From: Terrabacter sp. Ter38
Lineage (GTDB): Bacteria > Actinomycetota > Actinomycetes > Actinomycetales > Dermatophilaceae
Assembly (NCBI RefSeq): GCF_024519435.1
Contig: NZ_JALJRZ010000009.1
Span: forward strand, 62,001-126,000
Direction: 5' to 3'
DNA length: 64,000 nt
The notes below the pieces were generated by a model. The model did not search any database. It was given only the letters and a program-made list of their open reading frames with translations, and was not told the origin of the DNA. Both the position numbers and the translations under genes were made by a program. Within the stretch, counting starts at the first letter, position 1. Each line of letters opens with the position of its first letter. Below, piece by piece: positions 1-64,000 of the stretch.

Positions 1-480
1 AAGTACCTCGTCGACACGCTGCCGCTGCACGAGCACGACCTCGCCGTCAACGGCGGGGACCGGGACGCGACCGTGGAGGCGATGATCACGGCAGCCGTCG
101 AGCGGATGTACTCCGAGATGGAGGAGAACCGCTTCCTCGAGGTGACCTACCAGGGCGGCGACAAGGAGATCCTCTACTTCAAGGACTTCAACTCGGGCGC
201 GATGATCCAGAACATCGTCGACCGTGCCAAGAAGCTGGCGATCAAGGACTTCCTGACGACCGGCCAGAAGGGCATCCGCGTCGAGCACCTCCTCGCCAGC
301 TGCGTCGACGAGTTCAAGGAGAACGAGGACCTGCCCAACACGACCAACCCCGACGACTGGGCACGGATCAGCGGCAAGAAGGGCGAGCGGATCGTCTACA
401 TCCGCACGCTGCTCAAGGGCAAGGACGGCACCGAGCCCGGCCGGTCCATCGCAACGGCCAACACGGGTCAGTACCTCTGA
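1..480 (+). CDS. arc: Proteasome-associated AAA ATPase ARC/Mpa (C-terminal part)
   Basis: The gene enters from the left edge in frame 1, so only the last 159 residues are present. ARC/Mpa is the hexameric AAA+ unfoldase that recognises Pup-tagged proteins and feeds them into the 20S proteasome. What is visible is the end of the ATPase module, with the segment [16 protein letters not shown], and then the tail ending GQYL. The C-terminal Gln-Tyr-Leu is the family's proteasome-docking signature. Its partners pup, prcB, prcA, dop and pafA follow within 12 kb. The Walker motifs and coiled coil lie outside the window. Identity is very likely; the start is unseen. Confidence 0.93.
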
Positions 481-517
481 GAGCGCGCGCATGCCGTGTG
501 GCCCGGTTGCCCCGGCA

Positions 518-568
518 ACACGTGGCCTCTCGACGGGGTTGAGGCGGCCACACGTGGCCTCTCGACGG
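518..568. repeat. 19-bp direct repeat pair downstream of arc
   Basis: The sequence ACACGTGGCCTCTCGACGG occurs at 518-536 and again at 550-568, a period of 32 bp. An outer arm CGTGTGGCC near 494-502 can pair with GGCCACACG at 547-555, so the region may also fold as the arc transcription terminator. No protein is encoded in the gap 481-579. Confidence 0.7.
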
Positions 569-579
569 TGGGGGGCTCG

Positions 580-978
580 CTAGCTGCGCTCGTGCGGCGC
601 GCGGGCCCGGCGGACTGCGTACGCCCCGACGGCGCGCCAGCCCAGCAGGAAGAGCGCCAGCACGACCGAGGCGACCACGACGAAGCTGAGGGCCGTGCCC
701 GACCCGACCGCGTGCCGCAGCAGCATGCCGACGAGGACGGTCGCGAACCAGACGGTCACGCCGGGCGCGACGTCGAGCGGCCAGGACCGGCGCACGACCC
801 GCACGACGAGCCAGCCGATTCCGGTCCCGACGAGGAAGGGCCAGGCCGTCGACAGGACACCGAGCACCGGGCTCGACTCGTCGTGGCTCGCCCGACCGAC
901 AGCGGCGAAGACGAGCACGAGCGCGACGTCGAGCAGCAGCGCGACCGCGGGGCGGCGCCACCAGGCAGGTCGGCTCAT
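580..978 (-). CDS. DUF3054 family integral membrane protein
   Basis: This is a 132-residue protein with four hydrophobic segments, roughly residues 10-27, 38-60, 70-88 and 96-118. It is short and basic at both ends. The pattern and length fit the actinobacterial DUF3054 family, whose function is unknown. Its ATG overlaps the stop of the upstream PRPP synthetase gene by four bases (ATGA), so the two are probably translationally coupled and cotranscribed. No catalytic motif is visible. Confidence 0.75.
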   Translation of the reverse strand: MSRPAWWRRPAVALLLDVALVLVFAAVGRASHDESSPVLGVLSTAWPFLVGTGIGWLVVRVVRRSWPLDVAPGVTVWFATVLVGMLLRHAVGSGTALSFVVVASVVLALFLLGWRAVGAYAVRRARAPHERS

Positions 979-1964
979 GAGGGCGTGTCGAAGGGGAGCC
1001 TGGCCTGCGGCGGCGCGTGGGTGGGGTCGACGCCCTCGAAGAGCGAGCTCACCGAGCGGCCGTGGTGGATCCGGCTGATCGCCTCGGCGAAGAGGGCCGA
1101 CACGGACCGCACCTTGAGCTCGGGCCAGCCGTCCGGAGCCGGGACGGTGTCGGTCGTGACGACCTCGGTGACGAAGGGATGGTCGCGCAGCCGCTCGACG
1201 GCCTTGCCGGCAAAGAGGCCGTGGGTGCAGACGATCGCGGCCTCGGTCGCGCCGGCGTCCTTGAGGCGGTCCATCAGCTCGAGCATCGAGCCGCCCGTCG
1301 CGATCTCGTCGTCGAGGATGATCGCGCGGCGACCCGAGACGTCGCCGACGATGGAGTCGATGACCACGCGGTCGTCGGCCACCCGCTGCTTCGAGCCCGC
1401 CGCGACGGGCAGCCCGAGCAGGCGGGCGAACTGGGTCGCGACCTTGGCGTTGCCGAGGTCGGGGCTGACGACGATCGAGCCGCCCAGGTCGTTGTCGCGG
1501 AAGTGGTCCGCGAGCACCCCGATCGCCGTCAGGTGGTCGACGGGCGTCGAGAAGAAGCCGTGAACCTGGGGAGCATGGAGGGCCATGGTGAGGACCCGGT
1601 GGCAGCCGGCCGTCGAGATCATGTCGGCCACGAGCCGTCCGCCGAGGGAGATGCGCGAGGCGTCCTTCTTGTCGGAGCGGGCGTAGGCGTAGTGCGGCAT
1701 GACCGCCGTGATCTGAGCCGCCGAGGCGCCGCGCGCCGCGTCGATCATGAGGAGCAGCTCCATGAGGTGCTCCTGCGTCGGCGGCACGAGCGGCTGGACG
1801 ATGTAGACGTCGCGCTGGCGGCAGTTGGCGAGCAGCTGTGCCTGCAGGCAGTCGTTGCTGAACCGCTTGATGTCGACGGGGGACCGGGTCACCCCGAGAT
1901 GGGAGCAGATCCGGTCGGCCAGGGCGGGGTGCGCCGAGCCGCTGAACACGACGACATCGTTCAC
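975..1964 (-). CDS. prs: Ribose-phosphate pyrophosphokinase
   Basis: The enzyme makes PRPP from ribose 5-phosphate and ATP for nucleotide, His and Trp synthesis. The protein (329 aa) begins VNDVVVFSGSAHPALA and contains an N-terminal flexible-loop region (HYAYARSDKK) and a PRPP-binding loop reading LDDEIATGGSM. The usual family loop is VDDMIDTGGT, so this looks like the second, less studied actinobacterial Prs subfamily. I chose the GTG at 1964, preceded by GAGGG, over an upstream in-frame ATG at 2069 that would run into the esterase gene. It sits in a minus-strand operon with the esterase upstream and DUF3054 downstream. Confidence 0.88.
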   Translation of the reverse strand: MNDVVVFSGSAHPALADRICSHLGVTRSPVDIKRFSNDCLQAQLLANCRQRDVYIVQPLVPPTQEHLMELLLMIDAARGASAAQITAVMPHYAYARSDKKDASRISLGGRLVADMISTAGCHRVLTMALHAPQVHGFFSTPVDHLTAIGVLADHFRDNDLGGSIVVSPDLGNAKVATQFARLLGLPVAAGSKQRVADDRVVIDSIVGDVSGRRAIILDDEIATGGSMLELMDRLKDAGATEAAIVCTHGLFAGKAVERLRDHPFVTEVVTTDTVPAPDGWPELKVRSVSALFAEAISRIHHGRSVSSLFEGVDPTHAPPQARLPFDTPS

Positions 1965-2004
1965 TTCGAGACCATCCCTCACGAGACTCGCGTGCGTTCG
2001 CAGA

Positions 2005-3003
2005 CTATCCGACCGTTCCCGGTCGCGCGTGCCGGGCGACCCACCGGGCGAGCTCCGCGCGAGCGGCACCGCCGACCCGGGTGGCCCCGGGAAAGCTCAT
2101 GAAGCCGTGCGGTACGCGAGGGTAGTTGGTGTGCTGAACCTCGACGCCGGCCGCTCGGAGGGCCTCGGCATAGGCCGTCCCCTCGTCGCGGAGCGGGTCG
2201 AGGTCGGCCGTCTGGACGAGCGTCGCGGGCAGTCCCCTGAGGTCCTCCGCGTGCAGCGGTGACACGAGAGGGTCGAGCGGGTCGAGGGCGGCGTCACCGT
2301 CACCGAGGTAGTGCGCGAGGAACGCGTCCATGTCGCTGCGCGTGAGGATCGGCGCAGCCGAGTGCTGGGTCACCGACGGTGAGCTCATCGTCGCGTCGAC
2401 GGCCGGGTAGACGAGGGCCTCGTAGGCCACGTCGGCCCCACCCTCGGAACGGAGCACCTGGGCGGCCACGGCCGCGAGGTTGCCGCCGGCCGAGTCACCG
2501 GCGAGACCGAGACCGGTGTGCCGGATGCCGTCACCGGCCGCATCGGAGGCGGCCCAACGGGCGGCATCGATGCAGTCGTGGGCCGCCTGGGGCGCGCGGT
2601 GCTCCGGGGCGAGACGGTAGTCGACGTTGAGCACGGTCACTCGGGCCCGGTCGGCGATCCAGGCGCAGATCGGGTCGTATCCCCGCGTGTTGCCGAGCAC
2701 CCAGCCGCCTCCGTGGAACCACAGCATCGCGGGAAGGGCTTCATCTGCGGCGTCCCGCGGACGGTAGGTGCGGACGTCGACGGAGTGGCCATCCCGCGCG
2801 GCGAAGCTCGTCCCTGCGATCTCGACCCCGGCGGGTACGGGACCCGTGACCCACGTGAAGGGCAGGCGCGCAGGCGCGAACCATGCTCTGCTGCGGGCGA
2901 TCTCGTCCCCGCTGAGCATCCGGGACCCGTCGCGCGTGCGGCTCAGCACGCGGGCGAGCAGCTTGGTGCGCAGAGGCATGTCCCACGAGTCGGTGACCGT
3001 CAC
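2005..3003 (-). CDS. Alpha/beta hydrolase, hormone-sensitive-lipase-type esterase
   Basis: This predicted cytoplasmic carboxylesterase (332 aa) has the HSL oxyanion motif HGGGW, the nucleophile elbow GDSAGG, an acidic residue in the LVQTADLDPLRDEG segment and a catalytic His in VPHGF. Together these form the Ser-Asp-His triad. The start is placed at GTG 3003 (VTVTDSWDM); ATG 2979 is an alternative. Any longer start would overlap the divergent membrane-protein gene at 3109. It lies 40 bp upstream of prs and may be cotranscribed with it. The substrate is unknown. Confidence 0.85.
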   Translation of the reverse strand: MTVTDSWDMPLRTKLLARVLSRTRDGSRMLSGDEIARSRAWFAPARLPFTWVTGPVPAGVEIAGTSFAARDGHSVDVRTYRPRDAADEALPAMLWFHGGGWVLGNTRGYDPICAWIADRARVTVLNVDYRLAPEHRAPQAAHDCIDAARWAASDAAGDGIRHTGLGLAGDSAGGNLAAVAAQVLRSEGGADVAYEALVYPAVDATMSSPSVTQHSAAPILTRSDMDAFLAHYLGDGDAALDPLDPLVSPLHAEDLRGLPATLVQTADLDPLRDEGTAYAEALRAAGVEVQHTNYPRVPHGFMSFPGATRVGGAARAELARWVARHARPGTVG

Positions 3004-3108
3004 GGCGCCAGTCTCGCACCGCTCGCTGATGGTCGGCGCGCCGGGCGCCCTGACGCCCGCCCGGCGACGCTGCGGCCATTCGGGCCGCACCTCAGGCAGG
3101 ATTGGCCC

Positions 3109-5757
3109 ATGCCCGGCGACTCGGAGAGGACGCAGCCCCCCACGGACGGGGCCGTCTCCCGACCCACCGAGGCCTCGGACGACACCACGGGGGAGACCAT
3201 GCGCCGGACGGCGGAGCACGAGCAGGACCAGGCCGAGGAGCGTGAGGAGCACGCAGACGCGACGGTGGGGGATCCGGTCTCCGAGGCCGGAGATGACGCC
3301 GGAGATGACGCCGACGCCGGAGCCGGAGCCGACGCCGCAGCCGACGCCAGAGACGACGCCGGCGCCGGCGCCGCGACCGGTGACGGCGGCCTGCCCGGGG
3401 TCGAGGTCATCGAGCCGCCCATCCCCGAACGGGTGCGCCGCCCCGTCGACGGCGTGCGCCTGGCCGCGGCCGTCGTGTTCCTCGTGCTCGGTCTCGTCGC
3501 GGCCGACATCGCCTCAGGCACGCGCGGTGCGGTCGAGCAGGACCTCACCGATGCGACGAGCGGGCTGCCCCGGCTGCTGCTCACGCTCCTCGGTTGGATG
3601 AGCGGCATCGGCGTCCTGCTCCTGCCGATCGGCGTGGGCGCGGACCTGCTCGTGCGCCGTCGTCCCATGCAGCTCATCCAGGCGCTCGGTGCCGCTGTCG
3701 TCGGCGGCGTCCTCGTCATCGTGCTCGCCGTCCTCGTCCAGTCGGGCAACGGCGGTTTCCTCACCGACGTGCTGACCCGGCCCACGGCCACGGGCCGCAC
3801 CGGTCCGCTCGACATCGTCATCGTCTCGATGGTCGCGCTGCTCACCGTCGCCGACATCTCCGGCCGCAAGTGGATCTCGCCGATCGCGACGGTCGTCGTC
3901 ATCGCGACGCTCGTCACGACCCTGCTCTCGGGGGCCATGACCCTCGCGGCCCTCGTCAGCTCGCTCCTGCTCGGATGGATCGTCGGCCTCGCCTTCCGCC
4001 TCGCCTTCGGCGTGACCTCCACCCGCCCACCGGGGGTGGACGTGGCCGCGGTGCTCGTCTCGGGCGGTGTGCCGCTGACCCGCCTCGAGCTCTTCGACGC
4101 CAACGATGCCGGGGACCGCCGCTACATCGGGACCACCCACGACGGAACGCTCGACGTGCACGTCATCGACCGCGACACCTTCGGGCTCGCCTCGGGTCGC
4201 CGCCTGCTGCGCGTGCTGCGGCTGCGGAGCGGCTTCACCAGACCGCCTGCACTGACGCTGCGCTCCGAGATCGAGCACCGGACCCTGATGGGTCTCGCGT
4301 TGCACGACGCCGGCATCCGCGCCCCCCGGCCGGTCGCGGTGTCCGAGGTCGGTCCGTTCTCTGCGGTCATCGCCTACGACGAGCCGCAGGGCGTCCCGCT
4401 CACCGAGGTCGACGGTGACCTCGACGACGCTCGTCTCGCTGCGATCTGGCGGCTCGCAGCCACCTTGCACCGACGTCGCATCGTGCACCGCCAGCTCGGA
4501 CCGTCGGCGATCCTCGTCGACGACCACGGACGGGTCGCCCTGTCCCGGCTCGGCAGCGGGGACGTCGCGGCCGACGACATCAGCCTGCGCATCGACCTCG
4601 CTCAGCTGCTCACGACGGTGGCCCTGGCCGTCGGCCCCGAGCGGACCGTGGACTCGGCCGTGGCAGCCCTCGGCGAGGACGCCGTCCTGCGGGCCGTTCC
4701 CGTGCTCCAGCCGGTCGCCCTGAGTCCCGACGCGCGTGTGGCGCTCAAGCAGTCCAAGTCGGTCATGGGGGAGCTGCGCGAGCGGCTCGTCGCCCTGCGC
4801 CCCAAGGCCGAGGCCGTCGAGCCCGTCCAGCTGCGTCGCATCACGGCGCGCGGCGTCGTCACCCTGCTCGGTGGGGGCATCGCCGGCTACCTGCTCCTGA
4901 CGCAGCTCGCGCAGGTCGACCTCGGCCAGGTGGTCAGCACGGCCGACTGGCGCTGGGCCGCCCTGGTGGCGCTCTTCGCGGCCGCCACCTTCGCGGGCGC
5001 CTCCATCGCGCTCGCAGGCGCCGTCCAGATCCACCTGAGGTTCATCCGGACCTACATGACGCAGCTCGCCGTGGCCTTCAGCGGCCTCGTGGCCCCGGCT
5101 GCTGTCGGCAACATCGCGCTCAACACCCGCTACCTGCAGACCTCCGGCCTCTCCCCGACGATCGCCGGCGCCAGCGTCGGCGTCGCCCAAGTCGCCCAGT
5201 TCTGCTCGTACTTCGTCCTGCTCGTCATCTCCGGTGTCCTGGCCGGCACTGGACCGGCCGTCTCGTTCAGCCCCTCACCGGTCCTCGTCGCGGCCATCCT
5301 CGTCGTCGTCATCCTCGCCCTCGGGCTGCTGGCCCTGCCGAAGGTGCGCGCGCTGCTCACCGACCGCGTGCTCCCACAGGTCAAGTCCGCCGTCCCGCAG
5401 GTCCTCGCGGTCCTCCAGCACCCGGTCAAGCTCGCGCAGCTGCTCGGCGGCGCTCTCGTGCTCGACATGTCGTTCGTCGCCGCGCTCGTGTGCGCCACGA
5501 GGGCCTTCGGTGACGACGCTCCGGTCGCAGCCATCGCCGTCGTCTACTTCGCCGGCGCCATCGTCGGCTCGGCGGTCCCGACGCCCGGTGGCCTGGGTGG
5601 CATCGAGGCCGCGATGTCCTTCGGGCTCATCTCCATCGGCGTCGACAGCGGCACCGCCGTCTCGTCCGTCCTGCTCTACCGGCTCGCGACATACTGGCTG
5701 CCGATCCCGTTCGGGTGGTTCTCGCTCAACCGGCTGCAGAAGGTCGGGGCCATCTAG
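3109..5757 (+). CDS. Membrane flippase-like protein with embedded pseudokinase domain
   Basis: This 882-residue protein has four parts. Residues 1-115 are an Asp/Ala/Glu-rich, probably disordered cytoplasmic tail. Residues about 120-300 are a multi-helix membrane domain. Residues about 310-570 resemble a protein or aminoglycoside kinase fold. Residues about 585-870 are a lysylphosphatidylglycerol-synthase/UPF0104 (YbhN, AglD, MprF-flippase-like) membrane domain, including PTPGGLGGIEA. The kinase part has HRQLGPSAI at 460-468 where HRDLKPSN is expected, and SRLG at 479-482 where DFG is expected. The catalytic Asp, Asn and metal Asp are therefore all missing, so it is probably a binding or regulatory pseudokinase. 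The ATG at 3109 is preceded by GGCAGG. Lipid transport or flipping is an inference from the family. Confidence 0.8.
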   Translation: MPGDSERTQPPTDGAVSRPTEASDDTTGETMRRTAEHEQDQAEEREEHADATVGDPVSEAGDDAGDDADAGAGADAAADARDDAGAGAATGDGGLPGVEVIEPPIPERVRRPVDGVRLAAAVVFLVLGLVAADIASGTRGAVEQDLTDATSGLPRLLLTLLGWMSGIGVLLLPIGVGADLLVRRRPMQLIQALGAAVVGGVLVIVLAVLVQSGNGGFLTDVLTRPTATGRTGPLDIVIVSMVALLTVADISGRKWISPIATVVVIATLVTTLLSGAMTLAALVSSLLLGWIVGLAFRLAFGVTSTRPPGVDVAAVLVSGGVPLTRLELFDANDAGDRRYIGTTHDGTLDVHVIDRDTFGLASGRRLLRVLRLRSGFTRPPALTLRSEIEHRTLMGLALHDAGIRAPRPVAVSEVGPFSAVIAYDEPQGVPLTEVDGDLDDARLAAIWRLAATLHRRRIVHRQLGPSAILVDDHGRVALSRLGSGDVAADDISLRIDLAQLLTTVALAVGPERTVDSAVAALGEDAVLRAVPVLQPVALSPDARVALKQSKSVMGELRERLVALRPKAEAVEPVQLRRITARGVVTLLGGGIAGYLLLTQLAQVDLGQVVSTADWRWAALVALFAAATFAGASIALAGAVQIHLRFIRTYMTQLAVAFSGLVAPAAVGNIALNTRYLQTSGLSPTIAGASVGVAQVAQFCSYFVLLVISGVLAGTGPAVSFSPSPVLVAAILVVVILALGLLALPKVRALLTDRVLPQVKSAVPQVLAVLQHPVKLAQLLGGALVLDMSFVAALVCATRAFGDDAPVAAIAVVYFAGAIVGSAVPTPGGLGGIEAAMSFGLISIGVDSGTAVSSVLLYRLATYWLPIPFGWFSLNRLQKVGAI

Positions 5758-5824
5758 CCGCGGCCGGACGGCATACGCCCTCGGTCCGGAGGAGTCCGGA
5801 CGCGGCGTGCGCGGTCGGGACGGT

Positions 5825-5830
5825 TATCGT
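5825..5830 (+). promoter_or_regulatory. -10 element TATCGT for leaderless dop
   Basis: TATCGT fits the actinobacterial TANNNT -10 consensus and ends six bases before the dop ATG at 5837. There is no Shine-Dalgarno sequence in between. This predicts a transcript that begins at the start codon. Confidence 0.5.
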
Positions 5831-5836
5831 CGGGCC

Positions 5837-7357
5837 ATGACGGTGCGGCGGATCATGGGGCTCGAGACCGAGTACGGCATCTCCGTGCCCGGCGACCCGA
5901 TGGCCAACCCGATGTTCCTGTCGGGCCAGGTCATCAGCGTGTACGCAGCCGCGCAGGGGATCCGGTCCAACCAGTCGAGCTGGGACTACGCCTTCGAGGA
6001 CCCGCTGCGCGACGCGCGCGGCTGGCAGCTCGACCGGCAGACCGCCGACCCGAGCCAGCTGACCGACGTCGAGGACCCGACGCTCGCCAACGTCGTGCTG
6101 ACCAACGGCGCCCGCTACTACGTCGACCACGCCCACCCCGAGTACAGCTCTCCCGAGGTCACCCTGCCGCGCGACGCCGTGACCTGGGACCGGGCGGGCG
6201 ACGCGATCGCGCTCGAGTCGGTGCGCCTGCTCGCCGCCCGTCCCGGGCAGCCACCGGTCAACCTCTACAAGAACAACGCCGACGGCAAGGGCCAGTCCTA
6301 CGGCACGCACGAGAACTACCTCATGCCGCGGCGCACCCCCTTCCCCGAGATCGTGCGACACCTCATCCCGTTCTTCGTCACGCGTCAGGTCGTCTGCGGT
6401 GCCGGCCGGGTCGGGATCGGCGTCGACAGCAGGGGAGCGGGCTACCAGATCTCCCAGCGTGCAGACTTCTTCGAGACCGAGGTCGGCCTCGAGACGACCC
6501 TCAAGCGCCCGATCATCAACACCCGCGACGAGCCGCACGCCGTGGCCGACCGCTACCGGCGCCTCCACGTGATCATCGGCGACGCGAACCACCTCGACGT
6601 CGCGACCCTCCTCAAGACCGGCACGACCTCGCTCGTGCTCGGGATGATCGAGGACGGCCATCTCACCGAGGACTGGTCGGTGCGCCGACCGGTCGCCGCT
6701 CTCCAGACCGTCTCACACGACCCGGCGCTCACCGCCACCGTCGAGCTCGTCGACGGACGCAGGGTGACGGCGCTCGACCTCCAGTGGATGTACCTCGAGG
6801 CCGCGCGCGCCTGGCTCGACCGGCGTGGCGACGACCCCGAGGCGGAGGCGACCGCCGAGGTCATGGGCCTGTGGGAGGAGGTCCTCACCGGTCTGGGGCG
6901 CGACGTCATGTCGTGTGCAGCCCTGCTCGACTGGGTCGCCAAGCTGCAGCTGCTCGAGGGCTATCGGGCCCGTGACGGCCTGGCCTGGGACGACCACCGC
7001 CTCGCGGCCATCGACATCCAGTGGGCTGACGTCCGCCCCGAGAAGGGACTCGTCCACCGCCTGCGCGACCGCGGGCTGCTCCGCGACCTCGTGACGCCCG
7101 AGGAGGTCAAGGCGGCCCAGACGACGCCGCCGGAGGACACGCGCGCGTGGTTCCGCGGCGAGTGCGTTCGCCGCTTCACCGGCCAGGTCTTCTCGGCCAG
7201 CTGGGACTCGGTCGTCTTCGACGTACCGGGTCGGGCCAGCCTCCAGCGGGTCCCCATCCTCGAGCCGGAGCGGGGCACCCGGGCCCAGGTCGGCACGCTG
7301 CTCGAGCAGAGCGCCGACGTGGGCGAGCTGCTCCGCGGCCTGGCCACGCCCGACTAG
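5837..7357 (+). CDS. dop: Pup deamidase/depupylase
   Basis: Dop converts the C-terminal Gln of Pup to Glu and cleaves Pup from modified proteins. The 506-residue length matches the family. The N-terminus MGLETEYGIS carries the ATP/Mg-binding Glu residues of the glutamine-synthetase-like fold. Residues 40-75 form the 'Dop loop' that PafA lacks. D97 in NGARYYVDHAHPEYSS aligns with the catalytic Asp. The gene is separated from pup by 132 bp and probably has its own leaderless promoter. It differs from the paralogue pafA at 10970, which has no Dop-loop insertion. Confidence 0.95.
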   Translation: MTVRRIMGLETEYGISVPGDPMANPMFLSGQVISVYAAAQGIRSNQSSWDYAFEDPLRDARGWQLDRQTADPSQLTDVEDPTLANVVLTNGARYYVDHAHPEYSSPEVTLPRDAVTWDRAGDAIALESVRLLAARPGQPPVNLYKNNADGKGQSYGTHENYLMPRRTPFPEIVRHLIPFFVTRQVVCGAGRVGIGVDSRGAGYQISQRADFFETEVGLETTLKRPIINTRDEPHAVADRYRRLHVIIGDANHLDVATLLKTGTTSLVLGMIEDGHLTEDWSVRRPVAALQTVSHDPALTATVELVDGRRVTALDLQWMYLEAARAWLDRRGDDPEAEATAEVMGLWEEVLTGLGRDVMSCAALLDWVAKLQLLEGYRARDGLAWDDHRLAAIDIQWADVRPEKGLVHRLRDRGLLRDLVTPEEVKAAQTTPPEDTRAWFRGECVRRFTGQVFSASWDSVVFDVPGRASLQRVPILEPERGTRAQVGTLLEQSADVGELLRGLATPD

Positions 7358-7489
7358 GACGGTTCCCGGGCACCGCCGTGAGCAGCGCCGGGGGAGAGGC
7401 GCGTCCACCGTCGGTGGCGGGTGCTCGGACCACGGGGCGCGCACGGGTTAGGGTCGGGGGACGAGGTCGTCCACGTCTGGGAGGTAGCC

Positions 7490-7696
7490 ATGCCGGGTCA
7501 GGAGCACGTCAAGCCGCAGCGTCGTGACGAGGAGCCGCCGGAGACACCGGAGGCACCTCCGACGGCGCCCGCCGGCGCTGCCGTCAAGGAGGGCCTGTCC
7601 GACGACATCGACAGCGTCCTCGACGAGATCGACGGTGTCCTCGAGTCGAACGCCGAGGAGTTCGTCCGCGGTTTCGTCCAGAAGGGCGGCCAGTGA
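7490..7696 (+). CDS. pup: Prokaryotic ubiquitin-like protein Pup
   Basis: Pup is a 68-residue, largely disordered, acidic protein that is conjugated to lysines as a degradation tag. The C-terminus is ...VQKGGQ, so it is the Gln form that requires Dop before PafA can use it. The central part, from [17 protein letters not shown] onward, is the helix that binds the ARC coiled coil. The ATG follows a strong GGGAGGT ribosome-binding site. The stop overlaps the prcB start (GTGA), coupling translation of tag and protease. Confidence 0.97.
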
Positions 7697-8526
7697 CCCA
7701 GTGGTCCACGGGGCGGCCTCGGCGCCTGGACGACGCGTTCCTCAGCGCGGGGTCATCGTCCTTCAGCGAGTTCGTCTCCGCCTACCGTCCTGAGCTGCTC
7801 CCTTCGGGTCGACGCCTGCCCTCCGGGGCGAGCATCGAGGCGCCGCACGGGACGACCATCGTCTCGCTGCTCTTCGACGGGGGTGTCGTCATGGCCGGCG
7901 ACCGTCGCGCCACCATGGGCAACGTCATCGCCAACCGGGACATGGAGAAGGTCTTCGCCGCCGACGACTACAGCGTGGTCGGGATCGCCGGCACGGCCGG
8001 GATCGCGATCGAGCTCGTCCGGCTCTACCAGGTCGAGCTCGAGCACTACGAGAAGATCGAGGGCGCCATCATGTCGCTCGAGGGCAAGGCCAACCGCCTC
8101 GCCTCGATGATCCGGGGCAACCTCTCCCTCGCCATGCAGGGCCTCACCGTCGTCCCGACGTATGCCGGCTTCGACCTCGAGTCGGCCACCGGACGGATCT
8201 ACTCCTACGACGTCACGGGTGGCTGCTACATCGAGGGTGGCCACCACTCGACCGGGTCGGGCTCCGTCTTCGCCCGCGGCGCCCTCAAGAAGCTGTGGCG
8301 GCCGGGTCTCGAGGAGCAGCAGGCCGTGTCGGTCGCCATCGAGGCGCTCTACGACGCGGCCGACGACGACTCCGCCACCGGCGGCCCCGACCTCGGCCGC
8401 CAGATCTGGCCGACCGTCGCCGTCGTCGACCACTCCGGCGCCCGGTTCGTGCCGGCCGACGTCCTCGAGGGGCACGTGCAGCGTGTCGTGGCATCCCGTC
8501 GCGACAACCCGGGAGGTGCCCGATGA
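7693..8526 (+). CDS. prcB: 20S proteasome beta subunit
   Basis: This is the catalytic subunit of the bacterial 20S proteasome (277 aa). A 53-residue propeptide ends HG, and cleavage before T54 in GTTIVSLLF exposes the N-terminal threonine nucleophile. The [10 protein letters not shown] segment is typical of beta subunits. GTG is the start and overlaps pup by four bases; the stop overlaps prcA by four bases (ATGA). The three genes therefore form one coupled unit. Confidence 0.96.
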
Positions 8527-9335
8527 GCATGCCGTTCTACGTCCCGCCCGAGCAGGTCATGAAGGACCGGGCCGACTTCGCGCGCAAGGGGATCGCGCGT
8601 GGACGTTCGGTCATCGTCGTCGGCTACGACCGCGGCATCGCCTTCGTCGCCGAGAACCCGTCGCGGGCCCTGCACAAGGTGTCCGAGATCTACGACCGCA
8701 TCGCCTTCGCCGCGGTCGGTCGCTACAACGAGTTCGAGAGCCTGCGGGTCGCCGGCATCCGGTATGCCGACCTGCGCGGCTACTCCTACGACCGCACCGA
8801 CGTCACGGCGCGGGCCCTCGCCAACACGTACGCCCAGACGCTCGGCGCGGTGTTCACCCAGGAGTCCAAGCCGTTCGAGATCGAGATCGTCGTGGCCGAG
8901 GTCGGGGTCGACAGCGACGCCGACCAGATCTTCCGGCTCACCTACGACGGGTCGGTCGCCGACGAGCAGGGCTTCGTGGCCATGGGTGGTGCCAGCGACG
9001 CCGCCGAGGAGCGTCTCGGTACCGGGTGGCGGCCGGGCATGACCCTCGCCGAGGTCCTGCGACTGGCCGTCGACGTGCTCGGCGCCGGCGAGAACGGCGA
9101 GCGCCGCGCCCTCGACGAGGGCCAGCTCGAGGTGGCGGTGCTCGACCGCGACCGTCCCCGCCGCTCGTTCCGGCGCATCGTCGGTCCGTTGCTGACGAGG
9201 CTGCTGGGGGAGACGCCCGCACCCGCCGATGCATCTGCGGGCGCGGGTGGGACGGAGCCCGCTGCAGGCGACGGCGGTCCGGCGAGCTCAGGCGGTTCCG
9301 TGGACGGTCCCGGATCCCCGACACCACCGGGCTGA
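8523..9335 (+). CDS. prcA: 20S proteasome alpha subunit
   Basis: The protein (270 aa) forms the outer gating rings that dock the ARC ATPase. The N-terminus [23 protein letters not shown] is the typical gate sequence, and the fold core includes [19 protein letters not shown]. The last 50 residues or so are a Gly/Ala/Pro/Ser-rich tail, longer and of lower complexity than in mycobacteria. The ATG overlaps the prcB stop. A strong hairpin terminator follows 28 bp after the stop. Confidence 0.95.
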
Positions 9336-9363
9336 CGACCAGGCACCGACTCGTGGTGCACAG

Positions 9364-9400
9364 ACGAAGGCCGCCCACCGAGATGGTGGGCGGCCTTCGT
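9364..9400. terminator. Bidirectional hairpin terminator between prcA and the DivIVA-like gene
   Basis: A perfect 16-bp stem, ACGAAGGCCGCCCACC with its complement, closes a 5-nt loop (GAGAT). It lies between the convergent ends of prcA and the minus-strand DivIVA-type gene. Confidence 0.85.
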
Positions 9401-9447
9401 GTCGCGCGGTGTGCCGTGACCCCGGCTCCGGGGCCGAGGCGGGTGCG

Positions 9448-10671
9448 TCAGCGGCGCGTGGCGCCGACCCGGCCGCTCGAGGCGTTGCGCTGGTAGTACG
9501 ACGACTGGTCCGAGCCGTACGCCGGGTTCTCGCCCTCTGCGTCGTGCTGCTCGTCGTCGCCCTGCTCGGCGTCGGACTCGGCGGCGGGCTGAGCGTCCTC
9601 GTCGGCCTGCTCGGCCTGCTCGGCCTCGGAGGAGAGGACCTGGGGGGAGGCCTGTTCGCTCTCGTCGTCGGCGTCGGATGCCTGCTGGACGGCCGGGACC
9701 GGCTGCTGGACGTCGGCCACCTGGGGCGGCTGCGCCGGTTTGTCGGGGGCACCGAGCGTGTCCATGAGGGCACCGCCACCGAGGGTGGCGAGCATCTGAC
9801 GGACGTTGCCGAGCTGGGCGGTGATGCTGTCGCGCTGGGCCGTGGCCGCGGCGAGCTCGCGGTCGGACTCCTCGCGCAGGCGCGAAGCGTGGTCGCGCGC
9901 CTCGGACACGATCTGGTCGGACTGGGCCTGGGCGTTCTCGAGCAGGCGCTCGGCCCTGGCCCGCATCTCGTGCGCGTCGTGCTCGGCACGCTCGGTCAGC
10001 TGACGCAGGCGGGACTCGCTCTCGTTGAACGCGGCCTCCTGCTGCTGGCGACGGGCCTCGAACTCGGCGTCGGCCGACTCGCGGCGCGCGGCGAGCTTGA
10101 CCTCGAGCTCGGCCGAGGCGGTGGAGGCCTTGAGGCGGTGCGACTCGTACTCCGCCGCGGCCTCCTGGCGCTGGGCCGCCGTGACGCTCTGGGCCTCGGC
10201 CACGATGGCCTGGGCCTCGCGGTTGGCCTGCGCGATGATGCGGACTGCTTCCTCGTCGGCGCGGGCGCGGGCCTGCTCGGCGTAGGTCGCGGTCGTCGCC
10301 TTGAGCTCGGCCGCGGCGCGGTGGGCGCGCTCGCGGATCTCGTCGGCCTCGCCGTTGGCCCGAGTGCGCATCTCACCGGCCTCCTGGTCGGCGAGCGACA
10401 GGATCTGGGCGATGCGCTCACCGAGGTCGGCGAACGTCTGTGCCGCTGCAGGTGTGCTGTTCTTCTTGAGGTCGGCCATGACCCGCGACTGCTGCCCCAG
10501 CTGTCCCCGGAGGTCGGTGAGGGCCGCGTTGAGCTTGGTCAGCTCGACGCTCCTCTCGGCGGCGTCCTTCTTGGCCGCCTGCAGGGTGCGGTTCTGCGAC
10601 TCGATGAAGGAGTCAACCTCTTCGGGCTCATAGCCGCGGCGGGAGAACTTGAAGTGCGGTCTGTCGATCAT
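9448..10671 (-). CDS. DivIVA-domain coiled-coil protein
   Basis: The protein has 407 residues. The N-terminal 45 residues (FKFSRRGYEPEEVDSFIESQ) match the membrane-binding DivIVA motif, with the GY...EVD.F pattern. Residues about 45-330 are a long Ala/Glu/Arg-rich coiled coil. The last 80 residues are acidic and Gln-rich. It is not Wag31, whose N-terminus differs, but a second DivIVA-type protein often annotated as a cell-division initiation protein. It probably acts at poles or septa. The ATG at 10671 gives the canonical domain start; longer frames add unrelated residues. It is divergent from pafA. Confidence 0.8.
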   Translation of the reverse strand: MIDRPHFKFSRRGYEPEEVDSFIESQNRTLQAAKKDAAERSVELTKLNAALTDLRGQLGQQSRVMADLKKNSTPAAAQTFADLGERIAQILSLADQEAGEMRTRANGEADEIRERAHRAAAELKATTATYAEQARARADEEAVRIIAQANREAQAIVAEAQSVTAAQRQEAAAEYESHRLKASTASAELEVKLAARRESADAEFEARRQQQEAAFNESESRLRQLTERAEHDAHEMRARAERLLENAQAQSDQIVSEARDHASRLREESDRELAAATAQRDSITAQLGNVRQMLATLGGGALMDTLGAPDKPAQPPQVADVQQPVPAVQQASDADDESEQASPQVLSSEAEQAEQADEDAQPAAESDAEQGDDEQHDAEGENPAYGSDQSSYYQRNASSGRVGATRR

Positions 10672-10872
10672 TTCCGTCCAATGCAGGGGATCGTGGAGGG
10701 GTTCGGCAAGAGGGGACAGCGGCCATTGTGACAGCCACACCAGACTGACTATCACAGACGTCGACCTGTGGGACACCGTGCCGGAGCGATCGTCGCGACA
10801 CCGAGACGCAGACCCGAGCCGCAACCCTCGGCCACCGTCGGGGAGGGCCGGTCGGGTGCCCGAGCACCTCCT

Positions 10873-10919
10873 TCGGCGCGGCTGCTCGCGGCCCTGGTGG
10901 ACGCGAGCAGCCGCGCCGA
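10873..10919. repeat. Perfect 18-bp inverted repeat upstream of pafA
   Basis: The left arm TCGGCGCGGCTGCTCGCG (10873-10890) is exactly complementary to 10902-10919, with an 11-nt loop. There is no T-tract. It lies in the 298-bp divergent region between the DivIVA-type gene and pafA, upstream of the pafA promoter. It could be an operator or a minus-strand leader structure. Confidence 0.8.
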
Positions 10920-10933
10920 CGAGTGGTCGTGGC

Positions 10934-10963
10934 CTGACGGCCGCGGGACCCGCCGCCTAGAGT
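10934..10963 (+). promoter_or_regulatory. Predicted pafA promoter, leaderless
   Basis: A -35-like CTGACG (10934-10939) and a -10 TAGAGT (10958-10963) are 18 bp apart. The -10 ends six bases before the pafA ATG, and no ribosome-binding site is present. Confidence 0.5.
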
Positions 10964-10969
10964 TGGTTC

Positions 10970-12361
10970 ATGGAGCGGCGGATCTTCGGGATCGAGAACG
11001 AGTACGGCGTCACCTGCACGACGCAGGGCCAACGTCGCCTGACTCCGGACGAGGTCGCCCGCTACCTCTTCCGCCGCGTCGTCGCCTGGGGCCGGTCGAG
11101 CAACGTCTTCCTCGGCAACGGCGCCCGGCTCTACCTCGACGTGGGGTCCCATCCGGAGTACGCCACGGCCGAGTGCGACTCCGTGCGCGAGCTCGTCATC
11201 CAGGACAAGGCGGGAGAGCGCATCCTCGAGGGTCTCGTCGAGGACGCCCAAGGCAGGCTGCGTGACGACGGCGTCGAGGGCGAGATCTTCGTCTTCAAGA
11301 ACAACACCGACTCCGCCGGCAACTCCTACGGCTGCCACGAGAACTACCTCTACGGGCGCTCCGGGGACTTCCAGCGCGTCTCCGACATGTTCATCCCGTT
11401 CCTCATCAGCCGCCAGATCATCTGCGGTGCGGGCAAGGTCGTGGCCACCGCCCATGGCGCGAGCTTCGCGGTGAGCCAGCGCGCCGACCACATCTGGGAG
11501 GGCGTGTCGTCGGCGACGACCCGCAGCCGGCCCATCATCAACACCCGCGACGAGCCGCACGCCGACGCCGAGAAGTACCGCCGGCTGCACGTCATCGTCG
11601 GCGACTCCAACATGTCCGAGACGACCAACCTGCTCAAGGTGGGCAGCGCCGACCTCGTGCTGCGGATGATCGAGTCGGGCGTCGTCATGCGCGACCTCTC
11701 CATGGAGAATCCCATCCGCGCGATCCGGACGATGAGCCACGACCCGACGGGGCGGGCCACCGTGCGGCTCGCCAACGGCCGAGAGCTGTCCTCCCTCGAC
11801 ATGCAGCGCGAGTACCTCGACAAGGCCATCGAGTTCGTCGACCGCGAGGGGATGGACAGCCCTGACACGAAGCAGGTCATCGACCTGTGGGGCCGGGCCC
11901 TCGATGCCATCAGGTCGGGTGACCTCGGCGCGATCGACACCGAGATCGACTGGGTCATCAAGTACCGCCTCATCGAGCGCTACCGCGCGAAGCACGGGCT
12001 CGCGCTCACCGACGCCAGGATCCAGCAGATCGACCTCGCCTACCACGACATCAACCGCCGGCGCGGCCTGTTCTACCTGCTCCAGCGCCACGGGCGGACG
12101 GCCCGCGTCTCCTCCGACGTCGAGATCTTCGAGGCGAAGGTGCGCCCGCCGCAGACGACCCGGGCCAAGCTGCGCGGCGACTTCATCCGCGCCGCGCAGG
12201 CCCACGGCCGGGACTTCACGGTCGACTGGGTGCACCTCAAGCTCAACGACCAGGCGCAGCGCACCGTGCTGTGCAAGGACCCGTTCCGCTCGGCGGACGA
12301 GCGGGTCGAGCGCCTCATGGAGACCATCGACCGGTCTCCCACGATCCAGCGCCCGCTCTGA
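10970..12361 (+). CDS. pafA: Pup-protein ligase
   Basis: PafA uses ATP to phosphorylate the C-terminal Glu of Pup and forms an isopeptide bond to target lysines. The protein is 463 aa. It starts [15 protein letters not shown], with the ATP-grasp Glu residues, and has D57 in [18 protein letters not shown] at the position of the catalytic base. It has the glutamine-synthetase-like fold shared with Dop but lacks the Dop loop. Its promoter appears to be its own. Confidence 0.96.
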
Positions 12362-12494
12362 CCACGGGTGGCGGCCGGACCTCTGCGGACCTGTCAGTGC
12401 GCTGTGAAGCGCGCACAAGGGTGAGCGTTACAGTGGCCGGGATTTGCCCTGCGGGACCTCCACGCCCGCCCGCCCCGACCGAAAGTCTTCACCT

Positions 12495-13490
12495 GTGCGT
12501 CCCAACCGTCCGGCCGCTCGCACGGCCGTTGCCCTGATCGCTGCCCTCGGCCTGACCACCCTCGCCGCGTGCGGGGCCAGCTCGTCCGGCTCCTCCGGTT
12601 CTGCCACGACGACCGTCGCGGCCTCGGCTGCCCTCAAGGGTGTCACCGCCACCGGCGCCGTCGACCTCAAGACGGCCCCCAAGGTCGCCCTCGGTGCGAC
12701 GCCGATCAGCTCCAAGGCCGTCGAGCACAAGGTGCTGACCCCGGGCACCGGCAAGGCTGCGACCAAGGCCGACACCGTGCGCCTGCGGGCCCAGATCTAC
12801 AACGGGACGAGCGGCAAGCTCCTCGACGACGGCTATGCCGCCGGTCGCTCCGCGGAGGCCTACCGCCTCGGCCGCACCGACATCGTCGCCGGCTTCACCG
12901 AGGGCCTCGTCGGTGCCACCAAGGGCGGCCGCATCGCCTTCACGATCCCGCCCGAGAAGGGCTTCGGCACCGCCGGCAACGACCAGCTCGGCGTCAAGGG
13001 CACCGACACCATCGTCGTCGTCGCCGACATCCAGGACGTCCACACGCCTCTGACCCAGGTCGACGGGGCCCAGACCGCGGCACCCGCCGGGCTGCCCACC
13101 GTCGAGTTCAAGAACGGCCCGACCAAGGAGCCGACCGTCACGGTGCCCAAGACGGCGGCCCCGACGACGACGCAGCAGGCCACGCTCGTCCAGGGCACCG
13201 GCGCGACGGTCCAGAAGGGCCAGACCATCAGCGCCCAGTACCACGGCGTCCTCTGGAAGGACGGCAGCGTCTTCGACTCCTCGTGGCAGCGGGGCGCGGC
13301 CGCGGACTTCCCGATCGGCGTCGGCGGCGTCATCCCCGGTTGGGACAAGACGCTCGTGGGCAAGAAGGTGGGTAGCCGCGTGCTCCTCGTCATCCCGCCG
13401 GCGGACGGCTACGGCAAGGCCGGCAGCGCGCCCAAGATCTCCGGCACCGACACGCTCGTCTTCGTCGTCGACATCCTCGACGCGTACTGA
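12495..13490 (+). CDS. FKBP-type peptidyl-prolyl isomerase lipoprotein (two domains)
   Basis: GTG at 12495 gives a signal peptide (RPNRPAARTAVALIAALG) ending in the lipobox LAAC, so this 331-aa protein should be lipid-anchored outside the membrane. It has two FKBP-like domains, about residues 85-185 and 225-331. The second keeps FDSSW, VIPGWDKTL and IPPADGYG. The first is more divergent, with LLDDGYAAG in place of the FDSS region, and may not be active. It precedes a cytoplasmic single-domain FKBP by 55 bp. An upstream TTG at 12444 is possible but would put extra residues before the signal peptide. Confidence 0.87.
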   Translation: MRPNRPAARTAVALIAALGLTTLAACGASSSGSSGSATTTVAASAALKGVTATGAVDLKTAPKVALGATPISSKAVEHKVLTPGTGKAATKADTVRLRAQIYNGTSGKLLDDGYAAGRSAEAYRLGRTDIVAGFTEGLVGATKGGRIAFTIPPEKGFGTAGNDQLGVKGTDTIVVVADIQDVHTPLTQVDGAQTAAPAGLPTVEFKNGPTKEPTVTVPKTAAPTTTQQATLVQGTGATVQKGQTISAQYHGVLWKDGSVFDSSWQRGAAADFPIGVGGVIPGWDKTLVGKKVGSRVLLVIPPADGYGKAGSAPKISGTDTLVFVVDILDAY

Positions 13491-13545
13491 CCGCGGCACC
13501 CACCGCACCACCGACCGAGTTCACGAACGAAAGGGAACACGCAGC

Positions 13546-13932
13546 ATGGCACTCGACCCCAACCGCACGAAGCCCGAGATCGACTTCCCGGAGGGTGACG
13601 CGCCCGTCGACCTCGTCGTCGAGGACCTCATCGAGGGTGACGGCCGTGAGGCGAAGGCCGGTGACACGGTCAGCGCCCACTACGTCGGCGTCGCGCACTC
13701 GACGGGCGAGGAGTTCGACTCGTCCTGGAACCGCGGCAGCGCCCTCGACTTCCGTCTCGGCGTCGGCATGGTCATCCCCGGCTGGGACAAGGGCATCGAG
13801 GGCATGAAGGTGGGCGGTCGGCGCAAGCTGACGATCCCGGCCCAGCTCGCCTACGGCGAGCGGGGCGCGGGCGCTGCCATCAAGCCCGGTGAGGCCTTGA
13901 TCTTCGTCGTCGACCTCGACGACGTGAAGTAG
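13546..13932 (+). CDS. FKBP-type peptidyl-prolyl cis-trans isomerase
   Basis: This small cytoplasmic isomerase (128 aa) has all the core FKBP motifs: EEFDSSWNRG, VIPGWDKGIEGMKVGGRRKL and IPAQLAYGERG. There is no signal peptide. The ATG follows AAAGGGAA. It lies in tandem behind the lipoprotein FKBP, as is common beside pafBC in actinobacteria, and converges on the DUF3866 gene. Confidence 0.92.
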   Translation: MALDPNRTKPEIDFPEGDAPVDLVVEDLIEGDGREAKAGDTVSAHYVGVAHSTGEEFDSSWNRGSALDFRLGVGMVIPGWDKGIEGMKVGGRRKLTIPAQLAYGERGAGAAIKPGEALIFVVDLDDVK

Positions 13933-13965
13933 CTCTGGCTCGCTTCGCTCGCCGGCCCTGAGGGG

Positions 13966-15069
13966 TCAGCGACCCGCGAGAACCAACTGGGCGGCATACC
14001 GCCCCGCGACGGCCGCGCCGAGGAATCCGGCGCGGTCGTCGTCGTACCCGCGCCCCATCGTCCGCAGGAGCACCGGTGTGTCGCGCAACGCCGCGTCGAG
14101 CCCGTCGGTCGCCACCTCACGGAGCGTCAGCCGTCCCCGGCTCGCGGTGCACAGGGCCCGAGCCTGCTCGAGCACCCGCACGCCCACGTCGCCGGGGAGC
14201 AGCGGCACCGGCACGTCGCCGGGCACGAGCGCGACGCGGGCGTATGCCGTCAGGCTGTGATGCGAGACCCCGCGGTGGCGCTCGCGCGGGTCGGCCTCAG
14301 AGATCCGCAGGGAGCAGACGGGACGGCCGCCGAGGGTCCCCGCAGCGTTGACGGCCTCGCCCGCCGAGGTGCCGGAGAAGCCCCACCGCGTGCCCGTGCC
14401 GAGGTTGCCCGGCCCCTGCGACACGACGACGAGGTCGGCGCCGACGACGTGGTGCGCGGCCAGCAGGCCGGTGTGGACGTTCACCGCCTCGAGATCGCCG
14501 CCGAAGGCCTGCCCGACCGTGATCGCCGCCTCGAGCCAGCCGGCCTCGCGCAGCCCGGCCACCGTCCGGGAGAAGTCGATGGGCAACGCACCGCCGTCGG
14601 TCATGACGTACGCGATCCGCAGGGACGGCGCGGCGTCACGCACGCCCGCGAGCACCGCGGGCAGGGCTGAGTGGAGGTCGGCCACGACGACCGGAAGGCC
14701 TGCGACGTCGTCGGCATCGGCGAGCACCGCGTGGTGCTCGCTGTCCTGCTCGTCCACGCCGAGGACCATCGTCTGGGAGGGCGTGTAGCGCGCCTTGACG
14801 ACGTGGCCCGGGACGGCCGTGACGTCGTCGACGGGAGGGGGGAGCGCGTCGGGTGCGGCGACGACGATGGCGAGGCCGCCGGTGCCCAGGCCACGTTCGA
14901 GGGCGGTCGTGTTGAGCAGCACGGCGGTCCCGGGGGTGAGGTCGCCGACGACGTCGACGTAGCCGAGCGCCCGGACGACGTCACCGGACGCCAGCCGGAC
15001 GGCATACTCGACCGCACCCGCCCAGCGAGAGCGCACCTCGACCACGACACCCCGGCGCCACTGGATCAT
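13966..15069 (-). CDS. DUF3866 family protein
   Basis: This 367-aa protein of unknown function is conserved next to pafBC in actinobacteria. It has short Gly-rich segments (VVSQGPGNLGTGTRWGFSG, AITVGQAFGGDLEAVN) and no membrane span or signal peptide. The ATG at 15069 is supported by a minus-strand TAGGGT ending six bases upstream, which suggests a leaderless mRNA. The gene is divergent from pafB, with 78 bp between their starts. Confidence 0.8.
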   Translation of the reverse strand: MIQWRRGVVVEVRSRWAGAVEYAVRLASGDVVRALGYVDVVGDLTPGTAVLLNTTALERGLGTGGLAIVVAAPDALPPPVDDVTAVPGHVVKARYTPSQTMVLGVDEQDSEHHAVLADADDVAGLPVVVADLHSALPAVLAGVRDAAPSLRIAYVMTDGGALPIDFSRTVAGLREAGWLEAAITVGQAFGGDLEAVNVHTGLLAAHHVVGADLVVVSQGPGNLGTGTRWGFSGTSAGEAVNAAGTLGGRPVCSLRISEADPRERHRGVSHHSLTAYARVALVPGDVPVPLLPGDVGVRVLEQARALCTASRGRLTLREVATDGLDAALRDTPVLLRTMGRGYDDDRAGFLGAAVAGRYAAQLVLAGR

Positions 15070-15147
15070 GGGGTGACCCTATTCGATCGCATGTTCGGGT
15101 AGCGTCGGACTGCCCCCACGCGCCGCGCCCCTCTCAGGAAGGTCTCG

Positions 15148-16179
15148 ATGAGCCCTGCGTCTGCCTCGGCCGACAAGACCGAACGGCTGCTCAACCTCAT
15201 CCTCGCGCTGAAGTCCGCGCGGCGACCGGTCTCGAAGCAGAAGATCCGCGAGTCGCTGCCGGCCTACGCCGCTGCGACCTCCGACGAGGCCTTCGACCGG
15301 ATGTTCGAGCGGGACAAGGACGAGCTGCGCGAGATGGGCATCCCCATCACGACGACGGTCCTCGACGTCCTCTTCGACGACGAGGTTGGCTACCGCATCG
15401 ACGCGAGCGAGACCACGCTGCCCGCTATCAGCTTCGAGGCCGACGAGGTCGCCGCGCTGGCGCTGGCCGCCCGTGCGTGGTCCACGGCGAGCATCTCGGG
15501 CGCCGCGTCCGCGGGCCTGCGCAAGCTGCGCCTCTCGGGCGTCGAGATCGACGAGTCCGTGGCCGCCGGTGCCGAGCCGCGCATCCGCACCAAGGAGCCG
15601 GCCTTCGAGGCCGTCCACGCCGCGGTGTCGGCCCTGCAGCCCATCACCTTCGACTACCGCAGGAACGACGGCGAGCTCACGACCCGTCACGTGCAGCCCT
15701 GGGCGCTGAAGAACTGGCACGGCCGCTGGTATCTCACCGGCTTCGACGTCGACCGCGGTGACGAGCGCGCCTTCCGCCTGAGCCGCTTCGAGGGCACCGT
15801 CCGTCGCAAGGGACGGGCGGGTTCGTATGCCGTCCCGTCCGACCACGTGCCCGAGGTGGCCCTCGAGGCGCAGCTGCCCGAGCCCGAGGGCACGGCCGTC
15901 GTGCGGGTGCGGCACGGGAGGGGCCACACCCTGCGTCGGCACGCCCAGCGCACGACCGAGGTCGACGAGCGATGGGCCGAGATCGAGGTGCCCTACCGCC
16001 GCGGCACGACCGAGCGCGACGTCGTCGCCCTCGGCACGCACGCCGTCGCCGTCTCGCCGCCCGAGCTCGTCGTCGGGGTGAGGTCCGCGCTGCAGGCCGT
16101 GCTGGAGGCGCAGGAGGTGCCGGCGGGGCAGGTGGGGCATCCCGACGACGTGCAGGTGCAGATGGAGGACCACGCATGA
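15148..16179 (+). CDS. pafB: WYL-domain transcriptional regulator PafB
   Basis: PafB (343 aa) has an N-terminal winged helix (TERLLNLILALKSARRPVSKQKI...) followed by a WYL domain with NWHGRWYLTGFDV. With PafC it forms the heterodimeric activator of the LexA-independent DNA-damage regulon, which is the known role in mycobacteria. The ATG is preceded by AGGAAGG. Its stop overlaps the pafC start (ATGA). Confidence 0.92.
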   Translation: MSPASASADKTERLLNLILALKSARRPVSKQKIRESLPAYAAATSDEAFDRMFERDKDELREMGIPITTTVLDVLFDDEVGYRIDASETTLPAISFEADEVAALALAARAWSTASISGAASAGLRKLRLSGVEIDESVAAGAEPRIRTKEPAFEAVHAAVSALQPITFDYRRNDGELTTRHVQPWALKNWHGRWYLTGFDVDRGDERAFRLSRFEGTVRRKGRAGSYAVPSDHVPEVALEAQLPEPEGTAVVRVRHGRGHTLRRHAQRTTEVDERWAEIEVPYRRGTTERDVVALGTHAVAVSPPELVVGVRSALQAVLEAQEVPAGQVGHPDDVQVQMEDHA

Positions 16180-17168
16180 GCGCCCCACGACGCAATGCGG
16201 CACGGCGCGCCCCCGAGACGGCCACGCAGCGCCTGGGTCGGCTGCTCGACATGGTCCCGTGGCTGCTGCAGCACCGGGGCGTGTCGATCGCCGAGGCGGC
16301 ACAGGAGTTCGGCGTCGACGCGCAGCAGGTCGTCGAGGACCTCGAGCTGCTCTTCGTCTGCGGCACGCCCGGCTACGGCCATGCCGAGCTCATCGACGCC
16401 CAGTGGGACAGCGGCCACATCTACCTCGACAACGCCGACGACATCGCGGCCCCGATGCGCCTGACGCGTGACGAGGCCGTGACCCTGACCGCCGGCCTGC
16501 AGGCCCTGGGGTCGACGCTCGTCGGCTCCGACGTCGCCGAGCGCACCCTCGCGAAGATCCGCGCAGCGGCCGCGACGACCGTCGGCGAGCCCACGGGCCG
16601 GATCGACCTCGACCTCGACGACGGGAGCCAGCACCCGGCCATGGCGACCCTCAAGGACGCCTTCGCCCGCGGTCGGCGGGTCCACCTGCGCTACTACGTC
16701 GCGACGCGTGACGAGTCGACCGAGCGCGACGTCGACATCATGCGGATCCTCAACCTCGACGCCCAGTGGTACGTCGAGGGCTACTGCCATCGCGCCGAGG
16801 ACGTCCGGCTCTTCCGGCTCGACCGCATCGAGGACGCCTCGGTGCTCGACGTCGACGGCACGCCGCCGGCGGACGCCCGTCCGCGCGACCTCGACGACGT
16901 CTTCGTCCCCGGCGAGAACGACGTCACCGTCGTCATCGAGGCCAGCCGGTGGGCGGCGTGGATCGCCGACTACTACCCCAACGAGGGCGTCGAGCGCGGC
17001 CCCGACGGGTCGCTGCGGGTCACGCTCAAGGTGGCCGACCCCGCCCTCGTGCGTCGGCTCGTGCTGCGTCTCGGGGGAGAGGCGCGGGTGCTCCAGCCGC
17101 CCGAGCTCGTCGAGGCGGTCGCCGTGGAGGCTCGATCGGCGCTGGCTGCGTACGACCCGAACGGCTGA
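16176..17168 (+). CDS. pafC: WYL-domain transcriptional regulator PafC
   Basis: This partner of PafB (330 aa) has a winged helix near residues 20-70 (QRLGRLLDMVPWLLQHRGVS) and a WYL domain reading NLDAQWYVEGYCHRAED. It is translationally coupled to pafB by a four-base overlap. Co-location with the proteasome genes is the usual actinobacterial arrangement, although PafBC regulation itself is proteasome-independent. Confidence 0.92.
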   Translation: MSAPRRNAARRAPETATQRLGRLLDMVPWLLQHRGVSIAEAAQEFGVDAQQVVEDLELLFVCGTPGYGHAELIDAQWDSGHIYLDNADDIAAPMRLTRDEAVTLTAGLQALGSTLVGSDVAERTLAKIRAAAATTVGEPTGRIDLDLDDGSQHPAMATLKDAFARGRRVHLRYYVATRDESTERDVDIMRILNLDAQWYVEGYCHRAEDVRLFRLDRIEDASVLDVDGTPPADARPRDLDDVFVPGENDVTVVIEASRWAAWIADYYPNEGVERGPDGSLRVTLKVADPALVRRLVLRLGGEARVLQPPELVEAVAVEARSALAAYDPNG

Positions 17169-17374
17169 CCTCCGACGCGCCGGCGAGGGTGAGGGGACGG
17201 AGGACTGGTGTCCATCAGGTGACCACGGATGTCCACATAGCGGCCAGTTCGCCGTTCTCCCGGGCGTCGCACGGTCGAGGTGGTGGCGGACGCACGTATG
17301 CTGGAGACCTGCAGCACCGAGGCTGCACCATGACGGTTCGGATCCGGACCGGCTTTCGACGAGGAGACGTAACC

Positions 17375-17740
17375 ATGCCCAACCTGGGTGCCCCCGAACT
17401 CATCATCATCGCGGTCGTGCTCATCGCCCTGTTCGGCTGGAAGAAGCTCCCCGACATGGCCCGCAGCCTCGGCCGCTCCGCCCGGGTCTTCAAGTCCGAG
17501 GTCGACGAGCTGAAGAAGGACGGCAAGCCCGTCCCGAGCGACGCCTCGAAGACGACGGTGCCGGGTGACGTCGTGGACGCCGAAGCCGAGCGCCGCGCTG
17601 CCGAGGCCCGTCTCGCCGACGCCGAGCGCCGCGCCGCCGAGGCCCGCGCCGAGGCCGACCGCCTCCGTGCCGCCGCCTCCAGCCCGACGACGACGCCGAC
17701 GTCGACCACCGACGACACCCGTCGCGACACGACGTTCTGA
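17375..17740 (+). CDS. tatA: Sec-independent translocase TatA
   Basis: TatA forms the pore of the twin-arginine export system. The protein (121 aa) has a short N-terminus, one membrane helix (ELIIIAVVLIALFGW), the hinge KKLPDMARSLGRS, an amphipathic helix and an Ala/Arg/Glu-rich coiled tail with two ERRAAEAR repeats. ATG 17375 has GAGGAG eight bases upstream. An in-frame ATG at 17330 would add 15 residues before the membrane helix and is unlikely. A TATGCT at 17297-17302 may be the promoter -10. tatC follows after 39 bp. Confidence 0.94.
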   Translation: MPNLGAPELIIIAVVLIALFGWKKLPDMARSLGRSARVFKSEVDELKKDGKPVPSDASKTTVPGDVVDAEAERRAAEARLADAERRAAEARAEADRLRAAASSPTTTPTSTTDDTRRDTTF

Positions 17741-17779
17741 GTGGGTCGGATCCCGAACCCATCACACGGAGCCTCCTGA

Positions 17780-18586
17780 ATGCCGTCACTGCGACGCCAG
17801 CGCGACCCCGAGGGGCGGATGTCGCTCGGCGATCACCTCCGTGAGCTGCGCAACCGCATCACGATCAGCGCCATCGCCATCGTCATCGGCGGGGTCCTGG
17901 GTTGGATCTACTACGACCAGGTCATCAACGCCCTGACCAAGCCCCTGCGGGAGCTGCAGGTCGGCCGCGAGGGCGTCGTCAACATCAACTTCGCCGGCAT
18001 GACGGACGCCTTCGCGCTCCAGCTGACGACCTCGCTGTCCGTCGGGCTCATCCTCGCCTCGCCGGTCTGGCTCTTCCAGATCTGGGGCTTCATCGTCCCT
18101 GGCCTGACGAAGAAGGAGAAGCTGCTCGCCCGGCTCTTCGTCGTCGCCGCGGTGCCGCTCTTCCTCGCGGGGTGCTTCTTCGCGTTCATCATGGTGCCCA
18201 AGGCCGTGGCGGTGCTGCTCGGCTTCACTCCCGAGGGTGCCTACAACCTGCAGGACGGCTCGCAGTACCTCAACTTCGTCCTCAAGTTCATCGTCGCCTT
18301 CGGGTGCGCGTTCCTGCTCCCGGTGTTCCTCGTCGCGCTCAACCTCGTGGGCGTGCTCCGGGCGCAGGCCATGCTCAAGGGCTGGCGCCCGGCTGTCATG
18401 ATCATCCTCGTCTTCGCGGCGGTCATGACCCCGACGCCCGACGCCTACACCATGCTCTTCCTCGCCAGTCCCATGGTGCTGCTCTACTTCGCCTCGGTCG
18501 GGGTCGCCTTCCTGCTCGACCGGCGCAAGGAGGAGCACAAGCCCGACTGGTTGGACGTCCCCGACGACGAGGCCTCTGCCCTGTAG
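17780..18586 (+). CDS. tatC: Sec-independent translocase TatC
   Basis: This is the substrate-recognition subunit of the Tat translocase (268 aa). The N-terminal MSLGDHLRELRNRI motif is the family signature for signal-peptide binding. Six hydrophobic helices follow, with FQIWGFIVPGLTKKEK between the second and third. It is in an operon with tatA. The stop is followed closely by the lipid-kinase gene. Confidence 0.95.
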   Translation: MPSLRRQRDPEGRMSLGDHLRELRNRITISAIAIVIGGVLGWIYYDQVINALTKPLRELQVGREGVVNINFAGMTDAFALQLTTSLSVGLILASPVWLFQIWGFIVPGLTKKEKLLARLFVVAAVPLFLAGCFFAFIMVPKAVAVLLGFTPEGAYNLQDGSQYLNFVLKFIVAFGCAFLLPVFLVALNLVGVLRAQAMLKGWRPAVMIILVFAAVMTPTPDAYTMLFLASPMVLLYFASVGVAFLLDRRKEEHKPDWLDVPDDEASAL

Positions 18587-18595
18587 CGTTCGGGT

Positions 18596-19501
18596 GTGTC
18601 CCAGCGTGTCGCCCTGATCGTCAACCCCACCTCGGGGAAGGGCGTCGGCCGAGCGATGGGCGAGGAGACGCGCAGGCTGCTCCTCCAGGCGGGTCATGAC
18701 GTCGTCGACGTCTCGGGCAGCAACTACCAGCAGGCCCGCACGCGGGCCCGCGAGGCCGTGGCCGACGGCGTCGGCACGGTGGTCGTCGTCGGGGGTGACG
18801 GCATGGTCCACCTCGGGGTCAACCTCTGCGCCGGTACGACGTCGCGCCTCGCCGTCGTCGCCGCCGGCACGGGCAACGACTTCGCCCGCAACCTCGGCCT
18901 ACCGGTCCGTGACCCCCGCGGGGCGGTCGCGCTCCTCGCCGATGGCCGGACGCGCGAGATCGACCTCGGTCGCGTGACCCACGGCGTGGCGGGCGAGACG
19001 TGGTTCGGTGGCGTCCTCGGTGCCGGCTTCGACGCCGTCGTCAACGCGCGCGCGCAGCGCATGACCTGGCCGCGGGGGCAGATGCGCTACAACCTCGCGG
19101 TCATGCGTGAGCTCCCGGTCTTCCGCCCCATCCCGTACGCCGTCGAGCTCGACGGTCACCGCCTCGAGACGCGGGCGATGCTCGTGGCCGTCGCCAACAC
19201 GACGTCCTTCGGCGGGGGCATGCGCGTGTGTCCCGATGCCGACGTCACCGACGGTCTCTTCGACGTCATGATCGTCCACGCGCTGTCGATCCCGTCGTTC
19301 CTCCGGGTCTTTCCCAAGGTCTACTCCGGAACCCACACCACCCACCCGGCCGTCGAGATCCATCGCGCCCGGCGAGTTCGCTTGGAGGCGAGCGGTATCC
19401 ACTCACAGGCAGATGGCGAGACGTTCGCCGACCTACCGATCGACGCCGAGGTCGTGCCCGGTGCCCTGCGCGTCGTGGCCCCGATGGAGGTGCCCTCGTG
19501 A
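18596..19501 (+). CDS. Diacylglycerol/sphingolipid kinase-like protein (DagK family)
   Basis: This 301-aa protein of the YegS/DagK family phosphorylates a lipid alcohol, probably diacylglycerol. Motifs are IVNPTSGKG at the N-terminus, VVVGGDGMVHLGVN and AAGTGNDFARNLGLP. The GTG start is preceded by TAGCGT six bases away, overlapping the tatC stop, so it may also be transcribed as a leaderless message. Its stop overlaps the helY start by four bases (GTGA). Confidence 0.88.
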   Translation: MSQRVALIVNPTSGKGVGRAMGEETRRLLLQAGHDVVDVSGSNYQQARTRAREAVADGVGTVVVVGGDGMVHLGVNLCAGTTSRLAVVAAGTGNDFARNLGLPVRDPRGAVALLADGRTREIDLGRVTHGVAGETWFGGVLGAGFDAVVNARAQRMTWPRGQMRYNLAVMRELPVFRPIPYAVELDGHRLETRAMLVAVANTTSFGGGMRVCPDADVTDGLFDVMIVHALSIPSFLRVFPKVYSGTHTTHPAVEIHRARRVRLEASGIHSQADGETFADLPIDAEVVPGALRVVAPMEVPS

Positions 19502-22377
19502 TCGCCACGTGGCCGAGGCTCGCGGAGTTCGCCGCGCGTCTCGACTTCCCGCTCGACGACTTCCAGACCGAGGCCTGTCGCGCCGTCGAGGAGGGCCGTG
19601 GCGTCCTCGTGGCGGCTCCCACGGGAGCCGGCAAGACGATCGTCGGCGAGTTCGCGGTACACCTGGCCCTCGCGACGGGACGCAAGGCGTTCTACACGAC
19701 CCCGATCAAGGCCCTGTCCAACCAGAAGTACGCCGACCTCGTGCGCGTCCACGGCGCCGACCGGGTCGGCCTGCTGACCGGTGACGCCTCGATCAACGGC
19801 GAGGCCCCGATCGTCGTCATGACGACCGAGGTCCTGCGCAACATGATGTACGCGGGCTCGACGACCCTTCGCGGGCTCGGCTGGGTCGTCATGGACGAGG
19901 TCCACTACCTCGCCGACCGTTTCCGCGGGGCGGTGTGGGAGGAGGTCATCATCCACCTGCCTCCGGACGTCAGCGTCGTGTCGCTGTCGGCGACGGTGAG
20001 CAACGCCGAGGAGTTCGGCGCCTGGCTCGGGGAGGTGCGCGGCGACACCGAGGTCATCGTCTCGGAGCACCGTCCCGTGCCGCTGTGGCAGCACATGATG
20101 GTCGGCCAGACCCTCTTCGACCTCTTCGTCGAGGAGCGCGACGGCCGCGAGGACGACGAGCACTTCGTGGACGCACCGGGTCGCTACTCGGTGAGCGTCA
20201 ACCCCGACCTCGTGCACGCCATCCGCGGCACCGAGGGTCGGGGGGCGTGGGACTCGCACTGGGTCAGCTCGCGCGGGGGTCGCGACAAGGGCCGTCCGCG
20301 CGGCAAGGGCGCGCGGGGCGGGTCCGGGGGCGGGGAGCGCGGCGGACGGGACGACTGGGCCGGTCGAGGTCGGCGCGGCGCCGACACCCCGGCCCTGCGC
20401 GGGCCCGGTGGCGGCGACGGCGGACGTGGCTTCGCCCGTGGTGGTCGTCCCGGCGGCGGGGCCACCCGCGCCGAGGTCATCGGGCGCCTCGAGCGCGAGG
20501 GACTGCTGCCGGCGATCACCTTCATCTTCAGCCGCGCGGGCTGCGACGGCGCCGTCGGGCAGCTGCTGTCGAGCGGCATGCGCCTCATCCCCGAGTCCGA
20601 GGGTGAGGCCAACCGTCGCCTCGTCGAGGAGCGCATCCAGGGCCTGGCCGAGGAGGACCTCTCGGTGCTCGGCTACTGGGACTTCGTCGACGGCCTCGCC
20701 CGTGGGTTCGCCGCCCACCACGCCGGCATGCTGCCGACCTTCCGCGAGATCGTCGAAGAGCTGTTCACCGCCGGCCGGGTCAGGGCCGTCTTCGCGACGG
20801 AGACCCTGGCGCTGGGCATCAACATGCCGGCGCGGACGGTCGTGCTCGAGAAGCTCGTGAAGTTCAACGGCGAGAACCACGTCGACATCTCGCCCGCGGA
20901 GTACACCCAGCTCACCGGACGTGCCGGTCGCCGCGGCATCGACATCGAAGGCCATGCCGTCGTCCTCTGGAACCGTGGCCTCGACCCTGCGGGGGTCGCG
21001 GGCCTCGCCTCGACGCGCACCTACCCGCTGCGTTCGAGCTTCCGGCCGACCTACAACATGGCCGTCAACCTCGTGCGCCAGTTCGGTCGCGACAGCGCCC
21101 GCGAGATCCTCGAGACGTCGTTCGCCCAGTTCCAGGCCGACCGGGCCGTCGTGGGCTTCGTCCGCACGGTACGCCGCAACGAGGAGGCCCTTGCCGGCTA
21201 CGCCGAGCACATGACGTGCCACCTCGGCGACTTCTCCGAGTACGCCGCGATCCGCAACGAGATCCGCGACGTCGAGAAGGAGGGGGCCAGGGCCCGGTCG
21301 GCGTCGATGCGCACGGCCGCGGCGATCTCCCTGGAGTCGCTGAAGATCGGTGACATCGTGCGCATCCCCGCCGGACGCCACAGCGGTCTGGCCGTCGTCG
21401 TCATGCCCAACCGTGGCGGCAAGGGGGAGTCGGCGTCGCCCGCCGTCGTCACCGAGGACCACCAGCTGCGCCGGCTGACCCTGCACGACGTGCCGACGCC
21501 CCTGGAGCCGCTCGGGTCGATGCGCGTGCCCAAGCAGTTCAACGCCCGCAACCCCAAGGCCCGTCGCGAGCTGGCGGCGACCCTGCGCGCGACGATGCCG
21601 CACGACCCGCCGCCACGTCGCCGAGCGTCCGACGGCGACCCGACGGACGACCGTGTCGACGAGCTGCGTCGGCAGATGAAGGCGCACCCGTGCCACCGCT
21701 GCCCCGACCGCGAGAACCACGCCCGTTGGGCTGAGCGCTGGTGGCGCCTGCGGCGTGAGACCGACGGCATCCAGCGCAAGATCGACGGCCGCACGAACTC
21801 CGTCGCCAAGACGTTCGACCGCATCTGCGAGCTGCTCGTCGAGATGGGCTACCTCGGCGTCGGCGGTCAGACGGTCACCGTCGACGGCGACCGCCTGCGC
21901 CAGCTCTACACCGAGAAGGACCTGCTCGCCGCCGAGTCGCTGCGCGAGGGGGTCTGGCGCCGCCTCGACCCGCCGTCGCTGGCCGCCATCGTGTCGACGC
22001 TCGTGCACGAGCCGCGCCGGGAGGAGACCGGACTCACGCCGCGGTGGCCCAACGACGACGTGCGCGAGGCGTACGACCGGATGATCCGGATCTGGTCCGA
22101 CCTCGAGGATGCCGAGGGGGCCCTGACGCTCCCACGCACGGGTATGCCGGACGGTGGCCTCGCGTGGGCCATGCACCGGTGGGCGAGCGGGCAGCGCCTC
22201 GAGGACGTGCTGCGGGGGACCGACCTCGCGGCCGGCGACTTCGTGCGTCGGTGCAAGCAGGTCATCGACCTGCTGGGTCAGCTGACCGACGCGGCGGACC
22301 CGGAGCTGGCGACGACGGCGCGGCGGGCCAGTGACGGCGTCCTGCGCGGGGTCGTGGCGGCCGACCGCCTCGACTGA
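19498..22377 (+). CDS. helY: Ski2-like DEAD/DEAH-box helicase HelY
   Basis: This 959-aa superfamily 2 helicase has Walker A APTGAGKT (to about residue 47), MDEVHYLADR near residue 132, LSATVSNAEEF, and motif VI QLTGRAGRRGID. The C-terminal half resembles Ski2/Mtr4-type winged-helix and helical domains. Between the RecA domains, at about residues 246-325, is an 80-residue Gly/Arg-rich insertion with several RGG-like repeats, likely disordered and RNA-binding. The GTG start overlaps the lipid-kinase stop. Mycobacterial helY lies in the same tat-paf neighbourhood. A role in RNA processing is inferred. Confidence 0.9.
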   Translation: MIATWPRLAEFAARLDFPLDDFQTEACRAVEEGRGVLVAAPTGAGKTIVGEFAVHLALATGRKAFYTTPIKALSNQKYADLVRVHGADRVGLLTGDASINGEAPIVVMTTEVLRNMMYAGSTTLRGLGWVVMDEVHYLADRFRGAVWEEVIIHLPPDVSVVSLSATVSNAEEFGAWLGEVRGDTEVIVSEHRPVPLWQHMMVGQTLFDLFVEERDGREDDEHFVDAPGRYSVSVNPDLVHAIRGTEGRGAWDSHWVSSRGGRDKGRPRGKGARGGSGGGERGGRDDWAGRGRRGADTPALRGPGGGDGGRGFARGGRPGGGATRAEVIGRLEREGLLPAITFIFSRAGCDGAVGQLLSSGMRLIPESEGEANRRLVEERIQGLAEEDLSVLGYWDFVDGLARGFAAHHAGMLPTFREIVEELFTAGRVRAVFATETLALGINMPARTVVLEKLVKFNGENHVDISPAEYTQLTGRAGRRGIDIEGHAVVLWNRGLDPAGVAGLASTRTYPLRSSFRPTYNMAVNLVRQFGRDSAREILETSFAQFQADRAVVGFVRTVRRNEEALAGYAEHMTCHLGDFSEYAAIRNEIRDVEKEGARARSASMRTAAAISLESLKIGDIVRIPAGRHSGLAVVVMPNRGGKGESASPAVVTEDHQLRRLTLHDVPTPLEPLGSMRVPKQFNARNPKARRELAATLRATMPHDPPPRRRASDGDPTDDRVDELRRQMKAHPCHRCPDRENHARWAERWWRLRRETDGIQRKIDGRTNSVAKTFDRICELLVEMGYLGVGGQTVTVDGDRLRQLYTEKDLLAAESLREGVWRRLDPPSLAAIVSTLVHEPRREETGLTPRWPNDDVREAYDRMIRIWSDLEDAEGALTLPRTGMPDGGLAWAMHRWASGQRLEDVLRGTDLAAGDFVRRCKQVIDLLGQLTDAADPELATTARRASDGVLRGVVAADRLD

Positions 22378-22415
22378 GGGCGGAGGCCCCGAGACGCCTC
22401 CGTGCAGCCGGACGA

Positions 22416-22446
22416 TTGTCGTCGCGAGCACCCGGTCGGCTATGGT
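22416..22446 (+). promoter_or_regulatory. Candidate promoter of the cold-shock gene
   Basis: TTGTCG (22416-22421) and TATGGT (22441-22446) are 19 bp apart, slightly long for a housekeeping promoter. If it is used, the message has a leader of about 155 nt, typical of cold-shock genes. Confidence 0.3.
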
Positions 22447-22486
22447 TGGGGCACCGGTCGACGTTTTTGGTGCTCGTGTCTTCACA

Positions 22487-22513
22487 CGCTCGCAAGGAAC
22501 GCCATTGCGAGCG
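22487..22513 (+). promoter_or_regulatory. Leader hairpin of the cold-shock mRNA
   Basis: CGCTCGCAA (22487-22495) pairs perfectly with TTGCGAGCG (22505-22513) around a 9-nt loop. It lies in the 232-bp gap before the cold-shock gene. The surrounding leader is more AT-rich than the rest of the window. It may act in temperature- or self-dependent control. Confidence 0.6.
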
Positions 22514-22609
22514 CAACTGTTTCTTCAGGGTTTCTGGAAAGTGGTCGCGTCTCTGCCGACCGGGGGTCGCTGACAAGCAACGACTCACTTCCACCCAAAG
22601 GAGAAAAAC

Positions 22610-22810
22610 ATGGCACAGGGAACCGTCAAGTGGTTCAACTCGGAGAAGGGCTTCGGCTTCATCGCCCCGACCGAGGGTCCCGACGTCTTCGTCCACTACT
22701 CGGAGATCACGGGCAACGGCTACCGTAGCCTCGAGGAGAACCAGGCCGTCGAGTTCGACGTCGAGCAGGGCCCCAAGGGCCCGCAGGCGATGCGCGTCCG
22801 CGCTCTCTGA
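22610..22810 (+). CDS. Cold-shock protein (CspA family)
   Basis: This is a 66-residue single cold-shock domain with the RNA-binding motifs KGFGFI and VFVHYSEI. It begins [17 protein letters not shown]. It acts as an RNA chaperone. The ATG follows AAAGGAGA, one of the strongest ribosome-binding sites in the window, consistent with high expression. It is monocistronic, with a long structured leader and a strong terminator. Confidence 0.96.
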
Positions 22811-22845
22811 TCACTCGCTGATCTCGTCGGACCCACAGTCCGCAC

Positions 22846-22882
22846 GACGAAGGCCGGTCCCCTCGGGGGCCGGCCTTTCGTC
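22846..22882 (+). terminator. Terminator of the cold-shock gene
   Basis: GACGAAGGCCGG pairs with CCGGCCTTTCGTC, with inner CCCC/GGGG pairs and a very small loop. It starts 36 bp after the stop codon. The gap from here to 23022 shows no gene. Confidence 0.85.
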
Positions 22883-23022
22883 ATGCCCGTGGTGAGTCGT
22901 GCCGCACCTGCGGGGCGGGTCATGAGGTCCCCGAAGCACCTCGCTCGCCCGCGCCGAGCCTCAGTGCCCCGTGGGCGGGGTCGAGGCCGAGCGTGGGCAC
23001 GAGCGTCGTGCTCAGGTGGTGC

Positions 23023-23247
23023 TCAGAGCCGGGTCACACGCTCGAACGGGCTGTTGACGCGGACCACGCCGGACTCGAAGCGGAGGGTCACGGTGGCGGG
23101 GCTGCACGAGACGACGACGCCGAGTCCGTGACGCAGGTGAGAGACCCGGTCTCCGACCGAGAACTCCTCGATGTCCGGAGCAGGGGCCGGTCTGAACGGG
23201 CTGCTGGAGAGGTGGCGACGACGGTCGGGCGTTCCATGGGTGGGCAC
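23023..23247 (-). CDS. Small conserved actinobacterial protein, CarD/SH3-like fold
   Basis: This protein has 74 residues. The C-terminal 45 read FSVGDRVSHLRHGLGVVV...VTLRFESGVVRVNSPFERVTRL, a small beta-barrel pattern like the actinobacterial 'VGDRVTHDxYGLGxVV' proteins and the CarD N-terminal domain. Function is unknown; binding to RNA polymerase or nucleic acid is possible. The ATG is preceded by GAAGGGTG. Confidence 0.65.
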   Translation of the reverse strand: MPTHGTPDRRRHLSSSPFRPAPAPDIEEFSVGDRVSHLRHGLGVVVSCSPATVTLRFESGVVRVNSPFERVTRL

Positions 23248-23376
23248 CCTTCAGTATGCGCCTTTCCGAGGCCCTGTGGTGACCCGCGGGTAGCCCTGGG
23301 ACGCTCACGGACGCGTCCGGCCGCCGCAAAGGTAACCGTTCTGTGACGTCTCGGACGGCCTGGCGGGGCTCGTGGG

Positions 23377-24318
23377 TCAGTCGATGCCGAGGGCGGAGAT
23401 GACCCGGTCGAAGGACGACGTGAGGCCGTGCTCGACGGCCAGGCGGGACATCAGGGCTGGGTCGGCCACGGCCGTCGGGGCAGTCAGGTCGATGTCGGGC
23501 ACTGCGGCGTCCTTGGCCACGGCCACGACGCTCGGGGCGGCGTCGAGGTAGTCGCTGGCGGCCTCGAGTCGGGCGCGCTGGGCGCCCTTGATGGCCGGGT
23601 CGCCGGCGTCGATGGCGGCCCGGATCGCCTCGAGCGTGCCGTAGGTGGTGATGAGCTTGGCCGCGGTCTTCTCGCCGATGCCCGCGACGCCGGGCAGGCC
23701 GTCGCTCGTGTCGCCCCGCAGCACGGCCATGTCGCCGTAGGCGGGTCCGGTGGCCACGCCGTACTTCTCCGCCAGGAAGGCCTCGTCGACGAGGTCGGGT
23801 GAGCGTACGCCGCCGCGGGCCGTGTAGACGACCCGCACCTGGTTCGCGTCGTCGACGAGCTGGAAGAGGTCGCGGTCGCCCGTGACGATGTCGACGGGCA
23901 TCCGGCCGCTGAACGCGGTGGCCAGCGTGCCGATGACGTCGTCGGCCTCGTAGCCGTCGACGCCGACCCGAGCGATGCCCAGCGCCGCCAGCGCGTCGAC
24001 GATGATGGGTACCTGGACGCCGAGGGCCTCGGGCACGGTCTCGCCGGCGAGCTCGTCGGGCCCGGGCTCGGCGACGCGGTGGGCCTTGTAGGACGGGATG
24101 GCCTCGACTCGGAACGCCGGGCGCCAGTCGTTGTCCCAGCAGGCGACGAGGTGCGTCGGGCGACCTCGCTCGACGAGCGAGGCGATCATGTCGAGCAGTC
24201 CACGCACCGCGTTGGTCGGCACGCCGCTCGGCCCGATCACCTCGGGCACGCCGAAGAAGGCGCGGAAGTAGAGCGACGCTGAGTCGAGCAGGAGCATCCG
24301 GGGGGCTCGGGACGGCAT
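23377..24318 (-). CDS. 5'-3' exonuclease (Pol I exonuclease-domain family)
   Basis: This 313-aa stand-alone protein matches the 5' nuclease domain of DNA polymerase I. It has the metal-binding acidic clusters LLLDSASLYFRAFF, GYEADDVIGTLA and VTGDRDLFQLVDD. A helix-hairpin-helix reads GDTSDGLPGVAGIGEKTAAKL. It probably acts in Okazaki-fragment processing or repair. The ATG at 24318 has a minus-strand TACCCT seven bases upstream (leaderless). Note DSASLYFRAFFGVP in place of the more common DGHSLAYRAFF. Confidence 0.88.
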   Translation of the reverse strand: MPSRAPRMLLLDSASLYFRAFFGVPEVIGPSGVPTNAVRGLLDMIASLVERGRPTHLVACWDNDWRPAFRVEAIPSYKAHRVAEPGPDELAGETVPEALGVQVPIIVDALAALGIARVGVDGYEADDVIGTLATAFSGRMPVDIVTGDRDLFQLVDDANQVRVVYTARGGVRSPDLVDEAFLAEKYGVATGPAYGDMAVLRGDTSDGLPGVAGIGEKTAAKLITTYGTLEAIRAAIDAGDPAIKGAQRARLEAASDYLDAAPSVVAVAKDAAVPDIDLTAPTAVADPALMSRLAVEHGLTSSFDRVISALGID

Positions 24319-24382
24319 ACGCGAGAGGGTACCGGTCTCGGCGCCGCGCACCACGGCGACGGCGGTGCCGTACCGTCGACTC

Positions 24383-25216
24383 ATGGGGCGAACGCGTCTC
24401 ACCACACTCCTCCTGGTCCTCGCCGGGCTGAGCATGTCTCTCCTGGCATGCTCGGTGGCCGACAGCACGACCCCCGCGGGCCCGTCCGCCACCGCCTCGA
24501 CGTCACTGGCCGCACCCGCCTCGGCGGTCGCCACGCCGACACACGTCGGCGACTGGCAGATCGTCGCCCTGGGTGACTCCGTTCCCTACGGAAGCGCCTG
24601 TGACTGCTCGCCGTACCCTGCGCTGACCGGCGCCGAGCTGAAGGATGTCTCCGGCACGGAGACCCTGACCACGAACGACTCGATCCCCGGCTACAGGACG
24701 TCGGACGTCCTCGAGCAGCTGCGGTCGGACGAGACGGTCAGGTCGCACGTCCGCACGGCCGACGTCCTGCTGCTGGAGGTCGGCGCCAACGACGTCCTCT
24801 ACAGCCCGACCTGCGGGTACGACGCGCACTGCTACGACGGCGCCGTCTCGGCGATGAGCGGTCGGCTGCAGGAGATCGCCGCCAGCATCCAGGAGCTGAC
24901 CTCGGGGCGGCCCGTGCTGGTCGTGCTGCTGGACTACTGGAGCGTCTGGTTGGGAGGACAGTACGCGGCCGCGAAGGGCCAGGCCTACGTCGACACGGCG
25001 GCGTACGTCACCGACCAGGTCAACTCGGTGGTCGCGTCCCGCGCCGCAGCCTCGACATGGCAGTACGTGGACCTGCGCGCGGCGTTCAAGGGCCCGACGT
25101 ACGCCTACGACGAGACGCACTACCTCGCCCCGGACGGCGACCACCCGAACGCCGCGGGACACGGACGGATCGCGGAAGCCACCGTCGCCGTCATCCGCGC
25201 GTCTCTTCACCCCTAG
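24383..25216 (+). CDS. SGNH/GDSL-family hydrolase lipoprotein
   Basis: A signal peptide (MGRTRLTTLLLVLAGLSM) ends in the lipobox SLLAC, so this 277-aa protein is probably a surface lipoprotein. Block I reads VALGDSVPYG with the nucleophile Ser. Block III reads EVGANDVLYS. The C-terminal PDGDHPNAAGHGRI supplies the Asp-His pair. Several Cys residues (CDCSP, CGYDAHC) may form disulfides. ATG 24383 is preceded by TACCGT six bases away and by no ribosome-binding site, suggesting a leaderless mRNA. The substrate is unknown. Confidence 0.85.
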   Translation: MGRTRLTTLLLVLAGLSMSLLACSVADSTTPAGPSATASTSLAAPASAVATPTHVGDWQIVALGDSVPYGSACDCSPYPALTGAELKDVSGTETLTTNDSIPGYRTSDVLEQLRSDETVRSHVRTADVLLLEVGANDVLYSPTCGYDAHCYDGAVSAMSGRLQEIAASIQELTSGRPVLVVLLDYWSVWLGGQYAAAKGQAYVDTAAYVTDQVNSVVASRAAASTWQYVDLRAAFKGPTYAYDETHYLAPDGDHPNAAGHGRIAEATVAVIRASLHP

Positions 25217-25256
25217 GACGTCCACGCGCGTGGTCCACTGCACTAGCCTTCGGGCC

Positions 25257-25715
25257 ATGGAAGATCTCGACCGCCGGCTCGTCGGCCTGCTGCTCACGGA
25301 CGGCAGGATGAGCTATACGGACCTCGGCAGGGCGACGGGCCTGTCGACGTCGGCGGTGCACCAGCGGGTCCGGCGCCTCGAGGAACGGGGCGTCGTCACC
25401 GGCTACACCGCTCAGGTCTCACCCGACGCGCTCGGGCTTCCGCTCACGGCACTCATCTCGGTGACGCCCTTCGACCCGAGCGATCCCGACGACGTGCCCG
25501 AGCGGCTGCGCCACATCACCGAGATCGAGGACTGCCACTCGGTCGCCGGCGTCGAGAGCTACATCCTCAAGGTGCGGGTGCAGACGCCCGGCGACCTCGA
25601 GGACCTGCTGGCGCGCATCCGCTCGGCCGCGAGCGTCTCGACCCGCACGACCGTGGTGCTCTCGACGCCGTGGGAGGGCCGCAGCGCCTCGGCCGAGCCC
25701 CGCGAGACCGACTGA
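25257..25715 (+). CDS. Lrp/AsnC family transcriptional regulator
   Basis: This 152-residue regulator has an N-terminal winged helix (MSYTDLGRATGLSTSAVHQRVRRLE) and a RAM ligand-binding domain in the C-terminal half. The ATG lies seven bases after TAGCCT with no ribosome-binding site. A perfect 12-bp palindrome CCACGCGCGTGG (25222-25233) just upstream could be an autoregulatory site. The target and ligand are unknown. Confidence 0.9.
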   Translation: MEDLDRRLVGLLLTDGRMSYTDLGRATGLSTSAVHQRVRRLEERGVVTGYTAQVSPDALGLPLTALISVTPFDPSDPDDVPERLRHITEIEDCHSVAGVESYILKVRVQTPGDLEDLLARIRSAASVSTRTTVVLSTPWEGRSASAEPRETD

Positions 25716-25824
25716 GCCCCGAGTCAGCGGTCGGACGGGTCCGTGTTCACGCCGCAGAGCACGATGGCGACGGTCTCGTCCGCGGCAGGGTGGTGGCCGG
25801 GTCCGGTTCAGCTCGGAGGGGCGT

Positions 25825-27120
25825 TCAGAGCTGCTCGATCGGCTCGAGGGCCGGGGAGCCCACGACGACGGTGACGTCGGCGAGACCGCGCCGCCGCATC
25901 GCCAGGCACCGGTGCCACCACCAGAGCCCGAGTGCGGCAAGCGTCATGGAGCCTGCCACGACGGCGAGGGTCGTCAGCGACCCGCTCACGAGCGGTGAGA
26001 CCGCCCCCGCGACGACCGCGTTGACACACGTGCTGAGGAAGGACTGGAACGAGGAGACGGCGCCACGCTCCCGCGGTCGCAGGTCGAGCAGCGCGATCGA
26101 CAGGATCGGGAAGACGAGGGACACGCCGAGCGAGGCGGCGGCCACGGGAACGACGGTCCACGGCAGCGTGGGCACGTCGACGAGCGCCTGGTAGGCGACC
26201 GCGAACCCGCCGCCGGCGAGGGCCACGAGGAAGCCGGCGAGGACGAAGGCCCCCTGTCGCACGCGACCGGCCAGGCGCCCCGTGAGGTACGAGCCGACCA
26301 TCATGGTGACGACGAGCGGGACGAAGAGCACCCCGAAGTCGCGCTCGCCGAGCCCCAGGTGGTCGACGACGATCGCGGGCGCCGAGGAGATGTAGAGGAA
26401 GAGGGCGCCGAAGTTGAGGGCGATCGCGGCGCTGAGGCGCAGCACCGCGCCGTCGCCCGCAGCGGACGTGAACGACGCGAGCAGCGGCCGCGGCCGGAAC
26501 GGGACCCGCTCAGCGGCCGGGTGCGTCTCGGGCAGCGACGTCAGCGTCAGCACGACGAGGAGCACTCCGTAGGCCGCGAGCACCCAGAAGATCGTGCGCC
26601 ACGACCCCCAGCCCAGGATGGCGCCGCCGACGATCGGCGCGAGCGCCGGGGCGATGGCGAAGATCATCGAGATGTGGCTCATGAACCGCTGGGCGCGCGC
26701 CCCGTCGAAGAGGTCGCGCACCACCGTGCGCCCGACGATCATCCCGGCCCCGGCGACGAGGCCCTGGGCGCCGCGGGCGCACAGCAGGAGGGGCATGCTC
26801 GGTGCCAGCGCGCACAGGGCGCTGGTCACGGCATACAGCGCGCAGCCCGCGAGGATGACGGGACGACGACCGAGGGCATCGGACAGCGACCCGTGGAAGA
26901 GGCTCGCGACCGCGAAGGCGACGAGGTAGACGCTGACGGTCTGCTGCATCGCGACCTTGTCGACGCCGAGCTCGCGGGTCATCACCTCGAACGCCGGGAA
27001 GATCGCGTCGATCGTGAACGGCCCGACCATCGTCAGCGCCGCGAGGACGAGGACGAGCGGCAGCTGCGGCACGCGCGCTCGCGCCGGCGCGTCGCCGGAC
27101 GCGTCGTGGGTCAGGGTCAT
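25825..27120 (-). CDS. Bcr/CflA-type multidrug MFS transporter
   Basis: This 431-aa protein has 12 predicted helices. It carries the drug:H+ antiporter-1 signature near TIDAIFPAFEVM, the cytoplasmic loop motif GSLSDALGRRPVILAG and GRTVVRDLFDGARAQ. It should export drugs or metabolites. The ATG overlaps the stop of the YbaK gene (ATGA). It is the last gene of a four-gene overlapping operon containing a TetR regulator, so it may be the regulated output. Confidence 0.88.
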   Translation of the reverse strand: MTLTHDASGDAPARARVPQLPLVLVLAALTMVGPFTIDAIFPAFEVMTRELGVDKVAMQQTVSVYLVAFAVASLFHGSLSDALGRRPVILAGCALYAVTSALCALAPSMPLLLCARGAQGLVAGAGMIVGRTVVRDLFDGARAQRFMSHISMIFAIAPALAPIVGGAILGWGSWRTIFWVLAAYGVLLVVLTLTSLPETHPAAERVPFRPRPLLASFTSAAGDGAVLRLSAAIALNFGALFLYISSAPAIVVDHLGLGERDFGVLFVPLVVTMMVGSYLTGRLAGRVRQGAFVLAGFLVALAGGGFAVAYQALVDVPTLPWTVVPVAAASLGVSLVFPILSIALLDLRPRERGAVSSFQSFLSTCVNAVVAGAVSPLVSGSLTTLAVVAGSMTLAALGLWWWHRCLAMRRRGLADVTVVVGSPALEPIEQL

Positions 27121-27614
27121 GTGCGACCGATCCGGGCACGGCGGGCTCGGGTGACCGACGCGAGGTCCTCGGGCGACAGCCCGATGTCGAAGCCACGTCG
27201 TCCGCCGGAGACGTAGACCGTGCCGAAGCCGTATGCCGTCTCGTCGAGGACCGTGGGCAGCGCGCGCTTCTGCCCGACGGGGGAGATGCCGCCGAGGACG
27301 TAACCGGTGCTGCGCTCAGCCGCTGATGGGTCGGCCATCGTCACGCTCTTGACGCCGAGCGCCGCGGCGACGGCCTTGAGGTCGAGCTGGCCGTCGACGG
27401 GCACGACCCCCACCGCCAGCGTCGTGCCGGTGTCGACGAGCAGGGTCTTGAAGACGCGGGAGGGCTCGACACCGAGCGCGGCCGCCGCCTCGAGGCCATA
27501 GCTCGCCGCCGCGGGGTCGTGCTCGTAGGGGTGGCGGGAGTACGGGACGCCCGCGCGGTCGAGGGCGACGGTGGCCCGTGTGGACGGACCGTCAGCCTGG
27601 CGATGCCTGGCCAT
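27117..27614 (-). CDS. ybaK: Cys-tRNA(Pro) deacylase YbaK
   Basis: This 165-residue free-standing editing protein hydrolyses mischarged Cys-tRNA(Pro). Family motifs include the N-terminal RAGVPYSRHPYEHDP, VFKTLLVDTG and a C-terminal GGISPVGQKRALPTVLDE. The ATG overlaps the stop of the tetR gene by four bases, and its own stop overlaps the transporter start. Confidence 0.87.
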   Translation of the reverse strand: MARHRQADGPSTRATVALDRAGVPYSRHPYEHDPAAASYGLEAAAALGVEPSRVFKTLLVDTGTTLAVGVVPVDGQLDLKAVAAALGVKSVTMADPSAAERSTGYVLGGISPVGQKRALPTVLDETAYGFGTVYVSGGRRGFDIGLSPEDLASVTRARRARIGRT

Positions 27615-28234
27615 CAGGCGTCGCCGACGGACGCGAGTCCGTCCCAGATCGTCGTGACGACGAGGTCGGTGGCCTCGTCGGCCGTCGTGCCCGGGTGGGT
27701 GCTGCGCCAGACCGCGAGGCGCTCGCACCCGCCGATGAGGATCTCGGCCATGACGGTGACCCGACGCGGCTCGAGGGCCTCGAACGCCGGTAGGGTCCGC
27801 AGGCCCTCGGCGAACGCCTTGGCGGTCTGCTGGCGGATGCGTTCGACGCCCACCGACGCCTCGCCGATGAGGGCTCCCTCGGTGCGCAGCAGCGCGAACG
27901 CCTGGTCGTGCGCGTCGATGAAGGAGAAGAACGCGTGGACGACGCCGTGCACCCTTTCGCGGGCCGGTGCGGCGGGCTGGGCCGCCCACGAGTCGATGAG
28001 CGCGCCGAGCAGCTGCCCGCGGGCCCTCTCGATCGTCGCCGCCAGCAGGCCCTCCTTCGACCCGAAGTAGTCGTAGATCAGGGGCTTGGTGACGCCGACG
28101 AGCTCGGCGATCTCGTCCATCGTGGCGGCCTGGATGCCGCGGGCCGAGAAGACCCGCTCGGCCACGGCCAGCATCTGCGCCTCCCGTTCGGCGCGAGGCA
28201 TGCGGACGCGGGTGCCGGGGGAGCGGGAAGTCAC
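27614..28234 (-). CDS. TetR family transcriptional regulator
   Basis: This 206-aa protein has an HTH at about residues 20-65 (AERVFSARGIQAATMDEIAELVGVTKPLIYDYFGSKE). The C-terminal ligand domain is helical. The GTG start overlaps the stop of the VOC gene. It probably represses its own four-gene operon including the Bcr-type exporter. ATG codons further in (MPRAERE) are possible starts. Confidence 0.9.
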   Translation of the reverse strand: MTSRSPGTRVRMPRAEREAQMLAVAERVFSARGIQAATMDEIAELVGVTKPLIYDYFGSKEGLLAATIERARGQLLGALIDSWAAQPAAPARERVHGVVHAFFSFIDAHDQAFALLRTEGALIGEASVGVERIRQQTAKAFAEGLRTLPAFEALEPRRVTVMAEILIGGCERLAVWRSTHPGTTADEATDLVVTTIWDGLASVGDA

Positions 28235-28965
28235 CGCCGCAGTCTACGGGTGCCCTCGCCGGCGCCCTGGACGCAGAACTCGTTGCCGTCGGGGTCGGCG
28301 AGCGGGGTCCCGCAGGTGTCCCCGTGGCCGGCGTCGAGCCGGGTGGCCCCGAGCGAGAGGAGGCGCTCGACCTCGGCGTCGAGGTCGCCGGGTGTCGTCG
28401 GGCTCACGTGGAGGTGCATGACGTTGCGCCCCGACCTCGGACGCACGGGCGGCCCTCCCCAGGCGATCTTCGCGCCGCCGCGGGGCGACTGGATGGTCGT
28501 CTCCCCGTCGTGGTCCCAGACGAGCGGCCAGCCCAGGGCCAGGCTCCAGAAGAGGCCGACCTCGCGGGTGCCGTCGCCGGCGAGCTCCCCGAGGAACGCG
28601 GTGTCGGCGAGGAAGGTGTTGCCCGCCTCGATGACGCAGAGCTCGTTGCCCTCCGGGTCCGCGAGCACGATGTGCCCCTCCTCCGGTGTCTGGCCGACGT
28701 CGAGGTGTCGGGCCCCGAGCCGCAGGGCCCGGTCGACCGTCGACTGCTGCTGCTCGGGAGTGGTGCTGGTCAGGTGCAGGTGGATCTGGTTGGGCCCGGT
28801 CCTGCGCTCACGCCCCGGCAGGAACCGGATCGAGATCTCCGGGTCCTCACCCGCGAGCACGACGCCGTCGGCGTCGGTCTCCCGCTCCAGCAGGCCCGCC
28901 CAGAAGGCTGCGAGGCGGATCGGGTCCGTCGCGTCGATGCAGAGCTCGATGAGGTTGCTGGTCAT
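28231..28965 (-). CDS. Two-domain VOC (glyoxalase/bleomycin-resistance-like) protein
   Basis: This 244-aa protein has two tandem vicinal-oxygen-chelate modules, about residues 1-120 and 125-240. Each ends in a typical DPEGNELCV or DPDGNEFCV strand. It may be a metal-dependent enzyme or a drug-binding protein; the substrate is unknown. GGAGGCGAG precedes the ATG. It is the first gene of the overlapping VOC-TetR-YbaK-MFS operon. Confidence 0.82.
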   Translation of the reverse strand: MTSNLIELCIDATDPIRLAAFWAGLLERETDADGVVLAGEDPEISIRFLPGRERRTGPNQIHLHLTSTTPEQQQSTVDRALRLGARHLDVGQTPEEGHIVLADPEGNELCVIEAGNTFLADTAFLGELAGDGTREVGLFWSLALGWPLVWDHDGETTIQSPRGGAKIAWGGPPVRPRSGRNVMHLHVSPTTPGDLDAEVERLLSLGATRLDAGHGDTCGTPLADPDGNEFCVQGAGEGTRRLRR

Positions 28966-29067
28966 CGGGCGCTCGCCTCCGCTCGGTCGATGCACGTGGA
29001 CGCGAGCCACGCTAGGTGGCGACGGGTCAGGGTGACAACGCAGTTCTAGGTCCGGGCCCCGGGACGA

Positions 29068-29104
29068 CGTGTGGCCCGGCACCTCGACGGTCCCGGGCCA
29101 CACG
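29068..29104 (-). terminator. Terminator of kamA
   Basis: A 12-bp perfect stem CGTGTGGCCCGG with its complement encloses a 13-nt loop, starting 23 bp after the kamA stop on the minus strand. The downstream arm runs into the over-represented octamer CGGCATAC. Confidence 0.75.
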
Positions 29105-29126
29105 GCATACGTGCTCGTGTGCGGTG

Positions 29127-30572
29127 TCAGACGAGCAGCTGCGACTCGGCCGCGGCGCGGCTCGTCGCAGCCTGCTCGGTCGCCTCGGCAAGAACCGACT
29201 CGTGGTCGACCGACTGGTGCCACCACTGCTGCCCGGCCTCGGGCAGGGTGTAGATCGGGTCGTAGTAGACGTACTCGCGCGAGAGCGCCTCGGTGTCGTC
29301 GCCCTCGATCGAGGTGCGGTAGTTCTTGCGCCAGTAGGAGATGCCGCGCTCGGTGTCGTACTCCTCGACCTGGTGGACCCAGCGCTTGCCGACGAAGGGC
29401 ACGTCGCACACGATGCGCGGCGTCGAGAAACCGGGGAGGTAGCCCATCATCGAGTGCTGGAGGTGCTGGGCCTCGGCGAGCGAGAGCCTCCAGTGCTCGG
29501 CGAACGGGATCATGTCGCACATGTAGAAGTAGTACGGCGTGATCTGCGCGCCGTCGGCGAGGCCGAAGCACAGGTCGAGCAGCTGCTCGGTCGTGTCGTT
29601 GACGCCGCGCATGAGCACGCCCTGGTTGCGCACGTCGCGCACGCCGGCGTCGAGCATGGCCTTCGAGGCGCGGGCGACGGACGGTGTCAGCGACTGGGCG
29701 TTGTTGACGTGCGTGTGGATCGCGAGCGAGACGCCGCGCGAGCGGGCCTTGGCCGAGACGCGGGCCACGCCCTCGACGACGTCCTCGGCGAACCAGTGCT
29801 GCGGCAGACCCATGAGGGCTTTCGTCGCGAGCCGGATGTCGCGGATGTTCTCGATGTCGAGGAGCTGGTCGATGAACGCCTCGAGGTTCTTCCACGGCAT
29901 GTTGGCGACGTCGCCACCGGAGACGACGACGTCACGCACGACGGGCGACGTGCGGAGGTAGTCGAGCATCGCGGCATAGCGGTCGACCGGCTTGAGGTCG
30001 AACTTCAGCTTGGCGACCTGCGGCGTCGAGTTGCCGACGAGGTCCATGCGCGTGCAGTGGCCGCAGTACTGCGGGCAGGTGGGCAGCAGCTCCGCGAGCA
30101 CCTTGGTGGGGTAACGGTGCGTCAGCCCCTCGGCCACCCACATGTCGTGCTCGTGCAGCGAGTCACGCGACGCGTGCGGGTGCGACGGCCAGTCGGTGCG
30201 GCGGTCGGAGAAGACCGGCAGCATGTAGCTGCGGATCGGGTCGGCGTAGAAGGCCTCGGTGAAGTCGTGCCCGGCCGACGGCATCGGCGAGTCGGTCGAC
30301 GGGACCATGGTGTTGAGCATCTGGGGCGGGACGAGCATCGACATCGTCGCCCGCTCGCTCTGGTCCTTGGCGAGGTCGTCGTAGAAACGGTCGTCGAGGA
30401 GGTCGCCCATGAGGGCTCGCAACTGCTTGATGTTCCTGACACAGTTGACCCGCTGCCACTGTGCGCTGTCCCAGTCGGCCTGGGTGATGCTCGCCCAGCC
30501 CGGGAAACGCGTCCAGTCGGGCTCGACGAGCTCGCGTCGGCGGTACGCGTAGGGCTGCTCAACCTTGCTCAT
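29127..30572 (-). CDS. kamA: Lysine 2,3-aminomutase (radical SAM)
   Basis: KamA (481 aa) converts L-lysine to L-beta-lysine with SAM, a [4Fe-4S] cluster and PLP. The cluster motif is C166-x3-C170-x2-C173 in TCPQYCGHC. A Gly-rich SAM-binding stretch reads DVVVSGGDVANMPW. The length is somewhat above the usual 416-aa clostridial enzyme, with an N-terminal extension. The ATG is preceded by TACTGT seven bases away (leaderless). It is divergent from kdd-kamD-kamE-kal, which supports a role in lysine degradation and not in antibiotic beta-lysine synthesis. Confidence 0.9.
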   Translation of the reverse strand: MSKVEQPYAYRRRELVEPDWTRFPGWASITQADWDSAQWQRVNCVRNIKQLRALMGDLLDDRFYDDLAKDQSERATMSMLVPPQMLNTMVPSTDSPMPSAGHDFTEAFYADPIRSYMLPVFSDRRTDWPSHPHASRDSLHEHDMWVAEGLTHRYPTKVLAELLPTCPQYCGHCTRMDLVGNSTPQVAKLKFDLKPVDRYAAMLDYLRTSPVVRDVVVSGGDVANMPWKNLEAFIDQLLDIENIRDIRLATKALMGLPQHWFAEDVVEGVARVSAKARSRGVSLAIHTHVNNAQSLTPSVARASKAMLDAGVRDVRNQGVLMRGVNDTTEQLLDLCFGLADGAQITPYYFYMCDMIPFAEHWRLSLAEAQHLQHSMMGYLPGFSTPRIVCDVPFVGKRWVHQVEEYDTERGISYWRKNYRTSIEGDDTEALSREYVYYDPIYTLPEAGQQWWHQSVDHESVLAEATEQAATSRAAAESQLLV

Positions 30573-30653
30573 GCGGAGAACAGTAACGGCAGGGGCGGTC
30601 TCGCTCAAACACGTCCGGCTCACGAAATTGTGAAGATACGGCCGACGTGCCCG

Positions 30654-30699
30654 TATGCTGACGCAAGATCTCCGGTTTTCGTCCGTATATACAGAAGGA
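30654..30699 (+). promoter_or_regulatory. Candidate promoter and ribosome-binding site of the kdd operon
   Basis: TATGCT (30654-30659) is a good -10. An 8-bp palindrome GTATATAC (30683-30690) lies between it and the ribosome-binding site AGAAGGA (30693-30699). The palindrome is AT-rich for this genome and could be an operator. The region is shared with divergent kamA. Confidence 0.4.
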
Positions 30700-30708
30700 T
30701 TTGTGAAC

Positions 30709-31836
30709 GTGTCAGACCCGACGTCGGCCGCCCCGGATCGCACGGACGCCGCCCGCGTGTCGTCACCTGTCGGCCTGCACCGTGTGCTCGAGCCCACCGG
30801 TGACGCCATCACCCTCCCGCAGGCGGCCCGACGACTCGACGCCAGCCCGCGGCTGTGGAAGGACGAGGTCCGCATCGCGGTCGAGACCCTCAACCTCGAC
30901 GCGGCGTCCTACCGGCAGCTCGCGGAGAAGCACAGCACGGACGGCGCCGTCGACGGGGGAGCCGTCCGCGCCGAGGTCCTCGACATCGTCGCGACGCGCG
31001 GCAAGATGCAGAACCCCGTGACCGGCTCGGGCGGCATGCTCATCGGCACCGTCGCGGAGGTCGGGCCGGACAGCACGCTCGGTCTCGCGGTCGGCGACCG
31101 CGTCGCGACCCTCGTGTCGCTGTCCCTGACGCCGCTCGCCATCACCGACGGCCTGTCCCTCTGGGACGGCCTCTCCGAGCAGGTGCCGGCCGAGGGTCAC
31201 GCGATCCTCTTCGGCCGCAGCATCGCGGCGACCCTCCCCACCGACCTCGACCCGCACCTGGCGCTCATGGTCATGGACGTCTGCGGGGCGCCGGCGCTCG
31301 TCGAGCGCGTCGTGGGGGAGTATGCCGCCCGCGGCGTCGCGCCGACCGTGGCGGTCCTCGGCGGAGCCGGCAAGTCCGGCTCGCTGTCGTTGGCAGCCGC
31401 TCGTGCCGCCGGCGCGGGCCGGACCATCGGCGTCGTCCCGGTCGAGCGCGAGCGCACGGTCCTCGAGTCGAGCGGGCTCGCCGACGCCGTCGTCCTCGCC
31501 GACGCCCGCTCGCCGCTCGGTCTCGCGGCCGCCGTCGAGTCCGCCGGGGGACCGGCCGACGTGACCGTCGTCTGCGTCGACGTCCCCGGCTGCGAGCAGC
31601 CCGCGATCCTCGCGACCGCCCAGGGCGGCACCATCATCTTCTTCAGCATGGCCACGAACTTCGCCGCGGCCGCCCTCGGCGCCGAGGGCCTCGCCGCCGA
31701 CGTGCGGATGCTCGTCGGCAACGGCTACGTCCCCGGCCACGCCGAGACAGCGCTGCGTCTCGTCCGGGACGTCCCCGCCGTGCGGGCGCTCTTCGAGGGC
31801 CGCCTCGCCACCGAGAAGGCAGGATCGGACGCATGA
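30709..31836 (+). CDS. kdd: L-erythro-3,5-diaminohexanoate dehydrogenase
   Basis: This NAD(P)-dependent enzyme (375 aa) oxidises 3,5-diaminohexanoate to 5-amino-3-oxohexanoate in lysine fermentation. It has an MDR-like fold with a Rossmann motif LGGAGKSGSLSLAAARAAGAG and the family stretch GKMQNPVTGSGGMLIGTV. I chose GTG 30709, nine bases after AGAAGGA; GTG 30703 is too close to it. The stop overlaps kamD (ATGA). Confidence 0.88.
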   Translation: MSDPTSAAPDRTDAARVSSPVGLHRVLEPTGDAITLPQAARRLDASPRLWKDEVRIAVETLNLDAASYRQLAEKHSTDGAVDGGAVRAEVLDIVATRGKMQNPVTGSGGMLIGTVAEVGPDSTLGLAVGDRVATLVSLSLTPLAITDGLSLWDGLSEQVPAEGHAILFGRSIAATLPTDLDPHLALMVMDVCGAPALVERVVGEYAARGVAPTVAVLGGAGKSGSLSLAAARAAGAGRTIGVVPVERERTVLESSGLADAVVLADARSPLGLAAAVESAGGPADVTVVCVDVPGCEQPAILATAQGGTIIFFSMATNFAAAALGAEGLAADVRMLVGNGYVPGHAETALRLVRDVPAVRALFEGRLATEKAGSDA

Positions 31837-33446
31837 CCCGCCCCCACGCCATGCTCGAGCTCGACCCGGCCGTCGTGCGCCGGGCCCGTGCGCTCGCCCG
31901 CAAGGCCGCCGCCCCCGTCGTGAAGATCGCACGCAGCCACACGACGGTGTCGGTCGAGCGCGCAACCCTGCGCCTCGCCGGTCTCGCCGGCGCGGACCAC
32001 GAGCGGGTGCCGTGGGTCAACCACCTCGTCACCGCCGTCCGCGACGAGGTCGGCCTCGAGCACGGCGTCACGACACCGGTCTACGACGCCCTGCTCCGCG
32101 GCGAGGCGCCTGACCTGACGACGCTGGCGCAGAAGGCGGCGAGCGGCAATGTCTCCTTCCGGCTCCCCACCGGGCGCGAGGCCACGGTAGCCCGCCGCGC
32201 TGCCGCGAAGGGGGTGGGTGCGGGACTGCGCACCATCGACCGGTCGCGCGCCACCCGTGACCGTCTCATCAAGCGCCACGGCGACCCGAAGACCAAGCCG
32301 TGGATCTACCTCATCGTCGCGACGGGCGACATCTACGAGGACATCCCACAGGCCCAGGCGGCCGCGCGCGAGGGCGCCGACATCATCGCCGTCATCCGCT
32401 CCACGGGTCAGTCCCTGCTCGACTACGTGCCCGAGGGCGCGACCCGCGAAGGCTTCGCCGGGACGTACGCGACGCAGGAGAACTTCCGCCTCATGCGTGC
32501 CGCGCTCGACGACGTGAGCAAGGAGCTCGGTCGCTACGTCCGGCTGACGAACTACGCCTCGGGCCTGTGCATGCCCGAGATCGCGGCCCTCGCCGGCATG
32601 GAGCGTCTCGACATGATGCTCAATGACTCGATGTACGGCATCCTCTTCCGCGACATCAACCCGATCCGCACCTTCGTCGACCAGCGCTTCTCGCGGCAGG
32701 TCCACGCCCGCGCCGGCATCATCATCAACACCGGTGAGGACAACTACCTCACGACCGCCGACGCCGTCGAGGCCGCCCACACCGTGACCGTGAGCCAGCT
32801 GCTCAACGAGCGCTTCGCCAAGGAGGCCGGCCTCGAGGACTGGCAGCTCGGGCTCGGACACGCCTTCGAGATCAATCCCGAGATCCCCGACAGCTTCCGG
32901 ATGGAGCTCGCCCACGCGATGCTCGCACGGCAGCTCTTCCCGGACGCGCCGCTGAAGTGGATGCCGCCGACGAAGCACATGACGGGCGACGTCTTCCGCG
33001 GCTACCTGCTCGACGGGTTCTTCAACCTCGTGGGCGCCATGACCGGTCAGGGCATCCTCCTCGTCGGCATGATGACCGAGGCGGTCGTGACGCCGTTCCT
33101 CTCCGACCGCGACCTCGCGCTGCAGAACGTCCGCTACGTCATGAACGCTGCTCGTGGACTGACCGAGGACTTCCACCCGCCGCGCGACGGCTACATCCAG
33201 ACCCGTGCGCGCCAGGTGCTCTCCGAGGCGGTCGACCTGCTCGACCGCATCGTCACCGACACCGACGCCGCCGGCGACGCGCCGCTCCTCGCGGCCATCG
33301 CCGACGGCACCTTCGGTCTCATGAAGCGACCGGCGACCGGGGGCAAGGGCCTCGACGGTGTCAGCGAGCGCGCCGACGACTACGACAACCCGGCCACCAC
33401 CGCCCTCGACGCGTGGACGCCGCCGGCGAAGGGGGCCGGCCGATGA
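31833..33446 (+). CDS. kamD: Lysine 5,6-aminomutase alpha subunit
   Basis: KamD (537 aa) is the TIM-barrel subunit of the PLP- and adenosylcobalamin-dependent enzyme that moves the terminal amino group of beta-lysine (or D-lysine) to C5. Family segments include WIYLIVATGDIYEDIPQAQ, IRSTGQSLLDYVPEG, and NDSMYGILFRDINP. It is coupled by four-base overlaps to kdd upstream and kamE downstream. Cobalamin must be made or imported for activity. Confidence 0.93.
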   Translation: MTRPHAMLELDPAVVRRARALARKAAAPVVKIARSHTTVSVERATLRLAGLAGADHERVPWVNHLVTAVRDEVGLEHGVTTPVYDALLRGEAPDLTTLAQKAASGNVSFRLPTGREATVARRAAAKGVGAGLRTIDRSRATRDRLIKRHGDPKTKPWIYLIVATGDIYEDIPQAQAAAREGADIIAVIRSTGQSLLDYVPEGATREGFAGTYATQENFRLMRAALDDVSKELGRYVRLTNYASGLCMPEIAALAGMERLDMMLNDSMYGILFRDINPIRTFVDQRFSRQVHARAGIIINTGEDNYLTTADAVEAAHTVTVSQLLNERFAKEAGLEDWQLGLGHAFEINPEIPDSFRMELAHAMLARQLFPDAPLKWMPPTKHMTGDVFRGYLLDGFFNLVGAMTGQGILLVGMMTEAVVTPFLSDRDLALQNVRYVMNAARGLTEDFHPPRDGYIQTRARQVLSEAVDLLDRIVTDTDAAGDAPLLAAIADGTFGLMKRPATGGKGLDGVSERADDYDNPATTALDAWTPPAKGAGR

Positions 33447-34243
33447 GCGCCGCGAAGCAGCAGCCCGCACAGGCCGCCGCCACCGCCGCCGCCGCGCAGG
33501 GCTCCGTCATCCGGCCCTACGGCGACACGACCGGTGACGGCATGGTGCAGATGTCGTTCACCCTGCCCCTGCCGCACGACAAGAAGGCCGAGGGTGCCGC
33601 GCTCCAGCTCGCCCGCAAGATGGGCCTGGACCCCGCTCTGCTCGTGCACGCGAAGGCCATGGGTCCCGACTTCACCTTCTTCGTCGTCTACGGCAGCTCG
33701 ACGCACCTCGTCAACCTCGACGACGTCCACGTCGTCGAGCGCGAGTACCCCCTGCTGTCCGCGAAGGACGCCAACCTGACGATCAAGAAGCAGCTGCGCC
33801 GCAAGCTCGTCGTCGTCGGTGCCTGCATCGGCACCGACGCCCACACCGTCGGCATCGACGCGATCCTCAACATCAAGGGGTTCGCGGGCGAGAAGGGCCT
33901 CGAGTACTACCGCGAGATCAAGGTCGTCAACCTCGGCGCCCAGGTGCTCGTGCCCGAGCTCGTCGCCCGGGCCCGCGACGAGAAGGCCGACGCCGTGCTC
34001 GTCAGCCAGGTCGTCACGCAGAAGGACGCCCACATCCACAACACGACCCAGATGTCCGCGGCCTTCCGCGAGGCCTACCCGGCCGGGCAGGTGCCGATCC
34101 TCATCGCCGGAGGCCCGCGCTTCGAGGACGGGTCCGAGAGGGCGCTCGGCGTCGACCGGATCTTCGGCCGGGGCACGACCCCCGGCGAGGTCGCCAGCTA
34201 CCTGGTCCACGAGATCGGCCTCCGGAAGGGAAAGAAGCCATGA
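33443..34243 (+). CDS. kamE: Lysine 5,6-aminomutase beta subunit
   Basis: KamE (266 aa) is the Rossmann-fold B12-binding subunit. The base-off cobalamin motif is D132-A-H134-T-V-G137, with H134 the likely cobalt ligand. The N-terminal half carries the beta dimerisation and PLP-side domain. A downstream GPRFEDGSERALGVDRIFGRGTTP loop is typical of B12 mutases. It overlaps kamD and kal by four bases each. Confidence 0.93.
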   Translation: MSAAKQQPAQAAATAAAAQGSVIRPYGDTTGDGMVQMSFTLPLPHDKKAEGAALQLARKMGLDPALLVHAKAMGPDFTFFVVYGSSTHLVNLDDVHVVEREYPLLSAKDANLTIKKQLRRKLVVVGACIGTDAHTVGIDAILNIKGFAGEKGLEYYREIKVVNLGAQVLVPELVARARDEKADAVLVSQVVTQKDAHIHNTTQMSAAFREAYPAGQVPILIAGGPRFEDGSERALGVDRIFGRGTTPGEVASYLVHEIGLRKGKKP

Positions 34244-34716
34244 GCGAGACCACCACCGACCCCACGGCACCCGAGCCGCTCTCGGCCACCGCACCCACGG
34301 CGCCGGCCACGGCCTCGACCACCCCGGCGACGCTGACCAGGGCCAAGGTCGGGCTGCGCATCACGCACCGGCGCTACGTCCCCTACGGTCACGCGCACTA
34401 CGCCGGCAACCTCGTCGACGGCGCCTACTCGATGGCCGCGTTCGGCGACGTCGCCACCGAGATGTGCATCGTCACCGACGGCGACGAGGGCCTCTTCGCC
34501 TCGTACAGCGACGTCCAGTTCCGGTCGCGGATCACGGCCGGCGACGTCATCGAGATCTCGGCCGAGATCGTCCGCGTCGGCACCCGCTCCCGGGAGATGG
34601 ACTTCGAGGTGCGCGTCGTCGGGCGCGGCAACCAGGAGCGCGGGGCGTCCGCAGCCGAGATGCTCGACCCGCCGATCGTCGCCACGACCGCTCGTGGCGT
34701 CGTCGTCGTGCCCTGA
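34240..34716 (+). CDS. kal: 3-aminobutyryl-CoA ammonia-lyase
   Basis: This 158-aa hot-dog-fold enzyme removes ammonia from L-3-aminobutyryl-CoA to give crotonyl-CoA, the last lysine-specific step. The family core is HAHYAGNLVDGAYSMAAFGDVATEMCI followed by DGDEGLFASYSDVQF. The first 30 residues are a Thr/Ala/Pro-rich extension. The start overlaps the kamE stop. The 3-keto-5-aminohexanoate cleavage enzyme (kce) and CoA transferases are not in the window. Confidence 0.88.
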   Translation: MSETTTDPTAPEPLSATAPTAPATASTTPATLTRAKVGLRITHRRYVPYGHAHYAGNLVDGAYSMAAFGDVATEMCIVTDGDEGLFASYSDVQFRSRITAGDVIEISAEIVRVGTRSREMDFEVRVVGRGNQERGASAAEMLDPPIVATTARGVVVVP

Positions 34717-34754
34717 GCGCTGACGTCCCGGCCGCACGGCATACGGTGAACCCC

Positions 34755-36341
34755 GTGCGGCGTCTCCTCGTGTCCCTGCTCGGCGGCGGACTGCTCTGCC
34801 TCGCGTTCCCGACCTTCGACGTCTGGGTGGCCGCACCGGTGGCTCTTGCGCTGTGGGCATGGTCCTGGGCCGGCACCGGCGGGCGTCGCGGCTTCCTGCT
34901 CGGTCTCGCCGGCGGTCTCGTCTTCTTCGTGCCGACGCTCAGCTGGTCGGGCATCTACGTCGGCTCGCTGCCGTGGCTAGCGCTCGCGACGCTGCAGGCC
35001 CTCTTCGTCGGCGTGGCGGGCGGGCTCTACGGCTGGCTGAGCCGCCGGGGGCGTGTCCGCCCGTTGGCGTTCGCGCTCGTGTGGGTCGTGTCCGAGGGCT
35101 TCCGGGCCCGCGCCCCCTATGGTGGCTTTCCCTGGCTCAAGCTCGCCTTCGGCCAGGCCGACTCGCCGTTCGGTCGGCTCGTCGCACTCGGTGGCGCGCC
35201 GTTCGTCGGCTTCGTCATCGCTCTCAGCGGTGGCCTGCTCGCGCTCGCCGCCCAGCACGCCCTGTCGGGTGGTGCCGAGCGCCGGGGGAGTGGCGCCACC
35301 GCCACCCCGCGACTGCGTATGCCGTCCCGTCGCCTCGCGCTGCCCGTGGCGGGAGCGCTCGTGCTCGGCCTCGTGGGGCTGGCGGTCCCGTTGCCGACCG
35401 ACGGCCCGACCGCCCAGTTCCTCGGCGTCCAGGGGAACGTGGCGCGGCCCGGTCTCGACTTCAACGCCGAGCGCCGCCAGGTCCTCGACAACCACGTCGC
35501 GGCGACGCTCAAGGCCCAGGACGACGTCGACGCCGGCCGGGCCCCGGCCCCGGACCTCGTCGTCTGGCCCGAGAACGCGTCGGACATCGACCCGCTGCGC
35601 AACGCCGACGCCAAGGACCTCATCCTGGAGACCGTCGATGCGCTGAAGCGTCCCCTCATCGTCGGGGGCCTGCTCGAGGAGCCCGCCGGGTTCGTCTCCA
35701 ACGTGGCCCTGCTCTTCGAGCCCGGCAAGGGCAACACCGACCGCTACGTCAAGCGCCACCCGGTGCCGTTCGCCGAGTACATCCCGAACCGGTCCTTCTG
35801 GCGGACCTTCAGCACGGAGGTCGACCTCGTCACGCGCGACTTCGTCCAGGGCCCGTCGCCCGGCGTCTTCCGCGTCACGACGGCCTCGGGCCAGCAGATC
35901 CGGGCGGGTCTGGCCATCTGCTTCGAGGTGGCCTACGACGACATCATGCGCGACGCCGTGCAGACCGGTGCCAACGTCCTCGTGGTCCAGACGAACAACG
36001 CGACCTTCGGCTACACCGCCGAGTCGCCCCAGCAGCTGGCGATCAGCAGGCTGCGAGCCATGGAGTTCGGCCGCTCCGTCGTGCACGTGTCGACGGTCGG
36101 CCAGAGCGCCCTGATCACGCCCGACGGAACCGCCCACCAGGTGACGTCGTTGTTCACACGGGCGGTGGTCAGAGGAGCACTACCCTTGCGGGACGCCACG
36201 ACGCTGGCGACCCGGGTGGGGGAGGCCCCCGAGTGGGTCGCCGCCGCCGCACTGCTGACGATGCTCGCCCTGGGTCTTCGCAGCGGCCGCCCGGCAGCGC
36301 CGGTAACAACGAAGGAAGAGGATGACGACGACGCAGCGTGA
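34755..36341 (+). CDS. lnt: Apolipoprotein N-acyltransferase
   Basis: Lnt N-acylates the N-terminal Cys of lipoproteins in the membrane. The 528-aa protein has about six N-terminal helices and a nitrilase domain. The triad is seen as Glu in VVWPENASD, Lys in [14 protein letters not shown] and Cys in [18 protein letters not shown] ends seven bases before GTG 34755, suggesting a leaderless start there; GTG 34746 is the alternative. The last 20 bp overlap ppm1. In mycobacteria the two are fused or adjacent. Lipoproteins in this window include the FKBP and the SGNH hydrolase. Confidence 0.92.
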
Positions 36342-37113
36342 GCCGCTGACCCGAGTGGCCGTGCTCATCCCGACGTACAACGAGCGGGACAACCTGCCCG
36401 GCATCGTCGCGCGGGTGCGCGCGAACGTGCCCGCCGCCGACGTCTTCGTGCTCGACGACGGTTCGCCCGACGGCACCGGCCGGGTCGCCGACGACCTCGC
36501 GTCCGCGGACCCGCAGGTCCACGTCGTGCACCGCTCCGCCAAGGAAGGCCTCGGCAAGGCCTACCTCGCCGGCTTCGCCATCGTCCTCGATCGCGGCTAC
36601 GACGCCGCCGTCGAGATGGACGCCGACGGCTCGCACCTCCCGGAGCAGCTGCCGTCGCTGCTGGCCGCGCTCGGTGAGGCAGACCTCGTCATCGGCGCCC
36701 GCTGGGTCAAGGGCGGCGAGGTGCGCAACTGGCCGGCCCGCCGCAAGGTGCTCTCGGTCGGTGCGAACCTCTACACCAAGGTGCTGCTCGGGATGTCGGT
36801 CAACGACGCGACGGCCGGCTACCGCGTCTACCGCGCGAGCGCGCTGCGGGCCATGGGGCTCCAGGGCGTCGAGTCGCAGGGCTACTGCTTCCAGATCGAC
36901 CTGACCCTGCGTGCCGTGCGCGCCGGGCTCACCGTCGTCGAGGTGCCGATCACGTTCGTCGAGCGTGAGGTCGGCGTGTCGAAGATGGGCCAGGACATCG
37001 TGCGCGAGGCGCTGACCAGCGTCACGAGGTGGGGCATCGAGCACCGCGTGGGCCAGCTGCGGTCCGCCGCCGGCCGGGTGCGTGGGCGCGAGCCGGTCGG
37101 GGACCGGTCGTGA
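36322..37113 (+). CDS. ppm1: Polyprenol monophosphomannose synthase
   Basis: This GT2 enzyme (263 aa) transfers mannose from GDP-mannose to polyprenyl phosphate for lipoglycan and protein mannosylation. It has [35 protein letters not shown] (the DxD metal site) and the DPM-type [13 protein letters not shown] segment. It lacks C-terminal membrane helices, like Mycobacterium Ppm1-D2. It overlaps lnt by 20 bases and fxsA by four. Confidence 0.92.
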
Positions 37114-37673
37114 GCGGCCCCACCGGCTCCTCCCGCGGTCCGTCACGCGTCAGGCGGGTGCGCCTGACGCGGCTGGCGGTCGTCGCGCTCCTGCTCCTGC
37201 CGATCATCGAGATCCTCGTCATCGTCGCCGTCGGTCAGGCCATCGGCGGCTGGCCGACCTTCCTGCTGCTCGTCGCGACCTCGCTCCTCGGGGCGTGGCT
37301 GATCCGCCGGGAGGGCGGGCGGGCCTGGCGCGCCCTCGAGCAGGCCGTGCGCAGCGGCCGGATGCCGGCCCGTGAGATCGCCGACGGCGTCGTCGTGCTC
37401 GTGGGCGGCAGCCTGCTCGTCCTGCCGGGTTTCGTCACCGACGTGCTCGGTCTCGTCCTCGTGCTCCCGTTCACGCGGCCCGTCGCGCGCAGCATGCTCA
37501 CCGCCGTCATCTCACGGCGCCTGCTCGCCCAGACCGAGCGGTTCGCCGGGCCCACGGTGGCCGGACAGCCCGCGACACCTGCGTGGGAGCAGGAGCAGAC
37601 GCCACACGGCCCGCAGCGCTCGGCGACGAGCGACGAGGTCGTCGAGGGCGAGATCATCGACGACGAGGACTGA
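37110..37673 (+). CDS. fxsA: FxsA family membrane protein
   Basis: This protein (187 aa) has the FxsA pattern: helix 1 [39 protein letters not shown], then [24 protein letters not shown]. Overproduction of E. coli FxsA relieves F-plasmid exclusion of phage T7; its role here is unknown. The C-terminal 50 residues are acidic and soluble. GTG overlaps the ppm1 stop. Confidence 0.87.
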
Positions 37674-37755
37674 TCGCCCTCGTCACGGCTCCGCCACGTT
37701 CGAGGTGGTCCCGGTACGCGCCCGACTGCCGCGATCACCTCGAACCAGGTGCGAA

Positions 37756-37784
37756 AAGCCCGCCCCCACGAACGGGGCGGGCTT
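37756..37784. terminator. Bidirectional terminator between fxsA and rbpA
   Basis: AAGCCCGCCCC pairs with GGGGCGGGCTT around a 7-nt loop, flanked by AA on one side and TTCTC on the other. It lies between convergent genes. Confidence 0.85.
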
Positions 37785-37807
37785 CTCGGTGTAGCGCTCT
37801 GGGGAGG

Positions 37808-38170
37808 TCAGGCGGTCTTGCGGCGACGCGGCTTCTCGCCACGCGACTCACGCAGCAGCGTCAGGCGCTCCTCGAGGAGCTCCTCGAGCTCGGGGATGGA
37901 ACGACGCTCCAGGAGCATGTCCCAGTGCGTGCGCTGGTGCTTGACCGGCTTGGCCTCCGGCTCGGGTCCGCCGCCCTGCAGCTTCGCGTCGAGTCCGCAG
38001 CGGCACTCCCAGGTGGGCGGCACGTCGGCCTCGATCGAGAAGGGGAGCTCGGTGCGGTGCCCGTCGGCGCAGACGTACACGGTGAGCTGACGCTCGCTCG
38101 GTACGACGTTCTCGTCGGACTCCATGCTCCTCGCGCCGAGGTTGGAACCGCGTAGTGCTCGATCGGCCAT
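37808..38170 (-). CDS. rbpA: RNA polymerase-binding protein RbpA
   Basis: RbpA (120 aa) is an essential actinobacterial factor that binds sigma-A-type factors and stabilises open complexes. The central part (VCADGHRTELPFSIEADVPPTWECRCG) is the zinc-ribbon-like core domain, and the C-terminal HQRTHWDMLLERRSIPELEELLEERL is the sigma-interaction domain. The ATG has GGAGGGG upstream. A SigR/SigH-type promoter precedes it. Confidence 0.96.
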   Translation of the reverse strand: MADRALRGSNLGARSMESDENVVPSERQLTVYVCADGHRTELPFSIEADVPPTWECRCGLDAKLQGGGPEPEAKPVKHQRTHWDMLLERRSIPELEELLEERLTLLRESRGEKPRRRKTA

Positions 38171-38235
38171 GTGGACCCCTCCAAGACTTATGCCCTTGTG
38201 ACACCTCGTTGGTGTCCTACCCTCACAGACGCTTG

Positions 38236-38262
38236 AACGAGCGGAACGGTTGACTTGTTCCC
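38236..38262 (-). promoter_or_regulatory. SigR/SigH-type promoter of rbpA
   Basis: On the minus strand GGGAAC (38262-38257) is followed by exactly 18 bases and then GTT (38238-38236). This is the GGAAY-N18-GTT pattern of thiol-oxidative-stress sigma factors. The predicted start is near 38229, giving a 59-nt leader. Streptomyces rbpA is a known SigR target. Confidence 0.7.
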
Positions 38263-38289
38263 CGGCGGGCGGCGAAGTGTAGGCCTTTC

Positions 38290-39666
38290 TCAGATGACGG
38301 CGGGAACCGGGTTGCCGGCCTGCTCGATGCCCTCCCGCATCCGCACCTTCGACAGGAGCACGCCGCCGATGGCGAAGAAGACGATGAGGGCGATGATCGC
38401 CCAGCGGTAGCTGAGGGTGAACTGGTAGACGAGGCCGAAGATGAGCGTCCCGAACCAGCTCGTGCCGCGCTCCATGGCCTGGTAGAGGCTGAAGTACTCC
38501 GCCTCGCGGCCGCGGGGGATGAGCTGGCTGTAGAGCGAGCGCGACAGGGCCTGGGTGCCGCCGAGCACGAGGCCGATGAGCAGCGCGAGCGCGAGAAAGA
38601 TGACGAGCGACTTGGACGGCAGGAGGAAGGCGAAGACGACGACGACCGTCCAGAGTACGAGGCCGTAGAGGATCGTGCGCCAGGCACCGATCGAGGCAGC
38701 CACGCGACCGAAGAGTCGCGCGCCCAGGAAGGCGACGAACTGCACGAAGAGGAACACGCCCAGCACGGTCGTCTCGGAGAAGCCGAGCTCCTTGGACCCG
38801 TAGACGCTCGAGCTTCCGATGACCGTCTGGATGCCGTCGTTGAAGAAGAGGTAGGCGACGAGGAACAGCTTCGTCTGCGGGTAGTTCGCGAGGTCGCGGA
38901 AGGTGCTGCGCAGCTGGACGAGGCTGCCGCGCACCAGGCCGGCCGAGCGCTCGACGGGGGTCTCGACCGTGCCGGTCAGGTGGCGCAGTCCGAGGTACGG
39001 GATGATCGTGAAACCGGCCCACCAGAGACCCGCGGACAGGATGCTGATGCGCGTGGACAGGGCTCGGTCGAGCCCGAGGTCCTCGTGGAAGAAGTCGAGG
39101 GCGAAGTTGAGCGCGAGCAGGATGCCGCCGCCGAGATAGCCGAACGCCCAGCCCTTCGATGAGACCCGGTCTCGCTCGTTCTCGTTGGCGATGCGGCACA
39201 GGATCGAGTCGTAGATCACGAGCGAGGATCCGAGGCAGATGCCGGCCACGACGACGAGGACGGCGCCCAACTGCCAGTTGGTGCCGGCGACGAAGAACAT
39301 GAGGCTCGCCGCCAGCGCGCCGGCCCACGCGAACCCGGCGAAGAGCCGGGTCGGTCGGGGGCTGCGGTCGGCGACGGCGCCGATGAAGATGAGCACGATC
39401 GCCGACAGGATCGTCGTGAAGGTCACGGTGAAGAACCACAGCGAGCCCGGCGCCACCGGGATGCCGAGCACCGAGAGGTTCGTCGTGCAGTCCTGGCCGT
39501 CGGGCAGGCCAGGGCAGGCCGCCTGCTCTGCCACCGACGTGAGGTAGGGGCTCATGAGCACCGTCGCGGTGGTCGTGACGTAGGCCGAGTTGGCCCAGTC
39601 GTACCAGTACCAGGCCCGCTGCTCCCGGGTCTCCGGTCGCGCGGCGTTGACGACGGCGTTCGACAT
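38290..39666 (-). CDS. UMF1-family MFS transporter
   Basis: This 458-aa protein has 12 predicted helices. The start RAWYWYDWANSAYVTTTATVLMSPYL is the hallmark of the UMF1/Atg22-like MFS family. Motif A-like and SQLIPRGREAEYFSLYQ segments follow. The substrate is unknown; related proteins export metabolites. ATG 39666 gives the standard N-terminus. It is divergent from a MarR gene whose operator lies in the 111-bp shared region. Confidence 0.88.
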   Translation of the reverse strand: MSNAVVNAARPETREQRAWYWYDWANSAYVTTTATVLMSPYLTSVAEQAACPGLPDGQDCTTNLSVLGIPVAPGSLWFFTVTFTTILSAIVLIFIGAVADRSPRPTRLFAGFAWAGALAASLMFFVAGTNWQLGAVLVVVAGICLGSSLVIYDSILCRIANENERDRVSSKGWAFGYLGGGILLALNFALDFFHEDLGLDRALSTRISILSAGLWWAGFTIIPYLGLRHLTGTVETPVERSAGLVRGSLVQLRSTFRDLANYPQTKLFLVAYLFFNDGIQTVIGSSSVYGSKELGFSETTVLGVFLFVQFVAFLGARLFGRVAASIGAWRTILYGLVLWTVVVVFAFLLPSKSLVIFLALALLIGLVLGGTQALSRSLYSQLIPRGREAEYFSLYQAMERGTSWFGTLIFGLVYQFTLSYRWAIIALIVFFAIGGVLLSKVRMREGIEQAGNPVPAVI

Positions 39667-39757
39667 GCGAGGACTGTCCCACACGGTCGGGGTGAGGGGC
39701 ACGGGGTCAGGCCGAAACACGCCGCTACGTCGGGCACCTGTAGTGGGGCGCCGCTGG

Positions 39758-39771
39758 TTTAGCCCTAAAGT
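39758..39771 (+). promoter_or_regulatory. Candidate MarR operator overlapping the -10 of the marR gene
   Basis: TTTAGCCCTAAA (39758-39769) is a perfect inverted repeat with 5-bp arms. It overlaps TAAAGT (39766-39771), which ends six bases before the MarR ATG and is likely its -10. Binding would block transcription of marR and could affect the divergent transporter. Confidence 0.5.
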
Positions 39772-39777
39772 ATTGGG

Positions 39778-40314
39778 ATGGGAAGTGCGTCGGGGGACCA
39801 GGTCGGCCGGATCGTCGAGGCCTGGCACCGCGAGAGGCCCGATGTGGACGTGTCGTCGATCGGGATCATCACCCCGGTCGTGCGGCTCGCCGCGCTCGTC
39901 ATGGACCACCGGGCCGACGTGCTGGCCACCCATGGCCTCGAGCAGAGCCACCTCGACGTCCTCGCGACGCTGAGACGCAGTGGTGCGCCCTTCCGGCTCA
40001 CCGCCGGCGAGCTGTCCCGGCGCTGCCGCGTCACGGCAGGCGCGACGACCCAGCGCGTGCAGGCCATGGAGGCCCTCGGCTTCGTCGAGCGCGTCCGGGA
40101 GGAGCCGGACCGGCGCACCGTGCACGTGCAGCTCACCCCGGGGGGACTGGCCCGGCTCGACGGCCTCTTCGCGGACGTCATGGCCGGCGACGAGTCCCTG
40201 CTGGGCGGTCTCGAGCCTCGGCAGCGCGCCGCGTTGGAGGAGCTGCTGCGCGCGTGGCTCGCCGTGCTCGAGCCGGGCGGCCAGGCCGTCCCGGGCATGG
40301 TCACCCCTGAGTGA
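39778..40314 (+). CDS. MarR family transcriptional regulator
   Basis: This 178-aa regulator has a winged helix at about residues 60-125 (LTAGELSRRCRVTAGATTQRVQAMEALGFVERVREEPDRRTVHVQLT). It is probably leaderless and autoregulated through the overlapping inverted repeat. The likely target is the divergent UMF1-type transporter. Its 3' end overlaps the end of the convergent helR gene by 14 bp. Confidence 0.9.
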   Translation: MGSASGDQVGRIVEAWHRERPDVDVSSIGIITPVVRLAALVMDHRADVLATHGLEQSHLDVLATLRRSGAPFRLTAGELSRRCRVTAGATTQRVQAMEALGFVERVREEPDRRTVHVQLTPGGLARLDGLFADVMAGDESLLGGLEPRQRAALEELLRAWLAVLEPGGQAVPGMVTPE

Positions 40315-42481
40315 GGACGACGAGCTGCCGGGTCGCGCGCGTCATGGCGACGTAGCGGTCGACCGCACCCTCGATGCCGTCGCCGAAGGCCTCCGGGTCG
40401 ACGAGCACGACGAGGTCGAACTCGAGCCCCTTGGACAGCGCCGGGCTGAGCGACCTCACCCGAGGCCGCTCCTCGAAGCCGGGGGCGCCGATGACGCAGG
40501 CCGTTCCGTCGGGGTGCGCGTCGAGCCACGTCCCGAGGACCGCCTCGAGGTCGGCGGTGCAGCCGTGCTGGACGGGCACGCCGCTCGCACGGATCGAGGT
40601 GGGCACGTTGGCGTCCGGGAGAGCGGCGCGGATGACGGGCTCGGCCTCGAGCATGACCTCTTCCGGAGTGCGGTAGTTGATGGTCAGCGACGACAGCGTG
40701 ACCCGGTCGAGACCCACGCGAGCCAGGCGCTCCTGCCACGTCTCCGTGAACCCGTGCCGGGCCTGGGCGCGGTCGCCGACGATGGTGAGGCTCCGCGACG
40801 GACAGCGGCCCAGGAGCATCTGCCACTCCGCGTCGGTCAGCTCCTGGGCCTCGTCCACGACGACGTGGGCGAACGGGCCGGCCAGCAGGTCGGGGTCGGC
40901 GCTCGGTCCGGAGTCCGCGTCGAGGGCGCTCCGGAGGTCGTCACCTCGCAGCATCGACATGACGTGCATGTCCGAGTCGTCCGAGGCGATGAGGTGCTCG
41001 ACGACCGCGGCCCGTTCCGCGCGCTCCGCCGCGAGGGCCGCGTCCCGCTGTCGTCGACGGCGCGAGGCCTCCGGGTCGCCGAGCCGCATCCGGGCCGCGT
41101 CGAGCAGGGGGAGGTCCGACACCGTCCACGCCGTCGGCTCGGCGCGCTGGAGCCGGCGCACCTGCTCGACCGTCAGGTCCGGGGCGCAGCGACGCAGGTA
41201 GGCGGGAACGGTCCAGAGGTCGCCGACGAGGTCAGCGGCGTCGAGGAGCGGCCAGGTCCGTTCGAAGGCGGTGCGGAGCTCCCGGTTCTGCTCGAGCGAG
41301 CGCCGCACCATGGCGGGCGTGGCCTCGAGCTCGACGTCGGCGCCGTCGTCGTCGATCCGGTCCTCGAGGTCGTGCCGCTCGACGAGGATCGTGACCAGCG
41401 CGTCCCACACGTCGTCGCGGGCCTCGTTGTGCGCGGTGCCGAGGCCGGCGGTGCAGGCCTCCGCCCAGTCGGCCGGGGAGAGCCACAGGTCCGCCCACGG
41501 CGTCACGACCTCCGTGCCGCGGGTCGGCGGCTCCTCGTAGAGCGCCACCGCCGGCTCGATCGCCCGGACGAGGTCCATGGACGCCTTGAGGCGGGCCACC
41601 TCCGGGTCGGTCTCCGGGGCGGCCGCGTCACCCTCGGGGACGAGGTCGCGCAGCAGGCACGTCTGCACGCCCTCCTCGCCGAGACCGGGCAGCACGTCGG
41701 AGACGTAGGCGAGGTAGGGCTCGTGCGGGCCGACGAAGAGCACGCCGCCCCGTCGGTGGCCGAGGCGCGGGTCGGAGTAGAGCAGGTAGGCCGTCCGGTG
41801 GAGGGCGACAACCGTCTTGCCCGTGCCCGGGCCACCGTCGACGACGTGCGCGCCCCGGGAGCCTGCTCGGATGATGGCGTCCTGGTCGGCCTGGATGGTG
41901 CTCAGGACGTCCCGCATGCGCGGTGAGCGGCTGGCGCCGAGCGAGGCGATGAAGGCGGACTCGTCGTCGAGCGCCACGCGCCCGTCGAGACCATCCGTGG
42001 TGAAGACCTCGTCCCAGTAGTCCGTGACGCGTCCCCGGGTCCAGCGGTAGCGGCGGCGGCTCGCGAGACCCATGGGGTTGCCGTGGGTGGCCCCGAAGAA
42101 CGGTTCGGCCGCAGGGGAGCGCCAGTCCAGGAGCAGCCGGCGTCCGGCAGCGTCGGTGAGCCCGAGCCGTCCGATGTACAGGGGGTGAGAATCGTTCTCA
42201 GGGACGATGTGACCGAGGCAGAGGTCGATGCCGTAGCGGCGCAGCGTCCGCAGGCGGCCCGTGAGGCGGTGGACCTCCTGGTCGCGGTCGAGCGCGGCCT
42301 GGCCGGCGCGCGCCGGTGCCCGGCGGGCGGCATCGAGACGGTCGGACAGCTCGGCGATCGTCGCGTCGAGGGTCTCGGCGATGGCGGCGAAGTGGAGGTC
42401 GTCGTGGGCGATGAGGGCCGGGTCGGCCTTGGGTGCGAGGTGGTCGCGAAGGTCGAAGGCGCTGGTCGTCAGCGGGTTCAC
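40301..42481 (-). CDS. helR: HelR, RNA polymerase-displacing rifamycin-protection ATPase
   Basis: This 726-aa HelD-like SF1 helicase-fold protein has an N-terminal coiled coil (residues 30-80), Walker A GGPGTGKT and DEAQELTDAEW. Residues 94-96 are Pro-Glu-Asn in GHIVPENDSHPLYIGRLGL, matching the PEN loop of Streptomyces HelR that reaches into the rifamycin pocket. Such proteins pull stalled polymerase off DNA and displace rifampicin. The GTG start is preceded by GGACGGAG. A 25-bp palindrome like the rifamycin-associated element lies 55 bp upstream. It could be an ordinary HelD, but PEN plus the palindrome argue for HelR. Confidence 0.87.
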   Translation of the reverse strand: MNPLTTSAFDLRDHLAPKADPALIAHDDLHFAAIAETLDATIAELSDRLDAARRAPARAGQAALDRDQEVHRLTGRLRTLRRYGIDLCLGHIVPENDSHPLYIGRLGLTDAAGRRLLLDWRSPAAEPFFGATHGNPMGLASRRRYRWTRGRVTDYWDEVFTTDGLDGRVALDDESAFIASLGASRSPRMRDVLSTIQADQDAIIRAGSRGAHVVDGGPGTGKTVVALHRTAYLLYSDPRLGHRRGGVLFVGPHEPYLAYVSDVLPGLGEEGVQTCLLRDLVPEGDAAAPETDPEVARLKASMDLVRAIEPAVALYEEPPTRGTEVVTPWADLWLSPADWAEACTAGLGTAHNEARDDVWDALVTILVERHDLEDRIDDDGADVELEATPAMVRRSLEQNRELRTAFERTWPLLDAADLVGDLWTVPAYLRRCAPDLTVEQVRRLQRAEPTAWTVSDLPLLDAARMRLGDPEASRRRRQRDAALAAERAERAAVVEHLIASDDSDMHVMSMLRGDDLRSALDADSGPSADPDLLAGPFAHVVVDEAQELTDAEWQMLLGRCPSRSLTIVGDRAQARHGFTETWQERLARVGLDRVTLSSLTINYRTPEEVMLEAEPVIRAALPDANVPTSIRASGVPVQHGCTADLEAVLGTWLDAHPDGTACVIGAPGFEERPRVRSLSPALSKGLEFDLVVLVDPEAFGDGIEGAVDRYVAMTRATRQLVVLTQG

Positions 42482-42535
42482 GCAGTGGGCTCCGTCCCGA
42501 GGTTTCTGGTGTCGGCCAGTGATTCTCGGTGACGA

Positions 42536-42560
42536 CCGGGGTCTTGCCGCAAGACCCCGG
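42536..42560. promoter_or_regulatory. Rifamycin-associated element (RAE)-like palindrome
   Basis: CCGGGGTCTTGC (42536-42547) and GCAAGACCCCGG (42549-42560) are perfect inverted repeats around one base. The minus-strand core CTTGCGGCAAG is the core of the 19-bp RAE found upstream of rifamycin-inactivating and helR genes. It contains TTGCGG (minus) and TTGCCG (plus), possible -35 elements; the plus one is 17 bp from TATACG. On the minus strand GAGAAT lies 19 bp downstream. Confidence 0.75.
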
Positions 42561-42580
42561 GTGCGCTATACGTTGGGAGT

Positions 42581-42612
42581 GGAAGGAAGCGCTCGGCGTT
42601 TCCTTCCTTTTT
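42581..42612 (+). terminator. Intrinsic terminator between RAE and dif
   Basis: GGAAGGAA (42581-42588) pairs with TTCCTTCC (42600-42607), followed by five T. It is the only hairpin in the window with a clear T-tract. It would stop plus-strand transcription starting at the RAE before it reaches dif and rlmC. The stem is AT-richer than other terminators here. Confidence 0.65.
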
Positions 42613-42654
42613 CGTGTGCCGCCCCGGGATGAAGCACTCTCGCAGCGTCCCCAT

Positions 42655-42682
42655 AACGCCGATAATCGACATTATGTCACTT
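42655..42682 (+). other. dif: Chromosome dimer resolution site dif (candidate)
   Basis: Reading plus strand, the arms are AACGCCGATAA (XerC side), centre TCGACA, and TTATGTCACTT (XerD side). Against the actinobacterial dif consensus as I remember it (arms TTSRCCGATAA and TTATGTCAAGT, centre TVNACA), 24 of 28 positions agree, including all of the inner 18. It is intergenic, AT-rich and isolated from transcription by a terminator. Confidence 0.75.
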
Positions 42683-42761
42683 TGGGTGAACGCGCCCTCC
42701 CCGCAGGCGCGCTCACACCCGTGGTCCATGACGGTGTCCCTGAGCCGTAGCCTTGCCCGTG

Positions 42762-43964
42762 ATGCAGTGCGACTACTTCGACGCCGGCCGCTGCCGCTCC
42801 TGTGCCCTCATGGGTGTGCCGTATGCCGTCCAGCTCGCCGACAAGGACGAGCGCTGCCGGCGCGCCCTGGTCGGCGTGGCCCCGGACCTCGCCTGGCTCG
42901 ACCCCTTCCCCAGTGCCGAGTCGGCGTTTCGCAACAAGGCCAAGCTCGTCGTCGGTGGTGTCACCGGCGCGGTGACCGTCGGGATCCTCGACGCCGACGC
43001 GAACGGCGTCGACCTGCGTGGCTGCGGCCTGTACGAACCGCCGCTGCAGCGCCTCATCCCCCGGCTCGCGTCCGTCGTCGACGAGATCGGTCTGGAGCCG
43101 TACGACGTGGCCGCCCGGCGTGGCGAGCTGAAGCACCTCATCGTCACCCTCTCCCCCACCGGAGACGTCATGCTCCGGCTCGTCCTGCGATCCCGCCGAC
43201 ACCTGGCCCTTCTCGAGTCTCGCCTGTCGTCGCTCCGGGCCCGGCTGCCGGAGGTGTCGGTCGTCACGGTGAACCTCCAGCCGGAGCACAAGGCCGTCCT
43301 CGAAGGTGACACCGAGATCGTCCTGACCGAGCGCGATGACCTCGCGATGCCCGTCGGCGACGTGACCCTCCACCTGCGCCCCAACAGCTTCTTCCAGACC
43401 AACACCACCGTCGCCGCCGGGCTCTACCACCAGGCGCAGGCCTGGACGCGTGCCGTCGACCCCACCACGGTCCTCGACCTCTACTGCGGCGTGGGCGGAT
43501 TCGCCCTGCACTGCGCCCGAGCGGGCGCTTCCCACGTCATCGGTGTCGAGGTCTCGGCCGAGGCCGTGCGCAGTGCCGAGACCAGTGCGTCGCGGCTGCG
43601 CGCCGAACACCCCGAACTCGGGCGGCTCGAGTTCCGGGCCGGCGACGCCACCGACGTCGGTGCGCTCGACCGGGACCTCCCGGGATCGGGCCGGACGATG
43701 GTCGTCGTCAACCCGCCGCGTCGCGGGATCGGCCCTGACCTGGCCCGATGGCTCGAGGGCTGTGGCGCCACGCACGTGACCTACTCGAGCTGCAACGTCG
43801 ACAGCCTGGCCCGTGACCTGGGCCGCTTGCCGTCCTACCGGGCTCGCGAGGCGCGCCTCTTCGACATGTTCCCCCAGACGTCGCACCATGAGGTCATCGT
43901 CCTGTTGGAGCGTGAATCACGCTCTCAGTCAAGCGATTCCGCCACAGCAGCCGTGTCCCCATGA
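42762..43964 (+). CDS. rlmC: 23S rRNA (uracil-C5)-methyltransferase, RlmC/RumB type
   Basis: This TrmA-family enzyme (400 aa) makes 5-methyluridine in 23S rRNA (U747 by homology to RlmC). The N-terminus MQCDYFDAGRCRSCALMG has the Cys spacing of the [4Fe-4S] cluster. The SAM motif is DLYCGVGGFALHCA. The catalytic Cys is in YSSCNVDSLARDL. TAGCCT lies eight bases before the ATG, with no ribosome-binding site. Its stop overlaps the DUF2332 start. The pair lies between two inverted dif-like sites. Confidence 0.9.
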   Translation: MQCDYFDAGRCRSCALMGVPYAVQLADKDERCRRALVGVAPDLAWLDPFPSAESAFRNKAKLVVGGVTGAVTVGILDADANGVDLRGCGLYEPPLQRLIPRLASVVDEIGLEPYDVAARRGELKHLIVTLSPTGDVMLRLVLRSRRHLALLESRLSSLRARLPEVSVVTVNLQPEHKAVLEGDTEIVLTERDDLAMPVGDVTLHLRPNSFFQTNTTVAAGLYHQAQAWTRAVDPTTVLDLYCGVGGFALHCARAGASHVIGVEVSAEAVRSAETSASRLRAEHPELGRLEFRAGDATDVGALDRDLPGSGRTMVVVNPPRRGIGPDLARWLEGCGATHVTYSSCNVDSLARDLGRLPSYRAREARLFDMFPQTSHHEVIVLLERESRSQSSDSATAAVSP

Positions 43965-45100
43965 CCCGGGCGCCCGACGCCGTCCGGCTGGCGAGGATCC
44001 AGCGGCGCTTCGGTGAGTTCGCGACGGAGTATGCCGCTCTCCCGCTCTACTCGACCGTCTGTGGACACGTCGCCCGCGACGACGAGACCGCGTCGCTGCT
44101 GCTCGCAGCCAGGCCGGGGCAGGCTCGACCGGTGCTCTGGCTCGCCGCCCTGCACCACCTGGTCCTGTGCCGGCCGGACCTGCCTGCGGCACGGTGGTAT
44201 CCGAGTGTCATCGGGGCGGCCAGCGTCCCGCCGGGCGACCCCTGGCCTGACGTGAGGCGGACGGTCCTCGGCCACGCCGACGAGCTGACCCGACTCATCG
44301 CGACGCACGGGACCCAGACGAACGAGGTGAACCGATCCGTCTACGTCGCCGTGGGGCTCGCTGCGGCGACTGTCGACTCCCGCGAGGTTCCGCTCGCTGT
44401 CGTCGAGCTCGGTGCGAGCGCCGGCCTGCTGCTCGGCGTCGACCGTTACGCGGTCGAGCTGTCCTCGCCCACGGGATCGGCACTCCTGGGAGACGGTGCC
44501 TCTCCGGTCCGGTGCGCGGGTGAGGACCGTTCCGGCGTCGGGGCTCTGCTCACGGGCACCGGCGCTGCCCTGCCCCCCGTACACGGCCGCGTGGGCGTGG
44601 ACCTCGACCCTGTCGACCTCGCGTCCGTCGACGAGATGCGCTGGCTCGAGGCGTGCCTCTGGCCGGAGGTGCCGGGCCGCGTCGAGCGCTTCCGCGCCGC
44701 TGCCGACCTCCTTCGCGGAGACCCTCCCACGGTGCTTCGTGGCGACATGGTCGAGCGCCTGACCGAGGCCGTGCGGCTCGCCCGCACCGACGCCGGCGAC
44801 GACGCGCACGTCGTGGTCCTCACCTCATGGGCGATGACCTACCTCCCTGCAGCGCGTCGTCGCGACCTGGTCGCGGTTCTCGACGAGCTGGCCGGGACCG
44901 TCTCCCACCTGTCGTGGCTCACCGCCGAGCCGCGCGGGTGCGTTCCGGGACTCGACGGGCACGAGGATCCGGTGGAGGGAAGCACCGTGCTCGGCCTCCG
45001 GCGCTGGCGCCACGGACACGCGCTCCCTCCCACGGTCCTCGGGACCTGCCACCCGCACGGCACCTGGATCGATGTGTCGCTCCCGCCGGCGGCGCGGTGA
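43961..45100 (+). CDS. DUF2332 family protein
   Basis: This 379-aa cytoplasmic protein of unknown function has the DUF2332 pattern: RRFGEFATEYAALPLYSTVCGHVARD, then VVELGASAGLLLGVDRYAVEL and a C-terminal VLGTCHPHGTWIDV. The ELGASAG segment resembles a SAM-binding methyltransferase loop, but function is not established. It is coupled to rlmC by a four-base overlap. Confidence 0.8.
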   Translation: MTRAPDAVRLARIQRRFGEFATEYAALPLYSTVCGHVARDDETASLLLAARPGQARPVLWLAALHHLVLCRPDLPAARWYPSVIGAASVPPGDPWPDVRRTVLGHADELTRLIATHGTQTNEVNRSVYVAVGLAAATVDSREVPLAVVELGASAGLLLGVDRYAVELSSPTGSALLGDGASPVRCAGEDRSGVGALLTGTGAALPPVHGRVGVDLDPVDLASVDEMRWLEACLWPEVPGRVERFRAAADLLRGDPPTVLRGDMVERLTEAVRLARTDAGDDAHVVVLTSWAMTYLPAARRRDLVAVLDELAGTVSHLSWLTAEPRGCVPGLDGHEDPVEGSTVLGLRRWRHGHALPPTVLGTCHPHGTWIDVSLPPAAR

Positions 45101-45131
45101 GCCAAGGGTCCACCCTTGCCCGCCAGGCGAC

Positions 45132-45159
45132 GCGTTGCATAATGTCGATTATGGGCCAA
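45132..45159 (-). other. Second dif-like site, inverted
   Basis: Reading minus strand, the arms are TTGGCCCATAA (XerC side), centre TCGACA, and TTATGCAACGC (XerD side). About 23 of 28 positions fit the remembered actinobacterial dif consensus. The central hexamer is identical to that of the site at 42655 but the orientation is opposite. It lies between the convergent DUF2332 and fic genes. Confidence 0.55.
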
Positions 45160-45184
45160 TTGCGTTGTGCTGCAAGCGGATTCA

Positions 45185-46372
45185 TCACCGAGCACGTCGC
45201 CCCAAGTCCGCGGCATACGCATCGAGCGCGCGGAGCACCATCGGGGCGCGGTAGACGCGGTTGCGTCGGTGCCCGGTCGACTCGAGCAGGATGCCGTCGT
45301 CGACGAGCCGATGCAGGGCGGCCTGTGCCGTGGGAGCCGAGACACCGAGCTCGCGCACGACGACCCGCGCCGTGACGACGGGCTGGCGGAGCAGCAGGTC
45401 GAGCATCGACCAGGCTGCGGAGCCGGCTCTGGCCGTCACCGTCGCCGCCCAGTCGGCGCGCACCTGTCGGAGCGTCCCGACGAGCCCCTCGCCGATGTGG
45501 GTGCCGTTGCGCGCGGCTTCGGCGACGCATCTGAGGATGGGCTCCACCTCTCCCCCGCGGTAGGCCGTCAGTGCCGCGAAGTAGTCGTCGCGGATGGCGA
45601 GGAGGCCGGCGGAGATGGGCACGGTGACCCGACGGATGGCGCCGGTGTGGAGCAGGACCGAGTGGAGCAGTGCCCGCCCGGTGCGCCCGTTGCCGTCGGT
45701 GAAGGGGTGGATGGTCTCGAACTGGGCGTGCGCGAGTGCGGCGTGGGCGAGCGGCGGCAGGTCGTCGCGGTCCATGAAAGTCACGAGGTCGGCCATCAGT
45801 GCCGGCACGTCGGAGGCCACGGGCGGTACGTACTGCGCCTCCCCCGGGTGGAGGGGGGACCCTCCCACCCAGACCTGCTGCTCACGCCAGTGGCCGGCCG
45901 GGTGCTGCGACTGCTGGGCCATGAGAGCCCGGTGCATCGCGAGCACGGCGTCCTCGTCGAGGCGCCCGGCGAGGTCGAGCGCGGCCTGCATGGTGCGCAC
46001 GTTGCCGAGGATGACCGCGGCGTTGGCCCGGTTGCCCTCGCCGATCTCTGCCTCGGCGAGGGCTCGTGCGGACGAGGTGAGATTCTCGATCTGTGAGCTC
46101 GCTGCGCTCTCGGACCGGAGCAGCACCGAGGCGAACGGGGCGATCTCCCCGGCTCCCCCGGCGTCGAAGGTCGCGAGCAGCCGGGTGGCCTCGTCGAGGT
46201 CGGCGGCGAGGTCGCCGGGCAGCACGAGCTCGGCCCGGGCGATCACGGGCACGACGGCCGCCTCGAACGTGGCGGGGGTGGACCGCTGGGCGCGTCGCGA
46301 GAGGTCGAGCAGACCCTCGACGGGCTGCCAGGGGACCGTCGTCGAGCCGAGCGCGGGCCACGTCGTTTCCAT
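45185..46372 (-). CDS. Fic-domain protein, class II autoinhibited, with C-terminal winged helix
   Basis: This 395-aa protein has the Fic active site HPFTDGNGRTGR at residues 222-233. The inhibitory helix motif S92-x3-E96-N97 (SSQIEN) lies N-terminal to it, which defines class II Fic. Such enzymes usually AMPylate a target, and the Glu blocks ATP until it is released. Residues about 320-385 form a winged helix-turn-helix (VTARVVVRELGVSAPTAQAALHRL). The ATG has AAGGAGG eight bases upstream. A 13-bp inverted repeat just before it suggests autoregulation. No separate antitoxin gene is seen. Confidence 0.9.
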   Translation of the reverse strand: METTWPALGSTTVPWQPVEGLLDLSRRAQRSTPATFEAAVVPVIARAELVLPGDLAADLDEATRLLATFDAGGAGEIAPFASVLLRSESAASSQIENLTSSARALAEAEIGEGNRANAAVILGNVRTMQAALDLAGRLDEDAVLAMHRALMAQQSQHPAGHWREQQVWVGGSPLHPGEAQYVPPVASDVPALMADLVTFMDRDDLPPLAHAALAHAQFETIHPFTDGNGRTGRALLHSVLLHTGAIRRVTVPISAGLLAIRDDYFAALTAYRGGEVEPILRCVAEAARNGTHIGEGLVGTLRQVRADWAATVTARAGSAAWSMLDLLLRQPVVTARVVVRELGVSAPTAQAALHRLVDDGILLESTGHRRNRVYRAPMVLRALDAYAADLGRRAR

Positions 46373-46386
46373 GTCGAAGGCACCTC

Positions 46387-46419
46387 CTTGGTAAAGGTTA
46401 ATGCACAACCTTTACCAAG
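46387..46419. promoter_or_regulatory. Operator-like 13-bp inverted repeat upstream of fic
   Basis: CTTGGTAAAGGTT (46387-46399) and AACCTTTACCAAG (46407-46419) are perfect inverted repeats with a 7-bp spacer. The repeat adjoins the fic ribosome-binding site and probably overlaps its promoter. It lies in the 59-bp gap between fic and amylosucrase, both minus strand. Confidence 0.75.
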
Positions 46420-46431
46420 AGCCTTCCGTCG

Positions 46432-48393
46432 TCAGGCGTGCACGACGTCCACGGGGGCCTCGACGATCCACCACGCGGCATACGGACTCAGCGACGCCAG
46501 GCCGTCCGCCCCAGCGAAGACGGGGTAGCCGCCGAGCGCGTCGAAGGGATGCGTGATGCCGACCTCCGCGAAGTGGCGGACCTCGACCGTCTGCCACGAC
46601 GTCGTGACGTTGTACACGCAGACCATCGAGCCGCTCGGGTGCGTGCGGACGACCGCCAGCACCCCGTCGTCGGTCTCGAGGATCACCCTCGTCTGCGCGG
46701 AGGCGTGCAGCTGCGGCAGCCCCGCGCGCACGCTCGCCAGGTGGCGCAGGCCCTGGAAGACCTTCCCCGAGACGGTGTCGAGGTCGTTGCGCCGCGCTGC
46801 GACGGCCCAGTCCAGCCGCTCCCGGTGCGCCCACCGGTTGTCGCCCTCGTGACCGGGCTCACGCGCCCAGTCCGGGTCGTTCGGCAGGCCGAGCTCGTCG
46901 CCGCTCCACACGACGGGGATACCTCCCCAGCCGGCGACGACCGCGTGGGCCAGGAAGAGGCGCGCCAGTCCCTGACCGATCCCGGCCTCCTCGTCGCGTG
47001 CCTGTGCGTCGCCCAGCCCCGTCAGCGATGCCGCCGTGCCACTGATCCGCTTGTCGCCGGTCGCAGGGTTGTGCTGGAAGACGAGACCGTGCGCCCACGA
47101 CCCGGGGTGGTCGCCGGAGTACCAGTTCGACAGGAACCGGCGGTGGGCATAGCCGTCGAGACCCGCTGACGCCGCGTCCCCGTCGTCGATGGCCCACCCG
47201 ATGTCGTCGTGGCACCGGACGTAGCAGATCCACGTGCCGCTCGGCGGGGTCGTCGGGAGCGCCGTGAGCGCCTGCTTGCTGAGTCCGCTGCTGCCCGTCG
47301 CGAGCATCGACCAGACCTGCACCATGAGGCTGTTGTGGTACGCGAGGTCGCTGACCCGGCCGGCGTGCTCGCCCTGCCCGAGGTACTGCACGAGGTCACG
47401 CGGTCCGACGATCGCCTCGGCCTTGAACGCGAGTGCCGGGCACGCGATGCGCGCCACGGTGCGGAGTGCCTGAGTGACGGCATGGACCTCCGGCTGGTTC
47501 TGACAGCTCGTACCGAGCCGCTTCCACGTGAAGGCGATGGCGTCGAGCCGGAGCACCTCGACACCGAGGTTGGCCAGGTACAGGACGATGTCGGCGTACT
47601 CGACGAGGACGTCGGGGTTGGCCCAGTTGACGTCCCACTGCCATTCGTTGAAGGTCGTCCACACCCAGCCACGGAGCTCCTCGTCCCACGTGAAGTTGCC
47701 GGGCGCGAAGTCCGGGAACACCTCCGGCAGCGTGCGCTCGTAGGCGTCCGGCATGACGCGGTCGGGGTAGACGTGGAAGTAGTCCCGGTAGTGCGACTCC
47801 CCCGCCCGGGCGCGTCGGGCCCACTCGTGCTCGCGCGCCACGTGGTTGAGCACGAGGTCCAGCACGAGCGAGATGCCCTGCCCCCGAAGGTGGCTGGCAA
47901 GCCGGCCCAGGTCCTCGACGTCCCCGAGGTCCGAGCGGATGGTGCGGTAGTCCTGGACGGCGTAGCCGCCGTCGTTGTCCCCGTCTCGGGGCTGGAGCAG
48001 CGGCATGAGGTGCAGGTAGCTGACCCCGAGGTCGCGGAGGTAGCCCACTCGGCCCCGCAGCCCGTCGAGGGTGCCGGCGAACCGGTCGGTGTAGCAGGCG
48101 TAGCCGAACATGTCCGGCTGCTGGAGCCAGTCGGGCCGCAGCAGTCGGCGCTGGTCGAGGCGTCGCAGCTCGGACGAGCGCTGGCGGTAGCCGGCGACAG
48201 CGCTCTCGACGAGGCGCAGGGCGAGCGCCGAGACATCGTGCTCGGGGTAGAGGACCATGAGTGCTGCGACGAGGTCGTCGGACCACCGCTCGAGCCTCAG
48301 CTCGATCGTCTCGCGGTCGTGTTCGTCGAGCCCCGCGAGCAGCGAGGTCACCGACTCCGTCGTCGGTCGGACGTCGTGCGCAGCGTCGCTCAT
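46432..48393 (-). CDS. Amylosucrase (GH13)
   Basis: This 653-aa alpha-amylase-family enzyme transfers glucose from sucrose to an alpha-glucan, or hydrolyses sucrose. It has the helical N-domain of amylosucrases (residues 20-100), DLVLNHVAREHEWA, the nucleophile in VLRLDAIAFTWK, the acid/base Glu in AFKAEAIVG and the third Asp in VRCHDDIGW. The length fits amylosucrase (about 640) better than trehalose synthase. It is isolated, with no sugar transporter nearby. ATG 48393 gives the usual N-terminus. Confidence 0.85.
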   Translation of the reverse strand: MSDAAHDVRPTTESVTSLLAGLDEHDRETIELRLERWSDDLVAALMVLYPEHDVSALALRLVESAVAGYRQRSSELRRLDQRRLLRPDWLQQPDMFGYACYTDRFAGTLDGLRGRVGYLRDLGVSYLHLMPLLQPRDGDNDGGYAVQDYRTIRSDLGDVEDLGRLASHLRGQGISLVLDLVLNHVAREHEWARRARAGESHYRDYFHVYPDRVMPDAYERTLPEVFPDFAPGNFTWDEELRGWVWTTFNEWQWDVNWANPDVLVEYADIVLYLANLGVEVLRLDAIAFTWKRLGTSCQNQPEVHAVTQALRTVARIACPALAFKAEAIVGPRDLVQYLGQGEHAGRVSDLAYHNSLMVQVWSMLATGSSGLSKQALTALPTTPPSGTWICYVRCHDDIGWAIDDGDAASAGLDGYAHRRFLSNWYSGDHPGSWAHGLVFQHNPATGDKRISGTAASLTGLGDAQARDEEAGIGQGLARLFLAHAVVAGWGGIPVVWSGDELGLPNDPDWAREPGHEGDNRWAHRERLDWAVAARRNDLDTVSGKVFQGLRHLASVRAGLPQLHASAQTRVILETDDGVLAVVRTHPSGSMVCVYNVTTSWQTVEVRHFAEVGITHPFDALGGYPVFAGADGLASLSPYAAWWIVEAPVDVVHA

Positions 48394-48455
48394 GGCCCGA
48401 TTGAACAGCACCTGGCGCCCTTGCGACAGGGGCACGCGGCGTCAGCGCGGGCCCG

Positions 48456-49076
48456 TCACTCGAACGGGCTCGGGTCCCCTGCCCCCACGCGGGTCACGAC
48501 GGGGAAGCCGTCGGAGTAGTCGACGACGGTCGTCGGTTCCAGGCCGCACTCCCCCGAGTCGATGACGGCGTCGATGACGTGGTCGAGGCGGTCCTTGATC
48601 TCCCAGCCCTCGGTCATCGGCTCGTCGTCGTCGGGCATGAGCAGCGTGCTGGAGAGGATCGGCTCACCCATCTCCCGCAGCAGCTCGCGGACGACCGGGT
48701 GCTCGGGGATGCGCACACCCACGGTCTTCTTCTTCGCGTGGAGCAGGCGTCGCGGCACCTCCTTCGTCGCGGGCAGGATGAAGGTGTACGGGCCGGGGGT
48801 CACCGCCTTGATGGCGCGGAACACCGAGTTGTCGAGGTGCACGAACTGGCCCAGCTGGGCGAAGTCCGAGCACACGAGCGTGAAGTGGTGCTTGTCGTCG
48901 AGGTGCCGGATCCGCAGGATGCGCTCCTTGCCCTCCGGGTTGTCGAGGGAGCAGCCGAGGGCGAAGCACGAGTCGGTGGGGTAGGCGATGAGCCCACCGG
49001 ACCGCAGGATGTCGACCGCCTGCCCGATCGCGCGCGGCTGAGGGTCCACCGGGTGCACGTCGAAGTACTTCGCCAT
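48456..49076 (-). CDS. YciO/YrdC/Sua5 family protein
   Basis: This 206-aa protein has the dsRNA/ATP-binding YrdC fold: SGGLIAYPTDSCFALGCSL, the KERILRIRHLDDKHHFTLVC segment and KKKTVGVRIPEHPV. Sua5/YrdC proteins make threonylcarbamoyl-AMP for tRNA t6A; the YciO branch has weaker or unknown activity. The sequence, especially DDKHHFTLVCSDFAQL, looks more like YciO. ATG 49076 is divergent from the GNAT gene. Confidence 0.85.
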   Translation of the reverse strand: MAKYFDVHPVDPQPRAIGQAVDILRSGGLIAYPTDSCFALGCSLDNPEGKERILRIRHLDDKHHFTLVCSDFAQLGQFVHLDNSVFRAIKAVTPGPYTFILPATKEVPRRLLHAKKKTVGVRIPEHPVVRELLREMGEPILSSTLLMPDDDEPMTEGWEIKDRLDHVIDAVIDSGECGLEPTTVVDYSDGFPVVTRVGAGDPSPFE

Positions 49077-49101
49077 GGGGCCACCCTGCCATGCTGGGCT
49101 C

Positions 49102-49509
49102 ATGACCGAGCAGACGGGTGAGGGCCGGATCGTCGCCGGCGACGGTGGGCACGACGGAATCGAGGTGTCCGACAACCCCGGCCGCGGGCGCTTCGAGCTG
49201 CGCGACGGGGACCGCGTCATCGGGGTGGCGAGCTACGCCGTCCTGCCGGGTGCCACACCGGAGGCGCCCGCCCGCGTCGTCTTCTTCCACACGGAGGTCA
49301 GTCCCGCGTACGAAGGCCAGGGTCTCGCCGGGCGCCTCGCCGCGTACGCCCTCGACGCCACGCTCGCGTCGGGCCGCTCCATCGTCGCGTTGTGCCCGTA
49401 CATCAAGGTCTACCTGCGCCGTCACCCGGAGCCGTACGCCGCCCACGTGCTGGCACCGACGCGGGCGGACGTCGCCGCGGCCGAGCAGGCGGCGGCGGCC
49501 GCAGGGTGA
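49102..49509 (+). CDS. Small GNAT-fold N-acetyltransferase (YjdJ-like)
   Basis: This 135-residue protein carries the short Gcn5-like domain: VVFFHTEVSPAYEGQGLAGRLAAYALDATLASGRSIVALCPYIKVYLRRHPE. The EGQGLAG loop binds acetyl-CoA. The substrate is unknown. CATGCT lies six bases before the ATG. The L-2-hydroxyglutarate oxidase gene follows after 7 bp. Confidence 0.83.
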   Translation: MTEQTGEGRIVAGDGGHDGIEVSDNPGRGRFELRDGDRVIGVASYAVLPGATPEAPARVVFFHTEVSPAYEGQGLAGRLAAYALDATLASGRSIVALCPYIKVYLRRHPEPYAAHVLAPTRADVAAAEQAAAAAG

Positions 49510-49516
49510 ACGACGG

Positions 49517-50716
49517 GTGACCCGCCCCCACGTCGTCGTCGTGGGCGGCGGCATCGTCGGGTCGGCAGTGGCCCGCAGGCTCACCCTCTCGACGCGGCGC
49601 CCCGAGGTGACCGTCGTCGAGAAGGAGACGGCGCCGGGTCGGCACCAGACGTCCCGCAACAGCGGTGTCGTCCATGCCGGCCTCTACTACGCGCCCGGCT
49701 CGGTCAAGGCGGCGCTCTCACGAGAGGGCGGTCGGCGTCTGCGCCGCTACTGCGCCGACCGGGGGCTGCCCTACGACGAGGTGGGCAAGCTCGTCGTCGC
49801 GCTCGACGAGGCCCAGGACGAGGCTCTCCGCGCCATCGAGACCCGCGCCCGGGCCAACGGGGTGCCGGGGCTGCGTCGGCTCGGACCGGGTGAGCTGCGT
49901 GAGGTCGAGCCGCACGTCGTGGGACTCGCGGCGCTGCACTCCCCCACGACGGCCATCACCGACTTCGCCCTCGTCGCCCTGGCCATGCTCGCGGACGCGG
50001 CGTCCGCGGGTGCCGAGGTCGTCACGGGCTTCGAGGTCACCGGACTCGACCGCCGCGGCAGTCGCGTCGAGGTGAGTGCCGCAGACGGGCGACGCCTCGT
50101 CGCCGACCGCGTGGTTCTCGCGGGTGGGCTGCACGCCGACCGGCTCGCGAGACTGGCCGGCGACGGTCCCGACCCGGCGATCGTGCCGTTCCGTGGCGAG
50201 TACCACCGGCTCGTGCCGTCGGCCGAACACCTCGTGCGGGGGCTCGTCTACCCGGTACCCGACCCCCGCTACCCGTTCCTCGGGGTCCATCTGACGCGGC
50301 GCGTCGACGGCGGCGTGCTGCTCGGTCCGAATGCCGTTCTCGCCACCGCTCGCGAGGGCTACCGGCGCCGGGACGTCGACCTCGACCTCGTCCGGGAGCT
50401 CGTCTCCTCCCGTGGGTTCCTGCGGTTCGCCCGCGCCAACCTGCGGACGGGCGTGCACGAGGTCCTGGGATCGCTGAGTCGCCACGCGTTCCTCGAGCGG
50501 GTGCGCTGCTACGTCCCTGAGATCGACGACGCAGACGTCGTGCCGTCCGTTGCCGGGGTCCGGGCGCAGGCACTGGATCGGGACGGGGCGCTCGTCGAGG
50601 ACTTCCGGTTCAGTCGGGTCGGCTCCGTCCTGTGCATCCGCAACGCGCCGTCACCGGCAGCGACCGCCTCCCTCGCCATCGCGGACCTCGTCGTCGACCG
50701 GCTGGACCTCGGATGA
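49517..50716 (+). CDS. lhgO: L-2-hydroxyglutarate oxidase (LhgO)
   Basis: This FAD-dependent oxidoreductase (399 aa) oxidises L-2-hydroxyglutarate to 2-oxoglutarate. The N-terminal dinucleotide-binding motif is VVVGGGIVGSAVARRL. HQTSRNSGVVHAGLYYAPGS is the LhgO/DAO-family hallmark. The C-terminus has LCIRNAPSPAATASLAIAD. The start is a GTG seven bases after the GNAT stop. L-2-hydroxyglutarate can arise by promiscuous dehydrogenases or from lysine catabolism via glutarate; a link to the kam cluster is speculative. Confidence 0.87.
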   Translation: MTRPHVVVVGGGIVGSAVARRLTLSTRRPEVTVVEKETAPGRHQTSRNSGVVHAGLYYAPGSVKAALSREGGRRLRRYCADRGLPYDEVGKLVVALDEAQDEALRAIETRARANGVPGLRRLGPGELREVEPHVVGLAALHSPTTAITDFALVALAMLADAASAGAEVVTGFEVTGLDRRGSRVEVSAADGRRLVADRVVLAGGLHADRLARLAGDGPDPAIVPFRGEYHRLVPSAEHLVRGLVYPVPDPRYPFLGVHLTRRVDGGVLLGPNAVLATAREGYRRRDVDLDLVRELVSSRGFLRFARANLRTGVHEVLGSLSRHAFLERVRCYVPEIDDADVVPSVAGVRAQALDRDGALVEDFRFSRVGSVLCIRNAPSPAATASLAIADLVVDRLDLG

Positions 50717-50742
50717 CGGGCCTCCAGCCACCTCGGAAGCCG

Positions 50743-51927
50743 TCACTGCTTGCCGAAGTATGTGCTCGCCTCCATGGCGTCGACGACGGAGTCGCCACCA
50801 TGGGCGTTCTTGGACCAGCCGAAGACGTCGAGGCCGGCCTCGATGCCGACGACGGCCGGCGCGAAGGTGCCGGCGAGCCCCGCCCACTTCGAGACCGAGA
50901 TCTCGGGCCCGTGGGTGGGGTTGACCGCGATCTGGGTGCCCAGGGCGTTGGGGAGAGGGTCGTCGCCGACGAAGGGCACGTGGTCGACGAACGAGCCGAG
51001 CGGGTTCTGGAGCGTCGTGAGCAGCTCTCCGCGCACGTGGTAGTTGCGGATCTGGCCCGAGGAGTAGCCGGCGTCCTCCTGGCCACGGGCCGTCGCGGCG
51101 AGGACGGTGTTGGGGTGCACGCCCGCGGCGTTGAACGTCACGGCGGGGATGTCCGTGGCGACGGAGGCGGTGCTCGCGAGACCGCCACCGAGGGAGTGGC
51201 CGGTGATCACGATGTTCTCGCTGCCCACCGCCCGGGCGAGGCCCTGGGCCAGCGCGATCGCCTGGAGGTGTTGACCGCTGAGGGCCCCGACCCCTTGCTG
51301 GAGGTTGGTACCCCAGTCGGTGAGCGAGGACGTGCCGGCGAAGGCGAGGACGTACTGGCCCTCGTCGTTGCGGTAGACGGCTGCGTCGAAGCCGTCGCCG
51401 CGGTGGAGGCTGGCCGGGTCGATGCGGAGGCCCGCGAGGGCGTCGGCGTCCAGCGGGGTCCAACCGTCGACCGCGCTCGGGTGGTAGACGTTGTCGGCCA
51501 CGTGGGCGAGCTCGAGGTCGATGGCCTGCGGTGACGTCCCGCGCACCTGCTCACCGAGCGGGGTCGGCTCCGCGGAGGCGCCGGGTCCGACGGAGCCCGA
51601 TCCGCCGAGCCCCGGGAACACGTCGGGGAAGCCGGACGGGCCGGAGACAAGGCCGTTGCCACCGCTCGTGCCTCGCTGCGCCCGCGCGTTGTCGGTGAGG
51701 CGCCGCGACATCGACTCGAGCGTCGAGCCGAGGGCCCACAGGGCTGCCGAGGTGGAGCGCCAGCTCTCCTGGGCCGAGTGGGCGTCGTCGCCACCCCACG
51801 AGCGGCCGATGACCGCGAGCGCCCGGGCCCCGGTCGACCGGATGCCGTCCACCTCGGTGGCACACGCGGTGAGCTCGCGAGCGGCGCGCTCCAGGGCTTC
51901 GGGGTCAGCACCCTTGCGGTAGAGCAC
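50743..51927 (-). CDS. WXG100-like domain fused to a lipase domain
   Basis: The protein has 394 residues. Residues 1-95 are helical, with SWGG near residue 46 and paired helices like WXG100/Esx proteins (LYRKGADPEALERAARELTACATEVDGI). A Gly/Ser/Pro linker follows. Residues about 150-390 form a class-3/DUF2974-type lipase with GHSLGGGLAS around the nucleophile Ser and the FAGTSSLTDWGTN oxyanion strand. There is no signal peptide, so export by a type VII (Esx) system is the simplest guess; no Esx genes are in the window. GTG 51927 has AGGAGG upstream. No neighbouring immunity gene is evident. Confidence 0.75.
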   Translation of the reverse strand: MLYRKGADPEALERAARELTACATEVDGIRSTGARALAVIGRSWGGDDAHSAQESWRSTSAALWALGSTLESMSRRLTDNARAQRGTSGGNGLVSGPSGFPDVFPGLGGSGSVGPGASAEPTPLGEQVRGTSPQAIDLELAHVADNVYHPSAVDGWTPLDADALAGLRIDPASLHRGDGFDAAVYRNDEGQYVLAFAGTSSLTDWGTNLQQGVGALSGQHLQAIALAQGLARAVGSENIVITGHSLGGGLASTASVATDIPAVTFNAAGVHPNTVLAATARGQEDAGYSSGQIRNYHVRGELLTTLQNPLGSFVDHVPFVGDDPLPNALGTQIAVNPTHGPEISVSKWAGLAGTFAPAVVGIEAGLDVFGWSKNAHGGDSVVDAMEASTYFGKQ

Positions 51928-52027
51928 GGTGGCCTCCTGTCGACGGTGGCCCCACGGTAGGTGGGAGCCGCCCGACGCGGCCATGGGGAGGACTCCCCAG
52001 CGTGTTGCGTCGCCGCGGACGTGACGA

Positions 52028-52060
52028 CACCCGGTCAGGCCCCGAAGGGCCGACCGGGTG
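52028..52060 (-). terminator. Terminator of the FMN-reductase operon
   Basis: CACCCGGTC pairs with GACCGGGTG, and an inner GGCCC/GGGCC stem closes a CGAA tetraloop, with one bulged A. It lies 7 bp beyond the stop at 52067. Confidence 0.8.
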
Positions 52061-52066
52061 CTCGCG

Positions 52067-52690
52067 TCATCGGGCGCGGAGGCCGGTGAGCATCGACTCG
52101 AAGGGCGTGACCTGCTCGAACGGGTCGACCCGATCGGCCCGCGGGGAGCCGCTGACGAGGCTCGCGAAGGCCGCACCGGCTCGCTCGATCCGTTCGCCGA
52201 GCCGCCCCGCGTCGACGCTGCCCCAGTCCTCGCTGGCCGCGAAGACCGCCACCGGCGCGACGAGCGCGCCGAGATGGGCGAAGAGCGGGCGGAGGGCGTG
52301 GTCGATCGCGAGGGAGTGGCGGGCCGTGCCACCGGTCGCGCCGAGCAGCACCGGGGTGTCACGCAGGGCGTCCTTGGGGAGCACGTCGATGAGCATCTTG
52401 AACAGCCCGCTGTACGACGCCGCATACACCGGGGTGGCGACGACGACGGCGTCCGCCTCGGTGATCGCGTCGAGACGCACGTGCAGGTCGGGCGAGGCGA
52501 AGCCGGTCAGGACGTGGTTCGTCAGGTCGTGCGCGACGTCGCGCACGTCGACGACCTCGACGACGACCTCGCTGACGTCGTGCCCGGCGAGCGCCCGGAC
52601 GGTGGCCTCGGTGAGGCGGTCGGCGAGCAGGCGCGTCGACGACGGCTGCGTGATGCCCGCCGTGATGACGGCGAGACGGAAGGCGGTCAC
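52067..52690 (-). CDS. LLM-partnered NADPH-dependent FMN reductase (CE1759 family)
   Basis: This 207-aa flavodoxin-like protein has the FMN-phosphate loop ITAGITQPSSTRLLADRL and VVATPVYAASYSGLFKMLIDV. It should supply reduced FMN to the luciferase-like monooxygenase encoded upstream. The GTG start overlaps that gene's stop (GTGA). The C-terminal stretch DPFEQVTPFESML is typical of the CE1759 family. Confidence 0.88.
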   Translation of the reverse strand: MTAFRLAVITAGITQPSSTRLLADRLTEATVRALAGHDVSEVVVEVVDVRDVAHDLTNHVLTGFASPDLHVRLDAITEADAVVVATPVYAASYSGLFKMLIDVLPKDALRDTPVLLGATGGTARHSLAIDHALRPLFAHLGALVAPVAVFAASEDWGSVDAGRLGERIERAGAAFASLVSGSPRADRVDPFEQVTPFESMLTGLRAR

Positions 52691-53781
52691 GGGATGAGCT
52701 CCTTGTCAGGGGTTGTGGCGGCGAGCTGGCTCGCGTGGGTCGGCGCGTCCGGGACGTGGGCGGGCCTGAGGGCGGCGAACTCCTTGCGCAGGACCGGCAC
52801 GACCTCCTCGCCGAGGATGTCGAGCTGCTCGAGGACGGTCTTGAGCGGCAGTCCGGCGTGGTCGAGCAGCCACAGCTGTCGCTGGTAGTCGCCGGCGTAC
52901 TCACGGAAGCCGAGCGTCCTCTCGATGACCTCCTGCGGGCTGCCGACGGTGAGCGGGGTCTGGCTCGTGAACTCCTCGAGCGACGGACCGTGGCCGTAGA
53001 CGGGTGCGTTGTCGAAGTAGGGACGGAACTCGCGCACCGCGTCCTGGCTGTTCTTCCGCATGAAGACCTGTCCGCCGAGCCCGACGATCGCCTGGTCGGC
53101 GCTGCCGTGGCCGTAGTGCTCGAAGCGGCGGCGGTAGAGCTGGACCATCTGCTTCGTGTGGCTGGCCGGCCAGAAGATGTGGTTGGAGAAGAAGCCGTCT
53201 CCGTAGTAGGCCGCCTGCTCGGCGATCTCGGGGCTGCGGATCGAGCCGTGCCAGACGAACGGCGGTATGCCGTCGAGCGGGCGCGGCGTCGACGTGAAGC
53301 CCTGGAGCGGGGTGCGGTACGTGCCCTGCCAGTCGACGACGTCCTCGCGCCACAGCCGGTGGAGCAGCGCGTAGTTCTCGATGGCGAGCGGGATGCCGTC
53401 GCGGATGTCCTTGCCGAACCACGGGTAGACCGGGCCGGTGTTGCCGCGGCCCATCATGAGGTCCATGCGCCCGTTGCTCAGGTGCTGCAGGGTGGCGTAG
53501 TCCTCCGCGATCCGCACGGGGTCGGTCGTCGTGATGAGGGTCGTCGACGTCGACAGGATGATCCGCTCCGTCTGCGCGGCGATGTAGGCGAGCGTCGTCG
53601 TCGGGGCCGACGGGATGAAGGGCGGGTTGTGGTGCTGTCCGGTCGCGAAGACGTCGAGGCCGACCTCCTCCGCCTTCCTGGCGATGGCGACGGTGGCCTC
53701 GATCCGCTCGTGCTCGGTCGGCGTACGGCCCGTCGTGGGGTCGGTGGTCACGTCGCCGACGGTGAAGATCCCGAACTGCAT
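52687..53781 (-). CDS. LLM-class flavin-dependent monooxygenase (CE1758 family)
   Basis: This luciferase-like TIM-barrel oxidoreductase (364 aa) uses FMNH2 from the adjacent reductase. It has MQFGIFTVGDVTTDPTTGRTPTEHERIEA at the N-terminus (one continuous segment, residues 1-20 and beyond), ATGQHHNPPF, MDLMMGRGNTGPVYPWFG and FVWHGSIRSPEIAEQAAYYGDG. The substrate is unknown. The ATG has AAAGGAG upstream, partly overlapped by an inverted repeat that may be an operator. Confidence 0.9.
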   Translation of the reverse strand: MQFGIFTVGDVTTDPTTGRTPTEHERIEATVAIARKAEEVGLDVFATGQHHNPPFIPSAPTTTLAYIAAQTERIILSTSTTLITTTDPVRIAEDYATLQHLSNGRMDLMMGRGNTGPVYPWFGKDIRDGIPLAIENYALLHRLWREDVVDWQGTYRTPLQGFTSTPRPLDGIPPFVWHGSIRSPEIAEQAAYYGDGFFSNHIFWPASHTKQMVQLYRRRFEHYGHGSADQAIVGLGGQVFMRKNSQDAVREFRPYFDNAPVYGHGPSLEEFTSQTPLTVGSPQEVIERTLGFREYAGDYQRQLWLLDHAGLPLKTVLEQLDILGEEVVPVLRKEFAALRPAHVPDAPTHASQLAATTPDKELIP

Positions 53782-53797
53782 GTGTCCCAGCTCCTTT

Positions 53798-53815
53798 TGA
53801 TTGATGATTCAATCA
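53798..53815. promoter_or_regulatory. Candidate operator upstream of the LLM monooxygenase
   Basis: TGATTGA (53798-53804) and TCAATCA (53809-53815) are perfect inverted repeats with a 4-bp spacer, adjoining the ribosome-binding site. The run is markedly AT-rich. A MarR- or TetR-type regulator is plausible; none is adjacent. Confidence 0.5.
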
Positions 53816-53889
53816 TACCGAACGTCAGTGGGTGCTCCCCCATTCCCGTGCGGTCCGGTGCGGCGCCGGCGCTGTGGGATCCTGTCGCG

Positions 53890-54651
53890 GTGAGCGCTGA
53901 GATCTCCCCCAAGGACCGCTTCATCACGGTCTACGGCCGCAACCCGGTCCACGAGGTGCTCCTCGACGGTGACCTCCTCGTCGACAAGGTCGTCATCGCC
54001 GACGGCGCCCGTGGCAGCGGCCTGCGCGAGATCCAGCAGGCGGCTCGCCGTCGGGGTGTCGAGGTGCAGTACGCGAGCGCCGAGCGCGTCAAGAAGCTCG
54101 CGGGCAACGGACGGCAGGACCAGGGCGTCTTCGCCGACGTCGTCGCGCCGCGGATGCGGCCTCTCGAGGCGGCGCTCGCCGAGGATGCCGGCTCGCTGCG
54201 CGCCGTGCTCGTGCTCGACGGCGTGACGACGCCTGCCAACGTCGGCATGATCCTCCGCTCGGCCACGGCGGCCGGCGTCGACGGCATCGTCGTCCCGCGC
54301 AAGGGGGTCGCCTCGCTCGACCCGCTCGTCGTCAAGGCCTCGGCCGGCGTCGCCTTCCGGGCGCCCATCCTCAAGGCGTTCACCGCAGGGGACGCGGTGA
54401 CCGACCTCAAGCGGGCCGGCTTCCACGTCGTCGGGCTCGATGCCGGCGGCGACGACGACCTCTTCGCGGCCCGCCTGCCCGAGCCCGTCGCCTTCGTGCT
54501 CGGCAGCGAGACGGCGGGGCTGACGCCCGAGGTGGCCGACCTCGTCGACACGTGGGTCGCGATCCCGATGGCCGCGGGCGTCGAGTCGCTCAACGTCTCG
54601 GCCGCCGCCGCCGTCGTCTGCTTCGAGCTCGTCCGCCGCGCCCGGCTCTGA
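53890..54651 (+). CDS. rlmB: SpoU-family 23S rRNA 2'-O-methyltransferase (RlmB-like)
   Basis: This 253-aa protein has an N-terminal substrate-binding domain (VYGRNPVHEVL) and a SPOUT knot with LDGVTTPANVGMILRSA, FVLGSETAGLTPEV and IPMAAGVESLNVSAAAAV. By family it methylates the 2'-OH of G2251 or a similar site in 23S rRNA. It could instead be a TrmH-like paralogue. GTG 53890 is chosen as the first start close to the conserved domain. Confidence 0.85.
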   Translation: MSAEISPKDRFITVYGRNPVHEVLLDGDLLVDKVVIADGARGSGLREIQQAARRRGVEVQYASAERVKKLAGNGRQDQGVFADVVAPRMRPLEAALAEDAGSLRAVLVLDGVTTPANVGMILRSATAAGVDGIVVPRKGVASLDPLVVKASAGVAFRAPILKAFTAGDAVTDLKRAGFHVVGLDAGGDDDLFAARLPEPVAFVLGSETAGLTPEVADLVDTWVAIPMAAGVESLNVSAAAAVVCFELVRRARL

Positions 54652-54739
54652 AACGCGCGCGGTCGACCGACCGCCATGGCGTATGCCGCGAGCACGGGGG
54701 CGCGGCGTCGCTCCGGTTCGTGGCGGTCCGTCGGCGCGC

Positions 54740-55279
54740 TCAGCCGCCCCACTTCTCGGCGAGGGCCCGGACGACGGTGATGTTGCGAGCCGTGCCGACC
54801 GCTCCCGTCAGCTTCTCGATGCGGGCGTTGGACAGCTTGGCCGCCTGCACGCCGTCCGAGAGGAAGAGCACGATGTCGTGGCCGACGACGCGGGCGCCCT
54901 CGGTGGCGGCGTCCCACTCGTGCAGCGCGGCGACGCCCTCGGGGTCGAGGTCGCCCGTCATGAACGTCACGTAGCGTTTCGCGTCCGCGCCGATCGGTGA
55001 CTCGAGGGCGTCGGCCTCGTCGGCCAGCGTCCGCAGCTGCGCCGGGGTGCGCACGACGACCGGCACGTCGAAACCGAACTCGGCGCTGATGGCCCGGCGC
55101 AGGTCGGCCTCGACCTTGGCCGCGCTGCGCGTGGCCGAGCGGACCTTGAGGTTGCCGCTCTGGATGTGCGTCTCGACGTCCTCGTAGCCCTCCGCCTCGA
55201 GCAGCGTGCGCAGCGACGCCATGCGCACCTGCCGCTTGCCGACGTTGACGGCGCGGAGGAACCCGATCCAGACCGGCAC
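54740..55279 (-). CDS. DUF1697 family protein
   Basis: This 179-aa protein begins VPVWIGFLRAVNVGKRQVRMASLRTLLEAEGY, the usual DUF1697 pattern, and ends with KLTGAVGTARNITVVRALAEK. Function is unknown. GTG 55279 lies one base after the stop of the phzF-type gene, so the two are cotranscribed. Confidence 0.83.
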   Translation of the reverse strand: MPVWIGFLRAVNVGKRQVRMASLRTLLEAEGYEDVETHIQSGNLKVRSATRSAAKVEADLRRAISAEFGFDVPVVVRTPAQLRTLADEADALESPIGADAKRYVTFMTGDLDPEGVAALHEWDAATEGARVVGHDIVLFLSDGVQAAKLSNARIEKLTGAVGTARNITVVRALAEKWGG

Positions 55280-55280
55280 G

Positions 55281-56153
55281 TCAGGCCCGCACCGCGCCGA
55301 GTGAGCAGGTGCCGCGGCCGACCGTCTCGACGCGTCCTCCCACGTGGACGGCGCCCTCGGCGTCGATGTCGAGCAGCAGGCGCGAGGGGCGCCCGACGGC
55401 CGTGCCCTGGCTGACGACCACCGAGACGTCGCGGGCGCCCTGGGAGACGAGCCAGCCACCGAGGTTGGCGCACGCCGACCCCGTCGCCGGGTCCTCGAGG
55501 ACCGCCTGACCCTGGGTGTAGAAGAGCCTGGCCTCGATGCTCTTGGGCCCGGTCCACGCCCACACGTACACGTGCGGTGCCCGCGGCGGGGACGTCATGT
55601 GGGCGTCCATGAGGTGCGCGTCGGGGTCGCAGGCCCGCACGGCGTCGACGGAGTCGAGGCGCACGAGCAGCTGCTCGACGCCGGCGTCGACCCAGGACGC
55701 GTCGGAGCGCACGACGAGCACGCGCTCGATGCCGAGCGCCTCGGCCAGCTCGGCGCCGCTCGACGTCACCTCGCGCACCGTCGCCGGCCGGGCCGCGAGG
55801 CGCCAGCCACCGTCGACGCGCCCGACCGGGATGCGTCCGGCCGGCATGCTGAGCTGCACGCTGTCGAGCCCCCCGCCGAGCGTCGCGACGACCTCCGCGG
55901 TGCCGAGCGTGGGGTGCCCGGCGAAGGGCATCTCGTGGCCGGGGGTGAAGATGCGCACGGCCGCCTCACCCGTCGTGGCGCCCTCGCCGAGCGACGTCAC
56001 GAAGGTCGACTCACTGAGGTTGAACTGTCGTGCCCACGCGAGCATCTCGTCGTCGGAGAGTGCACCCGCCTCGGGGAAGACGCAGAGGGGGTTGCCCGAG
56101 AAGGGCTCTCCCTCGATGGAGAAGACGTTGAGCAGGTGGAAGGGCAGGTCCAT
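55281..56153 (-). CDS. PhzF-family isomerase
   Basis: This protein (290 aa) has the PhzF double hot-dog-like fold. Motifs are VFSIEGEPFSGNPLCVF, the catalytic Glu in FNLSESTFV, GHEMPFAGHPTLGTA and EDPATGSACANLGGWL. It may isomerise a small metabolite; it is not evidence of phenazine synthesis. ATG 56153 is the family start. Confidence 0.88.
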   Translation of the reverse strand: MDLPFHLLNVFSIEGEPFSGNPLCVFPEAGALSDDEMLAWARQFNLSESTFVTSLGEGATTGEAAVRIFTPGHEMPFAGHPTLGTAEVVATLGGGLDSVQLSMPAGRIPVGRVDGGWRLAARPATVREVTSSGAELAEALGIERVLVVRSDASWVDAGVEQLLVRLDSVDAVRACDPDAHLMDAHMTSPPRAPHVYVWAWTGPKSIEARLFYTQGQAVLEDPATGSACANLGGWLVSQGARDVSVVVSQGTAVGRPSRLLLDIDAEGAVHVGGRVETVGRGTCSLGAVRA

Positions 56154-56225
56154 GCACCCGAGTGTGCCCGAGCGCCGGCCCGGACGGCAGGGTCGAAGGG
56201 TCTGCCACGCCGCTACTGTGGCCGG

Positions 56226-56852
56226 ATGGCCTCCCCCGACGGTGTCGTCCCCGGCAACATCTACCTCTTCCGGCACGGCGAGACCGAGTGGTCGCTGAGC
56301 GGACAGCACACCGGCACGACCGACCTCCCGCTCCTACCGGAGGGCGAGGCCGCGGCACGTGAGCTCGCCGACGTACTGCGCAAGCACCGGTTCGAGCGCG
56401 TCCTCGTCTCCCCCCTCCAGCGCGCCAAGCGCACGGCCGAGCTCGCGGGCCTCGGGGACTTCGAGGTCGAGCCATTGCTGCGCGAGTGGGACTACGGCGC
56501 GTACGAGGGCATCACGACGAAGCAGATCAGCGCCGAGATCGGCCACCCGTGGGAGGTGTTCGTCGACGGAGTGCAGCCCGGCGTGACCCCCGGGGAGACG
56601 GTCGAGCAGGTGTCGGCGCGAGCCCAGCAGGTCATCGACAAGGTGTGGCCGGACCTCGAGCACGGCGACGTCGCGCTCTTCGGCCACGGCCACGCGCTGC
56701 GCGTCCTCACCGCGACCTACCTCGGGCTCGACCCCCGGTTCGGCCAGCAGCTCATCCTCGACGCGGGCTCGATGAGCGTGTTGACGCACCACCGGTCCAC
56801 GCGGTGCCTCGGGATGTACAACCTCTCCCCCTGGCGCCTGCTCTCCGACTGA
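56226..56852 (+). CDS. Histidine phosphatase family protein
   Basis: This phosphoglycerate-mutase-like phosphatase (208 aa) has catalytic RHGE at residues 16-19, SPLQRAKRTAELAG with the second Arg, the acid Glu in LLREWDYGAYEG, and the distal His in LFGHGHALRVL. The substrate is unknown. TACTGT lies six bases before the ATG, suggesting a leaderless mRNA. Confidence 0.9.
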   Translation: MASPDGVVPGNIYLFRHGETEWSLSGQHTGTTDLPLLPEGEAAARELADVLRKHRFERVLVSPLQRAKRTAELAGLGDFEVEPLLREWDYGAYEGITTKQISAEIGHPWEVFVDGVQPGVTPGETVEQVSARAQQVIDKVWPDLEHGDVALFGHGHALRVLTATYLGLDPRFGQQLILDAGSMSVLTHHRSTRCLGMYNLSPWRLLSD

Positions 56853-56868
56853 GCCCCGCACGAAGGGG

Positions 56869-56903
56869 GCGTATGCCGTGTGCCCCGGGCACACGGCATA
56901 CGC
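56869..56903. terminator. Bidirectional terminator, 35-bp palindrome
   Basis: GCGTATGCCGTGTGCCC (56869-56885) and its exact complement (56887-56903) flank one base. It sits between convergent genes. Both arms contain the over-represented octamer GTATGCCG. Confidence 0.8.
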
Positions 56904-56940
56904 GGGCTGTGCCGTGGCGCAACGGGACCCGCCGCTGCGG

Positions 56941-58428
56941 TCAGTTCCGGGGGAGCTCCCAGGTGTGCACGGGCTCGTTGGCCATCATGCCCTCGATGTA
57001 GTGACGCAGCATCTCGCGCAGGGCCTTGTCACGGGTCAGGCCGCGCGCCTCGAGGCGGGCCACGCACTCGGTCTGCCACGACGCTCCGTTGACGCCGGTG
57101 AGGCAGCGCTGCTCGATGATCGTCAGGAAGCGGTCCCGCACGGCTCCCGAGACGCCCCACCGCTCGAGGCCCTCGTGGGCCATCGGGAGCAGGCGGCGCA
57201 GGGCGAGCTCCGTGGAGGGCACGTCGCCCAGGCCCGGCCAGTAGGTGCGGGCGTCGATGCCGAGGCGGGCGCCCTCCTCGAAGTTCGACTCGGCGGCCGA
57301 GAAGCTCATCCTGGTCCACACCGGACGGTCCTCCTCGGCGAGGACGCGCATCGTGCCGTAGTAGAACGCGGCGTTGGCCATGACGTCGGCGATGCTCGGG
57401 CCCGCCGGCAGGACGCGGTTCTCCACGCGCAGGTGCGGGCGGCCGCTGACGATGTCGTAGATCGGGCGGTTCCAGCGGTAGACCGTGCCGTTGTGCAGGC
57501 GCAGCTCCCTCAGCTCGGGCACCTCACCCCGCTCGAAGACCTCCTCGGGCTCCTCGTCGTAGAGCTCGGGCAGCAGTGCCGGGAAGTAGCGGACGTTCTC
57601 CTCGAAGAGGTCGAAGATCGAGGTGATCCACCGTTCGCCGAACCAGACCCGGGGCCGCACGCCCTGGTTCTTCAGCTCGACCGACCGGGTGTCGGTGGCC
57701 TGGGTGAAGAACGGGATGCGCGTCTCCGCCCAGAGCCGCTGGCCGAGGAAGAACGGCGAGTTGGCGCCGAGCGCGAGCTGCGGTCCGGCGAGGACCTGGG
57801 CGGCGTTCCAGTGGTCGGCGAAGCGCTCCGGCTGGACCTGCAGGTGCAGCTGGATCGACGTGCACGCCGACTCGGGTGCGAGGCTGTCGGAGTAGCGGGC
57901 GATCCGCTCGCCCGTCGGGCCCTCGAGCTCGAGCCAGACGTCCTCGCCGCGGGCGTCGAGGACGGCGTTGTTGAGGGCGGCGTAGCGGATGTTCTCGCTG
58001 ATCCAGTCGCCCTCGAAGTGCTCGGGCATGACCGTCGGCAGGATGCCGATGGCGACGATGCCCGCGTGGGCCTCGGCGGCCTTGGCAGAGGCCCGGTTGA
58101 GGGACTCGCGCAGCAGCTGCTCGAGCTCGATGGCCGAGTCACCCGGCAGCGGGCGCGGGTGGACGTTGAGCTCGATGTTGTAGCGCGCGAGCTCGGTCTG
58201 GTAGTCCTCGTCGGCGATCTGCTCGAGCACCGTCTTGTTGTCGAGCTTGGGGCCGAGGTCCTCGTTGACGAGGTTGAGCTCGATCTCGAGACCCGTCATG
58301 GGCCGGTCGAACTCGAACTCGCTCTTGCCGAGCATGCGTTCGAACACGTCGAGGTCGCGGCGCACCTTCTCCCGGTACTGCTGCCGCTGCTCGCGTGTGT
58401 ACCTGGCCTGCTCGACATCGGCTCCCAC
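56941..58428 (-). CDS. Glutamate-cysteine ligase family protein (GCS2)
   Basis: This 495-aa protein of the GCS2 type makes gamma-glutamylcysteine or a similar gamma-glutamyl amide. Family motifs are MTGLEIELNLVNEDLG, RYNIELNVHPRPL, SIQLHLQVQPERF and RPHLRVENRVLPAGPS. Actinobacteria mostly use mycothiol, so this may serve ergothioneine (EgtA-like) or another gamma-glutamyl compound, but no egtB-E genes are nearby. GTG 58428 keeps the coiled start (QARYTREQRQQYREK). Upstream in-frame residues look non-conserved. Confidence 0.82.
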   Translation of the reverse strand: MGADVEQARYTREQRQQYREKVRRDLDVFERMLGKSEFEFDRPMTGLEIELNLVNEDLGPKLDNKTVLEQIADEDYQTELARYNIELNVHPRPLPGDSAIELEQLLRESLNRASAKAAEAHAGIVAIGILPTVMPEHFEGDWISENIRYAALNNAVLDARGEDVWLELEGPTGERIARYSDSLAPESACTSIQLHLQVQPERFADHWNAAQVLAGPQLALGANSPFFLGQRLWAETRIPFFTQATDTRSVELKNQGVRPRVWFGERWITSIFDLFEENVRYFPALLPELYDEEPEEVFERGEVPELRELRLHNGTVYRWNRPIYDIVSGRPHLRVENRVLPAGPSIADVMANAAFYYGTMRVLAEEDRPVWTRMSFSAAESNFEEGARLGIDARTYWPGLGDVPSTELALRRLLPMAHEGLERWGVSGAVRDRFLTIIEQRCLTGVNGASWQTECVARLEARGLTRDKALREMLRHYIEGMMANEPVHTWELPRN

Positions 58429-58480
58429 GTGCCGAGACAACCACACTCGGCGTCCCGGCGCGAGAGGCACGCACGGACTG

Positions 58481-58515
58481 GTCACCACCGGACCGGTCCT
58501 CGGCCCGGTGGTGAC
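58481..58515 (-). terminator. Terminator of gcvP
   Basis: GTCACCACCGG and CCGGTGGTGAC form an 11-bp stem around a 13-nt loop, beginning 18 bp past the gcvP stop on the minus strand. Confidence 0.75.
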
Positions 58516-58533
58516 CGGTGTCGTGAAGGGCCG

Positions 58534-61461
<2,928 letters not shown>

Positions 61462-61541
61462 GCGGGCTCCTGACGGGTTCGAGCGGACGACACACGCTCC
61501 CCGTCTGTCGAGCACCGTGGAGTGCCTCCAGAGTTGCCTCG

Positions 61542-61633
61542 CCCGCGTGGTCCTGGCGCCTGAGAGGTTCCGGGGATGTTGCCCCTTCGGCGCCTCGCAG
61601 GTGCTGCGCACCCCGAGGACTCTCCCACGCAGG
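61542..61633 (-). ncRNA. Glycine riboswitch, single aptamer
   Basis: On the minus strand the order is P1 arm CCTGCGTGG, GGGAGAG, then GGCGCCGAAGGGGCAA, then CTCTCAGGC, GGAC and the closing P1 arm CCACGCGGG. These are the conserved glycine-aptamer blocks, with a nine-pair P1 including one G-U. It ends 80 nt before the gcvP start. No second aptamer is seen. It should raise gcvP expression when glycine is high. Confidence 0.85.
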
Positions 61634-61757
61634 GTCGATCGGCACCCCCGAATCTACCAGCAGGCGGCCGTGGTCCCGGCACGGACAGGACCCGGCCGGA
61701 GAGTCCGGTCGGGCCGTGTCGAAGGGTCGTGCTTGAGGGGTGTGGTGAGCTGGTCGG

Positions 61758-62342
61758 TCAGGCCAGTCGGCGGGCCTGACGGCGCGCGTTGAGCTCGTCG
61801 TCGGGGTGGTCGGCCGGCACGTCCTCGTCGGCACGCTCGCTCGGCAGCAGCGCGAGCTCGCCCTCGACCTCGCGCCACACCCGACCCACGGCGATCCCGA
61901 AGACGCCCTGACCACCCTGCACGAGGTCGATGACCTCGTCGGCGGACGTGCACTCGTAGACGGAGGCGCCGTCGCTCATCAAGGTGATCTGCGCGAGGTC
62001 CTCGACGCCACGCTCGCGCAGGTGGCTGATGGCGACGCGGATCTGCTGGAGGGAGACGCCGGTGTCGAGCAGGCGCTTGACCACCTTGAGCACGAGGATG
62101 TCGCGGAAGCCGTAGAGGCGCTGCGTGCCCGAACCGGTCGCGCTGCGGACGGACGGCTCGACGAGGCCCGTGCGCGCCCAGTAGTCGAGCTGTCGGTAGG
62201 TGATGCCGGCGGCCTTGCACGCGGTCGGACCGCGGTAGCCGGTGTCCTCGGACAGCTCGGGCAGGTCGTCGGTGAACAGCAGGCCCTGGGACCCGGCGGG
62301 CATGACCCGACCGGCGTCGTGCGCGTCCTCGATGGCGGCCAT
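61758..62342 (-). CDS. MerR family transcriptional regulator (Rv1830-like)
   Basis: This 194-aa protein has a MerR winged helix (YRGPTACKAAGITYRQLDYWARTGLVEPSVRSATGSGTQRLYGFRD) preceded by a 30-residue extension. A dimer helix (VVKRLLDTGVSLQQIRVAISHLRERG) follows, then an acidic C-terminus. GGAGGA precedes ATG 62342. In mycobacteria the equivalent gene lies next to DUF151 and ftsR. The target is unknown; an inverted repeat 160 bp upstream may be its operator. Confidence 0.88.
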   Translation of the reverse strand: MAAIEDAHDAGRVMPAGSQGLLFTDDLPELSEDTGYRGPTACKAAGITYRQLDYWARTGLVEPSVRSATGSGTQRLYGFRDILVLKVVKRLLDTGVSLQQIRVAISHLRERGVEDLAQITLMSDGASVYECTSADEVIDLVQGGQGVFGIAVGRVWREVEGELALLPSERADEDVPADHPDDELNARRQARRLA

Positions 62343-62501
62343 GCCGTCCTCCTCCTGCTCAGGCTGCGGGCCGCGGGGGTGCGTGCGCGCAGACGACATC
62401 CGGATAACTACAGTCACGTCGTTCTCCTGACGGTAGGCCGCGACCCCCGTTCGGTCAATGACCACGGGCCCGAGCCGACGGCGTGTCGAGATGCCGGACG
62501 A

Positions 62502-62524
62502 ACCTTCAGGTAATACGTGAAGGT
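62502..62524. promoter_or_regulatory. Candidate operator/promoter of the merR gene
   Basis: ACCTTCA and TGAAGGT are inverted repeats with a 9-bp spacer; GAAGGT is repeated once more directly after. On the minus strand TATTAC (62516-62511) in the spacer could be a -10. The 270-bp gap 62343-62612 holds this and a 9-bp tandem repeat and shows no gene. Confidence 0.35.
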
Positions 62525-62566
62525 GAAGGTCTGGAGTGTTCGGTGAAGGCCGATCCGGTCGCGACG

Positions 62567-62620
62567 GTCGGTCAGGTCGGTCAGGTCGGTTGGGTCAGTC
62601 AGGTCAGTCAGGTCAGTCCG
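62567..62620. repeat. 9-bp tandem repeat, six units
   Basis: The units are GTCGGTCAG twice, GTCGGTTGG, GTCAGTCAG twice and GTCAGTCCG, followed by a degenerate GACGGTCGG. The array runs across the stop codon of the DUF151 gene (62613-62615). Unit number is likely to vary between strains. Confidence 0.85.
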
Positions 62621-63131
62621 GACGGTCGGGCACGTCGGGACGGTCACCCGGTTCGGCCTCGGGCGCGGGGCCCTCGAAGTCCTCGGCGGAGACGTGGTCG
62701 AGGAACTCCTTGAAGCGTTCGACCTCGTCGTCCTCCTCGGAGGAGACGACGATGGCCGCCTCGTCGAGGATGCCCGGTTCGACGAGCACCTTGGCGCCGG
62801 TGCGCAGGGCGAGGGCGATGGCGTCGCTCGCTCGCGAGCTGACCTCGGCCTTGCCGTCGATGATGAGCGCCGCGTGGAAGACGGAGTCCTTGAGGGCCAC
62901 GATCCGGACCTCGGTCAGCTCGTGACCGAGCACCGAGAGGACGTCGCGCATGAGGTCGTGGGTCAGCGGTCGCGGCGGCACGACGCCCTGCTGGGCGTAG
63001 GTGATCGCAGCGGCCTCGGCCGCACCGATCCAGATCGGCAGGTAGCGCCCACCGTCCCGCTCACGCAGCAGGACGATCGGCTGGTTCGTGGGCATCTCGA
63101 CGCGAACGCCCAGGACATCGACCTCTCTCAC
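62613..63131 (-). CDS. DUF151/bifunctional nuclease family protein
   Basis: This 172-aa protein of the DUF151 family (Rv1829-like) has LRERDGGRYLPIWIGAAEAAAI, RPLTHDLMRDVL and the conserved SSRASDAIALALRTGAKVLV. A Thermotoga member has been described structurally and plants have a nuclease relative; the function here is unknown. The C-terminus is acidic and repetitive (GDRPDVPDRPD) and ends inside a tandem repeat. TACGGT ends six bases before the GTG start. Confidence 0.88.
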   Translation of the reverse strand: MREVDVLGVRVEMPTNQPIVLLRERDGGRYLPIWIGAAEAAAITYAQQGVVPPRPLTHDLMRDVLSVLGHELTEVRIVALKDSVFHAALIIDGKAEVSSRASDAIALALRTGAKVLVEPGILDEAAIVVSSEEDDEVERFKEFLDHVSAEDFEGPAPEAEPGDRPDVPDRPD

Positions 63132-63172
63132 TCCTCCACCGTACCCCCGCGCGTGGACGGTGGGGACGGGCC

Positions 63173-63898
63173 TCAGCGGGACAGGCCGGAGCGGACCAGC
63201 GCGACGTGCAACGCGATGCAGGCAGAGGCGATCTCGGCCGCCCGTTGCTCCCGCGTGCCGCTGCCGGAACGCGTCGCCAGAACCTGGTCGACGAGCCCGA
63301 TCTCGCGGTCGGCGGCGGTGCGGAACGGACGCAGGTGACGCGCCTCGAGGCCGTGTCCGGCGAGGGTCCGGGCGGCGGCGGCGATCGCCAGCGCGTCGTG
63401 GCCGAAGTGGCCCTTCTCGTCAGGCTGGAGCAGACCGTACGTCTCGAGGGCGAGCATCGTGTCGCGGTCGATGCCGGTCGCCTCACGCAGCTCCGGGCCG
63501 GTGAGCGACACGTCACGTCGGGCTGCGAGGTCGTGCGGGGTCGGGACCTCGGGGTCGGCCGAGGGCGCCGGCGGCCGGGGCCGACCAGCCGACTCAACTC
63601 CGGGATCCGACAGACCACGGTCGAGCGCGTCGAGCGCTTCCCGGATGACCTTGAGCGGCCAGTAGCGGTCCCGCTGCGCGGTCAGGACGTAGTGCAGCCG
63701 ACTCACGTCGTCGTCGGTGTAGGTGCGGTAGCCGGAGGCTGTGCGGTGCGGTGTCACCAGACCCTCGGCCTCGAGGAAGCGGATCTTCGACGCGCTGACG
63801 TCGGGAAAGTCCTCGGAGAGGGCCGACAGCACCTTGCCGATCGTCAGACGGTGGGGTGCCGGCACTCCCCCGTCACCGGCCACCGTGGCTGCGGTCAT
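63173..63898 (-). CDS. ftsR: MerR-family regulator FtsR
   Basis: This 241-aa MerR-type protein, equivalent to Rv1828/FtsR, activates ftsZ in corynebacteria. The HTH reads LTIGKVLSALSEDFPDVSASKIRFLEAEGLVTPHRTASGYR as a continuous domain from about residue 18. A Pro-rich linker and a helical domain follow. The ATG overlaps the garA stop (ATGA), so it is cotranscribed with it. Confidence 0.9.
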   Translation of the reverse strand: MTAATVAGDGGVPAPHRLTIGKVLSALSEDFPDVSASKIRFLEAEGLVTPHRTASGYRTYTDDDVSRLHYVLTAQRDRYWPLKVIREALDALDRGLSDPGVESAGRPRPPAPSADPEVPTPHDLAARRDVSLTGPELREATGIDRDTMLALETYGLLQPDEKGHFGHDALAIAAAARTLAGHGLEARHLRPFRTAADREIGLVDQVLATRSGSGTREQRAAEIASACIALHVALVRSGLSR

Positions 63899-64000
63899 GC
63901 GGGTGGTTGCTGGGGCGCTCCGGACGAGTAGTAGACGAGGCGGAACTTGCCGATCTGGACCTCGTCACCTTGGTGCAGGGGCGCCTCGTCGATCCGCTCG
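63895..64000 (-). CDS. garA: FHA-domain protein GarA/OdhI (C-terminal part)
   Basis: The gene runs off the right edge; only the last 34 residues are seen. They read GDEVQIGKFRLVYY near the middle and end GAPQQPPA. This is the final strand of the FHA domain and the short tail of GarA/OdhI, which inhibits 2-oxoglutarate dehydrogenase and controls glutamate metabolism according to its phosphorylation state. The neighbourhood garA-ftsR-DUF151-merR supports the call. Confidence 0.82.
   Translation of the reverse strand, partial: ERIDEAPLHQGDEVQIGKFRLVYYSSGAPQQPPA

Follow-up and report, generated by a model that had tools for sequence, protein, structure and literature searches.

The 64,000-nucleotide stretch of DNA analysed here (the window) is likely to hold the dif site of the replication terminus together with a conserved, attenuated, and inverted Xer-type companion that carries an accessory-protein site; I infer binding, recombination, and function from the sequence. 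At dif sites in general, FtsK activates XerC and XerD, and these resolve chromosome dimers at the replication terminus. The window comprises positions 62001–126000 of contig C54 and is part of a 4.83-Mb draft of the Terrabacter group in 54 contigs.

A probable chromosomal dif site

Positions 42655–42682 are very probably the chromosomal dif. The parts of this site and the genes on its two sides are as follows.

40301..42481, minus strand: gene for a HelR-family RNA polymerase recycling motor (NCBIfam NF041254, 1250 bits), on the XerC side of dif
42655..42682, plus strand: dif, AACGCCGATAATCGACATTATGTCACTT, with XerC arm, centre, and XerD arm in an 11-6-11 layout
42655–42665, plus strand: XerC arm of dif, AACGCCGATAA
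42666–42671, plus strand: centre of dif, TCGACA
42672–42682, plus strand: XerD arm of dif, TTATGTCACTT
42753..43964, plus strand: gene for an RlmC-like 23S rRNA methyltransferase (NCBIfam E 5e-161; 536 bits, slightly below the curated cut-off of 553)

On the plus strand, the site agrees with 24 of the 28 positions of TTCGCCGATAATVNACATTATGTCAAGT, the actinobacterial dif consensus used here. The same score had been given in an earlier reading of this DNA from its letters (the sequence-only reading), and it was reproduced by rescoring. By a first-order Markov model trained on the window, matches of at least 24/28 are expected 1.2e-5 times per genome and matches of at least 22/28 are expected 0.005 times. 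The runners-up in the 64 kb score 22/28 (45132–45159 on the minus strand, the companion site) and then 18/28. Is there a better dif elsewhere in the genome? The search that the sequence-only reading had proposed found none in the draft; the 20-bp core CGATAATNNACATTATGTCA has a single perfect match in the 4.83 Mb, at 42655–42682, and the companion is the sole additional match when up to three mismatches are allowed. The site had also been described as intergenic and far richer in AT than its surroundings, and both descriptions hold. Its AT content is 61% against 29% in the window, where 59 of the 63,973 28-mers are equally or more AT-rich, and it lies between the HelR-family ORF and the RlmC ORF.

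A core match with at most three mismatches was found in 178 of the 186 family genomes (161 of 162 among the better assemblies). The arc from dnaA to dif was measured in seven hand-picked family genomes of one or two contigs, as a share of the main contig, and it covers 48–56% in all seven (G049, 50.5%; G098, 51.0%; G092, 49.5%; G022, 55.6%; G046, 53.5%; G042, 49.0%; G060, 48.2%). The wide occurrence of the core and the position opposite dnaA in 7/7 relatives support the earlier proposal of a dif at the terminus.

The orientation of KOPS and the cumulative GC skew had been predicted to switch at this site. The KOPS counts gave a weak outcome. The motif counted was the E. coli KOPS, GGGNAGGG, and this genus may use a different one. 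On contig C54, 27 copies face dif and 16 face the other way, and the bias comes entirely from the right of dif (18 toward vs 6 away, against 9 vs 10 on the left). Within the window, 7/7 copies on the right and 5/9 on the left are aimed toward dif. The ratio of toward to away is 55:44 over 580 kb of another contig of the same genus and 92:70 (P 0.049) on 550 kb sampled from G049 as 20 stretches of one replichore and 10 of the other. The GC skew of the two replichores in the G049 sample is +0.005 vs −0.004. As for the cumulative GC skew of C54 and a second same-genus contig, the skew is weak and its extremum, about 5 kb from dif, is a minimum, not the maximum that is expected at a terminus if the leading strands are rich in G.

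A XerD gene scores above the NCBIfam cut-off (335.1 vs 329.6 bits); it shares a contig with dif, at a distance of about 40 kb. The highest-scoring candidate for XerC is slightly under its cut-off (312 vs 335). There are 13 tyrosine-recombinase matches.

An inverted companion of dif

A second, inverted site near dif was unexpected and is absent from the sequence-only reading. It is described by the following features.

43961..45100, plus strand: DUF2332 gene (Pfam PF10094, E 2e-85), adjoining the companion site
45132..45159, minus strand: companion dif-like site, TTGGCCCATAA-TCGACA-TTATGCAACGC when read in the orientation of dif, 22/28
45157..45183, minus strand: companion dyad, GAATCCGCTTGCAGCACAACGCAATTG, of the pattern GAAT-N4-TTG-N5-CAA-N4-ATTC, overlapping the outer end of the XerC-type arm
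45132–45183, minus strand: whole companion composite, made up of the dyad, the XerC-type arm, the dif centre, and the inner part of the XerD arm
45185..46408, minus strand: gene for a Fic-domain protein with a MarR-like HTH at the C terminus; the stop codon of the gene adjoins the companion's dyad

The companion lies 2.48 kb from dif in inverted orientation, and the XerD sides of both sites face each other. The core pattern is found in it with three mismatches (45135–45154, minus strand), and a 15-bp run, ATAATCGACATTATG, is common to dif and the companion. Against the actinobacterial consensus, its XerC-type arm has two mismatches and its XerD side four; against its own dif, there are 4/11 mismatches on each side. 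The same was seen across 14 genomes. Compared with the dif of the same genome, the two sides of the companion are about equally far off (3–4/11 mismatches on the XerC side, 3–5/11 on the XerD side), and the XerC side is the better one only in comparison with the actinobacterial consensus (1–2 vs 3–6 mismatches). In none of these 14 genomes does the companion have both 11-bp arms conserved, as a second dif would.

Across the sites, the dyad comes first, and its right end doubles as the outer portion of the XerC-type arm; GCC-NN-TAA (GCT in one site), the centre, and TTATG follow. On the XerD side, the conservation of TTATGCAACGC between species is limited to this TTATG. The NN before TAA is GT, GG, or CA in 16/16 companions and never the GA of dif; thus, the binding of XerC may be weak, or the partner may be a different one among the 13 tyrosine-recombinase matches. 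Little conservation flanks the composite in 13 aligned sites, save what appears to be the end of the Fic gene.

Distribution of the companion and covariation of its centre

How widely is the companion distributed? In a family-wide pattern search, it was found once each in 16 of the 186 genomes; a seventeenth match, which is the dif of G012 itself, was excluded. The companion is present in all nine genomes of the window's genus, 2/2 of Humibacillus, 2/2 of the genus g18, the one genome of Intrasporangium oryzae, and 2/3 of Luteipulveratus. The two sites are on separate contigs in G006 and G053, which leaves 14 of the 16 genomes for orientation and distance. In 14/14, the companion is inverted and lies on the XerD side of dif, at distances of 1463, 2071, 2373, 2396, 2478, 2519, 2985, 2993, 3009, 3128, 4409, 4937, 5382, and 6251 bp.

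From the 178 genomes with a core match, 72 loci around dif were retrieved and scored with a position weight matrix trained on 13 companion sites. The 14 companions scored 49.7–67.2, 12 of them being in the training set and those of G049 and G050 outside it, while the next best score was 17.5 and reversed sequence reached at most 5.0. The other 58 loci consist of two cut by contig ends (G006 and G053) and 56 that have dif and in which the companion was not found. Thus, a dif can generally do without the companion.

A strict GTDB-wide scan confined the companion to this group of genomes; its pattern was too narrow for companions of the G049 and G050 type. Its matches in Mycobacterium and Corynebacterium were rejected as companions, being those genomes' own dif, and those in Prevotellaceae and Helicobacter look like chance. 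No additional companion was found in 393 genomes of the class, where the sole other match (G813) resembles a dif variant. A stricter pattern matched only the window's genome and G003 among 396 genomes of the order.

The dif centres vary widely across the family. In 16/16 genomes, the companion's centre is identical to that of the host's dif, namely TCGACA in 15 and TCCACA in G097. A second core with the genome's own dif centre, or a centre one letter off, occurs in 14 of the 72 loci, and elsewhere there is only one palindromic self-match. Such identity would be expected from strand exchange or from selection for it, and the covariation amounts to one event in one lineage (G097) among related genomes with about three gene contexts. 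As a separate observation, G010, G097, and others have extra dif-like sites whose centres differ; these are on separate contigs or at a long distance from dif and are perhaps plasmid or element sites.

Could the companion instead be a site of a protein other than Xer at the terminus (a nucleoid organiser, a fork trap, or an operator), whose likeness to dif stems from a duplicate of dif or from coincidence? I consider this improbable. The centre is nearly invariant and equals that of the host dif also in G097, the XerC-type arm is conserved, the site is always near dif, and a 22/28 match to the consensus is expected only 0.005 times per genome. What speaks for such a site is the behaviour of the dyad. 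It is dispersed with a fixed spacing, some of its places are in likely coding frames, as is seen for chromosome-organising sites, and dyads apart from companions are more frequent in the 10 kb around dif than in DNA farther away, though the two samples come from different genomes.

The dyad as a dispersed motif

The dyad is conserved in the companions of 16 genomes. Its best score in the window is 32.9 and the next is 5.8. With up to two mismatches, 29 matches were found in 2.65 Mb, of which 13 are companions and 16 are not. Alternative spacings of the half-sites gave 0–5 matches each in the same 2.65 Mb (0–4 of them non-companion), and a direct-repeat arrangement gave 10. The mean was 0.42 matches (maximum 8) for 199 permuted palindromes, a control that may be low given that the triplets are rare in GC-rich DNA, a fault from which the spacing controls are free. 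Genomic chance was ruled out by the reversed control (0 matches), by the 0.1–0.33 matches expected under a Markov model, and by the lower palindromic and spacing controls.

In the window's genome, there are 14 places with the dyad at up to two mismatches; one is the companion and 13 are without an Xer core. Thus, the role of the dyad protein would be wider than the companion. These places are on contigs C6, C11, C22, C33, C43, C53, and C54, and those examined are L341–L347. Three of the seven non-companion dyads examined are in likely coding frames. Around dif, 13 non-companion dyads were counted in 1.34 Mb within 10 kb and 3 in 1.31 Mb farther away, the two samples being from different genomes. 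A perfect-pattern dyad without an Xer core, GAATCCGGTTGAACCACAACACAATTC, lies near position 7507 of the G027 locus (L060), about 2.4 kb from dif on the opposite side.

A hairpin formed by the dyad was not clearly supported, as paired cells amount to 79.4% vs 77.3% after shuffling, though only 14/500 shuffles reached the covariation score. The dyad is presumed to be the binding site of an accessory protein, and its dispersal suggests that a chromosome-wide DNA-binding protein recognises it.

Genes around dif and the companion

The neighbourhood genes of the relatives were called with a simple purpose-made gene caller. The RlmC gene is the nearest to dif on the XerD side, and its start is perhaps a GTG or ATG slightly inside the ORF. 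Seven genomes of the genus have a HelR-family gene as the immediate left neighbour of dif, and it is missing from that place in four genomes (G006, G007, G047, and G048). Thus, insertions may be frequent on the XerC side of dif. The sequence-only reading had pointed to the proteasome/helY block, which lies near the terminus in mycobacteria. In the window, pup is about 35 kb from dif, and the helicase beside dif belongs to the HelR family and is not HelY. In one Humibacillus genome (G048, locus L026), three extra genes lie between dif and RlmC, 50–1428 bp to the right of dif; they are without counterpart in the other Humibacillus. I take two of them to be SRPBCC/AHSA-type-like and the third to be an ArsR-like regulator.

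The companion follows RlmC and in most cases DUF2332 (which G008 lacks), sometimes with one gene more, in the genomes of the window's genus, of Humibacillus, and of g18. In one Luteipulveratus (G096), it is a short insert at the 3′ end of RlmC. In another (G097), RlmC and the next gene are 27 bp apart, and the companion is among other genes, nearer to dif. The genes of the interval are kept in this region by the members of one genus and vary from genus to genus. A gene tied to the companion was sought and not found. The companion tracks dif and not a particular gene.

A gene of family F24 (575–699 aa) precedes the companion in four genomes and looks like one for a secreted CotH-like protein. 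Dyad-like matches upstream of F24 in three of the four score 17.7–23.3, within the range of other loci. A palindrome resembling GCCCATAA-(C)GGGC was observed upstream of the CotH-like F24 in L018, L019, L025, and L026, and that of L018 includes TTCGCCCATAA, which equals the XerC-type arm of other companions.

The main rival explanation takes the companion for a domesticated or relic attachment site of an IMEX (Xer-exploiting mobile element) of the TLC type, inserted near dif in the distant past and since reduced to that site. This origin appears unlikely. The layout resembles attP of TLC as reviewed, with a dif-like XerC side and centre and a degenerate XerD side, and the two Luteipulveratus species carry the short insert at different gene junctions. 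However, when the TLC layout is used as a yardstick, the centre is identical in 14/14 and the XerD side is degenerate, but the XerC-side arm is 3–4/11 off the host dif, unlike in attP of TLC. A circular element integrating at dif should leave direct repeats and not inverted ones. Mobile-element genes were not recognised beside the companion in the window, one companion sequence was without a match in plasmid or phage records, and scans of viral contigs yielded, among the matches listed, chance-like or other dif-type sites. No integrating phage or element carrying the companion was recognised beside the site or among the matches listed in the plasmid, phage, and viral-contig collections. The presence of the companion in 9/9 genomes of the genus argues against a mere relic.

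Possible interplay of dif and the companion

On the preferred reading of an attenuated Xer-type partner, XerC and XerD, activated by FtsK, would resolve chromosome dimers at 42655–42682. XerC would also bind the companion, and XerD would be held there weakly through cooperativity. The companion could then synapse with dif, and the protein bound to the dyad, over the outer XerC side, would control this synapsis. A full exchange would invert the interval and break dif, and the weak arms of the companion would keep such an exchange rare.

Might dif and the companion rather be the two ends of an invertible segment, flipped by Xer as a phase switch? The orientation of sites sets the outcome of site-specific recombination, and inversion is one of its three outcomes (PMC5357621). 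The inverted orientation, the identical centres, and the covariation in G097 would suit such a switch. However, 14/14 genomes are in one state with dif intact, a single flip would join the XerC arm of dif to the weak XerD side of the companion, and the interval genes differ between genera. I regard a phase switch as decidedly unlikely. Hybrid sites from an inversion between dif and the companion were not found among the matches listed for the companion-bearing genomes. A controlled or abortive synapsis is favoured over an inversion switch, because an exchange would weaken the XerD side of dif and no hybrids are listed. According to PMC4246890 and PMC5357621, attP of the TLC phage recombines with dif despite a degenerate XerD side. 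Thus, recombination can be compatible with a poor XerD side.

As a tentative proposal, the dif of Terrabacter, Humibacillus, Intrasporangium, and Luteipulveratus may possibly have a dedicated cis-partner, an inverted and attenuated Xer site joined to the target of a chromosome-wide dyad-binding protein and held a few kb away on the XerD side, whose centre is kept identical by strand exchange and whose controlled synapse with dif gates dimer resolution or terminus segregation. I know of no Xer system that forms a controlled synapse of dif with a dedicated cis-partner.

The dif site marks where replication terminates in a soil genus that has received little study. If the reading is true, the companion is a conserved partner of the chromosomal dif and a second, regulated cis-target of Xer at the terminus; to my knowledge, no conserved partner of a chromosomal dif was known earlier. 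A title-level literature search of partial coverage found no description of a conserved, attenuated, inverted dif partner in Actinobacteria. The dyad would indicate a protein, as yet without a name, that has about 14 sites on the chromosome.

Comparison with known systems

The actinobacterial consensus was compared with the suggested dif of Frankia alni, CACGCCGATAATGCACATTATGTCAAGT, as quoted in PMC3025954. The dif of the window shares its core and its 11-6-11 layout and is the single best match, and dif lies opposite dnaA in the relatives checked, whereas the outer bases of both arms differ (AAC for CAC and CTT for AGT).

Like attP of TLC, a satellite phage of Vibrio cholerae (PMC4246890, PMC5357621), the companion has the centre of dif and an XerC side nearer to the dif consensus than its degenerate XerD side. 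Unlike that attP, it is chromosomal and conserved, is inverted with respect to an intact dif, bears a dyad, and has no phage genes seen beside it.

The dif/pdif modules of Acinetobacter (PMC6449649, PMC12907356) consist of genes between Xer sites in the order C/D ... D/C, and additional chromosomal dif-like sites are described there. The arrangement found in this study resembles them in the inverted Xer pair that encloses genes and in the extra chromosomal dif-like site. It differs in that one end is dif itself and the XerD side of the companion is partial. A moving module of the pdif type was not seen, the interval genes staying with the region within genera.

The sites cer and psi are plasmid multimer-resolution sites. 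The companion resembles cer in pairing an XerCD-type core with a putative accessory-protein sequence. In contrast to the accessory DNA of cer, which is about 180 bp in length and works with ArgR and PepA (PMC5357621), the companion has one 27-bp dyad that overlaps the arm.
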